From assembly GCA_016196035.1 (NCBI GenBank), contig JACPYM010000091.1, positions 64,501-128,500 of the forward strand: DNA of 64,000 nt. Direction: 5' to 3'. The notes under the pieces were generated by a model, which was not told where the DNA came from, ran no database searches, and saw only the letters and a list, made by a program, of their open reading frames with translations. Below are positions 1 to 64,000 of the stretch, piece after piece; position 1 is the first letter of the stretch; each line of letters opens with the position of its first letter. The position numbers were made by a program, and so were the translations under genes. The stretch is from Acidobacteriota bacterium (GTDB lineage: Bacteria; Acidobacteriota; Blastocatellia; RBC074).

Positions 1-451
1 GTTCGACCACGACAAGGCCATTTTCCGCCAGCAGCGGCTGTTTCGCCAACAGCCACAGGATGGGCGAATAGAGTTGCGCGTCATAGGGCGGATCGAGATA
101 ACAAAGATCGAATTGCACCGGCTTTTCGCCCAGGTATTTCAACGCCGTCAACGCATCGCGATTGATGACGCGCACGCCCGCTTCGATACCGCAATGCTGC
201 AAGTTCTCGCTGATGATTTGCGCCGCGCGGCGATTGTTTTCGATAAAGACGACCTCACGCGCCCCGCGCGACAGGGCTTCAATTCCCAGCGCGCCGGAAC
301 CGGCGCAGATGTCGGCGAAGCGCGCGCCTGCGATGCGCGGCGCGAGAATGTTAAAGACCGTCTCGCGCAAACGATCTGAAGTCGGGCGCACGCGCAAGCC
401 GTCGAGCGTTTTCAAGCGGCGGCCTTTGTATTGTCCGGCGATGATGCGCAT
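1..451 (-). CDS. rsmD: 16S rRNA (guanine966-N2)-methyltransferase RsmD, 3' end cut by window edge
   Basis: Reading leftwards from the ATG at 449-451, the protein begins [16 protein letters not shown], the usual RsmD N-terminus. It continues with the arginine-rich [13 protein letters not shown] segment, a SAM-binding motif ([18 protein letters not shown]) and the catalytic DPPY motif (YLDPPYDA). RsmD methylates G966 of 16S rRNA in the assembling 30S subunit. About 150 residues are visible out of roughly 185 typical for the family, so the C-terminus lies outside the window. It is the last visible gene of a minus-strand run that starts at pilN and is separated from galE by a heptamer foldback. 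Identification is from motifs and is confident. Confidence 0.9.
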
Positions 452-453
452 GG

Positions 454-540
454 GTGGTAGTCGGTAGTCGGTAGTCGGTAGTCAACAGTTGGTCTTTGAA
501 CACAAAGAACCGACTACCGACTACTGGCTACCGACTACTC
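454..540. repeat. Heptamer-array foldback (GGTAGTC type)
   Basis: Four perfect tandem GGTAGTC units at 456-483 face four near-identical inverted units (GACTACC/GACTACT/GGCTACC) at 512-539, around a spacer that can itself pair imperfectly (GGTCTTTG with CAAAGAACC). The right arm supplies the last codons and the TAG stop of galE. It is one of five foldbacks in this window whose arms are 7-bp tandem repeats with different heptamer sequences. As RNA it would form a long hairpin between galE and rsmD. Confidence 0.85.
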
Positions 541-1477
541 TTCGCCAAGCAGATTCAAGAATCACATCCAACTCGCTCTGGCGTGGCTGCCAGCCCAGTT
601 CGAGCATGAGCTTGTCGGGGCTGGCGATCAGCACGGCAGGCTCGCCGGGGCGGCGCGGAGCAGCTTCCGTCGAAATCCAAGTGCCGGTGATTTGACGGGC
701 CATCTCGACGACTTCGGCGACAGAGTAACCGTTGCCGTGACCAACGTTGTAGACACAACTAGCTTTTTCCAGTGCAGGCACCACGAGCACAATCGCCTCG
801 GCCACGTCCAATACGTGCACATAGTCGCGCACACAGGTGCCGTCCGGCGTCGGGTAGTTTTCGCCAAACACATCCACGTTGGTGACTTGCCCGGCAGCCG
901 CGTGCAAGACGGTCGGGATCAGGTGCGTGGGCGTATCGGGGCGGCTCGTGGCGGTGGCGCCCGCGACGTTGAAACAGCGCAAACAGGCATAACGCAACTC
1001 GTGCGCTTCTTCGTACCAGCGCAGCGCGCGCTCAAAGGCCAAGACGCTTTCGCCGTAAGGATTGAGCGGTTGCAAGGGCGCGTCTTCTTTGATGGGGATG
1101 CTGGCAGGCTCACCATAAACGGCGGCGCTGGAAGCAAAGACCAACTTTTTCACACCAGTTTGCCGCATGGTTTCGAGCAGCGCGAGGCCGTTGATCAGAT
1201 TGTTTTGGTAACTGGCGTGCGGATCGTTAAACGCGGCGCTGGGTTGTTGCACAGCGGTCAGATGAATGACGGCTTCGATTTGGTGTTGTTCAAAAGCGGC
1301 GGCGAGGGTTGTTTGATCGGTCAGCGCGCCTGACACGAAGGGCGCGTCAGGATTGAAGCTTGCACCCGGGCCGGTGCCGGGGTCGTCATAAATCACGGCG
1401 CGCTGGCCGTGTTGGAGCAGTTGTTCGACTACGACGCTGCCGATGTAGCCAGCGCCGCCGGTCACCAATACATTCAT
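521..1477 (-). CDS. galE: UDP-glucose 4-epimerase GalE-like (catalytic Lys replaced)
   Basis: Extended short-chain dehydrogenase of about 318 residues, the normal GalE length. The N-terminus MNVLVTGGAGYIGS carries the TGxxGYIG NAD-binding motif, which is why the ATG at 1475-1477 is preferred over one seven codons upstream. The family segments FASSAAVYG, RCFNVAGA, RDYVHVLDVA and YNVGHGNGYSV are present. GalE interconverts UDP-glucose and UDP-galactose for surface glycans. Oddity: the catalytic YxxxK motif reads Y-G-E-S-V, with a GTC valine codon in place of the conserved lysine, so activity is questionable. The last codons and the stop lie in the heptamer repeat arm, so the C-terminus has been rewritten by the repeat. 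Confidence 0.88.
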   Translation of the reverse strand: MNVLVTGGAGYIGSVVVEQLLQHGQRAVIYDDPGTGPGASFNPDAPFVSGALTDQTTLAAAFEQHQIEAVIHLTAVQQPSAAFNDPHASYQNNLINGLALLETMRQTGVKKLVFASSAAVYGEPASIPIKEDAPLQPLNPYGESVLAFERALRWYEEAHELRYACLRCFNVAGATATSRPDTPTHLIPTVLHAAAGQVTNVDVFGENYPTPDGTCVRDYVHVLDVAEAIVLVVPALEKASCVYNVGHGNGYSVAEVVEMARQITGTWISTEAAPRRPGEPAVLIASPDKLMLELGWQPRQSELDVILESAWRRVVGSQ

Positions 1478-1528
1478 CGGGGGGCAATACTCCCTCAATT
1501 TTTTGGCAAAGGGTCTTCGGTGAATCGG

Positions 1529-2425
1529 CTACTGGCAAACACCATTGACCATCTTTTTCGGCGGCGGGCATTGGCCATCAAACAATCCGCCAAAACAACG
1601 CGACTTTCCATTTTCGTCTGGCAGGTAAAATCCGCCGTTCGGACACGGATTGACCTGTGGAGTTTGCGGGCCAGCCGTGCCTGCAAAGTAAGGCGTATAA
1701 AAACCGCCCGCGATCACAATGCCACCCGCATAAAAAAGTTCCTGGTCGTATTGCTCGAGATCCAGAATCTGGCGCACCGTGCGATCTTTGCTGCGGCTGA
1801 CGATCCCGACAATCGGTTTCTGGTCAGATTGCAACCCGCCCAGCAGCGAACGGCCCGGTTCGGTTTGAGCAGTGGGATTCGTCGGATTTTGAGGGTTCTG
1901 CCCATCTTGGGAGGTGCCCCCCAAACCTTCCGCTTGTCCCGGCAACTGTATGCGCGGCGCATAGCGTTGCAAAATAACAATCGCCTGATTGATTTGGTTG
2001 ACCAGCATCTGGTCATCCTTTTTCTTTTGCTGATAAGCCTGCAAGCTCGACACCATCGAAGCGATTACCTGATCGCCCGGATGCACCAGACGCCAATTCG
2101 ACTTTTCCCCGGAACACGGCAACATGGGATCGCAAAGCGCGTGTTTGCGCAGTAACCGCATTTTTTTGACGCCGACGGTGATGCCCTCCACCAACTCTTC
2201 CAACGTGTTCGGCAACTGCCCGCCTTTCATCCCGCTGAATTGGCCCAGCGCTATCGCCACCTCTTGCCCGCGCCAGAGCATTTCCTCTTCGCGTTCGCGC
2301 TGCGATTCGAATTTGAGCTGCGGCAGGGCGGCGGCCATCACCACTAGCGAGATGGTCATCATCGCCAGCAAACCAACCAGCAGGTAGCCCCGGTCGCGGC
2401 GGCCTTTCTTTGCGTGTGTTTTCAT
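1529..2425 (-). CDS. Pseudopilin-like type II secretion/pilus protein
   Basis: A protein of 298 residues with a short basic N-terminus (MKTHAKKGRRDRGYLLVGLL) followed by a hydrophobic helix (residues 14-34) and then a charged segment QREREEE. This is the layout of class III signal sequences in pseudopilins, although the usual G-F-T-L-I-E is altered to G-Y-L-L-V-G-L-L. The middle (about 180-230) is rich in Gln, Pro and Asn, and the C-terminus is Cys-containing (CFGGLFDGQCPPPKK). It follows the pilP-like gene by 15 bp and has a GGGGAA ribosome site. Context suggests a minor subunit of the same envelope machine. The exact role is not known. Confidence 0.7.
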   Translation of the reverse strand: MKTHAKKGRRDRGYLLVGLLAMMTISLVVMAAALPQLKFESQREREEEMLWRGQEVAIALGQFSGMKGGQLPNTLEELVEGITVGVKKMRLLRKHALCDPMLPCSGEKSNWRLVHPGDQVIASMVSSLQAYQQKKKDDQMLVNQINQAIVILQRYAPRIQLPGQAEGLGGTSQDGQNPQNPTNPTAQTEPGRSLLGGLQSDQKPIVGIVSRSKDRTVRQILDLEQYDQELFYAGGIVIAGGFYTPYFAGTAGPQTPQVNPCPNGGFYLPDENGKSRCFGGLFDGQCPPPKKMVNGVCQ

Positions 2426-2440
2426 CGTGTTCCCCGTTGC

Positions 2441-3304
2441 TTAAGAACCACCGTCGCCGGTGAACGCAATCGTATGCGGCACCTTGATCTGCGTATCAAA
2501 CAATTCGATGCGCGTCGAAGTGATGCTCGTCACTTCCCAGCGTTTGCCGATGATCTTGCCCTTCGTGACATCAAAGACTTCGTCGTCAGCTTGCGATTTG
2601 AGCACGGCAATCGCGCCGTTTTTGCTCACCTTCAAACCGACATAGCGGTACGGCGGCGCGGGCGGCTCAGCCACATTCAGCGAGAGCGAATTGGAATACA
2701 TCTGGGCGTCGCTCGCGCTGCGCACCTGCACACCCAGATTGCCGGGGTTGCGGATCATTTCGGCGGTCACCATGCCGGTCAAATGCGATTCATCAATCAG
2801 CTTGGTCTGAATCTCTCGCCCATCCAAAAAAATGCGCGCATCGCTGGGCACTTTCAAGGCGGTCACGGCCAGCGTGAATTCGCCTGTTTTGCCAATTACC
2901 CCGGCAGGATTAACGCCGACCAGTGTGATGGGCGGCGTGGGCGCTGGCGGTGCTGGCGGTAACGGTCTTGGTGTCGGCGGCGGCGTCGGTGTCGGATAGA
3001 CGAAGATGTTGCGCCCGATCCCATCCAGCGGCGTGTTCTTGTATGAAGCCAATTCCGGATGCAGCGGGTCGGTGACGACCTCTTCGATACTCCGGCGCTG
3101 CGGGGTGGGCGAGCCTTTGGGCGTGGGCGAAGTGCGGGGTTGGGCGTTCGCGACAGGCTTGGCGCCAGCATCTTCGCGGGTGAAAAGCCCGAAAGGGTCT
3201 TGCCACCAAAACACGAAGATCATCAGCGCGACCAGCACACCCGCGAAAACCTTCTTTCGTTGTTCTTGCGCCGACTCGGGCGCTTGATTTTCCTGCGAAG
3301 CCAT
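2441..3304 (-). CDS. PilP/GspC-like single-pass inner-membrane protein of the pilus operon
   Basis: 287 residues from the ATG at 3302-3304, which is preceded by an AGG-containing ribosome site. There is a cytoplasmic charged N-terminus, one membrane helix (KVFAGVLVALMIFVFWW), then a Pro/Thr-rich linker (TPTPPPTPRPLPPAPPAPTPP) and two small beta-rich modules. The last module (KGKIIGKRWEVTSITSTRIE) resembles the HR/PilP-type domain that couples inner-membrane PilN/PilO to the secretin. Position directly downstream of pilN and pilO supports this role. The assignment to PilP is by order and architecture, not by close sequence recognition. Confidence 0.6.
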   Translation of the reverse strand: MASQENQAPESAQEQRKKVFAGVLVALMIFVFWWQDPFGLFTREDAGAKPVANAQPRTSPTPKGSPTPQRRSIEEVVTDPLHPELASYKNTPLDGIGRNIFVYPTPTPPPTPRPLPPAPPAPTPPITLVGVNPAGVIGKTGEFTLAVTALKVPSDARIFLDGREIQTKLIDESHLTGMVTAEMIRNPGNLGVQVRSASDAQMYSNSLSLNVAEPPAPPYRYVGLKVSKNGAIAVLKSQADDEVFDVTKGKIIGKRWEVTSITSTRIELFDTQIKVPHTIAFTGDGGS

Positions 3305-3400
3305 TTGCGAACCTTTTATTTCCCTTTTATCACTTTGACACCGGCTGACCTTGAAACCTGGCAGGGCCTTGCCGCGCCTTCCTCTCACTCTGCCCGGCGG

Positions 3401-4123
3401 CTATTGTTTCTGAAAATATGTTTCCATCTCAATCTTCAAGGTGACCGGGATCGAATTCGGATCGTCCAGGTGCGGCATGCGGCCTTTGGCATTGGCCGCC
3501 GCAGCTTTGACCTTGTCCGCTTCACCTTGAAAGGCGACCGCGTTGACGATCAGAAACTGGCGGCTCTTTTCCAAATCGGCCAGGAAGCGGCGCAGATTCG
3601 GATAATCGCCGATGACCTGTGTGTCCACGCCCAGCGCCGGATAAACGTTGATGCGGTCACTGCGCACGGCCTCTTTGATCGGTTGGCCCTGCGCGTCCAC
3701 CAGCGGTTCGGCCACGACGGGTTTGAAGCCGAAATCGCCCGTCACGATTTTGTGCTTTTTGGCTAACTCTTCAAATTCGTCAATCAGCGCCGCCTTGCCG
3801 GTCTGGCCGCGGCGCAAATAATCCTCAAAGCGGTAGAGGCTGTTGAGAATGCCCTCGGCATTGGCGCGCTGTTTTTCCAATTCGGCCAGCCGTTTCTTTT
3901 CATCCGCGCCTTTTTGCAACAGTGCGGCCTGGCGGTTGCGCAACTCTTCGATCTCGCCATTCAGCGGCTGAACTTTGGTGACATAAAAGAAGCCGACAAA
4001 AATGGCAAAGCCGAGGGCGGCGAGCAGAAAGATCGTCTCGACCAGGCTCAGTTTCAACGCGCTAAAGCGGTCACGCAAATCAGCGGAAAGTTCGCGGAAA
4101 TTGAGGTCTTGAAACAAATTCAT
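3401..4123 (-). CDS. pilO: Type IV pilus assembly protein PilO
   Basis: 240 residues: a short cytoplasmic N-terminus, one membrane helix (residues 29-49, TIFLLAALGFAIFVGFFYV), a coiled coil rich in Glu/Lys/Arg (about 55-95), then a ferredoxin-like periplasmic domain (about 100-238). This is the PilO/GspM architecture. PilO pairs with PilN in the inner-membrane alignment complex of type IV pili. The start overlaps the pilN stop as ATGA at 4120-4123, indicating translational coupling. The family also includes GspM-type proteins, so a type II secretion role cannot be excluded. Confidence 0.8.
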   Translation of the reverse strand: MNLFQDLNFRELSADLRDRFSALKLSLVETIFLLAALGFAIFVGFFYVTKVQPLNGEIEELRNRQAALLQKGADEKKRLAELEKQRANAEGILNSLYRFEDYLRRGQTGKAALIDEFEELAKKHKIVTGDFGFKPVVAEPLVDAQGQPIKEAVRSDRINVYPALGVDTQVIGDYPNLRRFLADLEKSRQFLIVNAVAFQGEADKVKAAAANAKGRMPHLDDPNSIPVTLKIEMETYFQKQ

Positions 4124-4773
4124 TTTCGGTTCTCCGCCAATTGGCTGTTGTTCATCGCGCGCAAGCCGCGCGGCACAGGCGGCGTGTATTCGACATCCAG
4201 CGTGAACTGGACATCCTCCATCCCCTCGATCAGCTTCTTTTCGCGCGGATTGACCGTGAACACGCCGGTGCGCTCAAAATCGGTAATCATCTTGGTCACG
4301 TCGGTCGTGGATTTGCCAACCACTTCCATCGTCAGCGCGACAGTGCGGTCATCGCTTTTGGCGCCGCCAGCCAGCGTGTTTTGCTCTTTGGCTTTGACCT
4401 TGTTGACGGCGATGCGCAGCACGCGGACGTTGGCCGGGATGTGATGTTCGATGTCGTTGAGCAATTGCGACCACGAGAAAGCCCGGCGTTCGATCAGTTC
4501 GTTGGCCGCCAGTAATTCGCGGTTTTTGTCGGGTGTGATGGTTACGGTGGCAGGTGTTTCTTTCGCGCCGGGTTTCTTACTCTCGGGCGTAGCCTTTGGC
4601 AACAGACGGTTCAAGGCTTCTGCTTGCGAAACTTTTTGGCGTTCGAGTTGCACCTTCTCCTCGACCGCGCTCAACCCGAAATAAGAGGACACGCCGAAAA
4701 TCGCCAGTATCACCAGCCAGAACAGCCGCCGGTTGCGAAACGGAGCGCGCGCTAAATTGACGATAGGTCTCAT
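4120..4773 (-). CDS. pilN: Type IV pilus assembly protein PilN (fimbrial assembly family)
   Basis: 217 residues starting MRPIVNLARAPFRNRRLFW; the ATG at 4771-4773 has a GGGAAG ribosome site 5 nt upstream, which decides it over an ATG five codons earlier. Conserved features: the N-terminal NLARAPFRNRR segment (PilM-binding type), one membrane helix (about 18-36), a coiled-coil stretch and a PilN periplasmic domain (RAFSWSQLLNDIEHHIPANV). PilN anchors cytoplasmic PilM and pairs with PilO. It is the first gene of a minus-strand run pilN-pilO-pilP-like-pseudopilin-galE-rsmD. No pilM lies next to it in this window. Confidence 0.85.
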   Translation of the reverse strand: MRPIVNLARAPFRNRRLFWLVILAIFGVSSYFGLSAVEEKVQLERQKVSQAEALNRLLPKATPESKKPGAKETPATVTITPDKNRELLAANELIERRAFSWSQLLNDIEHHIPANVRVLRIAVNKVKAKEQNTLAGGAKSDDRTVALTMEVVGKSTTDVTKMITDFERTGVFTVNPREKKLIEGMEDVQFTLDVEYTPPVPRGLRAMNNSQLAENRK

Positions 4774-5175
4774 AAAAACTTCCCGCAAAATAGAAGAATA
4801 ATGCCGGTCGGAAATCCGCAGGGGCTTAAAAAAAGTCGGGCCGGACTATAGCACAACGGGTGGCAAGCTAATAGCGGCGAGGCGAAAACTCAGGATGCGT
4901 CGGGTGGTGGATCGGGTTCGGGACAAAAAAATCGAGGTGACCGACCTTGCGCTCTTGCGCGGCTGATCACCTCACACAAACTACACACAGCGCTATGCAC
5001 GCTATAGCGCTTGAAAGGTTCCAGGAATTTTCGGAATTTTTCTTTCATTCTACTTAGAGCCTCAGCCCTTGCCTGAACTCAGCCGCGTAACTCAAAGACT
5101 GGCTTGCGCTTTACTATTGCGCCCGGCATACTCGCCGCACTTTCTTTTCACACATAAAATCCAAATTGAATTGCT
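4774..5175. other. Divergent intergenic region between pilN and recJ
   Basis: About 400 bp without a convincing gene. On the minus strand, TGTGCTATAGT (4854-4845) looks like an extended -10 element for pilN, about 70 nt upstream of its start, with no good -35. A small palindrome GCGCTAT/ATAGCGC lies at 4990-5010. Nothing else was recognised. The recJ promoter could not be fixed. Confidence 0.45.
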
Positions 5176-5178
5176 GTG

Positions 5179-6957
5179 ATGATCCTTGCTCCGACCAAAA
5201 TCACGCGCGGCTTGACCGGCGCGCGCTGGCAAATGACGGCCAGCAGCCCCGCCAACGACGCGGCATTAAAAACCTTGCAGGCCAAAACCGGCGAAGATGA
5301 ACTCGTGCTGCGTTGCCTGCTCAATCGTGGTTTGACCGACGCCAAAGAGATCAGCCAGTTTCTCAACCCGGAGTTCCCGGCCAGCTTGCATTCGCCCACG
5401 TTGCTTCGTGACATGCCGCTAGCAGTCGAACGCCTGCGTCAGGCCATTCAAAATCGCGAGCGCATCCTGGTCGTGACCGATTTTGACGTAGACGGCACGA
5501 CCTCCAGCGTGATTCTGTCCCAGGTGCTGCGCCTGCTGGGCGGCGAGGGACTGCTGTCTTGTTACATCCCCGACCGCTTTACCGAAGGCTACGGCTTGTC
5601 GAAACAGATCGTCGAGAAAGCCGCGAACGAGGGCATCAAACTGATCCTGACGGCTGACATTGGAATCAAATCGCACGCCGAAGCGCGCTTAGCCAAAGAA
5701 CTCGGGATTGACCTCATCATCTGCGACCACCATTTACCCGATGGCGAAGACGTGCCGGCGGATGCTTTCGCCGTGCTCTGCCCCAAGGGTTCATCGGGCG
5801 AAGGCTATCCCAACAAGCATCTGGCCGCCTGCGGGGTGTCGCTGAAACTGGCCGAGGCCCTGCTGGCTGAACATCCCAAACGCGCGGCGCTACTTAGTTC
5901 GCTCGCCAAACTGAGCGCCATCGGCACCGTCGCCGATATGGTTGACCTGTCGTCCAGCGAGAACCGGGCCATCGTCCGCCACGGTTTGCAGGCGCTGAGC
6001 GAACCGACGCCGAATCCAGGCTTGCGCGCGCTGCTCAAAGTCGCCCAGGTCGGCAATCCGGTCACCACCTTTGACGTAGGCTTCCGGCTAGGCCCGCGCA
6101 TCAATGCCGCCGGGCGCATCGCCCACGCCAACGCCGTGCTGTCGCTCTTCGACGCCAAAACGGATGCGGAAGCCGCCGCGCTGGCGCAAAGCCTGGATGA
6201 GTTGAATAAAGAGCGGCAACAGATTCAACTCACCTTGCAGACGCGGCTGCTGGCCTTCATTGACTTTCTGGGCGACCGGTTGGAGCGCGTGCTGGTACTT
6301 TCCGGCAAGGAAGCGGACGGCTTTCATCGTGGTGTAGTCGGCATCGCCTGTTCCAAACTGGTCGAAAAGACTGGGCGCCCGACGCTCATCGCCGCCATCA
6401 ACGAAGAAGGCATGGCCCACGGCAGCGCGCGTTCGATTGACGGCTTTCACATCGTCGAAGCAATGGACAGCGTCTCCGATCTGTTCGTGAAATACGGCGG
6501 GCACCCGATGGCGGCGGGCTTCACGATCAAGGCCGACAAGCTGGACGAATTGAAATACCGGCTGAATCGTTATGCCGCCGAGATGCTCGATGACGAAGCG
6601 CTGGGCCGCCGCTACACCGCTGATGCCGAAATCAAACTGGCGCAAATCACGCCTGCGTTGGTGCGCTCGTTGGAACGGCTGGAACCGCACGGCAGTGGCA
6701 ATCCGCAGCCGTTATTCTGGCTGCCCCACGTGCAATTGCGCCTCGTGCAGGTGCTGAAAGAGAAGCATTTGAAGCTGGCGCTCAATGATGGCACCCATTC
6801 CATCCCGGCGCTTTGGTGGAATGCCGTCGAATATCAAAAGCAACTGACGCAAGCCACACAAACTGGGCACATCAGCGTGCTCTGCCGCCCCGAAATCAAT
6901 AACTGGAACAACCGCGAGACGTGCCAACTCAAAGTCATTGACGTGGCCGTCGAATAA
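5179..6957 (+). CDS. recJ: Single-stranded-DNA-specific exonuclease RecJ
   Basis: About 592 residues, typical for RecJ. A DHH-superfamily core carries DFDVDGTTS (about 102-110), an aspartate in LTADIGIKS (about 161), ICDHH (about 182-186), the [11 protein letters not shown] segment and the DHHA1 signature [11 protein letters not shown] (about 440). RecJ degrades 5'-ended single-stranded DNA in recombination and mismatch or base-excision repair using Mn2+/Mg2+. A GTG directly before the ATG (5176) is an alternative start. No good ribosome site is visible. The family N-terminal segment begins near ARWQM, so a later start at 5233 is also possible. The usual VDNG motif reads ADIG, keeping the aspartate. 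Confidence 0.92.
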
Positions 6958-6995
6958 CCCCCTGACCTACCACTCTTGCTTGAAAGGATTCCAAC

Positions 6996-7286
6996 GTGAT
7001 TAAACATATCGTCATTTTCCGTTTCAAAGCCGAAGTCTCTGATGACGACCGGCAAGCCTTCCGCGCCATGCTCGACGCGCTGCCGTCCAAGATTTCCCAA
7101 ATCGTCGAATTCCAAACTGGCTTCGACTTAGTGCGTTCGCCGCGCGCCTTCGATCTGGGCTTGGTGGCGAGTTATCACAATCTGGACGACCTGGCGATTT
7201 ACGCCAACCACGAACACCACCTGCCCGTAGTCGAACGCTCGAAAGAGATTTGTGAACAGGTGGCATCGGTGGATTACGAGTATTAG
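6996..7286 (+). CDS. Dabb-domain (stress-responsive alpha/beta-barrel) protein
   Basis: 96 residues beginning M-I-K-H-I-V-I-F-R-F-K (GTG start with AAAGGA 8 nt upstream). The pattern of a short beta strand with His, then helix, then QTGFDLVRSPRAFDLGL and a YANHEHHLPV segment, matches the Dabb family. These are small dimeric ferredoxin-like proteins. Some act in polyketide cyclisation or stress, but most bacterial members have no assigned substrate. It follows recJ by 38 bp and may be co-transcribed with it. The stop codon TAG is the first base triplet of the palindromic repeat that follows. Confidence 0.85.
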   Translation: MIKHIVIFRFKAEVSDDDRQAFRAMLDALPSKISQIVEFQTGFDLVRSPRAFDLGLVASYHNLDDLAIYANHEHHLPVVERSKEICEQVASVDYEY

Positions 7287-7524
7287 ATCGGTTTTCATTT
7301 GCGTGTACGGTAGGCGCGCCGCGCCGGGACAGTACCGCGCGCGTGAGCAAGCACGGCTGACTGACGCAACGCCGAAGCGCCGCTTGCCCACGCGCGCGGG
7401 GACAGTACCGCGCGCGTGAGCAAGCACGGCTGACTGACGCAACGCCGAAGCGCCGCTTGCCCACGCGCGCGGTACTGTCCCGCGGCGCGGCTTTTTGCCA
7501 TACACCGAAGTGAAAACCGATCTA
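7284..7524. repeat. GTACCGCGCGCG palindromic repeat, copy 1 (with internal 73-bp tandem duplication)
   Basis: Outer inverted ends TAGATCGGTTTTCA (7284-7297) and TGAAAACCGATCTA (7511-7524) enclose inner arms GGGACAGTACCGCGCGCG... and its complement ...CGCGCGCGGTACTGTCCC. The inner unit is duplicated with a period of 73 bp (7326-7398 and 7399-7471). Related copies sit near 15.5, 25.4 and 56.5 kb. It lies between convergent genes and could act as a bidirectional terminator. The family resembles REP/MITE-type elements, but no mobility gene was found. Confidence 0.9.
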
Positions 7525-7540
7525 AGTGGCCGGCTGACGG

Positions 7541-8131
7541 CTACGCTCCCTCATTCCCCCCACTCAGAAACTTTAACAGCCAGGCTTTCGACAACCGCCA
7601 GTCGCGCCGCACAGTTTCGGGCGAAACCTGCAAGGCTTCGGCAATCTCGGCCTCATTCAACCCACCAAAGAAACGCAATTCGACGACTTTGCTTTTGCGT
7701 TCATCCAGCTTGGCCAGCGCGTGCAGGGCTTCGTCCACGGCCAGCACATCTTCGCCACGGGCACGCCCGACGAGCATGGCGTCGTCGAGTACGACTTGCT
7801 GGGCGCTGCCGCCGCGTTTGCGGGCGCGCCGTTCGCGGGCGAAATCCACCAGAATGCGGCGCATCAGGCTGGCCGAGATCGCAAAGAAATGCGCGCGGTT
7901 TTGCCAGGCGACCTGCCGGGCGTCAATCAGCCGCATGTACGCCTCGTTGACCAGCGCCGAAGTCTGCAAGGTGTGCCCGGCCTGTTCCTTGCGCATAAAA
8001 CCGCGCGCGATGCGGCGCAGTTCGGCATGCACGAGCGGCACTAAGCGCTCCAGTGCGGCGGCATCACCGTCGCGCCAGGCAAGCAAGAGTTGCGTCACTT
8101 CTGCCGACCCCGAATTTCCTGTCGAAGCCAT
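7541..8131 (-). CDS. ECF-type RNA polymerase sigma factor (TIGR02999-like)
   Basis: 196 residues from ATG 8129-8131 (GGCGGG upstream). Region 2 is seen in AALERLVPLVHAELRRIARGF through LVNEAYMRLID and the DFARERRARKRGG linker. Region 4 (about 140-190) is KSKVVELRFFGGLNEAEIAEAL followed by a helix-turn-helix SPETVRRDWRLSKAWL. The HAELRRIA and LVNEAYMRL signatures are those of the sigma-70 subgroup abundant in Acidobacteriota and Planctomycetota. No anti-sigma gene is adjacent, and its regulon cannot be read from the sequence. It is transcribed divergently from the secreted HELVH protein gene. Confidence 0.9.
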   Translation of the reverse strand: MASTGNSGSAEVTQLLLAWRDGDAAALERLVPLVHAELRRIARGFMRKEQAGHTLQTSALVNEAYMRLIDARQVAWQNRAHFFAISASLMRRILVDFARERRARKRGGSAQQVVLDDAMLVGRARGEDVLAVDEALHALAKLDERKSKVVELRFFGGLNEAEIAEALQVSPETVRRDWRLSKAWLLKFLSGGNEGA

Positions 8132-8305
8132 TTTCCCGCCAATCTGTTGAAATTGTTTGGATTGATCTCGTTGAAAGTGCGGCGAGTATACGCCCCGCCT
8201 GCCGCTTAGAAAAAAAAGTTCCGCCACCTTTACCGGTTTTTTCTGCCGTCTCCGCATAAGCCGCCGAGAACGAACAACCGCAGAGGCAAACACGGAGGTG
8301 GCACA

Positions 8306-9139
8306 ATGACTCGCACAACTAAGCACTCGATTTTTTGGTCGCTCGCAGTTCAATCCGCCGCATTATTGCTGCTGGTGGGCGCGCTTTCCGTCGCGGTGTC
8401 GGCCCAACCCAACACGACCCGCCAGCCAACCGGCGTGCGCAACAGTTGCGGCGCGCGGCGCTTGAACGCAAATCAGTTGCAAGTCATCCAGCAAACCCTG
8501 CGGCAAAAGACCGGGTTCAGCGAATTGGCGTTTGATGCCCAGGGTGGCTTGACCCTGGGAGACCGCCAGCACCTGACCGGCGGTTCGGCGACGGCGCGGG
8601 CCTTACTGGTCGCCGCGGTGGAAAGCGCGAACCTGTATGAATTGGAAAGCCACGAGAACTCGCCCGCCGTGGCCTTTGCCCGCATCAACGAAACGGAAGA
8701 CAAAGTCATCGGTGAAGACCGCCAGCGCGTAACAATTTTTCAAGTGCAACTCGATTTTGCCGACTTCGACCGCTTGGGTGGGGCGCGTGAAGCCAAAGCG
8801 TCTTTTGATGTCGGCATCGCACTCTTGCATGAGTTAGTGCACGGCGTTTTGAACCTGACAGACCCGCGCAGTGATCTGGCCGAAATTGGCCCGTGCGATG
8901 CGCGCGTCAACCAGATGCGCCGCGAATTACAGTTGCCCGAACGGCTGTATTACCACCCCAATATCGCGGTGGTTCAAATAAAGATGGGAACGATTGTGGT
9001 GGCGAGCTTGGAATTTATCGGCGGCCAGGCGCAGGCGACCGCCAAGTACCGCTTAAGCTGGCGCGCCGATCAGGTTTCCCCCGCCGCCCGCAATATCGCC
9101 CAGCTTCAGCAGGGGTTGGTGGCGCCGGTACGCCGTTAA
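8306..9139 (+). CDS. Secreted protein with HELVH zincin-like motif
   Basis: 277 residues with a strong ribosome site (GGAGGTGGCACA-ATG). Signal peptide: basic MTRTTKHS, hydrophobic core (about 15-32), cleavage probably after VSA. At about 171-176 the sequence ALLHELVHGVLNL contains an HExxH zinc-binding motif; an HxxxxH-type third ligand is not obvious. The rest has no recognised family. The context (ECF sigma divergent upstream, tat genes convergent downstream) gives no function. A secreted metallopeptidase or a structural relative is possible, but only the motif supports it. Confidence 0.75.
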   Translation: MTRTTKHSIFWSLAVQSAALLLLVGALSVAVSAQPNTTRQPTGVRNSCGARRLNANQLQVIQQTLRQKTGFSELAFDAQGGLTLGDRQHLTGGSATARALLVAAVESANLYELESHENSPAVAFARINETEDKVIGEDRQRVTIFQVQLDFADFDRLGGAREAKASFDVGIALLHELVHGVLNLTDPRSDLAEIGPCDARVNQMRRELQLPERLYYHPNIAVVQIKMGTIVVASLEFIGGQAQATAKYRLSWRADQVSPAARNIAQLQQGLVAPVRR

Positions 9140-9143
9140 ATGC

Positions 9144-9185
9144 AACGAGAGGGTGGCAGAGCACGCGCTCTACCACCCTCTCGTT
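9144..9185. terminator. Bidirectional terminator hairpin
   Basis: A 19-bp stem (AACGAGAGGGTGGCAGAGC with its complement, one mismatch) and a 4-nt loop sits 4 bp after the stop of the secreted HELVH gene and 30 bp from the stop of tatC. It is placed to end both convergent transcripts. Confidence 0.85.
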
Positions 9186-9215
9186 AAGCAACACAGACTG
9201 CGTGGCGGGCCTTGG

Positions 9216-10304
9216 CTATTCGCTCTGCGCCAGCGCCGCCGCCACTTCGGCATCGGTCTGACGCGGTTTGCCAAAGATCCAAACGATGCCCACGCTCAAG
9301 AAATACAGGCCCAGCATCGGCAGCATGAACACCATCATATTGAACGCATCCGGCGTCGGCGTCAGCACGGCGGCCAGAATGGCGATGATCACGATGGCGT
9401 GCCGCCAGACCTTCAACATCAAACGGGGTGTAATCAGGCCAATGCGCCCCAGCAAAAACGCAATCGTCGGAATCTGAAAGACGATGCCTAGGCCGAGCAT
9501 AATCATGATGATCAGGTTGAAGTAATCTTCGGCATCGAGCAGCGTGCGGAAGCCGCCGTCGGTCTGCCAGGCCAATAGATATTGGCACGCCGCCGGAAAG
9601 GCGATCTTGTAGGCGAAGGTCGCGCCCAGCGTGAAGAACACCGCCGCCATCATCATCACCGGCGTGATGTATTTCTTTTCGTGCTGGTATAGGCCCGGTG
9701 AAATGAAAGCCCAGATTTGATAGAGCAAAAACGGAATCGCCAGCGCAATGCCGGTGTAAAGCGCGACCTGCACATACAACAAAAACGCGCCGGTCACACT
9801 GCGCAAAATCAGCTTGTCGTCTTCGCCATAAACATTGGCGCGCTCGCCTTCGGTGATGATTTCGGTGATGAGCTTGCCGGCGGGGATCACCGCGTTGCCA
9901 ATGGCCCAGCGGCGTTCCAGCACCAGGGCCAATTGGCCGTCGTGCGCGACGGCTTTGACCGGGATGGTCGTGCCCTGCTGAATGCGCACGCCGCCCAACG
10001 CGGTTTCTTGCAAGAAAGTGTAATTGAGCGTCTCGCCTTCCTTGATCTCGGCGAGCGGCACGCTGAGACCATTCTTCTGCTCCTCGATGCGCGCCCGGCG
10101 CAGTTGCTGTTTTACGGGCACTTCGAGGAAATGATAAATCTGCTTGGCAAAGATGAAACAGACCGCAAAGCAGATCGAGATGCCGACGACCGACCGGATG
10201 ATGCGCATACGCAATTCATCCAGGTGATCCAGAAAGGACATCTGCAAGCCCTCGTCGTGGGTATCATCAGCCGCACTCGACGCCGTTGTTTTTTCGTCGC
10301 TCAT
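9216..10304 (-). CDS. tatC: Twin-arginine translocase subunit TatC with large periplasmic insertion
   Basis: 362 residues against about 250 for ordinary TatC. Conserved: the N-terminal SFLDHLDELRMRIIRS motif (about 23-38), the first membrane helix (about 40-57), the YQIWAFISPGLYQHEKKY signature and the later membrane helices ending in FLSVGIVWIFG. TatC binds twin-arginine signal peptides and, with TatA, moves folded proteins across the inner membrane. Between helix 1 and helix 2 there is an extra hydrophilic domain of roughly 100 residues (about 65-165). The start ATG 10302-10304 is preferred over one three codons upstream. tatA lies 105 bp upstream on the same strand. Confidence 0.93.
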   Translation of the reverse strand: MSDEKTTASSAADDTHDEGLQMSFLDHLDELRMRIIRSVVGISICFAVCFIFAKQIYHFLEVPVKQQLRRARIEEQKNGLSVPLAEIKEGETLNYTFLQETALGGVRIQQGTTIPVKAVAHDGQLALVLERRWAIGNAVIPAGKLITEIITEGERANVYGEDDKLILRSVTGAFLLYVQVALYTGIALAIPFLLYQIWAFISPGLYQHEKKYITPVMMMAAVFFTLGATFAYKIAFPAACQYLLAWQTDGGFRTLLDAEDYFNLIIMIMLGLGIVFQIPTIAFLLGRIGLITPRLMLKVWRHAIVIIAILAAVLTPTPDAFNMMVFMLPMLGLYFLSVGIVWIFGKPRQTDAEVAAALAQSE

Positions 10305-10408
10305 AACTCTCACTCACCCGCAAAACAAAAATTGGTTGACCGTGGGGCGGCGGCCACGCAACCGCGAACCCAACGGCAACCAATGCTGCTCAAACATTGC
10401 GTTGTAAC

Positions 10409-10804
10409 TTAAATCCAATGCGGCTCGGCCTTCTTTTCAGTCGCCGCCGCCGCTGCTACTGTCGCAGGCGCTTCCGGCAAGGCGGCGGGCGCGGGTTCGG
10501 CGGCAGGCGACGCACTGGTTGACGAGTCGCCTCCATAATTGAAATCCGGATCAGTCCCGTAGGCCGCATCGCCGTGGTGCTGGCTGTCGTAACCATAGCC
10601 ATCGTGGGATGAAACGGTGTCGCTCTTGCGCACCTTTTCCAACTCGACCTCTTGTTCCCAAGTGCGCTTGAACTCGTCCGACGCTTTGCGGAACTGGCTC
10701 ATCGCTTGTCCCAGCGACTTGCCCAACTCGGGCAATTTGCGCGGGCCGAAAACGATCAGCGCAATTACCAGGATCAATACTACTTCCGGCATTCCTAAGC
10801 CCAT
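10409..10804 (-). CDS. tatA: Sec-independent translocase subunit TatA/TatB
   Basis: 131 residues: a short N-terminal helix (MPEVVLILVIALIV), the FGPRKLPELGKSLGQA hinge and amphipathic helix typical of TatA/TatB, then a long acidic, Ala/Pro-rich tail ending near EPHWI. The FGPRKLPELG element is diagnostic, but TatA and TatB cannot be separated with certainty; the long tail could favour TatB. A GAGAAG ribosome site lies 6 nt before the ATG. Together with tatC it forms a minimal Tat operon. A Tat-type signal is seen on the NIPSNAP protein at 56.6 kb. Confidence 0.88.
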   Translation of the reverse strand: MGLGMPEVVLILVIALIVFGPRKLPELGKSLGQAMSQFRKASDEFKRTWEQEVELEKVRKSDTVSSHDGYGYDSQHHGDAAYGTDPDFNYGGDSSTSASPAAEPAPAALPEAPATVAAAAATEKKAEPHWI

Positions 10805-10867
10805 AACTACTTCTCTTTTCTTTGGTGAAAGGTTCTGAATTTAGCGCGTGATGTTTAACCGCGCAGC

Positions 10868-10896
10868 ACTATAAGTGACGCTCAAAGGCGCGTCAA
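10868..10896 (-). promoter_or_regulatory. Sigma-70 type promoter of tatA
   Basis: On the minus strand, TTGACG (10896-10891), a 17-bp spacer and TATAGT (10873-10868) match the housekeeping promoter pattern. The predicted start is about 55 nt upstream of the tatA ATG. Confidence 0.7.
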
Positions 10897-10939
10897 GACA
10901 GGCCTCTGACGCCGCTGCTTGAACCGCCCGCGCCGCTTC

Positions 10940-10980
10940 GTGCTATAGTGCGTGGCGTCAGTCGCAACGCACTATAGCAC
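10940..10980. promoter_or_regulatory. Perfect 13-bp palindrome with back-to-back extended -10 elements
   Basis: GTGCTATAGTGCG (10940-10952) and its exact complement CGCACTATAGCAC (10968-10980) flank 15 bp. Each arm contains TGCTATAGT, an extended -10 element, one pointing to the sensor kinase and one to tatA. A TTGAAC at 10919-10924 is a possible -35 for the rightward one (19-bp spacer). The symmetry could also be an operator for a dimeric regulator. Confidence 0.5.
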
Positions 10981-11031
10981 AAGCATTCAGTACCAAACGC
11001 CGCCCCGCGCGGCGCGCAAAAGGGACAGCCC

Positions 11032-14000
11032 ATGCCCTGCCGGTTGATCGCCAATCTGCTCTTCTGTGAGCGCCGGGCGCTCGGGGCTTTAGGTCTGTTC
11101 GCCGCGCTTGGCCTGCCCGCTGCCGCGCAAAACGAACTCGACCATTGGACGACCGCTGACGGATTGCCGCAAAACGCCATCAACGCCATCACGCAAACGC
11201 GCGATGGCTACCTGTGGCTGGCGACCAATGACGGGCTGGTGCGGTTTGACGGCTTGCGTTTCACCGTCTTCAAACGCAGCACGACGCCGGGGCTGGCGAC
11301 CAACCGTTTCCGTTGCCTTTACGAAGACAGTCAGGGCACGCTCTGGGCGGGTTCGCCGGAAAGCATCCTGACCCGCTACCGCGACGGCCAGTTTCACTCT
11401 TACACAGTCAAGGACGGCTTGCCCACCGATGAAATCGGCAAGATTGACGAGGATGAAACGGGACTGCTCTGGTTGACCGGCGCGCAATTTGGCTATGTCG
11501 TCGCCTGGCGCGACGGGCCGGTCAACGTCTTTCGCGCGCGCGACCGGTTGCCGGGACTGTATCAGGTCAAGAATGCTGGGGGGAACATGCTCTGGTCGCT
11601 CAGCGCGGCGGGCTTGCACCTGTTGCGGCACGGACTGGTGCTGACGTTGACGCCGCGGGACGGCTTGCCCGATCTCACGATCAACGCGGTCATGGCCGAT
11701 GCCCAGGATTCCGTCTGGATCAACGCGCGCGGCGGCAGCGTGCGGCTGCGCGGCGGTCAACTCAGCGTCATTGCCCCACCATCCGCTCAACTCTCACAGG
11801 CACTGGGCCTCTGTCACTTTGCCGACCGATACGGCAATTATTGGTACCCTGTGCCCGGCCAACTCGTTCGGGTGGATGCGCAGAGCCGCACCGTTTATGA
11901 CAAACTCACCGTCACAGCCTTTTGGGAAGACCGCGAAAGCGCGCTCTGGATTGGCGCCAACGAGGGTTTGTACTGCTATCGGCAACGGCCCGTGCGCATA
12001 CTGACCGAAGCGCCTGGCCCCCGCTACAACGTCACCCGGCTCATTTACTCCGTGCTCGAAGACCGCCAGGGCGACGTGTGGCTGGGCAAATGGGGTAGCG
12101 GTTTGAGCCGTTACCACGCGGGCCAATTCACGCATTACGTCGCCGGGCCGGTCTGGTTTCGAGCCATCACCCTTGCCCGCCAGCAGGGCGACCGCATCTT
12201 TGACAATTATGTGTATACCGCCGGCCTGTACGAAGCCAAAGTCACCGCCCTTTACGAAGATCGCGCGGGCCTGCTCTGGGCGGGCACCAACGGGGGCACA
12301 GCCAGCGGCGTCAGCCAATTCAAAGACGGTCAATGGACACGGTTCTCCAGCGAACACGGGCTGGCCGACACCTGGGCCATTTTGCAAGACCGCGCGGGCG
12401 CATACTGGTTTGCGACGAGCACCGGACTGACACGGCTGCGCGACGGTCAATGGACGGTGTTCACCACCCAGGACGGCTTGCCCGGCAACGAATGCCACGC
12501 GCTGCTCGAAGACCACCAAGGTCGCCTGTGGATCGGGACATACAACGGGCTGGCGCGTTGGGACGGCCAACGCTTCAGAGCTTGGACAGAAAACGAAGGA
12601 CTGGCGGGCAGGCAGGTGCGCTGCCTTTACGAAGACGCGGCGGGCGCACTCTGGATCGGCACCTATGACGGCGGACTGACGCGGTTGAAAGACGGGCGGC
12701 TGACGCCCTTCACTTCGCGCCAGGGCTTGTTCAACGATGGCGTTTCGTGGCTGCTCGACGACGGGCAAGGCTGCTTCTGGCTCAGTTGCAATCGCGGCAT
12801 CTTCCGCGTCAGCCAGCGCGAACTGAACGAATTGGCGGAAGGCCGCCGCCACAGCATTTCCTCGCTGGCCTATGGCAAACAGGACGGGATGCGGGATGCC
12901 GAATGCAACGGCGGGCGGCAACCGGCGGGCTGGCGTTTGCGCAACGGCCAGCTTTGGTTCCCGACGATGGAAGGCGTGGCGATCATTGATCCCGCCAACG
13001 TGCCGCGCAACACCCAGCCGCCGACCGCCCTCATCGAAGAGAGCCTGCTTGACCAGCAAGCGTTGCCCTGGCGCGACGGCGTGCGCCTCTTGCCGGGCCA
13101 GACCAATCTGGAACTGCGCTACACCGGCACGAGTTTATTGCATTCCGAAGCCGTCACCTTTCAATACCAACTCAGTGGCGTTGATCAAACCTGGGTGGAA
13201 GCGGGCACGCGGCGCAGCGCCAATTACAGCCATTTGCCGCCGGGCCAATACAGTTTCAGCCTGCGCGCCGCCAACAGCGACGGCGTTTGGGGCGCGCCCG
13301 GCCCACCGTTGCGCATCGTCGTGCTGCCGCATTGGTGGCAAACCTGGTGGTTTCGCGGGCTGGCCGGGTTGAGCGTGGCGGGACTTATCGCGCTGGTTGC
13401 ACGCACGCGCAGACGACGCGCGCAACAGCAACAGGCGACGCAGGCCGCGTTTGCGCGCCGTTTGATTGACACACAAGAGCACGAACGCGAACGCTTCGCC
13501 TCGGAAATCCACAACGACCTCAACCAATACCTGCTGGTCATCAAGAGCCGCGCCACACTGGGCGCGCAAGCGGCGGCAGACCCGGAGGCCGTGCGCGTGC
13601 AATTCGACGAAATCGAAACCTGGGCCAAACAGGGCTTGGAAGAAGCGCGCCGCATCGCTTATGACCTGCGCCCGCACCAACTCGACGACCTCGGACTGGC
13701 GGCCACGCTGGAAGCCCTGCTCGCCAAGCTCAGCACAGCCACACCGATTAAATTCACCGGCGACCTGGCCGATGTGCGCGGCCTGCTCACGCCCGCCGCC
13801 GAAACCAGCCTCTTCCGCATCGCGCAGGAATGCGCCAACAACATCATCAAGCATTCGCACGCCACGGCGGCCCACTTTGAACTCAGTTGCGACGCGCGCG
13901 CCGTGCGCCTGACCGTCACCGACAACGGCCAAGGCTTTGCGCCCGAAACAATCCAACCCGCGTGCAGCTTCGGCTTGACCGACATCGCCGAACGCGTGCG

Positions 14001-14118
14001 CCTGCTGGGCGGCACGCTTCAGCTTGAGGCCGCGCCCGGCCAAGGGGTCATCCTCAAGATCACCCTGCCGTGCCAACCCCAGACCAAAAGGAGCGAATCC
14101 GATGAACCCCACGAATGA
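11032..14118 (+). CDS. Propeller-sensor histidine kinase (Reg_prop / Y_Y_Y / HisKA_3 / HATPase)
   Basis: 1028 residues, SD AAAAGGGA. Signal-like N-terminus, then about 14 two-component-regulator propeller repeats (patterns such as GYLWLATNDGLVRFDG and GALWIGTYDGGLTRLKDG, about 35-620), a Y_Y_Y domain (about 690-765, with LPPGQYSFSLRAANSDGVWG), a membrane helix (WWFRGLAGLSVAGLIALVA, about 770-790), a HisKA_3 dimerisation domain with the phospho-acceptor His827 in SEIHNDLNQ, and an HATPase_c domain (N-box ECANNIIKHS, G-box DNGQGF, GLTDIAERVRLLGG). It senses an unknown extracytoplasmic cue and phosphorylates the NarL-type regulator encoded next, whose start overlaps its 3' end by 17 bp. Confidence 0.93.
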   Translation: MPCRLIANLLFCERRALGALGLFAALGLPAAAQNELDHWTTADGLPQNAINAITQTRDGYLWLATNDGLVRFDGLRFTVFKRSTTPGLATNRFRCLYEDSQGTLWAGSPESILTRYRDGQFHSYTVKDGLPTDEIGKIDEDETGLLWLTGAQFGYVVAWRDGPVNVFRARDRLPGLYQVKNAGGNMLWSLSAAGLHLLRHGLVLTLTPRDGLPDLTINAVMADAQDSVWINARGGSVRLRGGQLSVIAPPSAQLSQALGLCHFADRYGNYWYPVPGQLVRVDAQSRTVYDKLTVTAFWEDRESALWIGANEGLYCYRQRPVRILTEAPGPRYNVTRLIYSVLEDRQGDVWLGKWGSGLSRYHAGQFTHYVAGPVWFRAITLARQQGDRIFDNYVYTAGLYEAKVTALYEDRAGLLWAGTNGGTASGVSQFKDGQWTRFSSEHGLADTWAILQDRAGAYWFATSTGLTRLRDGQWTVFTTQDGLPGNECHALLEDHQGRLWIGTYNGLARWDGQRFRAWTENEGLAGRQVRCLYEDAAGALWIGTYDGGLTRLKDGRLTPFTSRQGLFNDGVSWLLDDGQGCFWLSCNRGIFRVSQRELNELAEGRRHSISSLAYGKQDGMRDAECNGGRQPAGWRLRNGQLWFPTMEGVAIIDPANVPRNTQPPTALIEESLLDQQALPWRDGVRLLPGQTNLELRYTGTSLLHSEAVTFQYQLSGVDQTWVEAGTRRSANYSHLPPGQYSFSLRAANSDGVWGAPGPPLRIVVLPHWWQTWWFRGLAGLSVAGLIALVARTRRRRAQQQQATQAAFARRLIDTQEHERERFASEIHNDLNQYLLVIKSRATLGAQAAADPEAVRVQFDEIETWAKQGLEEARRIAYDLRPHQLDDLGLAATLEALLAKLSTATPIKFTGDLADVRGLLTPAAETSLFRIAQECANNIIKHSHATAAHFELSCDARAVRLTVTDNGQGFAPETIQPACSFGLTDIAERVRLLGGTLQLEAAPGQGVILKITLPCQPQTKRSESDEPHE

Positions 14119-14731
14119 CGACATCCACGTCCTGATTGCCGAAGACAGCGCGCTGGTGCGCCTTGGTTTGCGCCAGGTGCTGACCACCGATCCCCGCATC
14201 AAGATCGTCGCCGAGACCACCGACGGCGCGGCAGCCCTCGCGCAAGTGCGCGCCCTGCGCCCGCACATCGCCTTGCTGGATGTGAAGATGAAACCGCTCA
14301 GCGGCTTTGAAGTCGCGCGCGCCATCCGCGCCGAAGCACTGCCCAGCGCCATCATCTTTCTCACGCAATACGACGACGAACAGCATTTCAACGCCGCCCT
14401 CGATCTCGGCGTCAACGGCTACGTGCTCAAAGACGACGCCCAAACCGAAGTGCTGCACAGCATCCACGCCGTTGCCGCCGGTCAACCCTACATCACGCCC
14501 ACGCTCTCCGGCTTCATGCTCAAACGCGCCACGCGCGGCGCACTCACGCCCACCGAACGCCGTATCCTGCAATTGATCGCCGACTACAAAACCAGCCCGC
14601 AAATCGCGGACGAACTTCACCTCGCCCCACGCACCATCGAACACCACCGCGAAAACATCTGCGCCAAACTCGAACTCAAAGGCCCGCATGCCCTGTTGCG
14701 GTACGCGCTCGAACACCGCGATGAGTTGTAA
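14102..14731 (+). CDS. NarL/FixJ-family response regulator
   Basis: 210 residues from the ATG at 14102, preceded by AAGGAG and overlapping the kinase gene by 17 bp. Receiver domain: acidic pair in LIAEDS (residues 14-15), phospho-acceptor Asp60 in IALLDVKM, conserved Thr in FLTQYDD and Lys in YVLKDD. The C-terminal LuxR-type helix-turn-helix (about 148-205) reads LTPTERRILQLIADYKTSPQIADELHL with RTIEHHRENICAKL. It is the cognate partner of the propeller kinase. Its targets cannot be named. Confidence 0.94.
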   Translation: MNPTNDDIHVLIAEDSALVRLGLRQVLTTDPRIKIVAETTDGAAALAQVRALRPHIALLDVKMKPLSGFEVARAIRAEALPSAIIFLTQYDDEQHFNAALDLGVNGYVLKDDAQTEVLHSIHAVAAGQPYITPTLSGFMLKRATRGALTPTERRILQLIADYKTSPQIADELHLAPRTIEHHRENICAKLELKGPHALLRYALEHRDEL

Positions 14732-14763
14732 ACGTGAATGGTAAATTGCAGCGATCTGCCGTG

Positions 14764-14960
14764 AAGCCCTGAAAGGGCGCAACTCAATAGCCGGGGGCAA
14801 GCTTGGCGACGCCCCCGGTGACGTGGCGAAAAAAACCAAGCCCTGAAAGGGCACAACTCAACGTGATAGTCCGCCCTTTCAGGGCTGAACTTGGCGCCTA
14901 ACCTGTCCGTGGGCGCTGCCCACGGCTATTGAATTACGCCCTGTCAGGGCTTTCCTTGGC
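14764..14960. repeat. Cluster of AGCCCTGAAAGGGC-type repeats
   Basis: AGCCCTGAAAGGGC occurs at 14764 and 14839, its inverse GCCCTTTCAGGGCT at 14872 and a variant GCCCTGTCAGGGCT near 14938. Between them are small hairpins (CCGGGGGC with GCCCCCGG, CCGTGGGC with GCCCACGG) and scattered ACTCAA/ATTGAAT words. The whole 14732-15099 gap is filled by this and holds no gene. Confidence 0.8.
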
Positions 14961-15099
14961 TACTTCCACTCATCCTCTGTTGGGGAGAACTCCCCATACA
15001 AAAAGGGTACTTCTACCGAAGCGCGCCCAGCGTTACATCTGCCATGCTCGCGACCGTCCCAAAATAAACAACAGGAGCGCGACCACACCGAGATGCGCA

Positions 15100-15450
15100 A
15101 TGACTCTCTTAATCGTCGAAGACAACGAAGCCATGCGCCGCCTGCTACGCCACTTGCTGCAAGACCTGGCCGAGGCCATTTACGAATGCGACAACGGCGC
15201 GGCAGCGTCCTCAGCCTACGCCCGCCATCAGCCCGATTGGGTGCTGATGGATTTGAAACTGCCGGGACTGGACGGCCTCGCGGCGACCCGCCAACTCACG
15301 ACGCAATGGCCGGGGACGCGCGTCGTGATCGTGACGGAGTTCGACGAGCCCCAGTTTCGGCAGCGGGCGCAAGAGGCGGGGGCCGTCGCGTATGTGCTCA
15401 AGGACGAGTTGCAGGCGTTGCGGCCGCTACTTCTACGACAAAGTTGCTGA
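15100..15450 (+). CDS. Single-domain response regulator (receiver protein)
   Basis: 116 residues forming one receiver domain: [14 protein letters not shown] (acidic pair at 7-8), phospho-acceptor Asp in [13 protein letters not shown] (about 50), Thr in VIVTEFDE and Lys in YVLKDE. There is no output domain. The protein stops right before the palindromic repeat at 15.48 kb, so loss of a DNA-binding tail is possible, although stand-alone receivers are common. It lies 370 bp downstream of the NarL-type regulator behind a repeat cluster. The ribosome site is weak and the start is chosen because it begins the beta-1 strand. Confidence 0.8.
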
Positions 15451-15478
15451 CAGCGCGTCATGCGAACCAGCACTTCTC

Positions 15479-15616
15479 TAGATCAGTTTGCAATTGCGTA
15501 TACGGGGCGGTGTGTGGGGACGGTACCGCGCGCGTCAGCAAGCGGCACAGCGTCGTTGCACCAATGGTTCAACGGCTCAAACACCGCTGGCTGACGCGCG
15601 CGGTACCGTCCCGCCC
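15479..15616. repeat. GTACCGCGCGCG palindromic repeat, copy 2
   Basis: Starts TAGATCAGTTTGCA (as copy 1) and has inner arms GGGGACGGTACCGCGCGCGT and ACGCGCGCGGTACCGTCCC around a 50-nt loop. Its right arm abuts the truncated secreted-protein fragment at 15.62 kb. Confidence 0.88.
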
Positions 15617-15620
15617 CTGG

Positions 15621-16127
15621 TCCGCTGCGGGGCCGGCGGGGACGGCGGCGGGCGCGGCGACGGTGACGATCACCAGCGGCAGCGGCAAACTCGCGCTCGG
15701 CGCGGTGCGGATTGCGGCGGTCGCGCCGGGCTTGTTTGCCGCCAACGCCAACGGTCAAGGCGTCCCGGCAGCGGTGGCCTTGCGTGCGCGCGGCGAAGTG
15801 CAAACCTTCGAGCCGGTCGCACGGTTTGATTCAGCAGCGGGGCGGTTTGTGACTGCGCCAATTGATCTGGGGCCGGAGGGCGATCAAGTCATCCTGCTGC
15901 TGTTCGGCACCGGCCTGCGCGGACGCAGTGCGTTGGCGGCGGTGACATGCGCGCTTGGCGGCATGACTGTGCCGGTGACGTTTGCCGGGGCGCAGGGTGA
16001 TTTGGTGGGGTTGGATCAACTCAATATCGGACCGTTGCCGCGCAGCCTGGCGGGACGCGGTGAAGTGGATGTCGCGCTAACGCTAGACGGCAAGTCAGCC
16101 AACACAGTCAGAATCGCAATCAAGTAA
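15621..16127 (+). pseudogene. 5'-truncated TIGR03437 (Solibacter-type) C-terminal domain fragment
   Basis: The reading frame gives [18 protein letters not shown], then [30 protein letters not shown] and [15 protein letters not shown] to the stop at 16127. This matches the last two thirds of the C-terminal domains of the proteins ending at 20378 and 25310. The first third of the domain (NVSAASFTG to QLNYLVPAG) is missing; DNA homology appears to begin around CTGGTCC, next to palindromic repeat copy 2, and no start codon or signal peptide exists. It is read as a remnant of a third large secreted protein. A continuous frame runs through the repeat from 15093 but is not a credible gene. Confidence 0.8.
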
Positions 16128-16128
16128 C

Positions 16129-16251
16129 CCTGGGTATGCAGCGCTTCCAGCGTGCGGACTCGGCGGCGGACGGAATGAGGCCGCAGGACAACCCTCCGGC
16201 CTTGTTCGGTCTGACGCCAAGCCCGCACGCTGGAAGCGCTGCGTACCCAGG
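16129..16251. repeat. Long inverted repeat (29-bp arms)
   Basis: CCTGGGTATGCAGCGCTTCC... at 16129-16157 is complementary, with one mismatch, to 16223-16251 (...GGAAGCGCTGCGTACCCAGG). The 65-nt centre has no gene. It starts 2 bp after the stop of the domain fragment. Confidence 0.85.
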
Positions 16252-16307
16252 CCCGCGCGCGCACTCTAAAAGCCGCGCTAACCCAAGTTTGCCAAAGGAG
16301 GCTCTCC

Positions 16308-19300
16308 ATGAAATTGACGGAACGGCAACGGAACGGCCTGCTCGCGGGCCTTTGTTTACTGCTCATTTTTGCCTATGGGCCAGAGACGCGGCGCGCGCGG
16401 CGGCAACCCGACAAACCCGGTGGCGCGCGGCTGGCGCAGTTGGCTCAGCAACAACCGCTCGGTTTTGAACGCGCGTCCGGGGCGGACGGCTTCCAGGCGC
16501 GCGGCGCGGGCTACCGGCTTGGGCTGACGGAAAACGGCGCGCGCCTGGAATTGCGCGCGGCCAACGACGGCAACCAGCAGGCGCGACGCGCGGCCCGCCG
16601 TGCCACGCACACGCAACCGGCCACGGTTCCCCGCGCGGCGGTCTTGCAATTGGAGCTGCCCGGCGCGCAACCGCACCCACGGCTCGAAGCGTTGGACGCC
16701 TTGCCCGGCGTGAGCAACTACCTGCTGGGCGCGGACGCGCGGCATTGGCAAACGGGCGTGCCGCGCTACGCTAAGGTCGCTTATCGCGGCGTCTACCCAG
16801 GCGTTGATCTGGTCTTTTACGGGCGGCAGCAGGAATTGGAATACGACTTCGTGGTCGCGCCCGGCGCCGACCCGCGCCAAATCAAGCTGCGCTTTACCGG
16901 CGCGGCAGACATCCAACTCGATGGGCAGGGCGCGTTGCACCTGCGCACACTGGCAGGCGAGGTCGTCCAACACGCGCCGGTTGTTTACCAGGAAACAATC
17001 AACGGACGAACGAAGGTGCCGGGGCGTTATGTATTGAATGGCGCGCGCGAAGTGAGCTTTGCGGTGGGCGACTATGACGCGCAACGGCCGCTCGTGCTTG
17101 ATCCGGTCTTGAGCTACGCGACTTTTTTCGGCAATAGCAACGGCGTGGGCAACTGGGTCGCGGTGGATCCGGCGGGCAATGCTTATGTCGTCGGAACAAC
17201 GAGCGCCACGGATTTCCTGTCGCTCAATCCGGCGCAACCCTCGGCGGGCGGCGGCACCGATACTTTCGTGACGAAGTTCAATGCGGTGGGTGTGCCGGTT
17301 TATTCGACCTATCTGGGTGGCGCGGGAACTGATTCGGGCCGTAGCATTGCGGTGGATGCGGACGGCAACGCTTACATTGCAGGAAGAACGACCTCGGCGA
17401 ATTTTCCTGTCGTGAATGCTTTTCAGAACGCGCGACGCGGCACGAGTGACGGCTTTGTGGCGAAGTTGAATGTGGCGGGCAATGGCTTGCTTTATTCGAC
17501 CTATCTTGGCGGCAGCAGTTCGGACGAGGGGTTTTCCCTCGCTGTGGACACGTCGCGTAATGCCTACGTAACGGGGGATACCAGTTCGAGCGACTTCCCC
17601 ACGACGGCGGGTGCGTTCCGCACGCGGCTCGGCGGCAGTTTTGCCATTAACGCTTTCGTTACTAAATTCAATGCTGACGGACGCGCGCTCGGTTACTCAA
17701 CCTATCTCGGTGGCAGTGACTTCGATTTTGGTTTCGGCATAGCGGTGGATGCAGGCGGCAACGCTTGGGTCGTAGGCGAGGCTGAATCGGCGGATTTCCC
17801 GACGACGCCGGGCGCAGTGCAAACACGCTTGAACGGGTTTGATGACGCCTTCATCACCAAGCTGAATCCGGCGGGAACGGCGCTGGTGTTCTCTACTCTC
17901 TATGGTGGGGATGACTATGACGTCGCTTATGGTTTGACCACGGACGCTGCCGGCGCAGTCTATGTGGCAGGCGAGACTGGTTCGCGCGACTTCCCGACGA
18001 CAGCCAGCGCCTTTCAGCGCGCTTATGGCGGCGCGATTGATCTCTTTGGCCTCAAGTTGAGTGCAACTGGAGCGCTGGTCTTTGCTACGTACCTGGGCGG
18101 CAGCGGCAGCGAAAGCACCGGCCCCACCGGCAGCATCGCCGCTGACAGCCTGGGCAACAGCTATGTCATGGGGCTGACGACCTCGACCAATTGGCCCACG
18201 CTGAATCCGTTGCAAGCTGAAATTGGCGGCGGCGGTGTGTACAAAAGCGCGACTGCCGGGAATGGCTGGAGTGCCAACAACAACGGCCTGCTCGACGCCG
18301 CCATTGTCGCGCTCGCGGCAGCTCCGACCAACCCAACTACACTCTATGCGGGCACTTTCGGCAACTTGTTCAGGAGTGTCAATGGCGGCAGTAGTTGGAA
18401 CACTGCCGCGACTGGTTTGCCAGACGACACCATCCAAGCCATCGCGGTTGATCCCGCCACGCCGGCCACGCTTTACGCCGCAACCCTCGGCAACGGCGTC
18501 TTCAAAAGCACGAATGGTGGCGACAGTTGGAGCGCGATCAACCAGGGGTTGACTGGTAACCTCTCCAATGTCTTCGCCCTGGCGATTGATCGTAGCGCGC
18601 CAATGACGCTCTATGCGGGCGGCAACGGGTTTCCCAACCGGGTTTTCAAGAGCACCAATGGCGGGAGCAGTTGGACGGGCTTGAGCAGCGGCCCCGGTTT
18701 TACCGTCAACGCACTGTCCATTGACCCGGCCACGCCCGCGACCATTTATGCCGGGACGAGCAGCGGCGGCATTTTCAAAAGCACCAATGGCGGGAGCAGT
18801 TGGAGCGCAGTCAACACGGGGTTGACGACGCTCATCATTCGCGCCATCGCGATTGATCCTGCCACACCGGCAACGCTTTACGCGGCGACATCGGGCGGCG
18901 TCTTCAAAAGCACGAACAGCGGCAACAATTGGATTGCGGTAAACACGGGGCTGGGCGCGTTAGACATTCGCGCACTGGTCATTGATCCGTCCGCGCCCGC
19001 CACGCTCTATGCCGGGACGGGTGGCAACGGCGTTTTCAAAAGCACGAACGGCGGCGGCAGTTGGAGCGCCAGCAACACCGGGTTGTCGGCGTTAGCAGTC
19101 CGGGCTTTAGTACTCGATCCACTTGCTCCTGCTACGATCTACGCGGGCACCAATGGTCAGGATGCTTTGGTGGCCAAACTCAGTCCGACTGGCGCGTTGC
19201 TCTTCTCAACCTACCTGGGCGGCAACAGCACGGAGTCCGCCAACAGCATTGCGACCGACGCAAATGGCAACGTCTATGTGACAGGGAGCAGCAGTTCTCC

Positions 19301-20378
19301 CAATTTCCCTGTCACCGCAGGCGCGCTGCAAGACGGACTCAAAAGCACGGGGAGCAACGCCTTCCTCGTCAAACTCAGCGAGGCCTTTGCCTGCACACTC
19401 GCCTGCACGGCGACGGCGCCGGGCACGGGCACGGCGGGTTTGCCGGTCGCGTTCAACGCGAATGTTTCCGGCTGTGCGGGCGCGACGACGCAGGTGTGGG
19501 ACTTCGGCGACGGCGCGGCGCGCGTGGCACAGAGCAATCCGGCGCACGTCTATTTCGCGCCAGGCAGTTATACCTGGACGCTCGCGACGTTGAATGGCGG
19601 CGCGGCGGCTTGCACAAAAACCGGCACGGTGACGATCAGCGGGCGCGGAGTGGCGAATGTCTCCGCCGCAAGTTTTACGGGTGATGAATTGGCGCGCGAA
19701 TCCATCGTGGCGGCGTTTGGCGCAAATTTGGCGACGGCCAGCCAAGCCGCCACCGGCACGCCGCTGCCCACTATGCTGGCGGGCACCACGGTCAGAATCA
19801 CGGACAGTGCGGGCCTGGCACGTCTGGCGCCGCTTTTCTTTGTCGCGCCCGGCCAGATCAATTACCTCATTCCGGCTGACCTTGCACCGGGCCGCGCGAC
19901 CGTCACCGTCACGAGCGGCGCGGCGGAGGTTGCGCTGGGCAGTTTGCCGCTGGTGGGTGTCGCGCCGGGCTTATTCACCGCCAACGCCGATGGCCGTGGT
20001 GTGCCCGCCGCGGTGGCTTTACGCGTTCGCAGCACGGGTGCGCAGAGCTTTGAAACAGTAGCGCGCTTCGATCAAGCCACGAACCGCTTCGTCAGCGTCC
20101 CGCTCGATCTTGGCCCCGAAGCCGAGCAAGTGTTTTTGCTCCTCTTCGGCACGGGCTTACGCGGGCGCAGTGCGTTGAGCAGCGTCAGTGTCAAGCTTGG
20201 CCCGCCCGCCGGCGTGGACGGCCCCGTTTCGTTTGCTGGCGCGCAGGGCGATTTGGCCGGACTCGATCAACTCAACGTCGGGCCGTTGCCGCGCAGTTTG
20301 GCGGGCCGCGGTGAAGTGGATGTGGTGTTGACGATAGATGGCAAAGCGGCCAATACCGTGCGCGTCAGCTTCAAGTGA
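16308..20378 (+). CDS. Giant secreted SBBP/BNR propeller protein with PKD and TIGR03437 domains
   Basis: 1356 residues with a near-perfect ribosome site (AAAGGAGG). Order: N-terminal hydrophobic export segment, a beta-rich domain typical of SBBP proteins (about 45-265, with YRGVYPGVDLVFYG and EYDFVVAPGADP), SBBP repeats (STYLGG...GNAYVTG pattern, about 270-630), seven BNR/sortilin-like repeats (VFKSTNGGSSW, about 640-945), one more SBBP repeat (FSTYLGG, about 965-1020), a PKD domain (VWDFGDGAARVAQSNPAHVY, about 1025-1110) and a TIGR03437 domain (about 1115-1356). It is probably a cell-surface or secreted adhesive or structural protein. The BNR block interrupts the SBBP series, as if inserted. 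The family is typical of Acidobacteriota; the exact role is unknown. Confidence 0.88.
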   Translation: MKLTERQRNGLLAGLCLLLIFAYGPETRRARRQPDKPGGARLAQLAQQQPLGFERASGADGFQARGAGYRLGLTENGARLELRAANDGNQQARRAARRATHTQPATVPRAAVLQLELPGAQPHPRLEALDALPGVSNYLLGADARHWQTGVPRYAKVAYRGVYPGVDLVFYGRQQELEYDFVVAPGADPRQIKLRFTGAADIQLDGQGALHLRTLAGEVVQHAPVVYQETINGRTKVPGRYVLNGAREVSFAVGDYDAQRPLVLDPVLSYATFFGNSNGVGNWVAVDPAGNAYVVGTTSATDFLSLNPAQPSAGGGTDTFVTKFNAVGVPVYSTYLGGAGTDSGRSIAVDADGNAYIAGRTTSANFPVVNAFQNARRGTSDGFVAKLNVAGNGLLYSTYLGGSSSDEGFSLAVDTSRNAYVTGDTSSSDFPTTAGAFRTRLGGSFAINAFVTKFNADGRALGYSTYLGGSDFDFGFGIAVDAGGNAWVVGEAESADFPTTPGAVQTRLNGFDDAFITKLNPAGTALVFSTLYGGDDYDVAYGLTTDAAGAVYVAGETGSRDFPTTASAFQRAYGGAIDLFGLKLSATGALVFATYLGGSGSESTGPTGSIAADSLGNSYVMGLTTSTNWPTLNPLQAEIGGGGVYKSATAGNGWSANNNGLLDAAIVALAAAPTNPTTLYAGTFGNLFRSVNGGSSWNTAATGLPDDTIQAIAVDPATPATLYAATLGNGVFKSTNGGDSWSAINQGLTGNLSNVFALAIDRSAPMTLYAGGNGFPNRVFKSTNGGSSWTGLSSGPGFTVNALSIDPATPATIYAGTSSGGIFKSTNGGSSWSAVNTGLTTLIIRAIAIDPATPATLYAATSGGVFKSTNSGNNWIAVNTGLGALDIRALVIDPSAPATLYAGTGGNGVFKSTNGGGSWSASNTGLSALAVRALVLDPLAPATIYAGTNGQDALVAKLSPTGALLFSTYLGGNSTESANSIATDANGNVYVTGSSSSPNFPVTAGALQDGLKSTGSNAFLVKLSEAFACTLACTATAPGTGTAGLPVAFNANVSGCAGATTQVWDFGDGAARVAQSNPAHVYFAPGSYTWTLATLNGGAAACTKTGTVTISGRGVANVSAASFTGDELARESIVAAFGANLATASQAATGTPLPTMLAGTTVRITDSAGLARLAPLFFVAPGQINYLIPADLAPGRATVTVTSGAAEVALGSLPLVGVAPGLFTANADGRGVPAAVALRVRSTGAQSFETVARFDQATNRFVSVPLDLGPEAEQVFLLLFGTGLRGRSALSSVSVKLGPPAGVDGPVSFAGAQGDLAGLDQLNVGPLPRSLAGRGEVDVVLTIDGKAANTVRVSFK

Positions 20379-20427
20379 CATCGCTCCTATTCAACTTTCA
20401 CCCATGACAATTTATTCGGAGGTCACC

Positions 20428-21246
20428 ATGTTCAAATGTCTGTTTCAAGCGAAGCGCTTTACCCATTTCGGCAACCTAAGCCTGCCCGCTTCTCTGCCGG
20501 TAGTGTTGTTCGTGGCACTTGGCTGGTTGCTGCTGGCAATGCCCAGCGCCGCGCCGCACAGCTTTGCTGCTGGAGCCGCCGGGCATCTTGCCGGCAGGGC
20601 GCAACAAACCCTCAGCTTTGAAGACCGCGTCGCCGCCCAGCGCGCCATCGAAGAGGTCTACCATCGGCACCGCCTCTGGCCCACGGACAACCCGCAGCCC
20701 AAACCGTCGCTCGAGGCGATGATTGGCGAAGACGCCTTGCGCGGCCAAAGTGCCAGAGTGGTGGAAGATGCCTTGCGCCTCTCGACGGCGCTCGCAGTTT
20801 ACTTCTCAGCCCCGGTCAGCGCCGCCGACTTGCAGGCCGAAGTTGACCGGATGGCGCGCGACACCCGCCAGGCGGACGTGCTGCGCGAGTTGTGGGCGGC
20901 GCTCGGCAATGATCCGCTGCGGGTGGCCGAATGTCTGGCGCGCCCGCTGCTGGTCGAGCGACTCGTGCGATTGCGGTTTGAGGAATGCGGAATGCGGATT
21001 GGGGAATGTCAGGCACTTGGCTTGGTGGACTCTTCAAATCCGCAATCCCCAATCCGCAATCCGCAATCAGAGAATCCGCAATTCGATGAGTGGTGGCGCG
21101 GCGTGCGCGCGCAGATGGAGATGGCAGAGGCGGCGGGCGGCGAGTATCGGCTGCCGGAGATTGCGGCAATGGCTGCGAGTCCTTATACTTCGCCCCGTCT
21201 TGTAGCAAAGCCTTATCGTTTAATCCAGACAGTAGTTTTAACCTGA
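20428..21246 (+). pseudogene. N-terminal fragment of a large secreted protein
   Basis: About 272 residues with GGAGGT before the ATG at 20428. Signal anchor (LPVVLFVALGWLLLAMPSA), then a conserved alpha-helical domain (FEDRVAAQRAIEEVYHRHRLWP ... VLRELWAALGNDPLRVAECLARP). In related proteins this domain is followed by kelch-like or other beta repeats. Here it runs through a heptamer foldback (20980-21084), continues DEWWRGVRAQMEMAEA, and then ends within about 30 residues in AT-richer DNA. Next comes a foreign-looking gene, and after it a C-terminal-type fragment in the same orientation (23181-25310). Interpretation: the front half of a gene split by an insertion. It may still be translated. 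Confidence 0.65.
20980..21084. repeat. Heptamer-array foldback (GAATGCG/GATTGCG type) inside a coding frame
   Basis: Left arm GAATGCG-GAATGCG-GATTGGG-GAATGTC (20982-21010) faces a right arm of AATCCGC/AATCCCC units (21037-21084). It lies within the reading frame of the N-terminal fragment and is translated as low-complexity sequence (ECGMRIGECQ and NPQSPIRNPQSENPQ). Confidence 0.85.
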
Positions 21247-21289
21247 TGAGCCTCTGTCCGATGCAGATGAGCAAGCAAGGAGTTTACCA

Positions 21290-23140
21290 ATGTCATTTCT
21301 TAAAGATTTGGTGGAAAGATTCAAGCGGCATTTATACTCTGCAGCAGTTTTCGCATTTTTGCTCATTCTGTTGTTTGTTAGCGACTTATTGCAGGTGTCA
21401 GCAACGTTTCAGCACATCCTCCTAACACTCACCGCAGTGATGTTTATTCATTTGCTTGACAGGCTTTACCTTATCAAGGATACAAATGAAGCTTTGGATA
21501 AGTTGTTCGGTGCTGTTCGCACAGACACCAAAGCACAAACAGATTCATTGAATCAGAAGTCACAGGAATTGCTTGAAACGTCAAAGAAGTTGATCAACGA
21601 ACAAACAGATTCATTGACTCAAAAGTCACAGCAATTGCTTGAATCCTCAAGTGAGTTGATCAGCAGTGTTCGCACAGGCATCACCGCGCAAATGGATCAG
21701 TTGATCGGCGGCGTTCGCACCGACATCAAAGGGCAAACGGATTCACTGATTCACACGTCGAAGTCGCTTGAAGCGATGGATCGCTGTGGTCTCATCCGCG
21801 TATATCCGACTCGCATTGAGGCCAGCGAGGACATGCGAAAGGACATCACCAACCCTGCTAACTCCAAGATGATGTTAATTGGAATATCTCTTAACGACTT
21901 TGTGCAAGGCATAGATCATACATTGAGGGAAGCGTGGGAAACCATTCAGGCATACATACTAGGCACAAAGCGCATTGATGATCCGAAGCAAGGCCTTGAC
22001 ATCCGCATCCTAATTATTGACCCAAAATGTTTGGGTGCGAAGCTCCGATCAAAAGCTGAGTCTGAATCCGTTTCTGCCCTTGCTTTCAGACTTGAAACCG
22101 ATGTTCGGGCAGCAGCAGAAGCTCTGCACAGGCTCGAAGCTGAAGCAGCGAAGAATAGTTCGACTACTGGCGTCAAGTTCGAGTGCCGACTTTATCGGCT
22201 ACCACCAATTATGTTCCTATGTTGGATTGATTCTATTTGCTATGCGCAGCAGTATCATTTCTGGTCGAAGCGTGACAATCGTACTCCAATCCCAGTCTTC
22301 AAGTACCGCCGACTTGATGCCTCCGCATATCCATATCACAAAGAAATGGAAAATCATTTTGAATGGATATGGAAAAATGCATCTATAAAAGTCTCGGACT
22401 ACCTTGAGACTGAAGTGGTAGGCACAGATGAAGGGATCAATCAGTGTGGGGTAGTCAACATTTACACAAACCACGAAGGGGCAGCTAAAGAGCGGATTAT
22501 CTACCTATTGAAAAACGCACAGAACAAAGTGTCCATTCAAGGCATCTCATTGCATTCGTTCTTTACACAAGGAAAACTGCTTACAGCAATATTGCCACTC
22601 ATTGAAGCGGCAAAAGTGGAAGTCGAAGTGTTACTTCTTGATCCTGAATCTGAACAGGCAAAATACCGATCATATCGTGAGAAACTATTCGGTTCAGCAA
22701 AGTTGAGCTTTGATGATTATTTGAAGCTGGGAGTCCATGAGAAGTTCAAGCTTTATCGGGAAACGAACGAGACAATAGAGTACCTCACGACTAAAGTCAG
22801 GGATATTGCTAGGCAGAAAGGAAGCAACTGGGTACCAAAGCTTAAGGTCGGGAAGTATTCGTCAGCCCCGGCATGCTTCATGCTTCGGGTTGATGATCGA
22901 GTGTTGGTTGAGCAGTACCATTACGGGAAAATTGTTCGCCAGGAAGAGGCAATCCTCGGCAAGGAAATGCCACTATTCGAATACGATGAAAACCCTTCGC
23001 CGCTTTATAAAGACGAGAGTGACCCACTGCGCAATCCGTTTGGCCTCCTTGTCAATCACTTTGAGTACGCCCTTGCTCAGGCGACAATCGTTGATCTAAC
23101 TGGACAGGATCAGGAAAACACCTCATCACCCGCGCATTGA
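21290..23140 (+). CDS. Membrane-anchored coiled-coil protein with two PLD-like domains lacking HKD
   Basis: 616 residues, AAGGAG ribosome site. Two membrane helices (17-35, 41-60), a coiled coil with internal repeats (Q-T-D-S-L...Q-K-S-Q-x-L-L-E at about 83-120, again at 149), then two copies of one alpha/beta domain. Each has a GISL strand end (198-201 and 418-421), a (I/L)(I/L)DP strand end (242-245 and 449-452) and a QYH(F/Y) motif (321-324 and 542-545). The fold looks phospholipase-D-like, but no HxKxxxxD catalytic motif is present. Codon use is AT-rich, unlike all neighbours, which suggests horizontal transfer. The topology puts both domains in the cytoplasm if the helices form a hairpin. 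Function unknown; a sensor or defence effector is one possibility. Confidence 0.75.
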   Translation: MSFLKDLVERFKRHLYSAAVFAFLLILLFVSDLLQVSATFQHILLTLTAVMFIHLLDRLYLIKDTNEALDKLFGAVRTDTKAQTDSLNQKSQELLETSKKLINEQTDSLTQKSQQLLESSSELISSVRTGITAQMDQLIGGVRTDIKGQTDSLIHTSKSLEAMDRCGLIRVYPTRIEASEDMRKDITNPANSKMMLIGISLNDFVQGIDHTLREAWETIQAYILGTKRIDDPKQGLDIRILIIDPKCLGAKLRSKAESESVSALAFRLETDVRAAAEALHRLEAEAAKNSSTTGVKFECRLYRLPPIMFLCWIDSICYAQQYHFWSKRDNRTPIPVFKYRRLDASAYPYHKEMENHFEWIWKNASIKVSDYLETEVVGTDEGINQCGVVNIYTNHEGAAKERIIYLLKNAQNKVSIQGISLHSFFTQGKLLTAILPLIEAAKVEVEVLLLDPESEQAKYRSYREKLFGSAKLSFDDYLKLGVHEKFKLYRETNETIEYLTTKVRDIARQKGSNWVPKLKVGKYSSAPACFMLRVDDRVLVEQYHYGKIVRQEEAILGKEMPLFEYDENPSPLYKDESDPLRNPFGLLVNHFEYALAQATIVDLTGQDQENTSSPAH

Positions 23141-23180
23141 GATTTGGCGGGTAACCTAATCGTTGTTCTTCTATTAGCCA

Positions 23181-25310
23181 ATGCCCGGCAGGTGCACCTG
23201 GACGGCGACGAGCAATGCCAACTGGCTGACCATCACCGCAGGTAGCAGCGGCGCGGGCAATAGCACGGTCGCTTTTGCTGTCGCCGCCAACACGCTCGGC
23301 CCGCGCACCGGGTTGCTGACCATCGGCACGCAGACCTTCACCGTCCGGCAAGCGGGCGTCGCCACGCCGCGGCTGATTCGTGTGAATGCCACGAGCGCCG
23401 CGCTGGGCAGCAGCGGCGTGCCGGTCGCCGTGGAACTGGTGGCGCAAGGCGATGAGAACGCGCTCGGCTTCACGCTCAGCTTCGATCCGGCGGTGCTCAG
23501 TAACCCGCAAGCCGCGCTCGGCGCGGACGCCGTGGGCGCGCAACTGGCCGCCAACACCAATCAGACGGCGCAAGGGCGCTTGGGGCTGGCGGTGGCCTTG
23601 CCCGCCGGGCAGAAGTTCGCCGCCGGGACGCGCCAACTCGCCGTCGTCACCTTCTCGATTGCCGCCGCCGCGCCCGCCGCGATGACGATGCTGGATTTCG
23701 ACGACCTGCCGTCGGCGCGCGAAGTCTCCGACGTGAGCGCCAATGCGCTGCCGGCCAGCTACCAGGGCGGCGCGCTCGGCGTGGTGCCCGGCGTCGAAGG
23801 CGATGTCGCGCCGCGCCCGCAGGGGAACGGCTCGGTGACGATCACCGATTGGGTGCAGGTGGGGCGGCTGGTGGCGGGGCTGGACGCGGCTGCGCCGGGC
23901 GTCGAATTCCAACGCGCCGATTGCGCCCCGCGCGACACCTGTGGCGATGGCCGCTTGACTGTCTCGGATTGGACGCAGGCGGGGCGCTACGCCATCGGCA
24001 CAGATGCGGCGCTGGCGGCGGGCGGGCCAGCGGTGGCGGCGGTTAATAGTTCGTTGGCAGCGGGCGTTCAGAGTACCGGCTTCAGCCGGAATGGTCGAAC
24101 TGCGACGCAGCCGCCTAAAGGCGGTACTCTGAACACGCGCGCGTTGCGGACGGTGTGGTTGACGAATGCCACGCAACAAACGCGCACGGTGCGTGTCGTC
24201 AACGCCACGGCGGCGCAAGGCGCGACGGCGAGTGTCGCCATCGAATTGACAGCGCAGGGCAATGAAAACGCAGTCGGCTTCAGCCTGAGCTTCAACCCGG
24301 CGGTCTTGAGCAATCCGCAAGCCGTGTTGGGCAGCGGCGCAACAGGCACGACGCTAAACCTCAACACCAATCAGGCGGGGCGCGTCGGTGTGGCAATGGC
24401 GCAATCACCCGGCGTGGCTTTCACGGCAGGCACACGGCAATTGCTGGTCGTGACCTTCAACGTGGCGAGTGGCGCGGCAGTGGGAACAACGGCACTCAGC
24501 TTCGGCGACCAACCCATCGCGCGCGAAGTCTCCGGCGTCAGCGCCACGCCGCTGCCCGCCGATTTCACAGCGGGCGCGGTGACAGTCGTGGGCGCGGTAG
24601 CCAACGTCTCGGCGGCCAGCTTCACCGGCGCGCAACTCGCCAGCGAAGCGATTGTCTCGGCCTTCGGTACGCGCCTGGCGACCACGACACAAAGCGCCAC
24701 GGTCACGCCGTTGCCAACGACGCTCGCCGGGACGCGGGTTTTGGTCAGAGACAGCGCGGGGACAGAACGCGCCGCGCCGCTGTTTTTTGTCTCGCCGCAA
24801 CAACTCAACTACCTCGTCCCCGCTGGCACGGTGGCGGGCACGGCGACCATCAGCATCACCAGCGGCGATGGCAGCCTGTCGCTCGGCGTGGCGACGATGG
24901 CGACCATTGCGCCGGGCCTCTTCACCGCCAACGCCAACGGGCAAGGTGTCCCGGCGGCAGTGGCCTTGCGCGTGCGGGGCGATGGCGCGCAGGCGTTCGA
25001 GACGGTCGCGCAATTCGTCGCGGGCCGTTTCATCCCCGCGCCCATTGACCTGGGGCCAGAGGGCGAACAAGTCATCCTGCTGCTCTTCGGCACGGGCGTG
25101 CGTGGGCGCAGCGCGTTGGCGGCGGTGACGTGCGTGCTTGGCGGCATAAGCGTGCCCGTCTCGTTCGCCGGGGCGCAGGGCGATCTGGCCGGACTCGATC
25201 AACTCAACGTCGGGCCGTTGCCGCGCGCGTTGGCGGGACGCGGCGAAGTGGATTTGGTATTGACGGTGGATGGACGGGCGGCGAATGCGGTGCGGGTGAG
25301 CTTCCGGTAG
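23181..25310 (+). pseudogene. C-terminal part of a large secreted protein (BACON, cohesin-like x2, dockerin-like, TIGR03437)
   Basis: 709 codons, starting abruptly in the middle of a BACON-type domain (CTWTATSNANWLTITAG), with a TAG just before the first ATG and no signal peptide or ribosome site. It is therefore probably a severed back half. Order: BACON remnant (1-55), cohesin-like domain (about 57-190, ENALGFTLSFDPAVLSNPQ), a pair of dockerin-like calcium loops (about 213-275, GNGSVTITDWVQVGRL and CGDGRLTVSDWTQAGRY), a linker built from a 69-bp foldback, a second cohesin-like domain (about 330-470), and a TIGR03437 domain (about 472-709). The partner front half is probably 20428-21246. Confidence 0.7.
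24066..24134. repeat. 69-bp in-frame foldback inside the secreted-protein gene
   Basis: GTTCAGAGTACCG (24066-24078) is the exact complement of CGGTACTCTGAAC (24122-24134), with inner CGGCTTCAGCCGG and CCGCCTAAAGGCGG hairpins. The length is 23 codons, so the frame is kept. It encodes the linker between the dockerin-like pair and the second cohesin-like domain. Confidence 0.8.
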
Positions 25311-25319
25311 GCGGCACGT

Positions 25320-25456
25320 TAGATCGGTTTTCACTTCGGAGTAGGGTAAAAACCGCGCAGTCGGTACCACGCGCGTCAGCAAGCGGCGCGTCAAGTCTGG
25401 CGAACGGTGCAACAGCGCAGTCTCCGCTTGCTGACGCGCGCGGTACCGTTCGCAAC
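25320..25456. repeat. GTACCGCGCGCG palindromic repeat, copy 3
   Basis: Begins TAGATCGGTTTTCACTTCGG as in copy 1, with arms TCGGTACCACGCGCGTCAGC and GCTGACGCGCGCGGTACCG around the loop. It lies between convergent genes and may serve as their terminator. Confidence 0.88.
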
Positions 25457-25459
25457 AGG

Positions 25460-26413
25460 CTATTTCTTCTCTTTCGGTGCGTAATAGCCTTGGCGGGCGC
25501 GGACTTTGTATTGCGGCGTAGTCAGTTGCACTTCAATCGTGCGCCACTTGCCGTCTTTCTTTTCGTTGGTCGGTTCGTAGGCGAGGGTGTATTGGTTGCG
25601 CAACTCTTCGACGGTTTGCGCAAAGGCGTCTTTCAGTTCGCGACCGGCGGGCGTGGTGAAAAAGCGTCCGCCCGTTTTGGCGGCGAGCGTTTTCATAACC
25701 TCAGCCCCATTGTCGCGCGGGGTGACGTGGAAGACGCCGCGGTCGCTGAGGTCTACGCAATAGATGGTGACGTTGGCGGCGGCGGCGCGGCGGACGGCTT
25801 CGTCGAGCGAGGCGCGGCTGGTGCTGTCGCCGCCATCCGAAACCAGCAGGATTGCGCGGCGCTTTTCAGCCCGTTCGCGCAAATCATCGGCGGCTTTGAC
25901 GATGGCGTCATACATCGGCGTGTTGTCTTTGGCGCGTAAATCCCAGACCAGATCGGATACGTCGCGGACTTCGCCGAAGGGTTGAATTTGCTTCACCGTG
26001 GTGCCGCCAAAACTGTAAATGGCAAATTGATCACCTTCGCGGATGCCGTCCACAAAGCTGGTGCAGGCGGCGCGCGCCAGGGTCATTTTCTGTTCCATGC
26101 TGCCACTGCAATCCAGCAGGATCGCGGCGGCGAAGGGGCTTTCTTCGACGCCGAAGCCCACGATGTGCTGTTCCTGCTTGTCTTCAAACAGGCGGAAGTG
26201 CTGGCGGCGCAGACCGCGCACGAACTTGTCCGAAAGATCGGTCACGGTCGCGTTGAGCAAGACTTGGTTGGTTTCAAGCGAGATGACGTCTTGGGCGGCT
26301 TCGTCCTGTTTTTGTTTCTGCTGATCCTGCTGTTGTTGTTGCTGCTGGGCCTGCACGGCGAAGCCCAGCGCCAAGCCAAATACCGCGCTGAGAGTTAACC
26401 ACCGAAATTTCAT
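25460..26413 (-). CDS. Secreted VWFA-related acidobacterial protein (TIGR03436-like)
   Basis: About 317 residues from ATG 26411-26413 (an ATG 12 nt upstream is equally possible). Signal peptide KFRWLTLSAVFGLALGFAVQAQ followed by a Gln/Lys-rich stretch (seven Gln in a row). The domain starts VISLETNQVLLNATVTD and contains a metal-ion-dependent adhesion site D-C-S-G-S (in AAILLDCSGSMEQK), a conserved SDGGDSTS and a C-terminal NQYTLAYEP segment. These proteins are a hallmark of Acidobacteriota; they are exported and presumed to bind ligands. It is the last of three minus-strand genes for exported proteins (27694 to 25460). Confidence 0.88.
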   Translation of the reverse strand: MKFRWLTLSAVFGLALGFAVQAQQQQQQQDQQKQKQDEAAQDVISLETNQVLLNATVTDLSDKFVRGLRRQHFRLFEDKQEQHIVGFGVEESPFAAAILLDCSGSMEQKMTLARAACTSFVDGIREGDQFAIYSFGGTTVKQIQPFGEVRDVSDLVWDLRAKDNTPMYDAIVKAADDLRERAEKRRAILLVSDGGDSTSRASLDEAVRRAAAANVTIYCVDLSDRGVFHVTPRDNGAEVMKTLAAKTGGRFFTTPAGRELKDAFAQTVEELRNQYTLAYEPTNEKKDGKWRTIEVQLTTPQYKVRARQGYYAPKEKK

Positions 26414-26489
26414 AACCGGAAACATCTGAGTTGGGAGTGTGTGACACAAACCGGCGCAACGCCGTGAGGAATGCTTAAAAAGCCGCGCT

Positions 26490-27017
26490 TCAGTTGAGAT
26501 AACCGCGCAGCAATTTGACCAGTTGAATGACCTCGGTCGCTTGCGAAGCGACGGTAATCGAAACGACCTGCCGCGAGGTCTTGCTCAGTTCCTTGTTCAA
26601 ACGCTCGCTGGCGTCGCTCAACTGTTTGAGCGTATCGGCCAGCGTATGGGGCGGCGTTTCCAGCGGTTCATCCTCACCGCCGCCAGCATCCGAGCGAATG
26701 CTGCGCGCGTTTTTCTCGATCTCTTTCAGGTGCTTGTCATTGGCGCGCGGCAAGTGGGCAGCGGTAGTGGCTTGCGACAATTTCTCTGACAGGTCTTGAA
26801 TCTGTTCGGCCTTGGCGACGATCTTTTTATGCTCTTCCTCTTCACGCTTGATGCGCATCCGCACCAGCGTGTCGCGGAAGGTTTCATTTTGCTCTTCCGC
26901 GCCGGTTTGCGTCTCAGCAGTTTGGGCCTGCACTTTCAGGCACGCGCCGCCCACACCAAGCGTGCTGAAGAGCAAGCCGCACAAAAACAGTTTTTGAACC
27001 TGCAAAGCCGTTCGCAT
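26490..27017 (-). CDS. Exported coiled-coil protein of unknown function
   Basis: 175 residues; GAGGTGACATC-ATG start. Hydrophobic export signal (LFLCGLLFSTLGVGGACLKVQAQ), then a strongly charged helical region (about 45-95, RMRIKREEEEHKKIVAKAEQ) predicted to be coiled coil, and a second helical region with SDASERLNKELSKTSRQVV. No family was recognised. It lies 76 bp upstream of the VWFA protein gene and 107 bp downstream of another exported protein gene, so the three may form one transcript. Confidence 0.7.
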   Translation of the reverse strand: MRTALQVQKLFLCGLLFSTLGVGGACLKVQAQTAETQTGAEEQNETFRDTLVRMRIKREEEEHKKIVAKAEQIQDLSEKLSQATTAAHLPRANDKHLKEIEKNARSIRSDAGGGEDEPLETPPHTLADTLKQLSDASERLNKELSKTSRQVVSITVASQATEVIQLVKLLRGYLN

Positions 27018-27124
27018 GATGTCACCTCAATAGGGGCGCATTTCTATCACAAATTCTAGCTGCCCAAAAGCAAGACGCTGAGCGCGCCAATCTTTCCCTG
27101 CAACGGCGCCCGCACACTGCCAGT

Positions 27125-27694
27125 TTAGTATTCGCAATTCAGCAGGCGGCGCTGGCTTTTGCCTTTAATGCTCAAATCAATCCCCAGAATCTTGCCCGCC
27201 AGTCCGCGAATAAATTCGTCTTCCAGCCGCCCGTTCGACTTGCCCTCGACCCATTTGAGCGAGCCATCCGCATCCACGGCGCGTCCTTGAATGATGGCAT
27301 TGACCTGCAATTGCGATTTTTTCTGATCCACGGGCAGCGCGATGATTTCCAAGGCGTAACGCGCCTGCGACCAGTTGCGCACGGCACTGGCGGGCATGTC
27401 CGCCAGATATTCCAAATCAGTGCGCACGGTCACCCCGCGGCTGTAAACGACGGGTTTCGTCACCAGCTTGCCGGGGTTGGCCTTGCTCAACTCTTCATCA
27501 ATCGGAATGGCGCAGGATTTCAGCACATCGCGGGCAGCATCCAAAATGGGCTCACGCAGCACACTCATCGTGTAGGGGTTGGGCAAGGGCGGTTCCGTCT
27601 TGGGCTTATCGAAAGTAAACTGCGCATGGGCCATCTGCGCAGTCAGCGCCAAAGCGAAGAGCGCCAGCACAAAAGACGTGGATTTGATCTTCAT
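27125..27694 (-). CDS. Exported protein of unknown function
   Basis: 189 residues with a clear signal peptide (MKIKSTSFVLALFALALTA, cleavage near MAHA-Q). The mature part has a Pro-rich start (KPKTEPPLPNPY) and a conserved-looking domain with SCAIPIDEELS and ALEIIALPVDQKKSQLQVNA. It ends in LLNCEY, giving two cysteines in the mature chain that could pair. No known family was recognised. An AGG-containing ribosome site precedes the ATG. It is the first gene of a three-gene run for exported proteins. Confidence 0.7.
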   Translation of the reverse strand: MKIKSTSFVLALFALALTAQMAHAQFTFDKPKTEPPLPNPYTMSVLREPILDAARDVLKSCAIPIDEELSKANPGKLVTKPVVYSRGVTVRTDLEYLADMPASAVRNWSQARYALEIIALPVDQKKSQLQVNAIIQGRAVDADGSLKWVEGKSNGRLEDEFIRGLAGKILGIDLSIKGKSQRRLLNCEY

Positions 27695-27785
27695 AGAATT
27701 GCCTATTGGAGTTGTCAGTTACTACAAAACTTACGGAAGAAAAGCACAATCGCACCATACACCTGACAGGCTAGACCGGCAACTA

Positions 27786-27953
27786 TCATTCCGCTGGTGT
27801 AAGCTGGGAACCGACAGGATTTGTCAGCCTGATTGCTGCTGCATCACTAGCCTTTTCCCCTGTAAATTCGCGGTGCTCGAGCGACAGGGAAAATTCTTCC
27901 TCTACGTTAGGCTGGTTTTCGTGTGACAGTCCACGGCTACGAAAAATTTTCAT
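27786..27953 (-). CDS. Small 55-residue protein with strong ribosome site
   Basis: On the minus strand a perfect AGGAGG lies 7 nt before ATG (27951-27953) and the frame runs 55 codons to TGA. The peptide begins MKIFRSRGLSHENQPNVEEE, is acidic in the middle (EEEFSLSLEHREF) and ends QLTPAE. It has no Cys, no signal peptide and no recognised family. It sits in an AT-richer stretch between divergently arranged genes and is preceded by a block of strong hairpins (28130-28227). The ribosome site and codon structure support a real gene. A leader peptide or an unknown small protein is possible. Confidence 0.55.
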   Translation of the reverse strand: MKIFRSRGLSHENQPNVEEEFSLSLEHREFTGEKASDAAAIRLTNPVGSQLTPAE

Positions 27954-28482
<529 letters not shown>

Positions 28483-29982
28483 ATGCTCGACGAATACCGC
28501 CAACGATTTCGCGCGTTCCACACGCATTGGCAGCGTGAGCAATTCCTGTTTCGGGCAGGCCGCAAGACGCGCGCGGAGTGGGTGCATCTCTATCAGGAAA
28601 ACAGCGATCTTTTCAGCACGTCGGCGCTGGCGGAATTGCAAGCCCAGCACGCTGAAGTAGCGGCCTATCGAGTGACTGAGCGCCAAGCCATTGAACGTCT
28701 GCTCGCTTTTGCACGTAGCGGCCAAATTGCCAGCCGCTCGCTGGAATTGACCGAAGAGCTAGTCGCGTATGAGGCGCGCCCCACCATTCAATGGAACGGT
28801 GAGTCCCTAACGATTCAGCAGGCGCAGTTAGAAATCGCGCGCGAGGCCGCGCCGCCACGCCGCCATGAACTGGCGGCCCGCCGTGCCGAGGCCCTTCACC
28901 ACACGCAAGATTTGCGCGCGGAGCGTTTTGCCCGCTGGCAAGCAGGTGCGCAAACATTCGGGTACGACCACTGGCTGGCCTTGGCAGTTGCCACAAAACA
29001 GGTTGAACTGCCGAAGCTGGCGGAACAAGCGGCGCAGTTGCTGGCCAAAACCGAAACCCCGTATGTGGCGGCACTCAAACCGTTGCTGGCGCGCGAAGCC
29101 CATGTCGGCTTGGAAGAAGCCACGCAGGCGGATTTGGGCTATTTGCAAAGGCTGGCGCGCTTCGCCCCTTACTTTCCGGTGTCACGCGCCATTGAGTTGT
29201 ATGCTGACCTCTTTGCCGGTCTGGGATTCAAGGTCGAACAGCAACCGCAGATCGAGTTGGACACGGCCACGCGCCCCGACAAACAAGCACGCGCATTTTG
29301 CGCCCCCGTGCAAATCCCGGACGAGATCAAGCTGGTGTTGAATCTGGATCACGGGCATGACGGATACGGTTTTTATCAAGATTTTTTGCAAGCCAGCGGA
29401 CGCGCGCAATTGGCGGCCTGGACTTCGCGCGAAATGCACTATGAGTTTCGTGTGCCCGGCGATCCGGCGGTGGGCGAAGCTTGGGGAATGTTGTTCAGCC
29501 AGTTGCTGCTGGAAGCCGAATTTCTGCTCGGCAATTTCGGCTTCCCTGCCAGCGGCGAATTCCGGCACGCGCTGGCGGTGTTCAAATTGCTGCACGTGCG
29601 GCGCGCGACGGCTTTGTTGCAGTACGAGACTGAGTTTCACGCGGGCAAACTCAGCCGTCACGCCGGCGCGCGTTTTGCCGAATTGCTGACCGATGGCGTG
29701 CGCGTGCGCTACGACGAAGCAGAGTGTTTGCGTGCGATTGAAACGCCTTTCCGTTCCGCCGACCGGTTGCGCGCCTGGGCGTTTGAGGCGCAATTGCGTG
29801 AGCATTTGCGGACGCGCTTCGGCACCCGTTGGTGGGCGACGCGCCAGGCGGGCGAGATGCTGATTGACCTCTGGAACACCGGCCAACGTTACACGGTCGA
29901 AGAATTAGCAGGTCAAATTGGACTGGGCGAATTGGACTTTGCGTGGTTCGGGGCAGAGTTGGTGAACACGCTCGCCAGTTAA
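28483..29982 (+). CDS. M3-like oligopeptidase homologue with destroyed zinc site
   Basis: 499 residues from ATG 28483; an upstream extension in frame is AT-rich and unlike the family. The helical body (EEYRQRFRAFHTHWQREQFLF ...) and the signature E-F-R-V-P-G-D-P-A-V-G-E-A-W correspond to the metallopeptidase M3-like segment that follows the active site (EFR-x-GD-x-x-V-x-E-G). In active relatives HEAGH lies 18 residues before that EFR; here the aligned residues are Q-A-S-G-R in FLQASGRAQL. Both His ligands and the catalytic Glu are gone, while the third ligand Glu (GEAW) remains. It is inferred to be a non-catalytic binding or scaffold protein. Confidence 0.7.
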   Translation: MLDEYRQRFRAFHTHWQREQFLFRAGRKTRAEWVHLYQENSDLFSTSALAELQAQHAEVAAYRVTERQAIERLLAFARSGQIASRSLELTEELVAYEARPTIQWNGESLTIQQAQLEIAREAAPPRRHELAARRAEALHHTQDLRAERFARWQAGAQTFGYDHWLALAVATKQVELPKLAEQAAQLLAKTETPYVAALKPLLAREAHVGLEEATQADLGYLQRLARFAPYFPVSRAIELYADLFAGLGFKVEQQPQIELDTATRPDKQARAFCAPVQIPDEIKLVLNLDHGHDGYGFYQDFLQASGRAQLAAWTSREMHYEFRVPGDPAVGEAWGMLFSQLLLEAEFLLGNFGFPASGEFRHALAVFKLLHVRRATALLQYETEFHAGKLSRHAGARFAELLTDGVRVRYDEAECLRAIETPFRSADRLRAWAFEAQLREHLRTRFGTRWWATRQAGEMLIDLWNTGQRYTVEELAGQIGLGELDFAWFGAELVNTLAS

Positions 29983-30002
29983 AGCCGAAAGGATTGGATT
30001 TC

Positions 30003-30482
30003 ATGACATTCTCGCTGACGCGCACGGTTGCACAATGGACAGCCGTCTGGCTATTGGCCGGTGTTTGCAGCCTATCGCCTCTGAGCCAAACCGCGAATAA
30101 ACCCGCTGGCAATCGGGCGGCTGGCGCAATGAAACTGACCGCCATCAAAATCAAGCCCTACAACGCTAGTGCGGGCGCGTTGGCCGATGAAATCACCGCG
30201 GACGGTTATCACAACGCCTTGGAGCTTTCACTGCTGGTGCTGGTGGAAGTCACAGGCAAGCCGGGCGATTTCAGCGCCAATCAAAAACTGATCGTGACCG
30301 CCACCGAGGGAACTAAACCCGTCCTGACGCGCCGCGCCACAGTCGGCCTCTTGAATGACAAGGGCAGGTTTTATGCGCCTGTCTGGCTCTACGGCCCGTT
30401 TTGCAGGCCGCTGACGATCAAGGCCCAATTGAATGGCGCAGCGCCCCTGACACGCAAAGTGCCATTTCAGTGCGGCGAATGA
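30003..30482 (+). CDS. Small exported protein of unknown function
   Basis: 159 residues with AAAGGA upstream of ATG 30003. Hydrophobic signal (VAQWTAVWLLAGVCSLSPLS), then a beta-rich domain with KLTAIKIKPYNASAG, LELSLLVLVEVTGKPGDFS and a closing VPFQCGE. Two cysteines (PFCRPL and QCGE) near the end of the mature part may form a disulphide. No family was recognised. It starts 20 bp after the M3-like gene and ends 27 bp before aroB, so the three may be co-transcribed. Confidence 0.65.
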   Translation: MTFSLTRTVAQWTAVWLLAGVCSLSPLSQTANKPAGNRAAGAMKLTAIKIKPYNASAGALADEITADGYHNALELSLLVLVEVTGKPGDFSANQKLIVTATEGTKPVLTRRATVGLLNDKGRFYAPVWLYGPFCRPLTIKAQLNGAAPLTRKVPFQCGE

Positions 30483-30509
30483 TTGACTGACACGCTTTCC
30501 GGATTCTCG

Positions 30510-31616
30510 ATGACCAAACCGCAAACCGTTCACGTGGCGCTCGACGACCGCAGCTATGACATCACGCTGGCCCACGGCGCGCTGCCGCAAACCGGCGCGA
30601 TCACGCGCGCGGCTTTTGGCCCAAAGGCGCGCCGCGTGGCGTTGATCTCCAACGCCAAAGTCCACGGACTCTATGGCAAAGCCGTTGAAAAGAGTTTGAA
30701 ACAAGCTGGCTTCACCGTGCTCACGCATCTGATGGGCGATGGCGAACGCGCCAAATCCATTCGCACGGCGGAATGCGCCTGGGGCTTTTTGATCGCGCAC
30801 CATTTTGAACGCAGCGATGGCATCGTGGCATTGGGCGGCGGCGTGGTAGGTGATTTGGCGGGTTTTGTGGCGGCGACGTTTTTGCGCGGCGTAAATTTCG
30901 TGCAACTGCCGACTACGTTGTTGGCGCAAATTGACAGTTCGGTCGGCGGCAAAACGGCGGTCAATCACGCGCTGGGCAAAAACCTGATCGGCGCGTTTCA
31001 TCAACCGCGCGCCGTGTTGATTGATCCGAGCGTGCTGGCAACGTTACCGCCGCGCGAATTGCGCGCCGGGATGTACGAAGTCCTCAAAACCGGTCTCATC
31101 CGCGATGCCGCGCTGGCGGGCTTCATCAATCAAAATCTGAACCAACTCACGGCACTCGATCCGGCCAGCCTGACGCAGGTCATCAAACGCTGCTGCGAGA
31201 TCAAAGCCGAAGTCGTGATGGCCGATGAACGCGAAGGCGGCTTGCGCCGCATCCTGAATTTCGGCCATACCATCGGCCACGCGCTCGAAGCCATAACCAA
31301 ATACCGGCGTTTGAAACATGGCGAAGCGGTGGGGTACGGCATGCAATGCGCGACCACGATGGCGGAGCGCGCGGGCTTGCTCGACTCGTCAGCGGCGGCA
31401 ACCATTCAAGCCAGCGTCAGGGCGCTGGGCCCTTTGCCGCGTATCAACGATTTGGACGTCGGTGAAATCATCGCCGCGACCGCCCACGATAAAAAGGCCG
31501 CGCAAGGCAAAATCCCTTTCATCCTGCCGACACGCGTTGGTGAAGTGATGGTGCGCGATGACCTGCCGTCGTCAATCGTGCGGGCCGCCGTGCGCGAGCT
31601 ATTGGCCAAGAACTGA
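30510..31616 (+). CDS. aroB: 3-dehydroquinate synthase AroB
   Basis: 368 residues, normal length. Conserved segments: GDGERAKSI, ALGGGVVGDLAGFVAAT (NAD-binding glycine-rich loop), LPTTLLAQIDSSVGGKTAVNH, GKNLIGAFHQP, REL(R)AGMYEVLKTGLI and the zinc-binding region NFGHTIGHALE with HGEAVGYGM. It converts DAHP to 3-dehydroquinate in the shikimate pathway. The ATG at 30510 is used because the family N-terminus begins there; a TTG nine codons earlier is less likely. No other shikimate gene is nearby. Confidence 0.95.
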   Translation: MTKPQTVHVALDDRSYDITLAHGALPQTGAITRAAFGPKARRVALISNAKVHGLYGKAVEKSLKQAGFTVLTHLMGDGERAKSIRTAECAWGFLIAHHFERSDGIVALGGGVVGDLAGFVAATFLRGVNFVQLPTTLLAQIDSSVGGKTAVNHALGKNLIGAFHQPRAVLIDPSVLATLPPRELRAGMYEVLKTGLIRDAALAGFINQNLNQLTALDPASLTQVIKRCCEIKAEVVMADEREGGLRRILNFGHTIGHALEAITKYRRLKHGEAVGYGMQCATTMAERAGLLDSSAAATIQASVRALGPLPRINDLDVGEIIAATAHDKKAAQGKIPFILPTRVGEVMVRDDLPSSIVRAAVRELLAKN

Positions 31617-31811
31617 GGTTCATTTGTGCCTGATCACGGAAAGGCCATTGCCAGAAGGCAGGCTTTTGATTAGACTCCGCGCTGTCGTTTACAACGTCCC
31701 CACTTTACCAATGTCATTCTCATCTCCCCTAATCGGGGTTTCGTGTGTGAAGCCCACAAGCGGATCGTCCGCAAATAATCAACCATCAATCGGCTAAGGA
31801 GGAATTGCTAC

Positions 31812-32180
31812 ATGGCAAGTCTTGATGAATTAAAAGCGAAGTACAACGCAGTGCTGGACAAAGGTCATGAAGTTGGAATGACCGTCCAAAACCTCAATCT
31901 GGAAGGCGAGCAATTGCTGATTCGCGGCGTCGTGCCGTCTGATTACGCAAAGAATGAACTGTGGGACGCGGCGAAAGGCGTTGACGCCAGCGTCAGCGAC
32001 CTGATGCTCGACGTGAATGTCCAATCGGGCTTGAAGTACACCGTCAAATCCGGCGACACGCTGAGCAAAATCGCCAAGCGTTTCTACGGCGAGGCCAACC
32101 ACTACCACCAAATCGCCGCCGCCAGCGGCATTGATAACCCCGACCGCATTGACGTCGGTCAGGAAGTCACACTGCCGTAA
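31812..32180 (+). CDS. BON-LysM protein (Kbp/YgaU-like)
   Basis: 122 residues with a full AAGGAGGAATT ribosome site. The N-terminal half is a BON-like domain (VQNLNLEGEQLLIRGVVPS through SDLMLDVNV). The C-terminal half is one LysM domain (YTVKSGDTLSKIAKRFYG ... IDNPDRIDVGQEVTLP). There is no signal peptide, so it is cytoplasmic. E. coli Kbp has the same two-domain layout and binds K+, but the binding function here is only inferred. The gene ends in a heptamer foldback enclosing a terminator. Confidence 0.9.
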   Translation: MASLDELKAKYNAVLDKGHEVGMTVQNLNLEGEQLLIRGVVPSDYAKNELWDAAKGVDASVSDLMLDVNVQSGLKYTVKSGDTLSKIAKRFYGEANHYHQIAAASGIDNPDRIDVGQEVTLP

Positions 32181-32183
32181 GGA

Positions 32184-32301
32184 AGTAGTCAGTAGACGGT
32201 AGTCAGTAGAAATAGAGAGGCCGTAGTTGATGATTCAATGCTAGAACTCATCAACTACGGCCCTTTTGTTGTCACTACCGATTACCGTCTACCGACTTAC
32301 G
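32184..32301. repeat. Heptamer-array foldback (AGTAGTC/GGTAGAC type) around a terminator hairpin
   Basis: Left arm AGTAGTC-AGTAGAC-GGTAGTC-AGTAG (32184-32209) pairs with the right arm at 32272-32299 (complement GTAAGTC-GGTAGAC-GGTAATC-GGTAGTG). The stop codon of the downstream minus-strand gene (32297-32299) lies in the right arm. Confidence 0.85.
32221..32267. terminator. Intrinsic terminator nested in heptamer foldback
   Basis: CCGTAGTTGATGA (32221-32233) and TCATCAACTACGG (32248-32260) form a perfect 13-bp stem, followed by CCCTTTTG on the plus strand. It ends the BON-LysM transcript and lies between convergent genes. Confidence 0.75.
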
Positions 32302-33349
32302 GTGCGGTGATGCCCAAATCTTTTCCGCCAAAAGTGAATTGAATGCGCTTGCGCGCGCGCATTGCTTTGGAGGCGGTTTGCGAAAGCGAGGTCACCAGAA
32401 TCGGCATGGCAATTGTCGCGTCGCAACGCACCGTGACCGATTTGCCCTGTTTGGACATGCGTCCGAAGGTTTGCGCCTGATCGAACTCCGCGCCCGAATA
32501 GCTGCCGTAATCGGCGCCTTCCGTGACGACCTGAATGGCGTATTTATGACCGCGCTGCTGGTTATGCAACATACTCGCTGTCGTCTCGCTTTGCTGCATA
32601 AACGTCTTCGTCGTGCCGCCGCCAAAGTTGATCATGCCGGTTGAGCGTGACTTGGCGACGATCTGCGCCATATCCACCACGTCCTGTACCACGTCGAATT
32701 GGAATTGGCTCTTCTTCTCGATGCGACTCAAACCGATGGCGACGCCAAAGGCGCTGTCGGTCAGCGCGGGGCAAAAGATCGGCACGCGCGATTTGAAGGC
32801 TGACGTGAGAATGCCATCCTCAGTCGCAATCTCGCTCAGCTCACGGCCCAGCAGATGCAAAAACTCGCGCGTCGAATAGGGGTGCGTATTGTCGAGTTGC
32901 GTGGTGAATCCGCCGATCCATTCATACGCCTCGCGGAATTCCTCTTCCGACGCGAAGGTGTCGTAGATGCGATCCACCTTTTCTTCCTGCAATTCGGCAT
33001 CGCTAATGTGCGGGTCGCCGATGTAATGATGGCGGCCCAGCGTCTCGTGCAAATCGTGAAAGATGTTCGCGCCCGTCGCCACTAACACATCAATGCAGCG
33101 GTTCTTGATCAGATACGCCACCAACCGCCGCATCCCTGCGGGCACCAGCCCGCCGCTCAAGCCCATAAAGACGACGGCGTTGTCTTGCAGCATCTGCAAC
33201 CAGAGCTGATGCGCGAGCGACAGGTTGCGGCCCTGAAACGAGATGAATTCCATCTTGTCCAGCAAGCCCGGCACGCTGCGATCACGATCCACTTGCAAGG
33301 GTTGGGTAGGTTTGTTGAGGTATTTTGCACCTTTAATGCGACGAATCAT
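32297..33349 (-). CDS. Deoxyhypusine-synthase-like polyamine enzyme
   Basis: 350 residues of the deoxyhypusine synthase fold: FMGLSGGLVPAGMRRLV, the VLVATGANIFHDLHE motif, GRHHYIGDP, and NFGGGTTKTFMQQ (NAD/spermidine-binding type). A lysine in SKQGKSVTVRCDATIA sits where the catalytic lysine region lies in deoxyhypusine synthase. Most bacteria do not make hypusine, so members like this are thought to transfer aminobutyl groups between polyamines (for example homospermidine formation). The gene next upstream on the same strand is speA, which supports a polyamine role. The substrate is not known. Confidence 0.85.
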   Translation of the reverse strand: MIRRIKGAKYLNKPTQPLQVDRDRSVPGLLDKMEFISFQGRNLSLAHQLWLQMLQDNAVVFMGLSGGLVPAGMRRLVAYLIKNRCIDVLVATGANIFHDLHETLGRHHYIGDPHISDAELQEEKVDRIYDTFASEEEFREAYEWIGGFTTQLDNTHPYSTREFLHLLGRELSEIATEDGILTSAFKSRVPIFCPALTDSAFGVAIGLSRIEKKSQFQFDVVQDVVDMAQIVAKSRSTGMINFGGGTTKTFMQQSETTASMLHNQQRGHKYAIQVVTEGADYGSYSGAEFDQAQTFGRMSKQGKSVTVRCDATIAMPILVTSLSQTASKAMRARKRIQFTFGGKDLGITAP

Positions 33350-33375
33350 AAATTTGTTGAACTGACTGTAGCGAC

Positions 33376-33440
33376 CAGGTAGGACGGACTTTAGTCTGTC
33401 CCAGGTAACAAGCCGGACAGACTAAAGTCCGTCCTACCTG
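33376..33440. repeat. Perfect 26-bp inverted repeat
   Basis: 33376-33401 (CAGGTAGGACGGACTTTAGT...) and 33415-33440 are exact complements around a 13-nt loop. It lies between speA and the polyamine enzyme gene, where it would form a very stable hairpin in their common transcript. Confidence 0.92.
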
Positions 33441-33446
33441 CTTAGC

Positions 33447-35351
33447 TTAGCGCCCATTCGAATCGAGGTACGTATAGCCGGTGTAATGCCGTTCGTACTC
33501 ATCGGTCAGCGTCAGCGCGGCGGTTTCGGTCAGTTGTCCTTTCTTGACTTGACGATTGAGCTGATTGCGAAAGTTCTCTTGCAAAAACTCTTTTTCGTAA
33601 CGGGCGAAGGTGAGCATGTCGCCGACCTGCGAACCCGCAATGACGCGATTGATGTGGTACTCACCATTTTTGTCCACAATGACGTGCGCTTCGTTGGTCG
33701 TGCCGAACAGGTTGTGAAAGTTGCCCATCACTTCCTGATAAGCGCCGACCAGCATCATCGCCAGATAATATGGCTCGCCCCGTTTCAGGTCGTGGACTTC
33801 GAGCACTTCTTTCACGTCGTGTAAGTCCACGAATTTATCCACCACACCGTCTGAATCGCAGGTAATGTCGCACAGCGTCGCGGTGTCGGTCGGCTGTTCG
33901 TTCAGCTTATGAATTGGGATGATCGGGAAAAGCTGATCAATCGCCCAATGGTCGGGTACGGAGCGGAAGACCGAAAAGTTACAGAGATATTTCGCCGAGA
34001 GCAATTTGCGCAGATCATCGAACTCTTCCGATTTCACCTGCACTTGCTTGGCGTAATTGTTCGCCCGGTCGCAAACCTCCCAGAACAAAACTTCACCTTT
34101 GGCCCGATCCTCCAACGAAATAAAACCCAGATCGAAGAGGGTGAATAACTCTTCTTTGTGTTCGAGCGCGTCGTGGTAATACTCCAGAAAATTCTTGGCC
34201 GTCATTGAGGTGTACAGGTCATAGAGTTCCTTGATGACCTGCGCCTCGTTGCCCGTGATCGTGATGGTATGAATGCCGTGCACCGTTTCGATCTCATCCA
34301 GGATGTTGGTGATGAGCATCGCGTGATACGCCACCAGCACGCGGCCCGATTCCGTAATCACATTCGGCTGCGGCACGTTCTCTTCCTCGCAGACGCCTTT
34401 GATCGTGTAAATCACGTCGTTGGCAAACTCCTGCAAGGTGTAATTCACCGACGATTCAAAACTGGTCTTGCTGCCGTCGTAATCCACCCCCGCGCCGCCG
34501 CCGACGTTCAGGTGATCAACGTCGTAACCCATCTTGCGAATCTTGGCGTAAACGCGAGCGGCCTCTTTGACGCCCGCCTTGACGCGCTTGATCTGCGTGA
34601 TTTGCGAACCGATGTGGAAGTGCAGCACGCGCAACATGTCCTGCATCCCGGCGTCGCGCAGCATCTTGATCGCCTGCAAAAGCTCCGTCGTCGTCAACCC
34701 GAATTTGGATTGTTCGCCACCAGACTTTTCCCAGCGTCCCGAACCGCGCGAATAGAGCCGCACGCGCATCCCGACCATCGGCTTGACCCCGGTTTCGAGC
34801 ACGCGGTCAATCACCTTGCCCAATTCGCTGAGCTTCTCGATCACGATGACAACGTTCTTGCCGAGTTTCGTCCCCACAAAGGCCAAGTCAATAAAATCGT
34901 CGTCTTTGAAACCATTGCAAACCAGCAAGGAATTGGGCGACTGCTCCAGCGCAATCGCGGCATAGAGTTCAGACTTGCTGCCCGCTTCCAATCCATAGTT
35001 GTATTTCGTCGCCTCTTCCAGGTAAGACTCGATCACCTGGCGGCGCTGATTGACCTTTAACGGGAAGACGGCCAGATGCTCACCCTTGTAATCGAACTCG
35101 CGCATCGCACCGCGGAACGATTGATTCATTTTGCGGACTTGGCTGGCAAAAATTTGCGGAAACCGGAGCAGGACAGGAAGTTTTATGCGCCGGGCGAGTA
35201 GATCGTCTACGACCTTTTTGACATCCACGCTGCGCGGATCACTCTCGACCGGATAGACGACTAAATTGCCTTTGGGATTGACATCGAAATAGCCCGCGCC
35301 CCAATTCTCGATGCCGTAGGTCTGCACTGCCTCAGCGATGGCCGATTTCAT
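33447..35351 (-). CDS. speA: Biosynthetic arginine decarboxylase SpeA
   Basis: 634 residues, typical of the SpeA family. Conserved segments: N-terminal YGIENWGAGYFDVNPKGNL, the PLP-lysine region AVFPLKVNQRRQVIE, YNYGLEAGSKSEL, LHFHIGSQI, LNVGGGAGVDYDGS, TESGRVLVAYHA and FSVFRSVPDHWAIDQLFPI. It decarboxylates arginine to agmatine, the entry step to putrescine and longer polyamines. A deoxyhypusine-synthase-like gene follows on the same strand after a 26-bp foldback. The ATG at 35349-35351 starts at the family N-terminus. Confidence 0.95.
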   Translation of the reverse strand: MKSAIAEAVQTYGIENWGAGYFDVNPKGNLVVYPVESDPRSVDVKKVVDDLLARRIKLPVLLRFPQIFASQVRKMNQSFRGAMREFDYKGEHLAVFPLKVNQRRQVIESYLEEATKYNYGLEAGSKSELYAAIALEQSPNSLLVCNGFKDDDFIDLAFVGTKLGKNVVIVIEKLSELGKVIDRVLETGVKPMVGMRVRLYSRGSGRWEKSGGEQSKFGLTTTELLQAIKMLRDAGMQDMLRVLHFHIGSQITQIKRVKAGVKEAARVYAKIRKMGYDVDHLNVGGGAGVDYDGSKTSFESSVNYTLQEFANDVIYTIKGVCEEENVPQPNVITESGRVLVAYHAMLITNILDEIETVHGIHTITITGNEAQVIKELYDLYTSMTAKNFLEYYHDALEHKEELFTLFDLGFISLEDRAKGEVLFWEVCDRANNYAKQVQVKSEEFDDLRKLLSAKYLCNFSVFRSVPDHWAIDQLFPIIPIHKLNEQPTDTATLCDITCDSDGVVDKFVDLHDVKEVLEVHDLKRGEPYYLAMMLVGAYQEVMGNFHNLFGTTNEAHVIVDKNGEYHINRVIAGSQVGDMLTFARYEKEFLQENFRNQLNRQVKKGQLTETAALTLTDEYERHYTGYTYLDSNGR

Positions 35352-35881
35352 CGTTACTTATTCGTTGACCTCCACAAGTGACAAATGCGGATTCCGCGCT
35401 GCCTGCGAGAGCACACTTGCAGGGTCAATACCAACGGCATGGCCTGTAAAATCAGACCATTGCAACTCATTCGCTCTCTGTCGCTGTTGGGAATCCGTCT
35501 TGCAAGGTGCGGACTCTAGCAGATAGGTTTGGCGACTGTCAAAAATTATTTTTGGCGGGGTTTTACACGGCTTTCTTGGTTCAAACATCGCGCTGGGACG
35601 CTGTTTTTCCTAGGCTTTGCGCCTGGCTCAAGGGCCATTGATGATGCGCTCCACGGGCGTTTGTTGCGCCACTGTGTTCGGCTTCCATGATTGAAGAAGT
35701 GGTCCCAGCGCAGTGGCGCTGAGCCGCCGCAGACGTTCGCACTAGCGGCGTGCAAAGGCTACCAGCCTACAGCGGCCCGTTTTATTTTTGGATGCAATCG
35801 CTCGCATCGCCGGACGACGCGCTGGACTCCCGAAGGTACGCTCGACGCAATCGCTTGTGCCGACTCTGACGGGCGGGAGTG
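35352..35881. other. Gene-free stretch between speA and the DGR template region
   Basis: About 530 bp upstream of speA with no convincing gene. A GCGCTGGGAC at 35589 and its complement GTCCCAGCGC at 35701 form a loose inverted pair. Open frames crossing it are extensions of the TR sequence and carry no family signature. The speA promoter should be here, but no clear -35/-10 pair was found. Confidence 0.5.
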
Positions 35882-36004
35882 CTGGCAGCCAGCACAACAC
35901 GAAAACCGATAACGAGGTTGCGGTTGCCGGGTTCGTTCCTATTACGATTGGCCGAACGGCAGTTCCTTCCATTGTTGTTCCACGAACCACCGCGCAGCAC
36001 CCGG
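35882..36004 (-). other. DGR template region (TR)
   Basis: 123 bp, aligned without gaps to 37643-37765 (constant offset 1761). Read on the minus strand it would encode [20 protein letters not shown]..., with AAC/AAT (Asn) codons at every site where the target protein varies; there are 25 adenines. All eight differences from VR are at these adenines. At the 3' side one extra mismatch (TR C, VR G on the minus strand, at 35881/37642) falls in a GC-rich tail and may distinguish IMH* from IMH. TR begins 17 bp after the RT gene and should be transcribed with it as the mutagenic RNA template. Confidence 0.95.
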
Positions 36005-36021
36005 AGGTGGCGTCACCCTCT

Positions 36022-37080
36022 TCAGCAACTCGTAAAAGCGAGCTCACTGAATACTCGTTCGCGCATCCGCCAGGTATCGGCGTGGGCCAGATGCGCAATC
36101 CAACTGCCGATGCGCTGCGTCAATTCCGCCAGCGAAAGCTGCCCGGCTTGAAAAGCGGTTTGCAGTCCGCGCAAGCGGCGGCGCGCCCGGCGTAAGTTCT
36201 CATTGCGGATGGTGAGATGATCAGCCAGTACGCGAAAGCCGACAAAGTTGGCCCCGTGGCGCGTCTCGAACAGTTGGCTTTTGACCGGATGAATGCACAA
36301 GCGCAACTGCGCCAGATAATCTTCCAACGCCCAGCGCGCCGCCGCGAGTTGCGCATGGTCGTCGCCGAAGAGCGCGAAATCATCCACGTAGCGCACATAC
36401 TTGCCGATGCCCAAATTCTGCTTCACGAAATGATCCAGGCCGCTCAGATAAACGTTGGCAAAGAACTGGCTGGTCAGATTGCCGATGGGCAGGCCGCGCC
36501 GCCGTTCGTAGGGCGTCCAAAGCGCGTCACCGGGAAAGTAATCGTGGACGGCGGGTTGTGCGTTGCTGGCGTCAATGATGGTGTCAATTAGCCAGAGCGT
36601 GGCGGCGCATTTGATTTTGCGCCGCAGGAGCGTCTTCAAAATTTCGTGGTCAATGCTGGGGAAGTATTGCCGGATGTCGCATTGCAACACGTAGCGGCTG
36701 GAGCGCGCGAATTCGGTAAAGCGCCGCAACGCGCGATGCGTGCCGAAACCGGTGCGGTTGGCGTATGAATCACGAATCATCGTGCGCTCGAAGATGGGCG
36801 CAATCACCTGGCATAAGGCGTGATGCACCACGCGGTCGCGGTAAGGCGCGGCGGAAATCAGCCGCTGTTTGGGCACGACAATCTCGAAGGTTCGGTACGG
36901 ACCGGGCCGGTAAGTGCGACTGTCGAGTGCTGCCTGCAACTGCAACAACTCCTCCGCCAGCCGATCGTTGAAACGCAGCACATTCGCGCGGTAACGCTTA
37001 CCGCGTTGCGCCTGTTGGGTGGCGTCCAGCAGGTTGCCGAAATCAATCACCTGCGGCCACAAATTGCCGTGTCGTTTCAT
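36022..37080 (-). CDS. DGR reverse transcriptase
   Basis: 352 residues. RT motifs: [12 protein letters not shown] with catalytic Asp135, [17 protein letters not shown] (197-212) and [13 protein letters not shown] with the catalytic Y-V-D-D (231-234), then FVGFRVL and a short thumb with RRRLRGLQ. The IGNLTSQ form of motif 4 (rather than QGxxxSP of group II intron RTs) together with LDHFVKQ is diagnostic of diversity-generating retroelements. No maturase or HNH domain is present. It copies TR RNA with adenine misincorporation to give mutated cDNA. Neighbours are TR directly downstream and avd upstream, separated from it by a palindrome. No ribosome site is obvious before the ATG. Confidence 0.95.
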
Positions 37081-37098
37081 GGGTTTCTTTGGTACTCC

Positions 37099-37204
37099 GG
37101 TACGGAACAGGGAGCGTGAGCGACCTGAGCCTTGCGGAGGTGCTTACTGGCCGAAGCTCAGGTCGCTCACGCTCCCCGTTCCGTACCTGCGGGTTCCGTA
37201 CCGG
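37099..37204. repeat. Inverted repeat between avd and RT genes
   Basis: GGTACGGAACAGGGAGCGTG... (37099-37130) pairs, with one mismatch, with the complement at 37156-37187; an extra GGTTCCGTACCGG follows at 37192-37204. The right arm is translated as the last residues of Avd (GTEPAGTERGA) and carries its stop codon. Confidence 0.85.
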
Positions 37205-37559
37205 CGATTTGTTGTTTGATCCAACTGCCAAGACTTATGCCCACCGCATTGATGAGTTTTGAGACGTGCTGATATTGCCCGCCGTCTATCAATTTGAACG
37301 AGACCAGCAAGCGCGCCTGTTGCCGCAACAGTTCCAGCCGCAGGTTGCTGGCTTCCAGTTGCTCGCGTTTTTGCCGGGCATAGCGCGCGCGAATCAACTC
37401 TTCCAGCAATTCATACAGGCTGGTGATGATGCGTTCGCCCAATGTGAACCGGTGATCGCGCGGCAACCGATTCAGTAAGGGTACATACCACAGAATCAAC
37501 TCGCGCGTCTGCTCGATGATGGGCAATTCGCCCGGTGGCGGCTTTTTATTTTTATGCAT
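37167..37559 (-). CDS. DGR accessory protein Avd-like (helical bundle)
   Basis: 130 residues, all predicted helical: PIIEQTRELILWYVPLLNRLP, then RDHRFTLGERIITSLYELLEEL (the FTLGERI signature of Avd and four-helix-bundle proteins), RARYARQKREQLEASNLRLE and LLVSFKLIDGGQYQHVSKLINAVG. Avd is a pentameric basic barrel that binds the RT and TR RNA and is needed for mutagenic cDNA synthesis. The chain is rich in Arg/Lys as expected. The last 11 residues come from a palindromic repeat arm. It lies between the target gene and RT, all on the minus strand. Confidence 0.88.
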   Translation of the reverse strand: MHKNKKPPPGELPIIEQTRELILWYVPLLNRLPRDHRFTLGERIITSLYELLEELIRARYARQKREQLEASNLRLELLRQQARLLVSFKLIDGGQYQHVSKLINAVGISLGSWIKQQIAGTEPAGTERGA

Positions 37560-37579
37560 GGTTCAAATCAAGAAAATTC

Positions 37580-37598
37580 ATGTGCGCTGCGCGCACAT
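37580..37598. other. GC-rich hairpin downstream of VR (putative retrohoming cruciform)
   Basis: ATGTGCGC-TGC-GCGCACAT, a perfect 8-bp stem with a 3-nt loop, about 45 bp beyond the 3' end of VR and 20 bp before the avd start. In other DGRs a similar hairpin just after VR boosts retrohoming, so the same use is inferred here. Confidence 0.65.
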
Positions 37599-37632
37599 TG
37601 TAAAAGCGTAAGAAGGGTAAGAGCGCAGAGGG

Positions 37633-39522
<1,890 letters not shown>

Positions 39523-39569
39523 AAGCAGCGAGGTATTGGGAAGACAGAGTGATTGTGCGGACGTGCAAG

Positions 39570-39598
39570 GTTATACCAGACTTTGGCCGAAATGGCAG
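39570..39598 (-). promoter_or_regulatory. Probable promoter of the receptor kinase/DGR operon
   Basis: On the minus strand CTGCCA (39598-39593), a 17-bp spacer and TATAAC (39575-39570) preceded by TGG resemble a sigma-70 promoter with an extended -10. The predicted start is about 40 nt upstream of the kinase ATG. Confidence 0.5.
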
Positions 39599-39704
39599 TC
39601 TAGGCGCACACACCGCACCCATCTTGCCTGATCTTGCAGATGCCCTTATGATCCCCTTTAGTCTGGCGCTGATGGCCGAACAATGAATCAACAGGAGCAC
39701 GCTT

Positions 39705-40016
39705 ATGTCAAATCGGGTTGAGACAAATGAGGCCAATCAACTGCTTGCCGTGCCCTGCTTAAATGCCTTGCCAGCCAGTCTGCCGGGCGGCGGGGCGTTT
39801 GAGTTGGTGCTTGAGCAAAAAGTGCCGATCCTGCGTGCCACTGAAGCCGTGCACGCGCGGGTGGAAGAACTCCTGGCAAAAAATCGTGCCGGCAATCTCA
39901 CTGAGGCTGAGACGCTCGAGTTAGACCAATACGAAGAACTGGATGATTATTTGAGCCTGCACAATCGGTTGACGCGCAACCTTTTCCTCGCACAACAGGA
40001 TAGTCTCAGTGGCTGA
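39705..40016 (+). CDS. Small protein paired with an HNH nuclease gene
   Basis: 103 residues, AGGAGC ribosome site before ATG 39705. Mostly helical and acidic, with VPILRATEAVHARVEELLAKN and AGNLTEAETLELDQYEELDDYL. No DNA-binding motif is obvious. Its stop overlaps the GTG start of the HNH gene (40009), so the two are translationally coupled. The same pairing of a short acidic protein with an HNH nuclease recurs in cyanobacteria and related genomes, which suggests a functional two-gene module. The function is not established. Confidence 0.7.
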   Translation: MSNRVETNEANQLLAVPCLNALPASLPGGGAFELVLEQKVPILRATEAVHARVEELLAKNRAGNLTEAETLELDQYEELDDYLSLHNRLTRNLFLAQQDSLSG

Positions 40017-40513
40017 GAAAATTCCTGCCCCAATCCAAGCGGACGTGCGCCAGCGCGCCAATCATCTTTGCGAGTGCGGACGTGCGCCAGCGCGCCAATC
40101 ATCTTTGCGAGTACTGCCACGCGGACGAACACTGGCAATGGGATCGCTTCTTCATTGACCACGTCTTCCCAAAAAGCCGCGGGCCAAAAGCCGCAGGCGG
40201 CGCAGGTTACGCTTTGCAAAACCTGGCACTGGCTTGCCGCCACTGCAATCGCCGCAAATCCGACAAGCTGTTTGCCATTGACCCTGCCACCGGCCAGCTT
40301 GCGCCGCTGTTCAATCCACGGGAACAACAATGGGCGGAGCATTTCACCTGGACGGCGGATGGCTTGCGCATCGTGCCGCTCACCGCCACGGGACGCGCGA
40401 CTGCGGCCTTACTGGATTTCAACCGGGCGCGCGCCTTGCGAATTCGCGCGGCAGATGTGGCTGTCAAGCGCCATCCGCCCGCCGACGACCCAACTCAAAC
40501 CACAGAGTCCTGA
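40009..40513 (+). pseudogene. HNH endonuclease frameshifted by a 37-bp tandem duplication
   Basis: From GTG 40009 the frame reads VAEKIPAPIQADVRQRANHL and CE. Then an exact second copy of the preceding 37 bp shifts the phase. The rest of the gene is in another frame: RQRANHLCEYCHADEHW, the HNH core DRFFIDHVFPKS...NLALACRHCNRRKSD and a tail to 40513. A GTG at 40082 inside the second copy could restart translation and give 143 residues with an intact HNH core. The gene is thus either broken or expressed from the inner start. It overlaps the convergent CDF gene by 19 bp. Confidence 0.85.
40039..40112. repeat. Perfect 37-bp tandem duplication
   Basis: 40039-40075 and 40076-40112 are identical (GCGGACGTGCGCCAGCGCGC ... 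TTTGCGAGT). 37 is not a multiple of three, so copy number switches the HNH reading frame. Confidence 0.97.
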
Positions 40514-41415
40514 TCCGGCAGATGCGTCGCCAACGGCTCGACGTGAATCGTCGCCACCACCTTGCCAAACTCCTGCTCCAACCGCTGTTCAACCTCTTCG
40601 GTAATCGCGTGGGCTGAGATGTGGTCGCGGCCCTCTTCATCATCAATGTGCAAATGCATCTCGATAAAAATTTCGCCGCCGTAGGTGCGCGAGCGAATGT
40701 CGTGCACCGAATGGACGCCGGCGACGGCTTCGGCAATCGCGGCGATGCGTTGGGCCGGGACGGGTGCGGCGTCCACCAATACGGGGACGGTGGCTTTGAA
40801 AATCTGATAACCGCTGGCCGCGATCATCACCGCGACGCCCAGCGAGACAAGCGGGTCGAACCAGACATAGCCGAGCTTGACCAGGAACAAGCCCGCCAGC
40901 ACCGAACAACTGACTAGCACATCGCTGCGTGTGTGCGTGGCATCAGCGATCAAAAAAGCGCTTTGCAAGCGTTCGCCTTCGCGGCGCTCGTATACGGTCA
41001 CAAAGATGTTGATGAGAATCGTGACGACGACTGTGCTGATGGTCAGGGCGGTGATTTCCGGTTTGGGCGCGTCGGCGGCGAGCAGGCGTTGAATGGCGCT
41101 CAGGGCCAGTTGGTAGCAAGTGATGAAGAGAAACCCGGCGATGCAAAAGGCCGCGAGCGTTTCAAATTTGGCGTGGCCGTAAGGGTGCTCTTCGTCCGGT
41201 TCGGCCATCGCATATTTCATCACCACCAGCCCGACGATATTGTTGAGTGAATCCACGGATGAATGAACCGCATCGCTGATGACGCTCAAGCTGTCGGCCA
41301 GTAAACCAGCAATTAATTTGCCGATCACGACGGCCACGTTCAGCCCAAAGGTCAGCCAGAGCACGCGCCGCACGCCCGCCTGATAAACCGCTTTGTCCAT
41401 TTTGAGGTTGCTCAT
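40495..41415 (-). CDS. Cation diffusion facilitator (CDF) family transporter
   Basis: 306 residues. Six membrane helices in about 15-215: helix 2 with DAVHSSVDSLNN and helix 5 with IADATHTRSDVLVS, the paired HxxxD metal sites of Zn/Co/Fe exporters. A C-terminal cytoplasmic ferredoxin-like domain (about 220-306) contains VHSVHDIRSRTYGGEIFIEMHLHID. It exports divalent metal ions in exchange for protons; the metal cannot be told from these motifs. It starts 18 bp after queE on the same strand and ends overlapping the HNH remnant on the opposite strand. Confidence 0.92.
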   Translation of the reverse strand: MSNLKMDKAVYQAGVRRVLWLTFGLNVAVVIGKLIAGLLADSLSVISDAVHSSVDSLNNIVGLVVMKYAMAEPDEEHPYGHAKFETLAAFCIAGFLFITCYQLALSAIQRLLAADAPKPEITALTISTVVVTILINIFVTVYERREGERLQSAFLIADATHTRSDVLVSCSVLAGLFLVKLGYVWFDPLVSLGVAVMIAASGYQIFKATVPVLVDAAPVPAQRIAAIAEAVAGVHSVHDIRSRTYGGEIFIEMHLHIDDEEGRDHISAHAITEEVEQRLEQEFGKVVATIHVEPLATHLPDQDSVV

Positions 41416-41433
41416 TTGCTTTACGGCCCTGCC

Positions 41434-42063
41434 TTATGGAATGCCGATCAGTTTGTGTGTCTGCAAGCTCAGCCGCCACTGCGGATGGGCCAAACAATAC
41501 TGCGTCGCCAGTTGCGTATTCAGTTCGCGCGCTGGCCCGTCCATCGGCTGCAAGAAAAAATATTGAAACGCCAAGTGCGCAAAGCGTTCCGGCGCTGCGC
41601 CCGCTTGCGGAAAGACGAGCTTGAGTTCGTTGCCGCTTTTCAAAACCAACTCCGCGCCCGCCTTTGGACTCACGCAAACCCAGTCAATCCCTTGCGGCGG
41701 CAATTGTGTCCCATTGGTTTCGATGGCGATGGCAAAGCCGCGCGCGTACAAGGCAGCCACTAAAGGGTCATCCAGTTGCAACAATGGTTCACCGCCCGTG
41801 CAAACAACCAGCGGCTGTCCACCGCCCGGCCAGCGCGCTGCAACAGCATCGGCCAATGCTGCCGCCGTTTCAAACTTACCGCCGCCAGGGCCATCGGTGC
41901 CAAAAAAATCGGTGTCGCAAAACTGGCAGACCGCTGTGGCGCGATCCGCTTCCCTACCCGACCAGAGGTTGCAACCGGCAAAGCGACAAAAGACGGCGGC
42001 GCGCCCGGCCTGTGCGCCTTCGCCCTGCAAGGTGTAATAAATCTCTTTGACCGTATAACTCAT
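41434..42063 (-). CDS. queE: 7-carboxy-7-deazaguanine synthase QueE
   Basis: 209 residues. The radical-SAM segment has the QueE-specific wide spacing: [12 protein letters not shown]...[11 protein letters not shown], giving C-x14-C-x2-C, with YYTLQGEG in front. [11 protein letters not shown] and [23 protein letters not shown] follow. QueE converts 6-carboxytetrahydropterin to 7-carboxy-7-deazaguanine for queuosine/preQ0. It overlaps queC by 4 bp (ATGA), and the two act in consecutive steps. The other pathway genes (queD, folE) are not in the window. Confidence 0.93.
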
Positions 42064-42755
42064 CTTGTCGCGTACCGCACCGGATCAACCGCGCCCGCTT
42101 CGGCGAAACCTTTCAAGCGCAGCAAACACGAATCGCATTGCCCGCAAGCGATGCCCTCCGGCGTCGGGTCATAACACGAATGCGTCAGCGCGTAATCCAC
42201 ATCCAGCGCCAGCCCGCGCTGGATGATTTGCGCCTTGCTCAATTCGATCAGCGGCGTATGGATTTTCAGGCGCTGCGTGCCTTCCACACCTGCCTTGGTC
42301 GCCAGATTCGCCATCTGTTCAAACGCGGCGATGTATTCGGGCCGGCAGTCGGGATAGCCGGAATAATCGAGCGCATTGACGCCGATGAAAATGTCGTTGG
42401 CCCAGCGCGTTTCGGCATAGGCCAGCGCAAAGGACAGAAAGACCGTATTGCGCGCGGGCACATAGGTCACCGGAATGTCGTGCGACATTTCGTCCAGCGA
42501 ACGCTGCTTCGGCACGGCGATGTCCGCCGTCAACGCCGAACCACCAAACACGCGCAGGTCAATCTCCGCCACCACGTGTTCGGCGACTTGAAAGTGCGCG
42601 GCCACGCGGCGCGCGGCCTCCAATTCGACCGCGTGGCGCTGACCATAGCGGAAGCTCAAGGCGTGCACGGTAAAACCGGCCTCGCGTGCCAGCGCCAGCA
42701 CCGTGGCCGAATCCAGGCCGCCACTCAGCAGCACAATTGCTCTTTTGGCATTCAT
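42060..42755 (-). CDS. queC: 7-cyano-7-deazaguanine synthase QueC
   Basis: 231 residues. The ATP-PPi-loop motif [15 protein letters not shown] lies near the N-terminus, with [48 protein letters not shown] and the zinc-binding C-terminal cluster [21 protein letters not shown]. It makes preQ0 from 7-carboxy-7-deazaguanine and ammonia. GAAAGGGA lies upstream of the ATG. No preQ1 riboswitch was recognised in the 180-bp upstream region. Confidence 0.95.
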
Positions 42756-42934
42756 TCTGATTTGATCCCTTTCGGTGCGTCCATCCTAAGTTACAGTTCG
42801 CAACCGATTCAAGCGCCCCCTGCCGCTCGCTGGCCCCAGATGCGGCGGGCCTGTTGCCGCTCAAGACGTTTGCTGGTATAAACCTGCTGTCCTCCCCGTA
42901 TCAACAATCGTTTTCAGCACAAATAAAAACCGTC

Positions 42935-43951
42935 ATGCAAAGCGATCAAGTCACCCGATACCTGTTGGGACAATTGCCGGAAAGTGAAATTCAACGCCTC
43001 AATCTGTTGCGCGAGACGGACGAGAACTTTCGTCAGCGCGTCACCATCGTCGAAGACGACCTGATTGACTGCTTCACCAAAGGCCAACTCCAAGGCGAAG
43101 ATTTGATGCGGTTCCGCCGCTATTTCCTGGCTTCCGCCGCCAATCGCGAGCGCGTCAAGGTGGCGCAAGGCTTCCTGGATGACCTGCGCGCCACGCAATT
43201 GGATGCCCCGCCCACCTGGTGGGAACGCGCCGTACCGGTCACGTTCAAAACCTCGCTCGAAGATTTCTGGCAACGCGCCGGACAGGACTTTTGGGCCACC
43301 GTGCGCGAACCGTTGCTCATCGGGTTGCGCGGCGTCGGGCTGCTGCTTTTTGTCTGGTGCCTCTATCTGGCCTTTGATCTGGTGCGCTTACGCAATCGTG
43401 TGGCTGAATTACAGGCCAACGAAGAGATCACCCAACCCGCCGTGCCGCGCACCGTGCCAGCCACAGCGCCCGCGCCCACCAACAACCAATTGGCCCAGCA
43501 AATAGATCAATCGCGGGAAAAACTTGGACAACTCAAGGCCGCGATCAATACCGAACCAACCGCTGAGCCAGCGACTTCCCCGCTGGCCGTCAATGCCGCC
43601 GAATTACAGGCGGCCTCGTTCAATCTGCGCCCGGCAGCGCGCGGAGCCGAAGGCGTACCGGAACTCGCCGTCACCCCGGCCACCGAGGATGTCGCCTTTC
43701 AACTCGAACTGGGCCGCGATGAGCGCGCCAGTTACCGGGCCGAACTGCGCGCCCAACCGGATGGCTTGCGCCTCTGGCAAAGCGGCACACTCAAAGCCCG
43801 CGCCAAAGATTATGGCAATAAAGTGCTCGAAGTCCGCGTGCCCGCCGCCTTGCTCAAATCGCGCGCCTACACGCTGAAAGTTTACGGCACCAACAATAAC
43901 GGCAGTTCCGAAGAAGCCCTCAATTATTCATTTCGCATCAACAAGCCTTAA
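42935..43951 (+). CDS. Anti-sigma-like single-pass membrane protein
   Basis: 338 residues from ATG 42935. The N-terminal helical domain (VTRYLLGQLPESEIQRLN...VEDDLIDCFTKGQLQGEDLMRF) resembles the cytoplasmic part of anti-sigma factors common in Acidobacteriota, but the zinc-binding HxxxCxxC is absent. A membrane helix lies at about 128-147 (LLIGLRGVGLLLFVWCLYLA), then a coiled coil (RNRVAELQAN) and a beta-rich extracytoplasmic domain (about 210-336) ending YTLKVYGTNNNGSSEEALNYS. No sigma factor gene is adjacent. The anti-sigma reading is tentative. The start is chosen at the conserved helix. Confidence 0.65.
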   Translation: MQSDQVTRYLLGQLPESEIQRLNLLRETDENFRQRVTIVEDDLIDCFTKGQLQGEDLMRFRRYFLASAANRERVKVAQGFLDDLRATQLDAPPTWWERAVPVTFKTSLEDFWQRAGQDFWATVREPLLIGLRGVGLLLFVWCLYLAFDLVRLRNRVAELQANEEITQPAVPRTVPATAPAPTNNQLAQQIDQSREKLGQLKAAINTEPTAEPATSPLAVNAAELQAASFNLRPAARGAEGVPELAVTPATEDVAFQLELGRDERASYRAELRAQPDGLRLWQSGTLKARAKDYGNKVLEVRVPAALLKSRAYTLKVYGTNNNGSSEEALNYSFRINKP

Positions 43952-43957
43952 CTTGCT

Positions 43958-44488
43958 ATGAATAAAAACGGCGATCCAAATGTTGAACTTGAAGTGACCG
44001 ACGATGAACTTGACGATCTAGGCGACGAGCAGGCGGAAGACGCGCCCAAAGGTAAATCCAAACCAGGCCCGCCCAAAGGCCAGCGTCCGCTGCGTTCAAT
44101 CAATGACATTATTTCCGACCTGTCCAAACCGATCAAAGCGCGCCACCTGCGCCAAAAAGTGCGCGCGGGCCAACGGCTCGATTTCATCCCTTGGTATCAC
44201 GCCATCAAGTATCTGGATTTGTATGCGCCGGGCTGGAGCTATGAGGTGCGGCACGCGCTCTGGAATAACGAAGGCCGCCTCGTGCTGACCGTGCGGCTCT
44301 CGTTCCCCTGTCTGGAAGGCGTCGTTTACCGCGATGCCACCGGCACGGAAGAAGAACCCGAAGAGGGCGAGCGCATGTACGGCGACCCCTCGTCGAATGC
44401 CGAAAGCATGGCCTTGCGGCGGGCGGCGGCGAAATTCGGGCTGGGGCTGTATCTGTACAACAAAGAGCGCAATACCGAGGGACGCTGA
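43958..44488 (+). CDS. Rad52/Rad22-like single-strand annealing protein
   Basis: 176 residues. An acidic, Pro/Lys-rich N-terminus (1-45) is followed by a domain with DIISDLSKPIKARHLRQKVRAG, LDFIPWYHAIKYLDLYAPGWSYEV, a beta hairpin (LVLTVRLSFPCLEGVVYRDATG) and GDPSSNAESMALRRAAAKFGLGLYLY. The order of these elements matches the DNA-binding ring domain of Rad52-type annealing proteins, which are often phage-borne in bacteria. No phage gene is nearby. It begins 6 bp after the preceding gene, so the two are probably co-transcribed. The assignment is by pattern only. Confidence 0.6.
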   Translation: MNKNGDPNVELEVTDDELDDLGDEQAEDAPKGKSKPGPPKGQRPLRSINDIISDLSKPIKARHLRQKVRAGQRLDFIPWYHAIKYLDLYAPGWSYEVRHALWNNEGRLVLTVRLSFPCLEGVVYRDATGTEEEPEEGERMYGDPSSNAESMALRRAAAKFGLGLYLYNKERNTEGR

Positions 44489-44498
44489 AACAGCCAGC

Positions 44499-44614
44499 GG
44501 CGCAAAACATTCTCCCTTCTCCCTTCTCAATTCTCCATTCTTATACAGGCCAAGCCTGGGCCTACTGCAAATGAATGGAGAATGAAAAATTGAGAAGGGA
44601 GAATGTTTTGCGCC
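44499..44614. repeat. Heptamer-array foldback (CATTCTC/CCTTCTC type)
   Basis: Left arm GGCGCAAAA-CATTCTC-CCTTCTC-CCTTCTC-AATTCTC-CATTC (44499-44540) and right arm 44573-44614 are complementary. The arms differ by one heptamer-length rearrangement in the middle. The spacer contains GGCC...GGCC. It sits between convergent genes. Confidence 0.87.
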
Positions 44615-44628
44615 AGAACCATAGCGGA

Positions 44629-46308
44629 TTACTGCGCCCGCAAGATCGCGCCTTCTGCCGCCGACGAAACCAGCGCCGCGTATTTATGAAACACCCCTGA
44701 TTTGTAACGCGGCTCTGGCACTTGCCATTCCGCCAGCCGGGCTTCAATTTCAGCATCGGTCAGTTCGACGCGCAGGCTGCGCTTGGCGATATGAATGTCA
44801 ATGAGGTCGCCTTCGCGCACGGCGGCCAGCGGGCCGCGCATGGCGGCTTCGGGGGCCACGTGACCGACGCAGAAACCGCGCGTGGCGCCGCTGAAGCGCC
44901 CGTCGGTAATGAGCGCGACGGTTTCGCCCAGGCCAGCGCCAGCGATTGCGCCTGTCACGCCGAGCATCTCACGCATACCGGGGCCGCCCTTCGGCCCTTC
45001 GTAGCGGATCACGACCACGTCGCCGGCTTGAATCTGATGCTCCTGCACGGCGCGCATAGCGTCCTCTTCGCATTCAAACACGCGCGCGGGGCCGCGATGG
45101 TGCTTGCGTTCAAAGCCGGAAAGCTTCAGCACGCAGCCTTCGGGCGCGATGTTGCCTTTCAGAATGACCAGCCCACCATTTGGCTTGATCGGGTTGTTGG
45201 TCGAGTAAACGACATCCTGGCCCGGCGTTTCGTCGGCCAACTCGGCTTCCTGTTTGATCGTTAAACCGCTGACGGTCAGTTGCTCGCCGTGCATATAGCC
45301 GCCTTCGACCAGCCGCCGCGCGACCAGACCGATGCCGCCCGCCTTGCCCAGATCAATCGCGGCATATTTGCCGCCCGGTTTCAAATCGGCAATCAGTGGT
45401 GTGCGTGCGCTGATCGTGTCGAAATCGTCAATGGTCAACGGCACACCCGCTTCGCGCGCCATTGCCAAGAGGTGCAAGACGGCATTTGTCGAACCGCCCG
45501 TTGCCGCCACGCCCGTGATGGCGTTCTCAAACGCCGCGCGCGTCAGGATGTCGCTCGGACGGGTACCGCGCCGCAGCAAATCCACGATGTATTTGCCCGC
45601 TTCGTAAGCCGTCTGTTCTTTGCGCGGATCAACCGCCGAAACGCTGCCCGTGCCCATCACGGCCAAGCCGATGAATTCCATCACCATCGCCATCGTGTTC
45701 GCAGTGAATTGGCCGCCGCACGCACCGGCACCCGGACAAGCGGCGTTTTCGACTTCGAGCAACCCGGCATCGCTCAACGTGCCTGCGGCGTTCGCGCCCA
45801 CGGCTTCAAAGACATCCTGCACGGTCACGTCGCGCCCCTGGAAATGGCCCGGCGCAATCGAACCGCCGTACAAAATCAGTGACGGCACATCCAGCCGGAT
45901 CAAGCCCATCGCTGCGCCCGGAATTGTTTTGTCGCAGCCGACAATCGCGATCATCGCGTCGAAAAGGTACCCGCGTCCGACCAATTCAATCGAATCGGCA
46001 ATCAGGTCGCGGCTGACCAGCGAAGCCTTCATCCCCTCGGTGCCCATCGTCACGCCGTCGCTGATCGAGATAGTATTGAATTCCATCGGCGTCGCCCCGG
46101 CGGCGCGGATGCCTTCCTTAACCTTGACGGCCAGATCGCGGTGATTGAAGTTGCACGGCATGGTTTCGATCCACATATGCGCCACGCCAATGATCGGTTT
46201 AGCCAGGTCTTCGTCGTCAAAGCCAATGGCTTTCAGCATCGAACGCGCGGGGGCACGATCGCGCCCGTTAGTGATGATGTGACTGCGATGTTTCGGCTCA
46301 AAAGTCAT
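44629..46308 (-). CDS. ilvD: Dihydroxy-acid dehydratase IlvD
   Basis: 559 residues, normal length. Motifs: [19 protein letters not shown], the [14 protein letters not shown] cluster-binding motif, [38 protein letters not shown], and [18 protein letters not shown]. The Fe-S cluster cysteines (CNFN, GCDK, GACGG) are all present. It carries out the third step of valine/isoleucine synthesis, dehydrating 2,3-dihydroxy-isovalerate and its homologue. No other ilv gene is adjacent. Confidence 0.96.
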
Positions 46309-46614
46309 AATAATTCCCAGCGCGGGTCATAACTGCCCGCTTGCTCCTTAATAATTTTGGAATGGATTTGTCACGCCCGGTCGCTAGGGGCGTTGACCGC
46401 TCAAAGCACCAACTTGGTGGGCGGCATTGTGGCGGAGATTGGCGGGGGGTGCAAGGTTGGTTTGAGAGGTGTTGGCACACCCATCGTCAAAGGATACGAG
46501 CAAAATTGTGGGCGGACACAGCACAAGAGCATGGAGTTCAGGCTTCAGCCTGTGTTCATTCTCTCCAACACAGGCTGAAGCCTGAACTCCATGCTCTTTG
46601 GCGCAAATCTTGGG
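46309..46614. other. Region upstream of ilvD with a 32-bp perfect inverted repeat
   Basis: About 300 bp without a gene. 46525-46556 (AAGAGCATGGAGTTCAGGCT...) and 46567-46598 are exact complements around a 10-nt loop, and the inner part is itself palindromic (CAGGCTTCAGCCTG). The foldback follows the MreB-like gene (minus strand) and could end its transcript. No ilvD leader or T-box was recognised. Confidence 0.8.
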
Positions 46615-47646
46615 TCAGTTCATGCTCCAGATATTCGTTTGCACCCCAACGGCCAACATCTGCCGCGCCCCATTGATGACCGCGTGCATAGGATTGCGGG
46701 CCGGGCGCACCTCCAACGAAGTTTCCGCCGCGAGCAGTTCGGCCAGCCCGGTCAGATGCGCGCCGCCGCCGGTCAGGTGGATGCCGCTCTCGATCACTTC
46801 GCAGGCCAATTCGTCCGGCAGGTCGCGCAGGCTTTGGGTGACGGCGTTGACGATGACGGCCAAGACGGGTTGCATCGCCGCCGCGACACTTTCGCCCTGC
46901 ACATAAACGCGCCGCAATAATCTGGAATCGCAATCCGCGCCGGCAATCACAAACGGTGTCGCGGGCAGTGCTTGCCGTCCCGTACCGATCTGTTTGATCA
47001 GACGCTGGGCTTCGCGGCTGTAGATGTTGACGCCTTCCTGTTCGGCAATCAGCTTGGCGACGACTTGGATCAGGTCGCTGCAAGCGGTGCGCGCGGCGGC
47101 CGTGGCGACCAGTTCGCCCGCCCGAATGACCGCGATGTCGGTGACGCCGTCGCCGATGTCCACGAGCATCTGTGCGTGTTCGGACGAAACGTCCATGCCG
47201 ATGCCGATGGCGGCGGCCAGCGGTTCCGGCACCAGTACGACGGCAGCAGCACCCGCGCGCCGGGCCGCTTCGGTCAACGCATTACGCTCGGCTTCACAGG
47301 CGTCGGTCGGCGCGCAGGCCAACACGCGCGGACGAAACAAGCCAAAGCGGCGGGCGCGTTTTAACAGCGGTTTTAACAACGCCGTCGCCGCGTCCACATC
47401 CGCGACGACGCCGGCCCGCAGCGGCGAAAGCAACCGTGCCCCGCGTTCCAGCAAAGGCATGTGCGTGGCAGTAAAGTCCACGGCCTCAACCGAACCTGTT
47501 TCCCGGCGCACCTGCACCACCGAGGGTTCATCGGCCAGCAAGCCGCAACCGTGCGCATACAGGCGCGTGTTGGCCGTGCCTAAATCCAGCGCAATGTCCG
47601 GATGCGCGAGAATTTTGCGCAGACGAGTACCAAACGATAATTGCAT
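46615..47646 (-). CDS. Divergent MreB-family actin-like protein
   Basis: 343 residues from ATG 47644-47646 (GGAAG upstream). The actin-fold motifs are present but altered: phosphate-1 ALDLGTANTRLYAHGCG, an EPSVVQV strand, VLVPEPLAAAIGIGMDV, phosphate-2 MLVDIGDGVTDIAVI (MreB normally has GGGTT) and adenosine loop SGIHLTGGGAHLTGL. It lacks mreC/mreD neighbours. MreB filaments guide cell-wall synthesis; this looks like a paralogue with a possibly different role, since a housekeeping mreB normally heads a rod-shape operon. Confidence 0.8.
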   Translation of the reverse strand: MQLSFGTRLRKILAHPDIALDLGTANTRLYAHGCGLLADEPSVVQVRRETGSVEAVDFTATHMPLLERGARLLSPLRAGVVADVDAATALLKPLLKRARRFGLFRPRVLACAPTDACEAERNALTEAARRAGAAAVVLVPEPLAAAIGIGMDVSSEHAQMLVDIGDGVTDIAVIRAGELVATAAARTACSDLIQVVAKLIAEQEGVNIYSREAQRLIKQIGTGRQALPATPFVIAGADCDSRLLRRVYVQGESVAAAMQPVLAVIVNAVTQSLRDLPDELACEVIESGIHLTGGGAHLTGLAELLAAETSLEVRPARNPMHAVINGARQMLAVGVQTNIWSMN

Positions 47647-47723
47647 ATAAAAACTTCCGGGCACTCTTAAATAATTGGGAGATTAAGCGGTAGGAGGCAT
47701 TGTACGCGCTCGGCCCGATTTTT

Positions 47724-48701
47724 TCACTTGGCGGAGCGCAACATTTGAAAAAATGGCGCGGGCAACTTTTCGCTGGTCGTCACCAGCGCCTTGCCATCCA
47801 GCGTGTAGCTGATCGCCTCGCCCTGTTTTTCCAGCGGAATTTTGATCGTTTGAGGTTCGGCGTTGAACAAGGTTTCAAACTTGCCGCCCGTGCGCGCCAA
47901 TTCCAGCGCGGTGAAATAGGTGCGAATGACAACGCGCTTGCCATCCGGCGAGGTGGCCGCGCCCGTGACCAACACCAATTGCGAAATCGCCAGCAGGGCC
48001 TTGCCCGTCGTGACCTTTTCCAGTGTCACCGTTTTCCCGGCTTGTAATGGCAGCGGAAAACGATAAACCGCACAGGGCGGCGTCATCTTTTTTGTCACGA
48101 GGTAGGGCCGCCCGCTTTGCGGATCGAGGAAGAGCGCCTCGGCGTCGTGTTTGCCGTCGGGATAGCGAAACGGAAACGCTTCGGCAACCTCGGTCTCGTC
48201 CATCAAAACACGTTTTGGCACGGCCCCAGCCAGGCTTGGTTCAGCCACGCGGTAAAGCGTCAGTTCACTGCGCGATAAACTGTTGTTGCCGCTGTCGGCG
48301 AGATACAAGGCCGGTTTACCGTCCGGGCCGGGGCCGCTTGCCAGGTCTTCCCAATCTACGTTTTTAGCTTCGGTCACGGTGAATTTCGCCAACAACTGCC
48401 CACGGCTGTTGACGGCGTAAAGGCGCGCCTGATCGCCGCTGTCGTTGTGCACCCACCATGCGCCGCGCAGCGTGCGGCTGGGCGTGAGGCCAGAGATTTC
48501 GGTTAATTGCGGATCGGTGATCGTGCCCAGGAGTTTGGCCGTTTCATAGCGCGCGCCGCCGATCAGGTCTTGCAAAGGCACGACCGGTGCGGGTTGCGTA
48601 TCGGCTTTGGTCTTTGGGTCAGTGCTAAATGCACAACTGCCCAAAAGCGCAGCGTGCAACAACAGCAAAGCGAGCCAGCGAAAAGAAATTTGCTTCGACA
48701 T
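47724..48701 (-). CDS. Lipoprotein with beta-propeller-like domain, unknown function
   Basis: 325 residues. Lipoprotein signal: FRWLALLLLHAALLGSC with the lipobox LLGSC, so it is anchored by the cysteine. The body has propeller-like strands (EISGLTPSRTLRGAWWVHNDSGD, ARLYAVNSRGQLLAKFTV, KNVDWEDLASGPGPDGKPAL, LYLADSGNNSLSR, KHDAEALFLDPQSGRPYLVTK), resembling SdiA-regulated or esterase-like propellers. No catalytic residues could be assigned. A long foldback lies upstream, and the next gene upstream on the same strand is an AraC regulator. Confidence 0.75.
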   Translation of the reverse strand: MSKQISFRWLALLLLHAALLGSCAFSTDPKTKADTQPAPVVPLQDLIGGARYETAKLLGTITDPQLTEISGLTPSRTLRGAWWVHNDSGDQARLYAVNSRGQLLAKFTVTEAKNVDWEDLASGPGPDGKPALYLADSGNNSLSRSELTLYRVAEPSLAGAVPKRVLMDETEVAEAFPFRYPDGKHDAEALFLDPQSGRPYLVTKKMTPPCAVYRFPLPLQAGKTVTLEKVTTGKALLAISQLVLVTGAATSPDGKRVVIRTYFTALELARTGGKFETLFNAEPQTIKIPLEKQGEAISYTLDGKALVTTSEKLPAPFFQMLRSAK

Positions 48702-48730
48702 CTTTGGGTATTTCTATATCGTTCGGCTGC

Positions 48731-48826
48731 GTGGCAGTAGCCGAAGGTGAGGGAGGGCAAGTTGCAAATGTAAGCCGATGGCGCTTGGTTGACGCCTGCC
48801 CTCCCTCACGGTCGGGCTACTGCCAC
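48731..48826. repeat. Inverted repeat with 29/30-bp arms
   Basis: GTGGCAGTAGCCGAAGGTGAGGGAGGGCA (48731-48759, described as arms GTGGCAGTAGCC and TGAGGGAGGGCA) pairs with 48797-48826, with a small bulge. It follows the AraC-type gene, whose stop codon abuts it. Confidence 0.85.
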
Positions 48827-49615
48827 TCAATTCAGTTTTGTCGCCGCCTCACGAAAGGCTTTCGGCGTCAGCCCGCTGGCCGCGCGAAAGACTTTGGTGA
48901 AGTGGCTTTGGCTAGTATAGCCGACGCGCGCGCCGATCTCGCCGATGCTCAAGTCAGTCTCGGCCAGCAAGCGCCGCGCGCGTTCCAGCCGCACCCCCGC
49001 CAGATAAGCGTGCGGTGTCGCGCCGGTGATCTTTTTGAACAGGCGCGCGAAATGAAACTCGCTCAAATAGGCCGCGCCCGCGATTTCGGCCAGACTGAGT
49101 TCGCGCCCGCAATTGTCGTGCATAAATTCAAGCGCGCGGCGCAACCGGCGATCCACGATGCCGACGCGCGACAATTCGATTTCATCCGAACGCTGCACGT
49201 TGATGTGCCGGCGCAGCAGGTGGACGCTGAGTTGCTGTATGCCCGACGCGATCATCTCGCGCCAGCCCGCCGCGCCGCTTTCCATCTCGTTGATGATAGC
49301 GTCCAGTGTCGCACGCAAGCGGATGTCGCTGACCGGTTGCCCAGCGTGGCGAAAGAGCAATTGCGCCGCCGTGCGCAGCAAGCGCAACCGCGTCGCCGTT
49401 TCGATCAGCAGTTGCGGCGCAAGGCGCACGAGCAGCGCTTCGCCGCGTGATGGTTCAAGCCGACAGGCGGTGTGCGGATTGAACAGCCGCAGCGACGCTG
49501 ACGCGGGAACGTAAACAAGCAGAAAGTCCGGTTGCGCGGGCAATTCACTGGCGCGCCGCGACGGCGCGCGGCGTTCGAGCGAGAAGTTTGATTCGATGAC
49601 GAGGGCGGATTTCAT
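48827..49615 (-). CDS. AraC-family transcriptional regulator
   Basis: 262 residues. The N-terminal part (about 1-110) has a degenerate cupin-like effector region (SLRLFNPHTACRLEPSRGEALLVRL). The C-terminal tandem helix-turn-helix (about 160-258) reads ALEFMHDNCGRELSLAEIAGAAYLSEFHFARLFKKITGATP and ARRLLAETDLSIGEIGARVGYTSQSHFTKVFRAASG-type signature. It is transcribed away from the acyl-CoA ligase gene across a heptamer foldback, and may regulate it, although no site is visible. Its last codons touch a foldback repeat. Confidence 0.92.
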   Translation of the reverse strand: MKSALVIESNFSLERRAPSRRASELPAQPDFLLVYVPASASLRLFNPHTACRLEPSRGEALLVRLAPQLLIETATRLRLLRTAAQLLFRHAGQPVSDIRLRATLDAIINEMESGAAGWREMIASGIQQLSVHLLRRHINVQRSDEIELSRVGIVDRRLRRALEFMHDNCGRELSLAEIAGAAYLSEFHFARLFKKITGATPHAYLAGVRLERARRLLAETDLSIGEIGARVGYTSQSHFTKVFRAASGLTPKAFREAATKLN

Positions 49616-49691
49616 GTGCTGGTTCGGGCGGCGATGATGCCGGTTGCGCTGAATTTTCGCAATGCGGGCTTTGTGCTATAAGCTGCTTGAA

Positions 49692-49828
49692 CAGACATCA
49701 GACCACAGACATCAGACCACAGACCTTTGGCGCACAACATCTCGCCACACAGGTCGCTGGTTTGAACTTCGAGGCCTGAAGTCTGAAGTCTGAAGTCTGA
49801 AGTCTGAAGTCTGAAGTCTGAGGTCTGA
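49692..49828. repeat. Heptamer-array foldback (CAGACNT type)
   Basis: Left arm CAGACAT-CAGACCA-CAGACAT-CAGACCA-CAGACC (49692-49725). Right arm is six perfect CTGAAGT units then CTGAGGT (49776-49824). The right arm ends 6 nt before the acyl-CoA ligase ATG, so the repeat takes the place of a normal ribosome-site region. Confidence 0.9.
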
Positions 49829-49830
49829 CA

Positions 49831-51432
49831 ATGATTGTTCCACTCAACGAATACGACTTTCTCAAACGCGCGCTGGCTGTGTATGGCGATTGCGAAGCCA
49901 TCGTGTCGGGCGACTTGCGGCTGACTTATAAACAATTCGGCGCGCGCGTGAACCGCTGGGCCAACTGGATGCGTTCAATGGGTGTGCAACCGGGCGACCG
50001 CGTGGCGATCATTTCGCAAAACAGCCACCGCTTGCTAGACGGCTTTTTCGGCGCGCCGCTGATTGGCGCGGTCTATATGCCGATCAACTTCCGCCTGGTC
50101 GCCAGCGATTTTGAATACATCCTCAACCACGCTGAGGCCAAGCTCGTGATTGTCGAAGATGGACTCACCGACGCCGTGGACGGTATTCGTCCGCAATTGA
50201 AAAGCATTGAGCGGTTCATTGTGTGTAGCGACGAAGCGGGTCAAGCACGCGAAGGTTGGGAAGACTATGAAACCTTGCTGGCCGCAGCATCCGCAGATGC
50301 GCCTGTGCCCGCAACCGTAGACGAAAACGACACGGCTTGCATTCTCTACACCTCCGGCACGACGGGGCGGCCTAAAGGCGTGATGCTGACGCATCGCAAC
50401 CTGTATCTGAACGCCATGAATTCCGTCATCGAATTTGGCCTGACCCACGACGATGTGTATCTGCACACGCTGGCGCAGTTCCATTGCAACGGCTGGGGAC
50501 TGCCTTATGCCGTGACGGGCGTCGGCGCGAAACACGTCATCGTCAAAAAGTACGAACCGGCTAGCTTCTTTGAATTGGTGACGAAAGAGCGGATGACCTT
50601 TGCCTGTATGCCGCCGACGATGATTAACATGGCGCTGAACCATCCGCTGACCGACGAACAGCGTGCCGTCCTGCCCCGCGCGGGCGTCCGCGTCGCCACC
50701 GCCGGTTCTGCCCCGCCCCGCGCCCTGATCGAAGGCATGCAGGAGCGCCTCGGCTGGCAGGTGATTCAGATTTACGGCCTGACTGAAACCTCGCCCTTTC
50801 TCACTGTCTCCAAAGTCAAACCGCACATGCGCGACTGGCCCGCCGAAGAGAAGTACCGCGTGCAAACGCGCACCGGCTACGAGATGCTGGGCGTCGAGGT
50901 TCGTGTCGTAGACGACAACGGCCAAGACATTCCCGCCAATGGCCAGGCCGTCGGCGAAATCATCGCGCGCAGCAACGTCGTGATGGCCGGGTACTGGCGG
51001 CAACCCGAAGCGACCGAGGCCGTCATCGTAGACGGCTGGTTCCACACCGGCGACATGGCAACCATTGACAACGAAGGTATGGTCGAGATCGTAGACCGCA
51101 AGAAAGACCTCATCATTTCAGGCGGCGAAAACGTCTCTTCGATTGAAGTCGAAGGCATGCTTTACAAACACCCTGCCGTCCTCGAAGCGGCTTGCATCGG
51201 TATCCCCCACGAACAATGGGGCGAAACCATCGCCGCCCTCATCGTGTTGAAGCCGGACGTGACCGCCACCGAAGCCGAGATCATCGCCTTCTGCCGCGCC
51301 AACATGGCCCATTTCAAATGCCCGCGCGCCGTGAGTTTCGTGGACGCGCTGCCGCGCACGGCGACGGGCAAGATTCAAAAGAATCAGTTGCGGGAGAAGT
51401 ATTGGCAGGGGCGCGGGAAGCGCGTGGGTTGA
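49831..51432 (+). CDS. Acyl-CoA synthetase (AMP-binding, fatty-acid-CoA ligase type)
   Basis: 533 residues of the ANL superfamily. P-loop CILYTSGTTGRPKGVMLTHRN, the A5 motif YGLTETSPF, WFHTGDMATIDNEGMVEIVDRKKDLIISGGENVSSIEVE (A7/A8 region, hinge Asp/Lys) and the catalytic lysine in PRTATGKIQKNQLR. It activates a carboxylic acid with ATP and joins it to CoA, probably a medium/long-chain fatty acid; the substrate pocket cannot be read. The only upstream ribosome-site candidate is GAGG within the heptamer repeat arm. A possible -10 (TGTGCTATAAG) lies at 49673. Confidence 0.93.
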   Translation: MIVPLNEYDFLKRALAVYGDCEAIVSGDLRLTYKQFGARVNRWANWMRSMGVQPGDRVAIISQNSHRLLDGFFGAPLIGAVYMPINFRLVASDFEYILNHAEAKLVIVEDGLTDAVDGIRPQLKSIERFIVCSDEAGQAREGWEDYETLLAAASADAPVPATVDENDTACILYTSGTTGRPKGVMLTHRNLYLNAMNSVIEFGLTHDDVYLHTLAQFHCNGWGLPYAVTGVGAKHVIVKKYEPASFFELVTKERMTFACMPPTMINMALNHPLTDEQRAVLPRAGVRVATAGSAPPRALIEGMQERLGWQVIQIYGLTETSPFLTVSKVKPHMRDWPAEEKYRVQTRTGYEMLGVEVRVVDDNGQDIPANGQAVGEIIARSNVVMAGYWRQPEATEAVIVDGWFHTGDMATIDNEGMVEIVDRKKDLIISGGENVSSIEVEGMLYKHPAVLEAACIGIPHEQWGETIAALIVLKPDVTATEAEIIAFCRANMAHFKCPRAVSFVDALPRTATGKIQKNQLREKYWQGRGKRVG

Positions 51433-51438
51433 AGTAGA

Positions 51439-51636
51439 ATGAAAGTCAGAGACATCATCAAATGGCTTGAAGACGAGGGCTGGTATTTGGCGCGCACCAA
51501 AGGCAGCCATCGTCAATTCAAACATCCGACCAAGCCTGGCACGGTAACTGTCGCAGGCAAGCCCGGTGTAGACGTTCCGCTGGGCACGCTGAACAGCATT
51601 TTGAAACAGGCGGGGTTGAAGGATAGCGAGGAGTAA
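51439..51636 (+). CDS. hicA: HicA-type mRNA interferase toxin
   Basis: 65 residues: MKVRDIIKWLEDEGWYLARTK with the conserved catalytic G-S-H-R-Q-F-K-H motif and PGTVTVAGKPGVDVPLGTLNSILKQAGL, the double-stranded-RNA-binding-like fold of HicA. HicA cleaves mRNA and is held in check by HicB. It begins 6 bp after the acyl-CoA ligase stop and is followed 2 bp later by hicB, in the usual toxin-first order. Confidence 0.93.
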   Translation: MKVRDIIKWLEDEGWYLARTKGSHRQFKHPTKPGTVTVAGKPGVDVPLGTLNSILKQAGLKDSEE

Positions 51637-51638
51637 TT

Positions 51639-51854
51639 ATGCGGTACGCCGTAATTGTTGAAGAAGGGCCAACCAGCTTTGGCGCGTACGTGCCTGACTT
51701 GCCTGGCTGTGTAGCAGTAGGGGAATCACGGGCAGAGGTTGTGCAGTTGATTCAGGAAGCCATCGAATTTCACTTGGAAGGGATGCGCGAAGACGGACAA
51801 CCAATCCCGACTCCAGCCTATAGCACTGAATACATCGAAGTGCAGGCGGCTTGA
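51639..51854 (+). CDS. hicB: HicB-type antitoxin (short form)
   Basis: 71 residues: MRYAVIVEEGPTSFGAYVPDLPGCVAVGESRAEVV and IQEAIEFHLEGMREDGQPIPTP, the partial RNase-H-like fold typical of HicB. The C-terminal DNA-binding helix-turn-helix or ribbon-helix-helix found in longer HicB is missing, so autoregulation must use another mechanism or none. It neutralises the adjacent HicA. Confidence 0.93.
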   Translation: MRYAVIVEEGPTSFGAYVPDLPGCVAVGESRAEVVQLIQEAIEFHLEGMREDGQPIPTPAYSTEYIEVQAA

Positions 51855-51970
51855 TGCAAGATATTTATTAGCAGAGAAGCCAAAAGCGCACAGCGATGGC
51901 AAAGCAGCAGTTGGGCACCTGTGCCAGTTACAATTTATGTCAGCTTGAATGAAAGGCGAAAAGGAAAGAA

Positions 51971-52297
51971 ATGGCTCAAGTCCTGGTTCAGGTCATTACG
52001 TCGTCCAAAGAATCGCTACGAGAGAAAATCATCAATGACACAAAGCTGGGTGAATATGGACTCGAAGTAGTCTCGAAGAAAAACCCTCGGCGAGCATCGG
52101 GATGGACGAAACTGCATAGTATCAATGGCGGACATGGAGCGATCAATGTGCAATGGCTCGATGACGCAGCAGTGCTCTTATGCCGTGTAGTAACCAAAGG
52201 AAAAGGAAAACCTGACCTAATTATCGGTAACTTCATCTGGTACTTGTTAGGCCGGTATCCGCGAGTCATAGAATCAATCCATATTATTCCGCGATGA
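51971..52297 (+). CDS. Protein of unknown function, 108 residues
   Basis: ATG with AAGGAAAG upstream. The sequence MAQVLVQVITSSKESLREKI, LEVVSKKNPRRASGWTKLHS, GAINVQWLDDAAVLLCRVVTKGKG and a closing LLGRYPRVIESIHIIPR suggests a small alpha/beta protein. It is AT-richer than its neighbours and stands beside hicAB, so it may be part of an acquired defence or toxin-antitoxin segment. No family was recognised. Confidence 0.65.
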   Translation: MAQVLVQVITSSKESLREKIINDTKLGEYGLEVVSKKNPRRASGWTKLHSINGGHGAINVQWLDDAAVLLCRVVTKGKGKPDLIIGNFIWYLLGRYPRVIESIHIIPR

Positions 52298-52378
52298 ACG
52301 CAACCAAACGGCACGGCAATGGCTTGAAACAAAAGCCTGTAACGAAAACGAGTTCGCTTTTCCTTGCGAGGCGTCACC

Positions 52379-54037
52379 ATGTCCAAACCAATCTATGACG
52401 CCATCGTCGTCGGCTCTGGCGCAGGCGGCGCAACGGCGGCCTACGTGCTGGTCAAGCGCGGCCTGAACGTCCTGTTGCTCGAAGCCGGGCGCATGCTCGA
52501 CCAAGCCAAAGACTTCAACACGCACACCTGGCCCTATGAACTCAAGTTTCGCGGGCGCGGCAACCCGGGCGAGTATGACGGCCTGTGGAAGATCAACGAA
52601 TACACCGCGCATCTTTACACCAATCCGCGCAAGGACAAGTACGCCGCTGACCCTGAGTTTCATTGGACGCGGCTGCGCGCGGTGGGCGGGCGCACCAACA
52701 CCTGGGGCCGCTCGTGCTACCGGCATGGGCCAATGGATTTCAAGACGAAAACCATGCAGGGCTTTGGCGAAGACTGGCCGATCAGTTATGAAGACCTGGC
52801 GCCGTATTACGACAAGGCCGAGCGGCTCGTGGGCATTTCGGGGCAGAAAGAAAATTACCTCAACATGCCGGATGGCGTATACGCCGCGCCCGCGCACAAA
52901 CCGCGTTGCACCGAGTTCCACATCAAAAAGAGTGCCGCCAAGCTTGGCGTACCAGTCGTGCTGGAACGGACGGCGGTGCTGAGCGCGCCTTACGACGGAC
53001 GTCCGGGTTGTCATTATTGCGGCGCGTGCGGCAATGGCTGCGACGTGCGGGCGCGCTTTTCCAGCCTGGATGTCATCATTCCGAAGCTGCAAGCCAAACG
53101 GAATTTCACGCTGCGCACGCACGCCGTCGCGCATCAGGTCTTGGTGGACAACAACGGACGGGCACGCGGCGTTTCGGTTTTTGACGCGCGCACCAAGCGA
53201 CATTACGAAGTCGCCGCCAAAGCCGTCGTGCTCGCGGCCAGCACGGTCGAATCGGGGCGCATCCTGCTCAATTCAACCTCGCGCTTTCATCCGCGCGGGC
53301 TGGGCAATTCATCGGGGCTGGTCGGCCATTACTTGATGGACAGTGTCAAATCGGGCGGGCTGGGCGGCCTCGTGCCCGTGCTGAAAAATCGCGAGCGTGT
53401 CAATGAAGACGGCGCGGGCGGCACGCACATCACGATTCCGCGCTTCAATTACAACCGCAAACAGGATTTTCACGGCGGCTACTTCATCTTGACCGGCAGC
53501 GGCTTTGACCGGCGTCCGGCGCGCGCGGGCGTGCCAGGCTTCGGGTCAGCGTTGAAAGGGCAAATCCGCGAGGAATACGGCAGCTTGATCACGCTGCGCG
53601 GCTATGGCGAACGGCTGCCCGCTTACGACAACTATTTTGAGCTTGATCCCGACAACGTTGACGCTTACGGCATCCCGCAAGTGCGCTTCCACGCGGGCGA
53701 AAAGGAAAACGACCGCCGGATGATGGAAGACATGTTCGGCTGGATGGAACAAATCATGCGCGCCGCCGGGGCCGAGGTTTTGCCGTATCGCAAGTACCTG
53801 GAACCGCTGGGCGACGCGACGCACGAGTGCGGCACGGCGCGCATGGGTAATGATCCCAAGACCAGCGTGCTGAATCAGTACTGCCAGTCGCACGAAGTCA
53901 AAAACCTGTTCGTCACCGATGGCAGTTGTTTCGTCTCGCTGCCCGGCACGCACGGCATCACGACCTGGATTATGGCGCTGGCGTGGCGGGCGTCAGATTA
54001 TTTGGCGGAACAGATGAAACGCGGCGAACTCGGATAA
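52379..54037 (+). CDS. GMC-type FAD-dependent oxidoreductase
   Basis: 552 residues from ATG 52379. N-terminal FAD motif VVGSGAGGATAAYVLVKRGLNVLLLEAG, the substrate-access segment LRAVGGRTNTWGRSCYR, a Cys-rich motif GCHYCGACGNGCDVRARFS (about 213-232), VLAASTVESGRILL, and the C-terminal catalytic GTHGITTWIMALA with His. Such enzymes oxidise alcohols, often sugars, with an unknown electron acceptor; the Cys motif recalls enzymes with a Fe-S-type or disulphide site. No clear signal peptide is present. The ABC transporter genes that follow start 9 bp downstream and are probably in the same operon. Confidence 0.88.
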   Translation: MSKPIYDAIVVGSGAGGATAAYVLVKRGLNVLLLEAGRMLDQAKDFNTHTWPYELKFRGRGNPGEYDGLWKINEYTAHLYTNPRKDKYAADPEFHWTRLRAVGGRTNTWGRSCYRHGPMDFKTKTMQGFGEDWPISYEDLAPYYDKAERLVGISGQKENYLNMPDGVYAAPAHKPRCTEFHIKKSAAKLGVPVVLERTAVLSAPYDGRPGCHYCGACGNGCDVRARFSSLDVIIPKLQAKRNFTLRTHAVAHQVLVDNNGRARGVSVFDARTKRHYEVAAKAVVLAASTVESGRILLNSTSRFHPRGLGNSSGLVGHYLMDSVKSGGLGGLVPVLKNRERVNEDGAGGTHITIPRFNYNRKQDFHGGYFILTGSGFDRRPARAGVPGFGSALKGQIREEYGSLITLRGYGERLPAYDNYFELDPDNVDAYGIPQVRFHAGEKENDRRMMEDMFGWMEQIMRAAGAEVLPYRKYLEPLGDATHECGTARMGNDPKTSVLNQYCQSHEVKNLFVTDGSCFVSLPGTHGITTWIMALAWRASDYLAEQMKRGELG

Positions 54038-54045
54038 GGGGGAAA

Positions 54046-54801
54046 ATGAGCGCACTAATTTCCGTAGACAATTTGCGCAAAAGCTTCGGCGACCACGCAG
54101 CGCTGGGCGGGGTGAGTTTCTCCGTCGAGACTTCTGAATTGACCGCGATCATCGGCCCGTCGGGTTGCGGCAAATCTACGTTGTTGCGCTGCCTGAACGG
54201 GCTGGAACTCTTTGACAGCGGCAGCGTCAGCATCGGCCAGCATCAACTGGCCTGGCAGGCGGGCCAGCCGCCGCGCGATTTGCACGCGCAGTTGCGCCAT
54301 TTGCGCGAAGAGGTCGGGATGGTTTTTCAAAGCTTCAACCTCTTCCCGCATCTGACCGTCTTGGAAAACGCCACGCTCGCGCCGGTCGTGGTCAAAAAGG
54401 TCGCGCGCGACAAAGCCGAAAAGACTGCGCGTGAGTTGCTAGCCAAAGTCGGCCTGAGCGACCGCGTGGATTACTACCCGGCGCAACTTTCCGGCGGCCA
54501 GCAGCAACGCGCCGCCATCGCCCGTGCGTTGGCGATGGAACCGAAGGTCATGCTGTATGACGAGCCGACCTCAGCGCTCGATCCCAGCCTGGTGGACGAA
54601 GTGTTGAACATTATGCGCAAGCTCGATGACGAGGGGATGACGCAGATTGTAGTGACTCACGAGATGCGTTTTGCGCGCGATGTGGCCGACAAGATTCTCT
54701 TTCTGCATGCGGGCGAGTTGGTGGAATCCGGCGCGCCTGAAACGATCTTTACCGCGCCGCGTGATGAACGCACGCGCACCTTCCTGCAACGGTTTTTGTG
54801 A
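54046..54801 (+). CDS. Amino-acid ABC transporter ATP-binding protein (GlnQ-like)
   Basis: 251 residues from ATG 54046 (AAGGGGG upstream). Walker A GPSGCGKSTLLRC, Q-loop VFQSFNLFPHLTVLEN, signature LSGGQQQRAAIARALAMEPK, Walker B VMLYDEPTSALDP and the switch His in IVVTHEMRFARDVAD. This set of sequences is typical of the polar amino-acid uptake family. It ends with ATGA overlapping the next gene, the fused binding protein/permease, and should power it. Confidence 0.94.
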   Translation: MSALISVDNLRKSFGDHAALGGVSFSVETSELTAIIGPSGCGKSTLLRCLNGLELFDSGSVSIGQHQLAWQAGQPPRDLHAQLRHLREEVGMVFQSFNLFPHLTVLENATLAPVVVKKVARDKAEKTARELLAKVGLSDRVDYYPAQLSGGQQQRAAIARALAMEPKVMLYDEPTSALDPSLVDEVLNIMRKLDDEGMTQIVVTHEMRFARDVADKILFLHAGELVESGAPETIFTAPRDERTRTFLQRFL

Positions 54802-56525
54802 TGAAAAGTGTGGGGATGATTTTGCGGCTTTGCCGCCTGATGTGCGGAGGGGCTGTGCCCATCCGGCAGGCGTACATTTTCACTGGGGCTATGCCCCAGG
54901 CGATTAGGGGCATAGCCCCAGCCTTTTTTTCAAGCCGTTCGCGGAAGGTCCGAGACCTTCCGCACATCGGGCGGCAAAGCCGCGAAACAATCCTGGTTCG
55001 GCTGGCGCTAAGTTTGCTCTGTCTTTTGCTCGCACCAATGATTTACGCACAGCAACCGCTGCGCTGGGGCGGCGATGCCGAAGGTGGCGCGCCTTATCTG
55101 CTGCCCAATCCGAAAAATCCGCGTGAGATCATTGGCTTTGAGATTGATCTGATGAACGCGCTAGCCGCACAACTCAACCGCCGTTCCGTCTTCGTGCAAA
55201 ACCAGTGGGATGGGTTGATTCCGGGCTTGCAACGCGGCAACTACGAACTGGTCGTCAATGGACTGGAAATCACCGACGACCGCAAACAGCAAGTCAATTT
55301 CTCGCTGCCCTATTACGTCTGCGGCGAACAACTCAGCGTGCGCGTTGAAGAAACCGGCATTCATTCGCTGGTAGATTTGAAAGGCAAAGTCGTCGGCACG
55401 CTCAAGGCCTCGCTGGCGCAACGCATTCTCGAACAGGCGGCCGGGATTGAGGTGCGCAGCTACGAAAACCAGAACAACCCTTATGACGATCTGGCGATTG
55501 GGCGCTTGCAAGCGGTGCTGATGGATGCGCCGATTGCGGTCTATTACAGCAAGCCGAATCCGAAGCTGAAAATCGTCGGCGAAAGCATTGGCCGGATGGA
55601 ATACGGCATCGCGCTGCGCAAACACGATGCGGCGCTGTTGCAACAGGTCAACGATGCATTGCTGGCGTTGATTGCAACGGGCGAGTTGCGGCGCATTTAT
55701 GACAAGTGGGGCATCTGGAACAAAGAGACGGGCGAGCAGTTTGAAAAACTCGTACCCGGCAGCCAAGCCCAAGCCGCGCCGAGCGCGACGCCGGGCGCGG
55801 CGATGAAAGACTTCACCGAGAACATCACCAAGCAGGTGACGTGGCGCGAACGGTTGCAACGCTGGCGCATTTATCTGCCGCCGCTGTTGTTGCAGGGCGC
55901 GCCGATGACACTGCTAATTTCGTTGCTCTCGATGGCGTTGGCGGTCGCGCTGGGCTTGGCCGTCGCGTTGTTGAATCTTTATGCGCCGCTGCCCTTGCAA
56001 TGGCTGGCGCGCGCCTACGTCGAAGTGATGCGCGGGACGCCGCTACTGATTCAGTTGTATCTGATCTTTTACGGCCTACCGAATATAGGCATACGCTTTT
56101 CGCCGCTGGTCGCGGCAGTGCTGGGCTTGGGCCTGAATTACGCGGCATACGAAGCCGAGAACTATCGCGCGGGGATTCAGGCGATTCCGCGTGGGCAGAT
56201 GGAAGCGGCGTTGTCGCTGGGCCTAACGCGCTGGCAGGCATTGCGGCATGTGATCGTGCCGCAGGCGCTGCGCTTGGTGATTCCACCTGTGACCAACGAT
56301 TTCATCGCGCTGTTCAAAGATTCGTCCATCGTCTCGGTCATCACGATGGTCGAGTTGACGAAGGTTTATGGACAATTGGCGGCGACTTACTACGATTATA
56401 TCGGCGTGGGTTTGCTGACGGCGGCAATTTACTTTTTGATGGGGCTGCCGTTTGTGCGATTGGCGCGTTGGGCTGAAGCGAAGCTGGCGACGGATAAGCG
56501 CGCCGGAACAGTACCGCGCGCGTGA
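54798..56525 (+). CDS. Fused amino-acid binding protein and ABC permease
   Basis: 575 residues if started at the ATG overlapping the ATPase stop. The first about 70 residues are encoded by a 167-bp foldback and are unlike protein. The true export signal is LVRLALSLLCLLLAPMIYAQQ (about 73-93). Then an extracellular solute-binding domain (about 95-330; GFEIDLMNALAAQL, LVVNGLEITDDRKQQVNFSLPY) and a permease domain (about 355-560) with five membrane helices and the EAA-type loop YEAENYRAGIQAIPRGQMEAALSLG. Single-chain binding protein/permease fusions are known for glutamine-type importers. The last residues RAGTVPRA come from a palindromic repeat arm. The true start may be an internal CTG or GTG near 55,000. 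Confidence 0.88.
   Translation: MMKSVGMILRLCRLMCGGAVPIRQAYIFTGAMPQAIRGIAPAFFSSRSRKVRDLPHIGRQSRETILVRLALSLLCLLLAPMIYAQQPLRWGGDAEGGAPYLLPNPKNPREIIGFEIDLMNALAAQLNRRSVFVQNQWDGLIPGLQRGNYELVVNGLEITDDRKQQVNFSLPYYVCGEQLSVRVEETGIHSLVDLKGKVVGTLKASLAQRILEQAAGIEVRSYENQNNPYDDLAIGRLQAVLMDAPIAVYYSKPNPKLKIVGESIGRMEYGIALRKHDAALLQQVNDALLALIATGELRRIYDKWGIWNKETGEQFEKLVPGSQAQAAPSATPGAAMKDFTENITKQVTWRERLQRWRIYLPPLLLQGAPMTLLISLLSMALAVALGLAVALLNLYAPLPLQWLARAYVEVMRGTPLLIQLYLIFYGLPNIGIRFSPLVAAVLGLGLNYAAYEAENYRAGIQAIPRGQMEAALSLGLTRWQALRHVIVPQALRLVIPPVTNDFIALFKDSSIVSVITMVELTKVYGQLAATYYDYIGVGLLTAAIYFLMGLPFVRLARWAEAKLATDKRAGTVPRA
54821..54987. repeat. 167-bp nested foldback inside the ABC permease gene start
   Basis: TTTGCGGCTTTGCCGCCTGATGTGCGGA at 54821-54848 (arms CGGCTTTGCCGCC, TGTGCGGA) pairs with 54959-54987; inside, GGGGCTATGCCCC and GGGGCATAGCCCC form a second stem (54886-54919). 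It lies between the ATPase stop and the export signal of the next gene. Confidence 0.85.
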
Positions 56526-56602
56526 GCAAGCGGCTTTGGGCAATTTACTACGAATAGACGCAATGTGACGGCTTCGCTTGCTCACGCGCGCGGTACTGTC
56601 TC
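56504..56602. repeat. GTACCGCGCGCG palindromic repeat, copy 4
   Basis: GGAACAGTACCGCGCGCGTG with AGCAAGC continues the left arm; GCTTGCTCACGCGCGCGGTACTGT is the right arm, around a 44-nt loop. The left arm encodes the last residues and stop of the permease. The TAGATCGG outer ends seen in copies 1-3 are absent. Confidence 0.88.
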
Positions 56603-56620
56603 AATGCAAGGAGTTATCAG

Positions 56621-57406
56621 ATGAATCGGCGAGACATTCTAAAAACAGGCGTGGCTGCGAGCGTTTTGGGCGCGGCCGATTTGAGGGCAACCACGATGGC
56701 GGAAAGCAATCACTACTACGAACTGCGCACCTATCAATTGCGCAACGATCAGCAACCGGCACGGCTCAACGAATTTTTCCAGCAGCAGTTCGTGCCGATG
56801 GCGAAGCGGCAGGGCATCGGGCCGTATGGTTTTTTCAACGTGATCTCCGGGCAATACTCGCCCAGCCTGATCGTCGTGATTGACTACAAATCGCTGGCCG
56901 AAGTGCAGGCGGCGCAGGAGCGCGTCGCTGGCGACAAAGAATTTGTCAAAGCGTGGCAGGCATTCGATGCGGCAGGCGAACCGCCTTACGTGCGCTATGA
57001 AAAAGAATTGCTGAAGGCCTTCGACAAGCATCCGCAGATGGAATTGCCGGTAACTGACGAGAAGCGGGCGGCGCGCGTGTTTGAGTTGCGCACTTATGAA
57101 TCGAAGAACGCCTTCAGCCTGCGCAACAAGGTCGAGATGTTCAATCAGGAAGAGATCAACATCTTTCGCGCGTGCGGTTTTGCGCCGGTGTTTTTTGGCG
57201 AGGCGGTGTTTGCCGACCGGATGCCGAAGCTGACGTACATGGTGGGCTTCGACAATATGGCCGCGCGCGAAAAAGCTTGGGATACCTTTCGCGCGAACGC
57301 CGATTGGGCGCGCATTCGCACCAAACCGGGTTGGACGGATGCCGAGGCGGTGACCAATAGCCACGCGTCGTTTATTCGCCCGACCAACTATTCGCAGGTT
57401 CGCTGA
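56621..57406 (+). CDS. NIPSNAP-family protein with twin-arginine signal
   Basis: 261 residues, AAGGAG upstream. The N-terminus MNRRDILKTGVAASVLGAA is a twin-arginine export signal. Two repeated dimeric ferredoxin-like modules follow: YYELRTYQLRNDQQPARLNEFFQ (about 32-130) and VFELRTYESKNAFSLRNKVEMF (about 150-255), each starting with the conserved E-L-R-T-Y. The NIPSNAP family is widespread and its biochemical role in bacteria is unknown. It would be exported folded by the Tat system encoded at 9.2-10.8 kb. Confidence 0.9.
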   Translation: MNRRDILKTGVAASVLGAADLRATTMAESNHYYELRTYQLRNDQQPARLNEFFQQQFVPMAKRQGIGPYGFFNVISGQYSPSLIVVIDYKSLAEVQAAQERVAGDKEFVKAWQAFDAAGEPPYVRYEKELLKAFDKHPQMELPVTDEKRAARVFELRTYESKNAFSLRNKVEMFNQEEINIFRACGFAPVFFGEAVFADRMPKLTYMVGFDNMAAREKAWDTFRANADWARIRTKPGWTDAEAVTNSHASFIRPTNYSQVR

Positions 57407-57478
57407 AGCAGGGTTGAGCAAGTTTTGCCGCTGATGTTAAGGTTGTTGGCCAAGGCATGAAAAGGAGCTTGATCGCTT

Positions 57479-57739
57479 ATGACAACACTAAATATCTCGC
57501 TACCAGACAACCTGAAAATTTTCATTGACAGCCGTTTGGCCGAAGGCGGTTACGACACCGTCAGCGACTATTTCCATGAGTTGGTAGAGCAAGACCAAGC
57601 GCGCAAAGAACAGAAACGGCTCGAAGCCGTCTTGGTGGAGCGGTTGCAAGGCGAGGATTGGGAAGAACTCTCGCCCGCCGACTGGGTCAATCTTCGGCAA
57701 GAGTTAAAAGAGCGGCTAGCTGTTGCAGAAAGGGGCTAG
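57479..57739 (+). CDS. parD: ParD-type antitoxin
   Basis: 86 residues: MTTLNISLPDNLKIFIDSRLA with GGYDTVSDYFHELVEQDQARK forms the ribbon-helix-helix DNA-binding half. The C-terminal acidic helix LQGEDWEELSPADWVNLRQEL is the toxin-binding half. It directly precedes a ParE-like gene. It is expected to repress its own operon. Confidence 0.9.
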   Translation: MTTLNISLPDNLKIFIDSRLAEGGYDTVSDYFHELVEQDQARKEQKRLEAVLVERLQGEDWEELSPADWVNLRQELKERLAVAERG

Positions 57740-57769
57740 CTGCTGACCATCCTGCGCCGCCGCATCTTC

Positions 57770-58054
57770 GTGAATGAACTGCTCGACATCGCCGAACGGC
57801 TTGGCCGCAAAGACCCGCAGGCCGGGCAGGACTTCATTGACGCCTGCGAGGACACCTTTACTCAGCTCGCCGCGATGCCCCGGCTGGGCAGCCCACGCGA
57901 GTTTGACCACCCCCATCTGCGCAATGTGCGCATGTGGCGGGTCAAAGGCTACGAAAAATATCTGGTCTTCTATCAAGCCACGCGCACTTCGCTCAAGCTG
58001 CTGCACATCGTGCACGGGGCGCGTGATTACAAAACCCTGTTTGAACATGAATGA
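57770..58054 (+). CDS. parE: ParE-type toxin
   Basis: 94 residues from GTG 57770. The frame is open back to 57740, immediately after the parD stop, so a CTG start there (adding LLTILRRRIF) is possible and would restore the first strand of the RelE/ParE fold. Conserved: ELLDIAERLGRKDPQAGQDFIDACEDTF, LAAMPRLGSPREFDHPHLRNVRMWRV, YLVFYQATRTSLKLLHIVHGARD. ParE toxins poison DNA gyrase. The 3' end overlaps the next gene's upstream frame by 4 bp. Confidence 0.88.
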   Translation: MNELLDIAERLGRKDPQAGQDFIDACEDTFTQLAAMPRLGSPREFDHPHLRNVRMWRVKGYEKYLVFYQATRTSLKLLHIVHGARDYKTLFEHE

Positions 58055-58086
58055 TTCCACGCCGCTCGCTACCCTCAAGCAACGTA

Positions 58087-59241
58087 ATGGAAAACGAAAC
58101 CGACAACCTGAACCACGCCGCACAACTCCTGGGCGTGGATGCCGGCTGGCTGCAACCCTTCGACGTGACCGACCCGTTCAATGACGATTTGCGGCTGGCG
58201 GGCGCGTTGTGCCGCAAGCCGGATCAGCGGTATGGTGCGCTGGTCTTGCTGGAAATTGGCGGCGCTAGCGTGCCGCAAGTGATCCACGCGACGCCGAAGC
58301 TGCATTATCCGTTTGATCGCGCGGGCAAGTTCCGCTTTCCGCCGATTCGCCGGATTCACCTTTACGAAAAGCTGGACGGGACGAATGTGCTGGCGTACCG
58401 CTATCGGGATGGCGACGGCGCGGCGCGGTTGACCTACAAGCTGCGGCTGTCGCCAGTGTTGCGCAACAGCAAGTGGGGCGATTTTTTGGATTTGTGGCAA
58501 GAGCTGTTGCAGCGCCATCCGGCCATCGCGCGGTTGGCCGAAGTGAACGATTGCCAGATGAGCTTTGAGCTATACGGCGCGCGCAATGCGCACTTGATCG
58601 CCTACGAAATCGAGTTGGCCGTGGCGGCGCTGTTTGGCGTGCGGCAAATTGGCAATGACGCTGGCAGCGTCGTGCCGCCGCATCAATTGGAATTGCTGGG
58701 CGTGCCGGGCGCGGCGTTGCTGGGCGAAATGATCGCGGGCGAAGACCCGGTCGAAAAGTACAACCGCATCCGCGAGGAAATGGAGCGTGGCAACCACGCG
58801 ACCGATGACGACAAGCTGACCGGCACCGAGGGCCTGGTCTGGTATGTCGAAGAGCCAAGCGGCGCGCTGACCCTGTTCAAATGCAAGCCCGAATCGGTCG
58901 AGGCGATTCATTGGGCGCTGGGCATCAACAAACAAGCCGTGCTGGCAACCTGCTGGAATCTGTTGGAGACGCAAGACGAGTTGAGCTACGACGCGCTGTT
59001 GCCGCTGTTGCTGGAAGAGTACGGCGCCGAGGAGATCGAAAACTTCCGCCCGCATGTGGAAGATTGCTTGCGGCAGGTGCGCGAGACGCTGGCCTATCGT
59101 GAACGCGTGCTGGCGGCCTATCGCGCGTTGGGGCTATCGGTGACGGAACACAAGGCCGAAGTGATGCGCGCGTTGTCGGCGCAATTTCCGCGCGGCGAGA
59201 TGAAGAAGGTGTACAGCATCGTGGCGCGTTACGGCGCTTGA
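58087..59241 (+). CDS. RNA ligase family protein (nucleotidyltransferase fold)
   Basis: 384 residues. Motif I EKLDGTN with the candidate AMP-accepting Lys95, motif III MSFELYG (about 158-164), motif IV TEGLVWYVEE (about 247-256) and motif V LFKCKPES (about 263-270) appear in the order and spacing of Rnl2/DRB0094-like RNA ligases. The C-terminal about 110 residues (from WALGINKQAV) form a helical domain with YDALLPLLLEEYGAEEI. It would seal RNA breaks using ATP. The ATG at 58087 starts at a conserved region; an ATG 36 nt upstream overlaps parE. It lies directly behind a toxin-antitoxin pair. Confidence 0.8.
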   Translation: MENETDNLNHAAQLLGVDAGWLQPFDVTDPFNDDLRLAGALCRKPDQRYGALVLLEIGGASVPQVIHATPKLHYPFDRAGKFRFPPIRRIHLYEKLDGTNVLAYRYRDGDGAARLTYKLRLSPVLRNSKWGDFLDLWQELLQRHPAIARLAEVNDCQMSFELYGARNAHLIAYEIELAVAALFGVRQIGNDAGSVVPPHQLELLGVPGAALLGEMIAGEDPVEKYNRIREEMERGNHATDDDKLTGTEGLVWYVEEPSGALTLFKCKPESVEAIHWALGINKQAVLATCWNLLETQDELSYDALLPLLLEEYGAEEIENFRPHVEDCLRQVRETLAYRERVLAAYRALGLSVTEHKAEVMRALSAQFPRGEMKKVYSIVARYGA

Positions 59242-59258
59242 TGGAAAACACAGACCGT

Positions 59259-61142
59259 TCAATTCCCTTCCTTCACGAACTCCACCGCAATCGGCTCTCC
59301 ATCAAACCCAAACCGCGCATCGGTTGAAAAGCGATAGGTCACGCTCACGCGTGGCGCGGGTTTGAGCGGCCCGCAGGTCAGCGTCTGGCCGACCTCTTGC
59401 GAATAGGTGACGAACTGCACGCGCTCCGGCGTGGTCGTGTGTAATTCAAAGGTGCGCCGCTCGCCTTTGACCGTCAACGTCATGCCTTTGTCCGTGCAAT
59501 CCACGCGGGTCAGCACGCCATCGGCTTTCTCGCCTTCAAAGCGGCGGCGCGGCGCGGGCTTCACTTCGACGGTCTTGCTGGCAGGCAGCGAAACGCCTTC
59601 CTGTTGCGCGGGGTAGCGGGCGCGCATCTCGGCCATGCGATTGACGGCGTCGAGCATGGATTGCGCCTGCGCGCGCAACTGCGGTTCGGCGGCGCTTTTG
59701 GCAAGCGGTTCCAGCACGCGGCGCGCCTCGTCGTATTTTTCCTGCCGCAGATAAACCTGCCCTAGCAGCGAGCCGAGTTCATCGCGCCCCGGCGTCAATT
59801 GCTGCGCACGTTTGAGCAACGTGACGGCTTCGTTCAGTTCTTCGTTGGTGATCAGATTGACGAAGGCGAGCAGGCGGTAGGCGTCGGCAAACGCTGGCGC
59901 GAGCGCGATGGTTTTGCGCAACTGTTCGCGCATCAGCTTGCCGGTGGCTTCGGGCACATCCTGAATCACGCGGGCGCTGCCTGACAGTTCATCCAGCAAG
60001 ACCTGCGCGTAGTAATACGGCACTAGATAGTTTTGCGTGTTCAATGCGACGGCGCGTTGCAAATGCTGTTTGGCTTCGGCGAACTTTTGCCCGCGCACTT
60101 TCGCCAGGCCCAGCGCGGCGTGCGCGACGGCCAGCTTGGGATCGAGTTCGATGGCCTTGGCCAGATAGGTTTCGCACTCGGTGCGATTTGAATGCAGCAG
60201 CAAGTCGCCGAGGTAATACTGCACTTCGGCCTCGCTGAGCGGCGCGCTTTGCAGTGCGGCGTCAAATTCGACTTTGGCCTGCGCAGTGTATTGCTGAATC
60301 GGGTAACTGTTGCGGCTGATGTATTCGCGCAGTTCTTTTTCCAGCACGGCGTAATCGGTTTGAAAGGCCGTCTGGAAAGACTCGCCAATGGCCTTGCCGT
60401 CTGCGAGCATGCCCAGATATTGAATGAATTGCGGCTGGCGTTTGCCGCTATTGCCGAGCAGCAGGTAATGCACCAGCGCCCATGACTCGGCATAAAACAC
60501 GCCTTTTTTGTCGCGTTCGTTGTATTCGGGCGCACCGTGATCCACGGCGAACAGGCGCGCCAGCGGCAGGAAGCGGTTTTCGCGCAGCAGAAAAACATGC
60601 GGCGCCAGCGGTTTGCCCAGCGTGACTTTCTTATCGCCATCGCTGATTTCAAAGGTGCTGTAATACTCGGCCAGCCCTTCGTTAAACCAGGCGGGCGGGC
60701 GGAAGGCGTTGTCGTTGAGCAGCGCATGCACATATTCGTGAAAGATGACGCGGTAAGGATCGCCGCTGTTCAGTTCCGTCGTCAGCGTGATGTAGTTGAC
60801 GTCCTGGCCGGATTGAAAGTAACCCGCAACCTCACTGACGCCGCCCTGATAGACCGGCATAAACGGCTGATAGGCCGCGCGATTCTTGAAAATGACGACG
60901 CGCATCGGCACCGGCGAATTGACGTTGGCCTTGGGGAACAGTTTGGAGAAAACCTCGCGGAACTGTTCGAGCCGCGTGCCGACGCGGCGGATGTCTTTTT
61001 CGTTGGCGTTGCCGAGCAGCAGGAAGTTTTTGGACTGCACGCTCACCCACGGTTCTTTGGGAGCGGCGCTGGCAGACGGTTTGAACCATAGGAGCAGGCT
61101 GAACAAAATAACGGCGATGGCGAGCAGTGCGAAACGTTTCAT
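59259..61142 (-). CDS. Secreted TPR protein with gluzincin-like HEYVH domain (DUF1570-like)
   Basis: 627 residues; GGAGGT six nt before the ATG. Export signal FALLAIAVILFSLLLWF. The N-terminal domain (about 30-290) has a gluzincin motif F-H-E-Y-V-H-A-L-L (about 138) and the downstream glutamate in PAWFNEGLAEYYST, as in DUF1570/peptidase-MA-like proteins. Tetratricopeptide repeats (about 300-520, AEVQYYLGDLLLHSN, LDPKLAVAHAALGLAKV, LRQEKYDEARRVLEPLA) follow. The C-terminus is a beta domain (540-627). Probably a periplasmic metalloprotease or a structural relative; the substrate is unknown. Confidence 0.85.
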   Translation of the reverse strand: MKRFALLAIAVILFSLLLWFKPSASAAPKEPWVSVQSKNFLLLGNANEKDIRRVGTRLEQFREVFSKLFPKANVNSPVPMRVVIFKNRAAYQPFMPVYQGGVSEVAGYFQSGQDVNYITLTTELNSGDPYRVIFHEYVHALLNDNAFRPPAWFNEGLAEYYSTFEISDGDKKVTLGKPLAPHVFLLRENRFLPLARLFAVDHGAPEYNERDKKGVFYAESWALVHYLLLGNSGKRQPQFIQYLGMLADGKAIGESFQTAFQTDYAVLEKELREYISRNSYPIQQYTAQAKVEFDAALQSAPLSEAEVQYYLGDLLLHSNRTECETYLAKAIELDPKLAVAHAALGLAKVRGQKFAEAKQHLQRAVALNTQNYLVPYYYAQVLLDELSGSARVIQDVPEATGKLMREQLRKTIALAPAFADAYRLLAFVNLITNEELNEAVTLLKRAQQLTPGRDELGSLLGQVYLRQEKYDEARRVLEPLAKSAAEPQLRAQAQSMLDAVNRMAEMRARYPAQQEGVSLPASKTVEVKPAPRRRFEGEKADGVLTRVDCTDKGMTLTVKGERRTFELHTTTPERVQFVTYSQEVGQTLTCGPLKPAPRVSVTYRFSTDARFGFDGEPIAVEFVKEGN

Positions 61143-61322
61143 TGCGAGACCTCCGATGTTGAAGTCAGTGATGCGACTTTGCCGAGCGGGTTGACCGCGA
61201 AAATATAGAAGCGCAAACGCAAAGGGTCAATTCGGGTGCGCACGCCGCTGCCTTTGGCCTATAATGCCAGCCGTCGCCCGCCTCATCCCCTATGCACTGC
61301 GAGGCTCACCGAGGTTCACCAG

Positions 61323-62705
61323 ATGGCAAGCGAAGCAGCAGTAACCCGCACAATCCGGCTCCGCGATTATCGCTATTCGGGCGAAGTGCTTTCGCTCATG
61401 CTGACCTTCGTCGTGCTGCTGGCGCTTTACACCGCGCTGACGTTCTTCTTTCCGACGACATGGTCGGCCACAGTCAAGGCGCTGACAGTCACAGTGGCCG
61501 GTCTGGCGGTGTATGTCACGACGGTCAAGCTGCAACAAAAGGCAGCCTTTGGCACGCTGGTGCGCGTCAGTTCGCGGCAATTCTCCGAACTCTATGACAT
61601 CGCCACCGTCGCGGCAGAGCGGTTGTCCGCGCCCTATGTACCGGTCTATGTCAAGCGTTCGTCCGAGATGAACATTTACACGCTGGGCCTGTGGCAGCAA
61701 CCGTTGATCGTGCTGACCTCTTCGTTGGTGGATCAAATGCCGCCCGATGCCCTGCAATTTTTTATCGGGCGCGAGATCGGCCACGTGCAGGGCGGCCACA
61801 CCTGGCTGCGCACATTGCTCAAACCGCTGGGTGCCGACATCCCCGTCATCGGCAAACTTTTCAACAGCGTCATCTTTGGCGATTGGATGAACCGCACCGA
61901 ATTTACCGCCGACCGCGCGGGCTTTATCGCCTGCCGTTCGTTGACGACTTCGATCACGACGATGCTGAAATTCGGCGTCGGCATTCGCCTCTATGAAAAG
62001 CTGGACATCCGCGAATTCCTCGAACAGATCAACGAAGTCCGCAACGTCAGCGGCCATCTGACCGAGATCATGGCCGAACAGCCCTATCTGACCCAACGCA
62101 TCCGCTCGCTGGTCAAGTTCGCCTTGTCCGAACGCGTGCGCCATCTGGTGCCCGAAAAGCAGGCGCACACCGGCATCCTGAAAGATTTGCCAACCGCCTT
62201 TATCAACACGGCCCGGTTGAAAGAAGTCCAGGATGCCGCCGCCGAGAATGCCCAGCAACTGGTTGAGTTTGACACCAAAGACATCCCCTTGTCTGAACGT
62301 TCAACCATCACCGATTTCGACACACTCGACACACAAGATAATCCTGACGATAACGGCCTGGATGCGCGCTTGCTGCTAATTCCGCAAGGCAGCGACACGC
62401 CGCATCTGTTGCGCCGCCGCCTGACGCGCATCGGGCGCAACAACGACAACGACATCGTGATTCAGAGCGACCGCGTCAGCCGTTACCATACTGAAATCCT
62501 GCGGCAAGACCGCGCCTTCGTCATCGTGGACAAAAACAGCCGCAACGGCGTCTGGATCAACGGCAACAAAATCACGGCGAATGTGCCAACGCCAATTCAA
62601 TCGGGCGACGCCCTCCGCATCGGACGCCACGAATTCACTTTCAAGATCAAAGAACCTGCGCATGAGCATTCCGAACGCACAACCAGCCTCACACAAGCCA
62701 TCTGA
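61323..62705 (+). CDS. M48-like membrane protein with FHA domain (altered HExxH)
   Basis: 460 residues. Two membrane helices (about 24-44 and 50-68), an M48-type domain (about 75-300) with SAPYVPVYVKRSSEMNIYTLG and FIGREIGHVQGGHTWL, where the first His of HExxH is Arg (CGC codon), and EFTADRAGFIACRSL corresponding to the third-ligand region. The C-terminal FHA domain (about 355-448) reads TRIGRNNDNDIVIQSDRVSRYH and DKNSRNGVWING, a phosphothreonine-binding module. An FHA domain suggests a link to Ser/Thr kinase signalling. The protease may be inactive. It overlaps gmhA by 44 bp. Confidence 0.82.
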   Translation: MASEAAVTRTIRLRDYRYSGEVLSLMLTFVVLLALYTALTFFFPTTWSATVKALTVTVAGLAVYVTTVKLQQKAAFGTLVRVSSRQFSELYDIATVAAERLSAPYVPVYVKRSSEMNIYTLGLWQQPLIVLTSSLVDQMPPDALQFFIGREIGHVQGGHTWLRTLLKPLGADIPVIGKLFNSVIFGDWMNRTEFTADRAGFIACRSLTTSITTMLKFGVGIRLYEKLDIREFLEQINEVRNVSGHLTEIMAEQPYLTQRIRSLVKFALSERVRHLVPEKQAHTGILKDLPTAFINTARLKEVQDAAAENAQQLVEFDTKDIPLSERSTITDFDTLDTQDNPDDNGLDARLLLIPQGSDTPHLLRRRLTRIGRNNDNDIVIQSDRVSRYHTEILRQDRAFVIVDKNSRNGVWINGNKITANVPTPIQSGDALRIGRHEFTFKIKEPAHEHSERTTSLTQAI

Positions 62706-63294
62706 ACCCAACGTTGACGAAGCTCGCCTCGCCCGCATCACCGCGCTGGCCGAAGCGAGCCTGACGGCCAACCGCGATTTCTTCGCCCAGCACAGCGCCG
62801 CCGTCGCACGCGCCGCCGCAATGATCTGCGCCGCCATGCGCGCAGGCGGCAAACTGCTGATCTTCGGCAACGGCGGTTCGGCAGCCGACGCGCAACACAT
62901 CGCAGCAGAACTCGCATTCAGAATGGGCCGCGAACGTGCCGCCCTGCCTGCACTAGCACTAACCACCGACAGTTCCTTGCTCACGGCCATCAGCAACGAC
63001 CGGGCGTTTGATTACGTGTTTGCGCGGCAATTGCAGGCGCTGGGCCGCTCTGGTGATGTAGCCCTGGCGATCACGACCAGCGGCAATTCGCCCAACATCG
63101 TCGAAGCTTTGAAAGAAGCCCGCGCACTTGGTATTACCACGATTGGCTTGCTCGGGAACACAGGGGGGCAAGCAGCGTCATTAGTAGACTTGGCGCTGAT
63201 CGTGCCGCACCACGAGACACCACGCATTCAAGAAGTACACATTACGATCAGCCACATTATTTGTGATTTAATCGAGGATGAATTGTGCCCTTAA
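62662..63294 (+). CDS. gmhA: Sedoheptulose-7-phosphate isomerase GmhA (SIS domain)
   Basis: 210 residues. SIS-domain segments: GGKLLIFGNGGSAADAQHIAAEL, FRMGRERAALPALALTTDSSLLTAISND, FDYVFARQLQALG, DVALAITTSGNSPNIVEAL and a C-terminal HITISHIICDLIE. These are the diagnostic motifs of GmhA, which makes D-glycero-D-manno-heptose-7-phosphate for lipopolysaccharide core or S-layer heptose. The start ATG lies 44 bp inside the preceding gene. Other heptose genes are not in the window. Confidence 0.93.
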   Translation: MSIPNAQPASHKPSEPNVDEARLARITALAEASLTANRDFFAQHSAAVARAAAMICAAMRAGGKLLIFGNGGSAADAQHIAAELAFRMGRERAALPALALTTDSSLLTAISNDRAFDYVFARQLQALGRSGDVALAITTSGNSPNIVEALKEARALGITTIGLLGNTGGQAASLVDLALIVPHHETPRIQEVHITISHIICDLIEDELCP

Positions 63295-63316
63295 TAAAAC
63301 AAACCAAGGAGCCTCA

Positions 63317-64000
63317 GATGAAGAACCTATGCCTATGCCTGATAGTGACTGGTTTATGTCATTTCAATTCAGTCGCCACCTTTGCCCAACAACCAGCACC
63401 GCCGCCACCTAAACCCAATTCAACTTTGAAGCCTGTCTGGCAAGAACTGGTAGTGCCAGCGGGCAACTTCAAAATCGAATTCCCTGACAAACCGGTCGAG
63501 CAAACGCAAACCGTCAAGACCGCAACCGGTAATTACCCGCTGCATATTTTCCTATGTGAAAGTGGCGGAACGGCGTACCTGGCAAGTTACGTTGACTTCT
63601 CCATCTTGATTGACTCACCCGCTTCCATTAAAACCGCGCTCGACAATGGGCGTGATTCAATGCTGGCACGAAAAGATGCAAGCCTGATCAGCGAAAAAGA
63701 AATCACTTATGGCTTATATCCAGGACGTGAGATCAAAGCCAAGCTGGGTAATTTCACTGCGCAAACATACCTCTATCTGGTCAAGCAACGCCTTTACAAT
63801 CTCTCCGCTTTTACACCAGTCGAATTGGCCGACAGCAAGGAGCTTGGCAACGCGGTGCAACGCTTTCTAGGCTCGTTCAGGTTGCTGGAAGTCCCCAAGC
63901 TCCCCGAAAACGTCGCCTCCATTTCTGCCGCGCTGGATAACATACAAGCACCACCGCCAGATTTCTTTGCACGTCCGGCAGTGTGGCAGGAATTAGCCAG
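63317..64000 (+). CDS. Secreted protein of unknown function, cut by window end
   Basis: AAGGAG 9 nt before ATG 63317; 228 codons are visible. Signal peptide MKNLCLCLIVTGLCHFNSVATFAQQ, then a Pro-rich stretch and a domain starting VWQELVVPAGNFKIEFPDKPVEQ and containing LHIFLCESGGTAYLASYVDF and GSFRLLEVPKLPE. The last residues (PAVWQELA) match the start of that domain, so a second copy probably begins at the window edge. No family was recognised; codon use is somewhat AT-richer than average here. Confidence 0.75.

Follow-up and report, generated by a model that had tools for sequence, protein, structure and literature searches.

The described systems that come closest to the locus reported here are the PtuB nucleases of Septu and of retrons, the type II toxin-antitoxin pairs, in which a small acidic gene lies upstream of a nuclease gene and overlaps or abuts it, and the spontaneous tandem duplications within genes, which are exact two-copy repeats in an open reading frame, of a length that is not a multiple of three, and which can potentially revert by loss of one unit. 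Reversible duplications are known from within the open reading frame of a capsule gene. Tandem repeats in promoters phase-vary at 10^-2 to 10^-3 per chromosome, as stated in excerpts of PMC12817950, and the confirmed spontaneous rearrangements in Salmonella that are described in the available portion of PMC3411829 have junction microhomologies of more than 10 bp. Here we compare these systems with a gene pair in a 64,000-nucleotide stretch of an Acidobacteriota genome (the window), the features of which are collected in Table 1.

The earlier note on this DNA described two identical 37-bp copies lying side by side in a gene for an HNH nuclease, and they are present exactly so. The repeat at 40039–40112 consists of exactly 2.00 copies, with zero extra matching bases at either end. 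When the window was shuffled 20 times, self-matches at lags of 18–300 reached no more than 13 bases, compared with the 37 observed, a difference that excludes chance as the source of the repeat. The unit occurs at only these two places in the whole 9.59 Mb genome and has no match in the viral_contigs collection. The event is recent, as had been proposed, or at least undecayed, the copies being 100% identical and the core frame otherwise open. The repeat shares with spontaneous intragenic duplications the two exact copies, the frame-shifting length and the potential for reversion, but its junction is without microhomology. The shift of frame after 22 codons is borne out by the open reading frames of the window: from GTG 40009 the native frame runs through 22 codons to GAG, then shifts as it passes into the second copy, and ends at a stop at 40158. 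Elsewhere in the same gene, the HNH loop has a 6-residue insertion that the homologues shown in the alignment lack; it coincides with two near-identical 13-bp repeats and is possibly an older in-frame duplication.

Table 1. Positions of the features discussed in the text (window coordinates unless a locus is named)
Feature	Position	Strand	Remarks	Basis
First copy of the 37-bp direct repeat	40039..40075	+		Seen directly in window sequence
Second copy of the 37-bp direct repeat	40076..40112	+	Identical to first copy	Seen directly in window sequence
Frameshifted product of the native GTG start	40009..40158	+	49 aa, 22 native residues	ORF reading
Open HNH core frame	40082..40513	+	143 aa if begun at GTG 40082; PF01844	ORF reading and profile match
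Two near-identical 13-bp repeats	40172..40198	+	At 6-residue HNH-loop insertion	Window repeats and alignment
Small acidic partner gene	39705..40016	+	103 aa, open frame, no curated family	ORF reading and homologous loci
Reverse transcriptase of retroelement	36022-37080	minus
bAvd accessory protein	37167-37559	minus	PF22296
32-bp exact duplication, protease-like gene	L164:17772-17835		Same genome; frameshift, no extra matching base
31-bp exact duplication, transposase gene	L176:2020-2081		Same genome; IS630-like by eye; frameshift, no extra matching base

The interrupted gene belongs to the HNH endonucleases: its domain matches PF01844 with an E-value of 4.9e-11 and 43.1 bits, against a curated cut-off of 21.4, the sequence contains CxxC pairs of the zinc type and an H..N..K core, and the C, H, N and K columns that are invariant in the alignment with homologues are all retained. 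As judged by profile and by modelled fold, the protein is PtuB-like. PADLOC PtuB profiles match it at 2.3e-13, and the model of a homologue finds its best fold matches in chains of retron Ec78 (E 8.9e-4), retron Eco7 (1.4e-3) and Septu (0.015), the top two Foldseek matches being chains of retron PtuAB complexes with a TM score of 0.54–0.57 by query length of that model. It nevertheless differs from PtuB in reaching 16.3 bits against the NCBIfam equivalog NF041761, the cut-off of which is 150, in its length of about 150 aa versus about 200–250, and in its setting, with its own small partner instead of a PtuA ATPase in the adjoining genes. The neighbouring genes are one for a kinase-FGE protein and an ORF that resembles, by eye, a cation transporter. 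Since the viral relatives of the HNH protein amount to 2 distant matches only, a phage origin was dropped.

A diversity-generating retroelement occupies positions 35876–39522 of the window, on the minus strand. Its target is a fusion of a protein kinase with an FGE-sulfatase domain. Between its template (35876–36004) and variable repeat (37637–37765) there are 9 differences in 129 positions, and 8 of these fall on template adenines. A link between this element and the duplication was considered and rejected, as the repeats of the element lie away from 40039–40112 and the 37-bp unit has no further copy in the genome.

The small gene upstream encodes a protein that is acidic by eye (16 D/E versus 8 K/R), its stop is overlapped by 8 bases by the HNH start GTG 40009, and it is probably co-transcribed with the HNH gene. 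The same 8-base overlap occurs in the homologous loci L002 (where the HNH start is TTG) and L003 (GTG), both of which carry one copy of the stretch that is duplicated in the window. In genome_contigs, a collection of one genome per species, 307 of 354 candidate stretches encode an HNH relative, and the best 80 of the 307 were kept, which as top scorers lean towards intact genes; they come mostly from Cyanobacteria, Chloroflexi and Acidobacteria, with one labelled Proteobacteria. In all of these best 80 loci a partner match lies on the same strand, no more than 400 nt upstream (78 under a stricter distance test), so the association with a small acidic partner, to which the earlier note had drawn attention, holds well beyond the window. 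The comparison with intact homologues that it had suggested places the relatives in the one-copy form, none of the 80 being duplicated at the site. At least 110 codons are open from the conserved VR in 79 of the best 80 loci; the exception is L118, whose HNH gene has an insertion and a stop. In L061, from Nostoc sp. CMAA1605, an in-frame TAG is seen at about 1480–1500 in the N-terminal tail of the orthologous HNH gene, the core of which is intact.

Some HNH relative is held by 39 of 58 genomes of the window's relatives, and full-length loci of more than 60% identity, own genome aside, are found only in G008 (66), G010 (65) and G031 (62). Among 25 genomes searched whole, each picked because it holds an HNH-partner locus, the HNH subfamily is present exactly once per genome and adjoins the partner in every case (adjacency was judged by eye from the coordinates), with an internal stop in one. 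The partner is matched in 4 of 11 genomes of the window's own family; in G001, of the same genus (completeness 73%, about 1240 pieces), it lies on contig C929, on which there is no HNH match.

The gene order, with the small partner first in 80 of 80 loci and 25 of 25 genomes, is that of a type II toxin-antitoxin system, and the likeness extends to the partner's occurrence without the nuclease: copies at G075:C17:8025-8285, G067:C202:44429-44692 and G071:C44:35113-35367 have no subfamily HNH gene beside them. The pair departs from such systems in that each of the 25 genomes has a single subfamily copy, and in a partner without a recognised antitoxin family or fold. The window partner reaches no Pfam cut-off, the 43 partner members share no family, and a fold search gave no convincing match, the best being a weak one to UPF0291 YnzC (E 0.2). 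A role in defence, or as a toxin with its restrainer, would be a natural guess for a nuclease that a small partner holds in check. Titles and opening lines of abstracts on HNH with toxin-antitoxin and cyanobacteria, on PtuB/Septu, and on tandem duplication, phase variation and reversion contained no description of the pair; it seems to be widely conserved and unstudied.

How much of the nuclease survives the frameshift depends on GTG 40082, the first start codon in a core frame that is open back to 40004, at which, according to the earlier note, translation could restart and keep the HNH core. The restart is weakly supported, although in principle it would preserve the conserved core. In a conservation profile built from 48 homologues, no column before V13 is nearly invariant, which makes residues 1–12 a variable tail; GTG 40082 encodes that very valine, and a start there would spare every invariant or nearly invariant column except V13 itself, which the start codon replaces. 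Late starts also occur naturally, the homologue L079 beginning only 4 residues before the conserved valine and those of Planktothrix 8 before it. It is initiation that tells against the restart. The ribosome-site energy of GTG 40082 is -2.5 kcal/mol, compared with -4.1 for the native GTG and -6.6 for the ATG of the partner, and 43% of the background start codons in the window do as well or better; the codon also lies within a predicted stem, with an unpaired probability of at most 0.01. Taken as a whole, the predicted fold is not unusual (z -1.19). Ribosomes from GTG 40009 would traverse the 40082 site, and most of the helix at residues 7–16 in the predicted structure of the homologue L054 would go missing. 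Given the weak ribosome site and the buried codon, we think that the nuclease has largely been lost, although there is a slight chance that some residual protein is made. Were the core translated from GTG 40082, the mutation could instead be nearly silent, or mild, with an enzyme that stays active, but this strikes us as quite improbable. Programmed frameshifting and a partner-HNH fusion were also considered and set aside: although the core frame extends open to 40004, no start codon precedes GTG 40082 in it, and no classical slippery heptamer was seen there by eye.

A survey for exact tandem duplications with a period of 18–300 in 2.39 Mb, a quarter of the genome, returned 20 rows, many of which are of low complexity or members of a dispersed repeat family. 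A dispersed family that contains GTACCGCGCGCG-like and GTGAGCAAGC-like segments, often arranged in tandem, is found at 7320–7472 in the window and in L165, L171, L245 and L275. Three duplications in the surveyed 2.39 Mb (37, 32 and 31 bp) have periods of 20 or more and no extra base, and all of them shift a reading frame; the homologues of the protease-like and transposase genes that are broken by the shorter two have longer or normal open frames, that of the transposase homologue in G031 having 360 aa. The same sequence holds further duplications of 44 bp (2 extra bases, apparently non-coding), 61 bp (2 extra), 78 bp (5 extra) and 18 bp (none). Exact tandem duplications of this range of periods are lacking in 400 kb of the related G008, where about 0.5 would be expected, so that the result is uninformative, and in 261 kb of genome_contigs loci there are 10 rows in three loci, all of low complexity and outside the HNH genes; both controls are too small to mark this genome as unusual. 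None was found in 122 kb of loci from other relatives.

The two further exact blunt duplications point to a cause that acts across the whole genome, whether a process of mutation or a fault in the assembly. In the latter case, overlapping contig or read ends would have been joined without merging their 37-base overlap, and the true gene would be one-copy and intact. Such an artefact would explain why three exact two-copy duplications of near-equal length (31, 32 and 37 bp), with no extra base, occur within 2.39 Mb, and why, in each of the three genes, the sequence on either side of the repeat otherwise remains open in frame, and the two similar events in the same assembly lend it some weight. 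Unlike the confirmed Salmonella rearrangements, the junction has zero microhomology, the outcome to be expected mostly of random ligation chimeras (PMC3411829, in the portion available). However, all three genes are accessory (HNH, transposase, protease-like), as would be the case for tolerated real mutations and not for random joins, and other duplications in this genome have 1–5 extra matching bases or less than 100% identity, which indicates that tandem duplication exists there as a process. We consider an artefact unlikely, if still deserving of serious attention. The earlier note had, in addition, suggested that the repeat could revert by slippage or recombination and so switch the nuclease on and off, which would make it a phase-variable locus. 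The geometry is right, in that loss of one unit of a two-copy repeat alters the frame, and such a loss by slippage is possible in principle; phase variation by repeat copy number also has precedents (PMC12817950, in excerpt). The homologues argue against it, since none shows the duplication and copy number does not vary among relatives: the exact duplication is found at the HNH site in 0 of the 80 genome_contigs loci and 0 of 39 loci from relatives. Moreover, there are exactly two copies, there is no microhomology from which the two-copy form could be regenerated, and no second form was found; the one-copy form, with the two flanks 37 bases apart, has 0 matches in genome_contigs, which, with one genome per species, may omit the same or near genomes. 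Switching has on these grounds very little to recommend it.

The explanation that we favour, and think probably correct, is a recent blunt 37-bp duplication that frameshifts a PtuB-like HNH gene, an ordinary loss of function with the partner intact. The duplication would have arisen recently in the 5' part of the HNH gene, in the organism's own DNA, and would have put the catalytic core out of frame while leaving the adjoining partner untouched. The nuclease would thereby be abolished or nearly abolished, and its loss may be tolerated because the enzyme serves an accessory function, probably defensive or self-limiting, and is restrained by the partner. Premature in-frame stops are present in 3 of the 10 other HNH paralogues that score at least 100 bits in this genome, G000 (L031, L036 and L037, otherwise readable), which suggests that HNH genes are often lost here. 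The duplication fits a wider inactivation of accessory genes, one that takes in these paralogues and the 31- and 32-bp breaks.

A more far-reaching interpretation, which we regard as a long shot, is that of an uncharacterised and widely conserved module in Cyanobacteria, Chloroflexi and Acidobacteria, usually one per genome, in which a stand-alone PtuB-like nuclease is restrained by a dedicated inhibitor, and that the nuclease is here shut off by blunt 31–37-bp duplications that would stem from a genome-wide repair process and could be undone precisely. As an allele, the frameshifted gene is ordinary, being yet another accessory gene put out of frame by a tandem duplication. Its value lies in the context, that is, in a conserved, unnamed nuclease-partner pair that is present in several phyla and in three blunt duplications of near-equal length in one genome. 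If artefacts, these duplications would caution against taking the frameshifted genes of this assembly at face value; if real, they would provide a clean test of how bacteria make short duplications that are free of microhomology.
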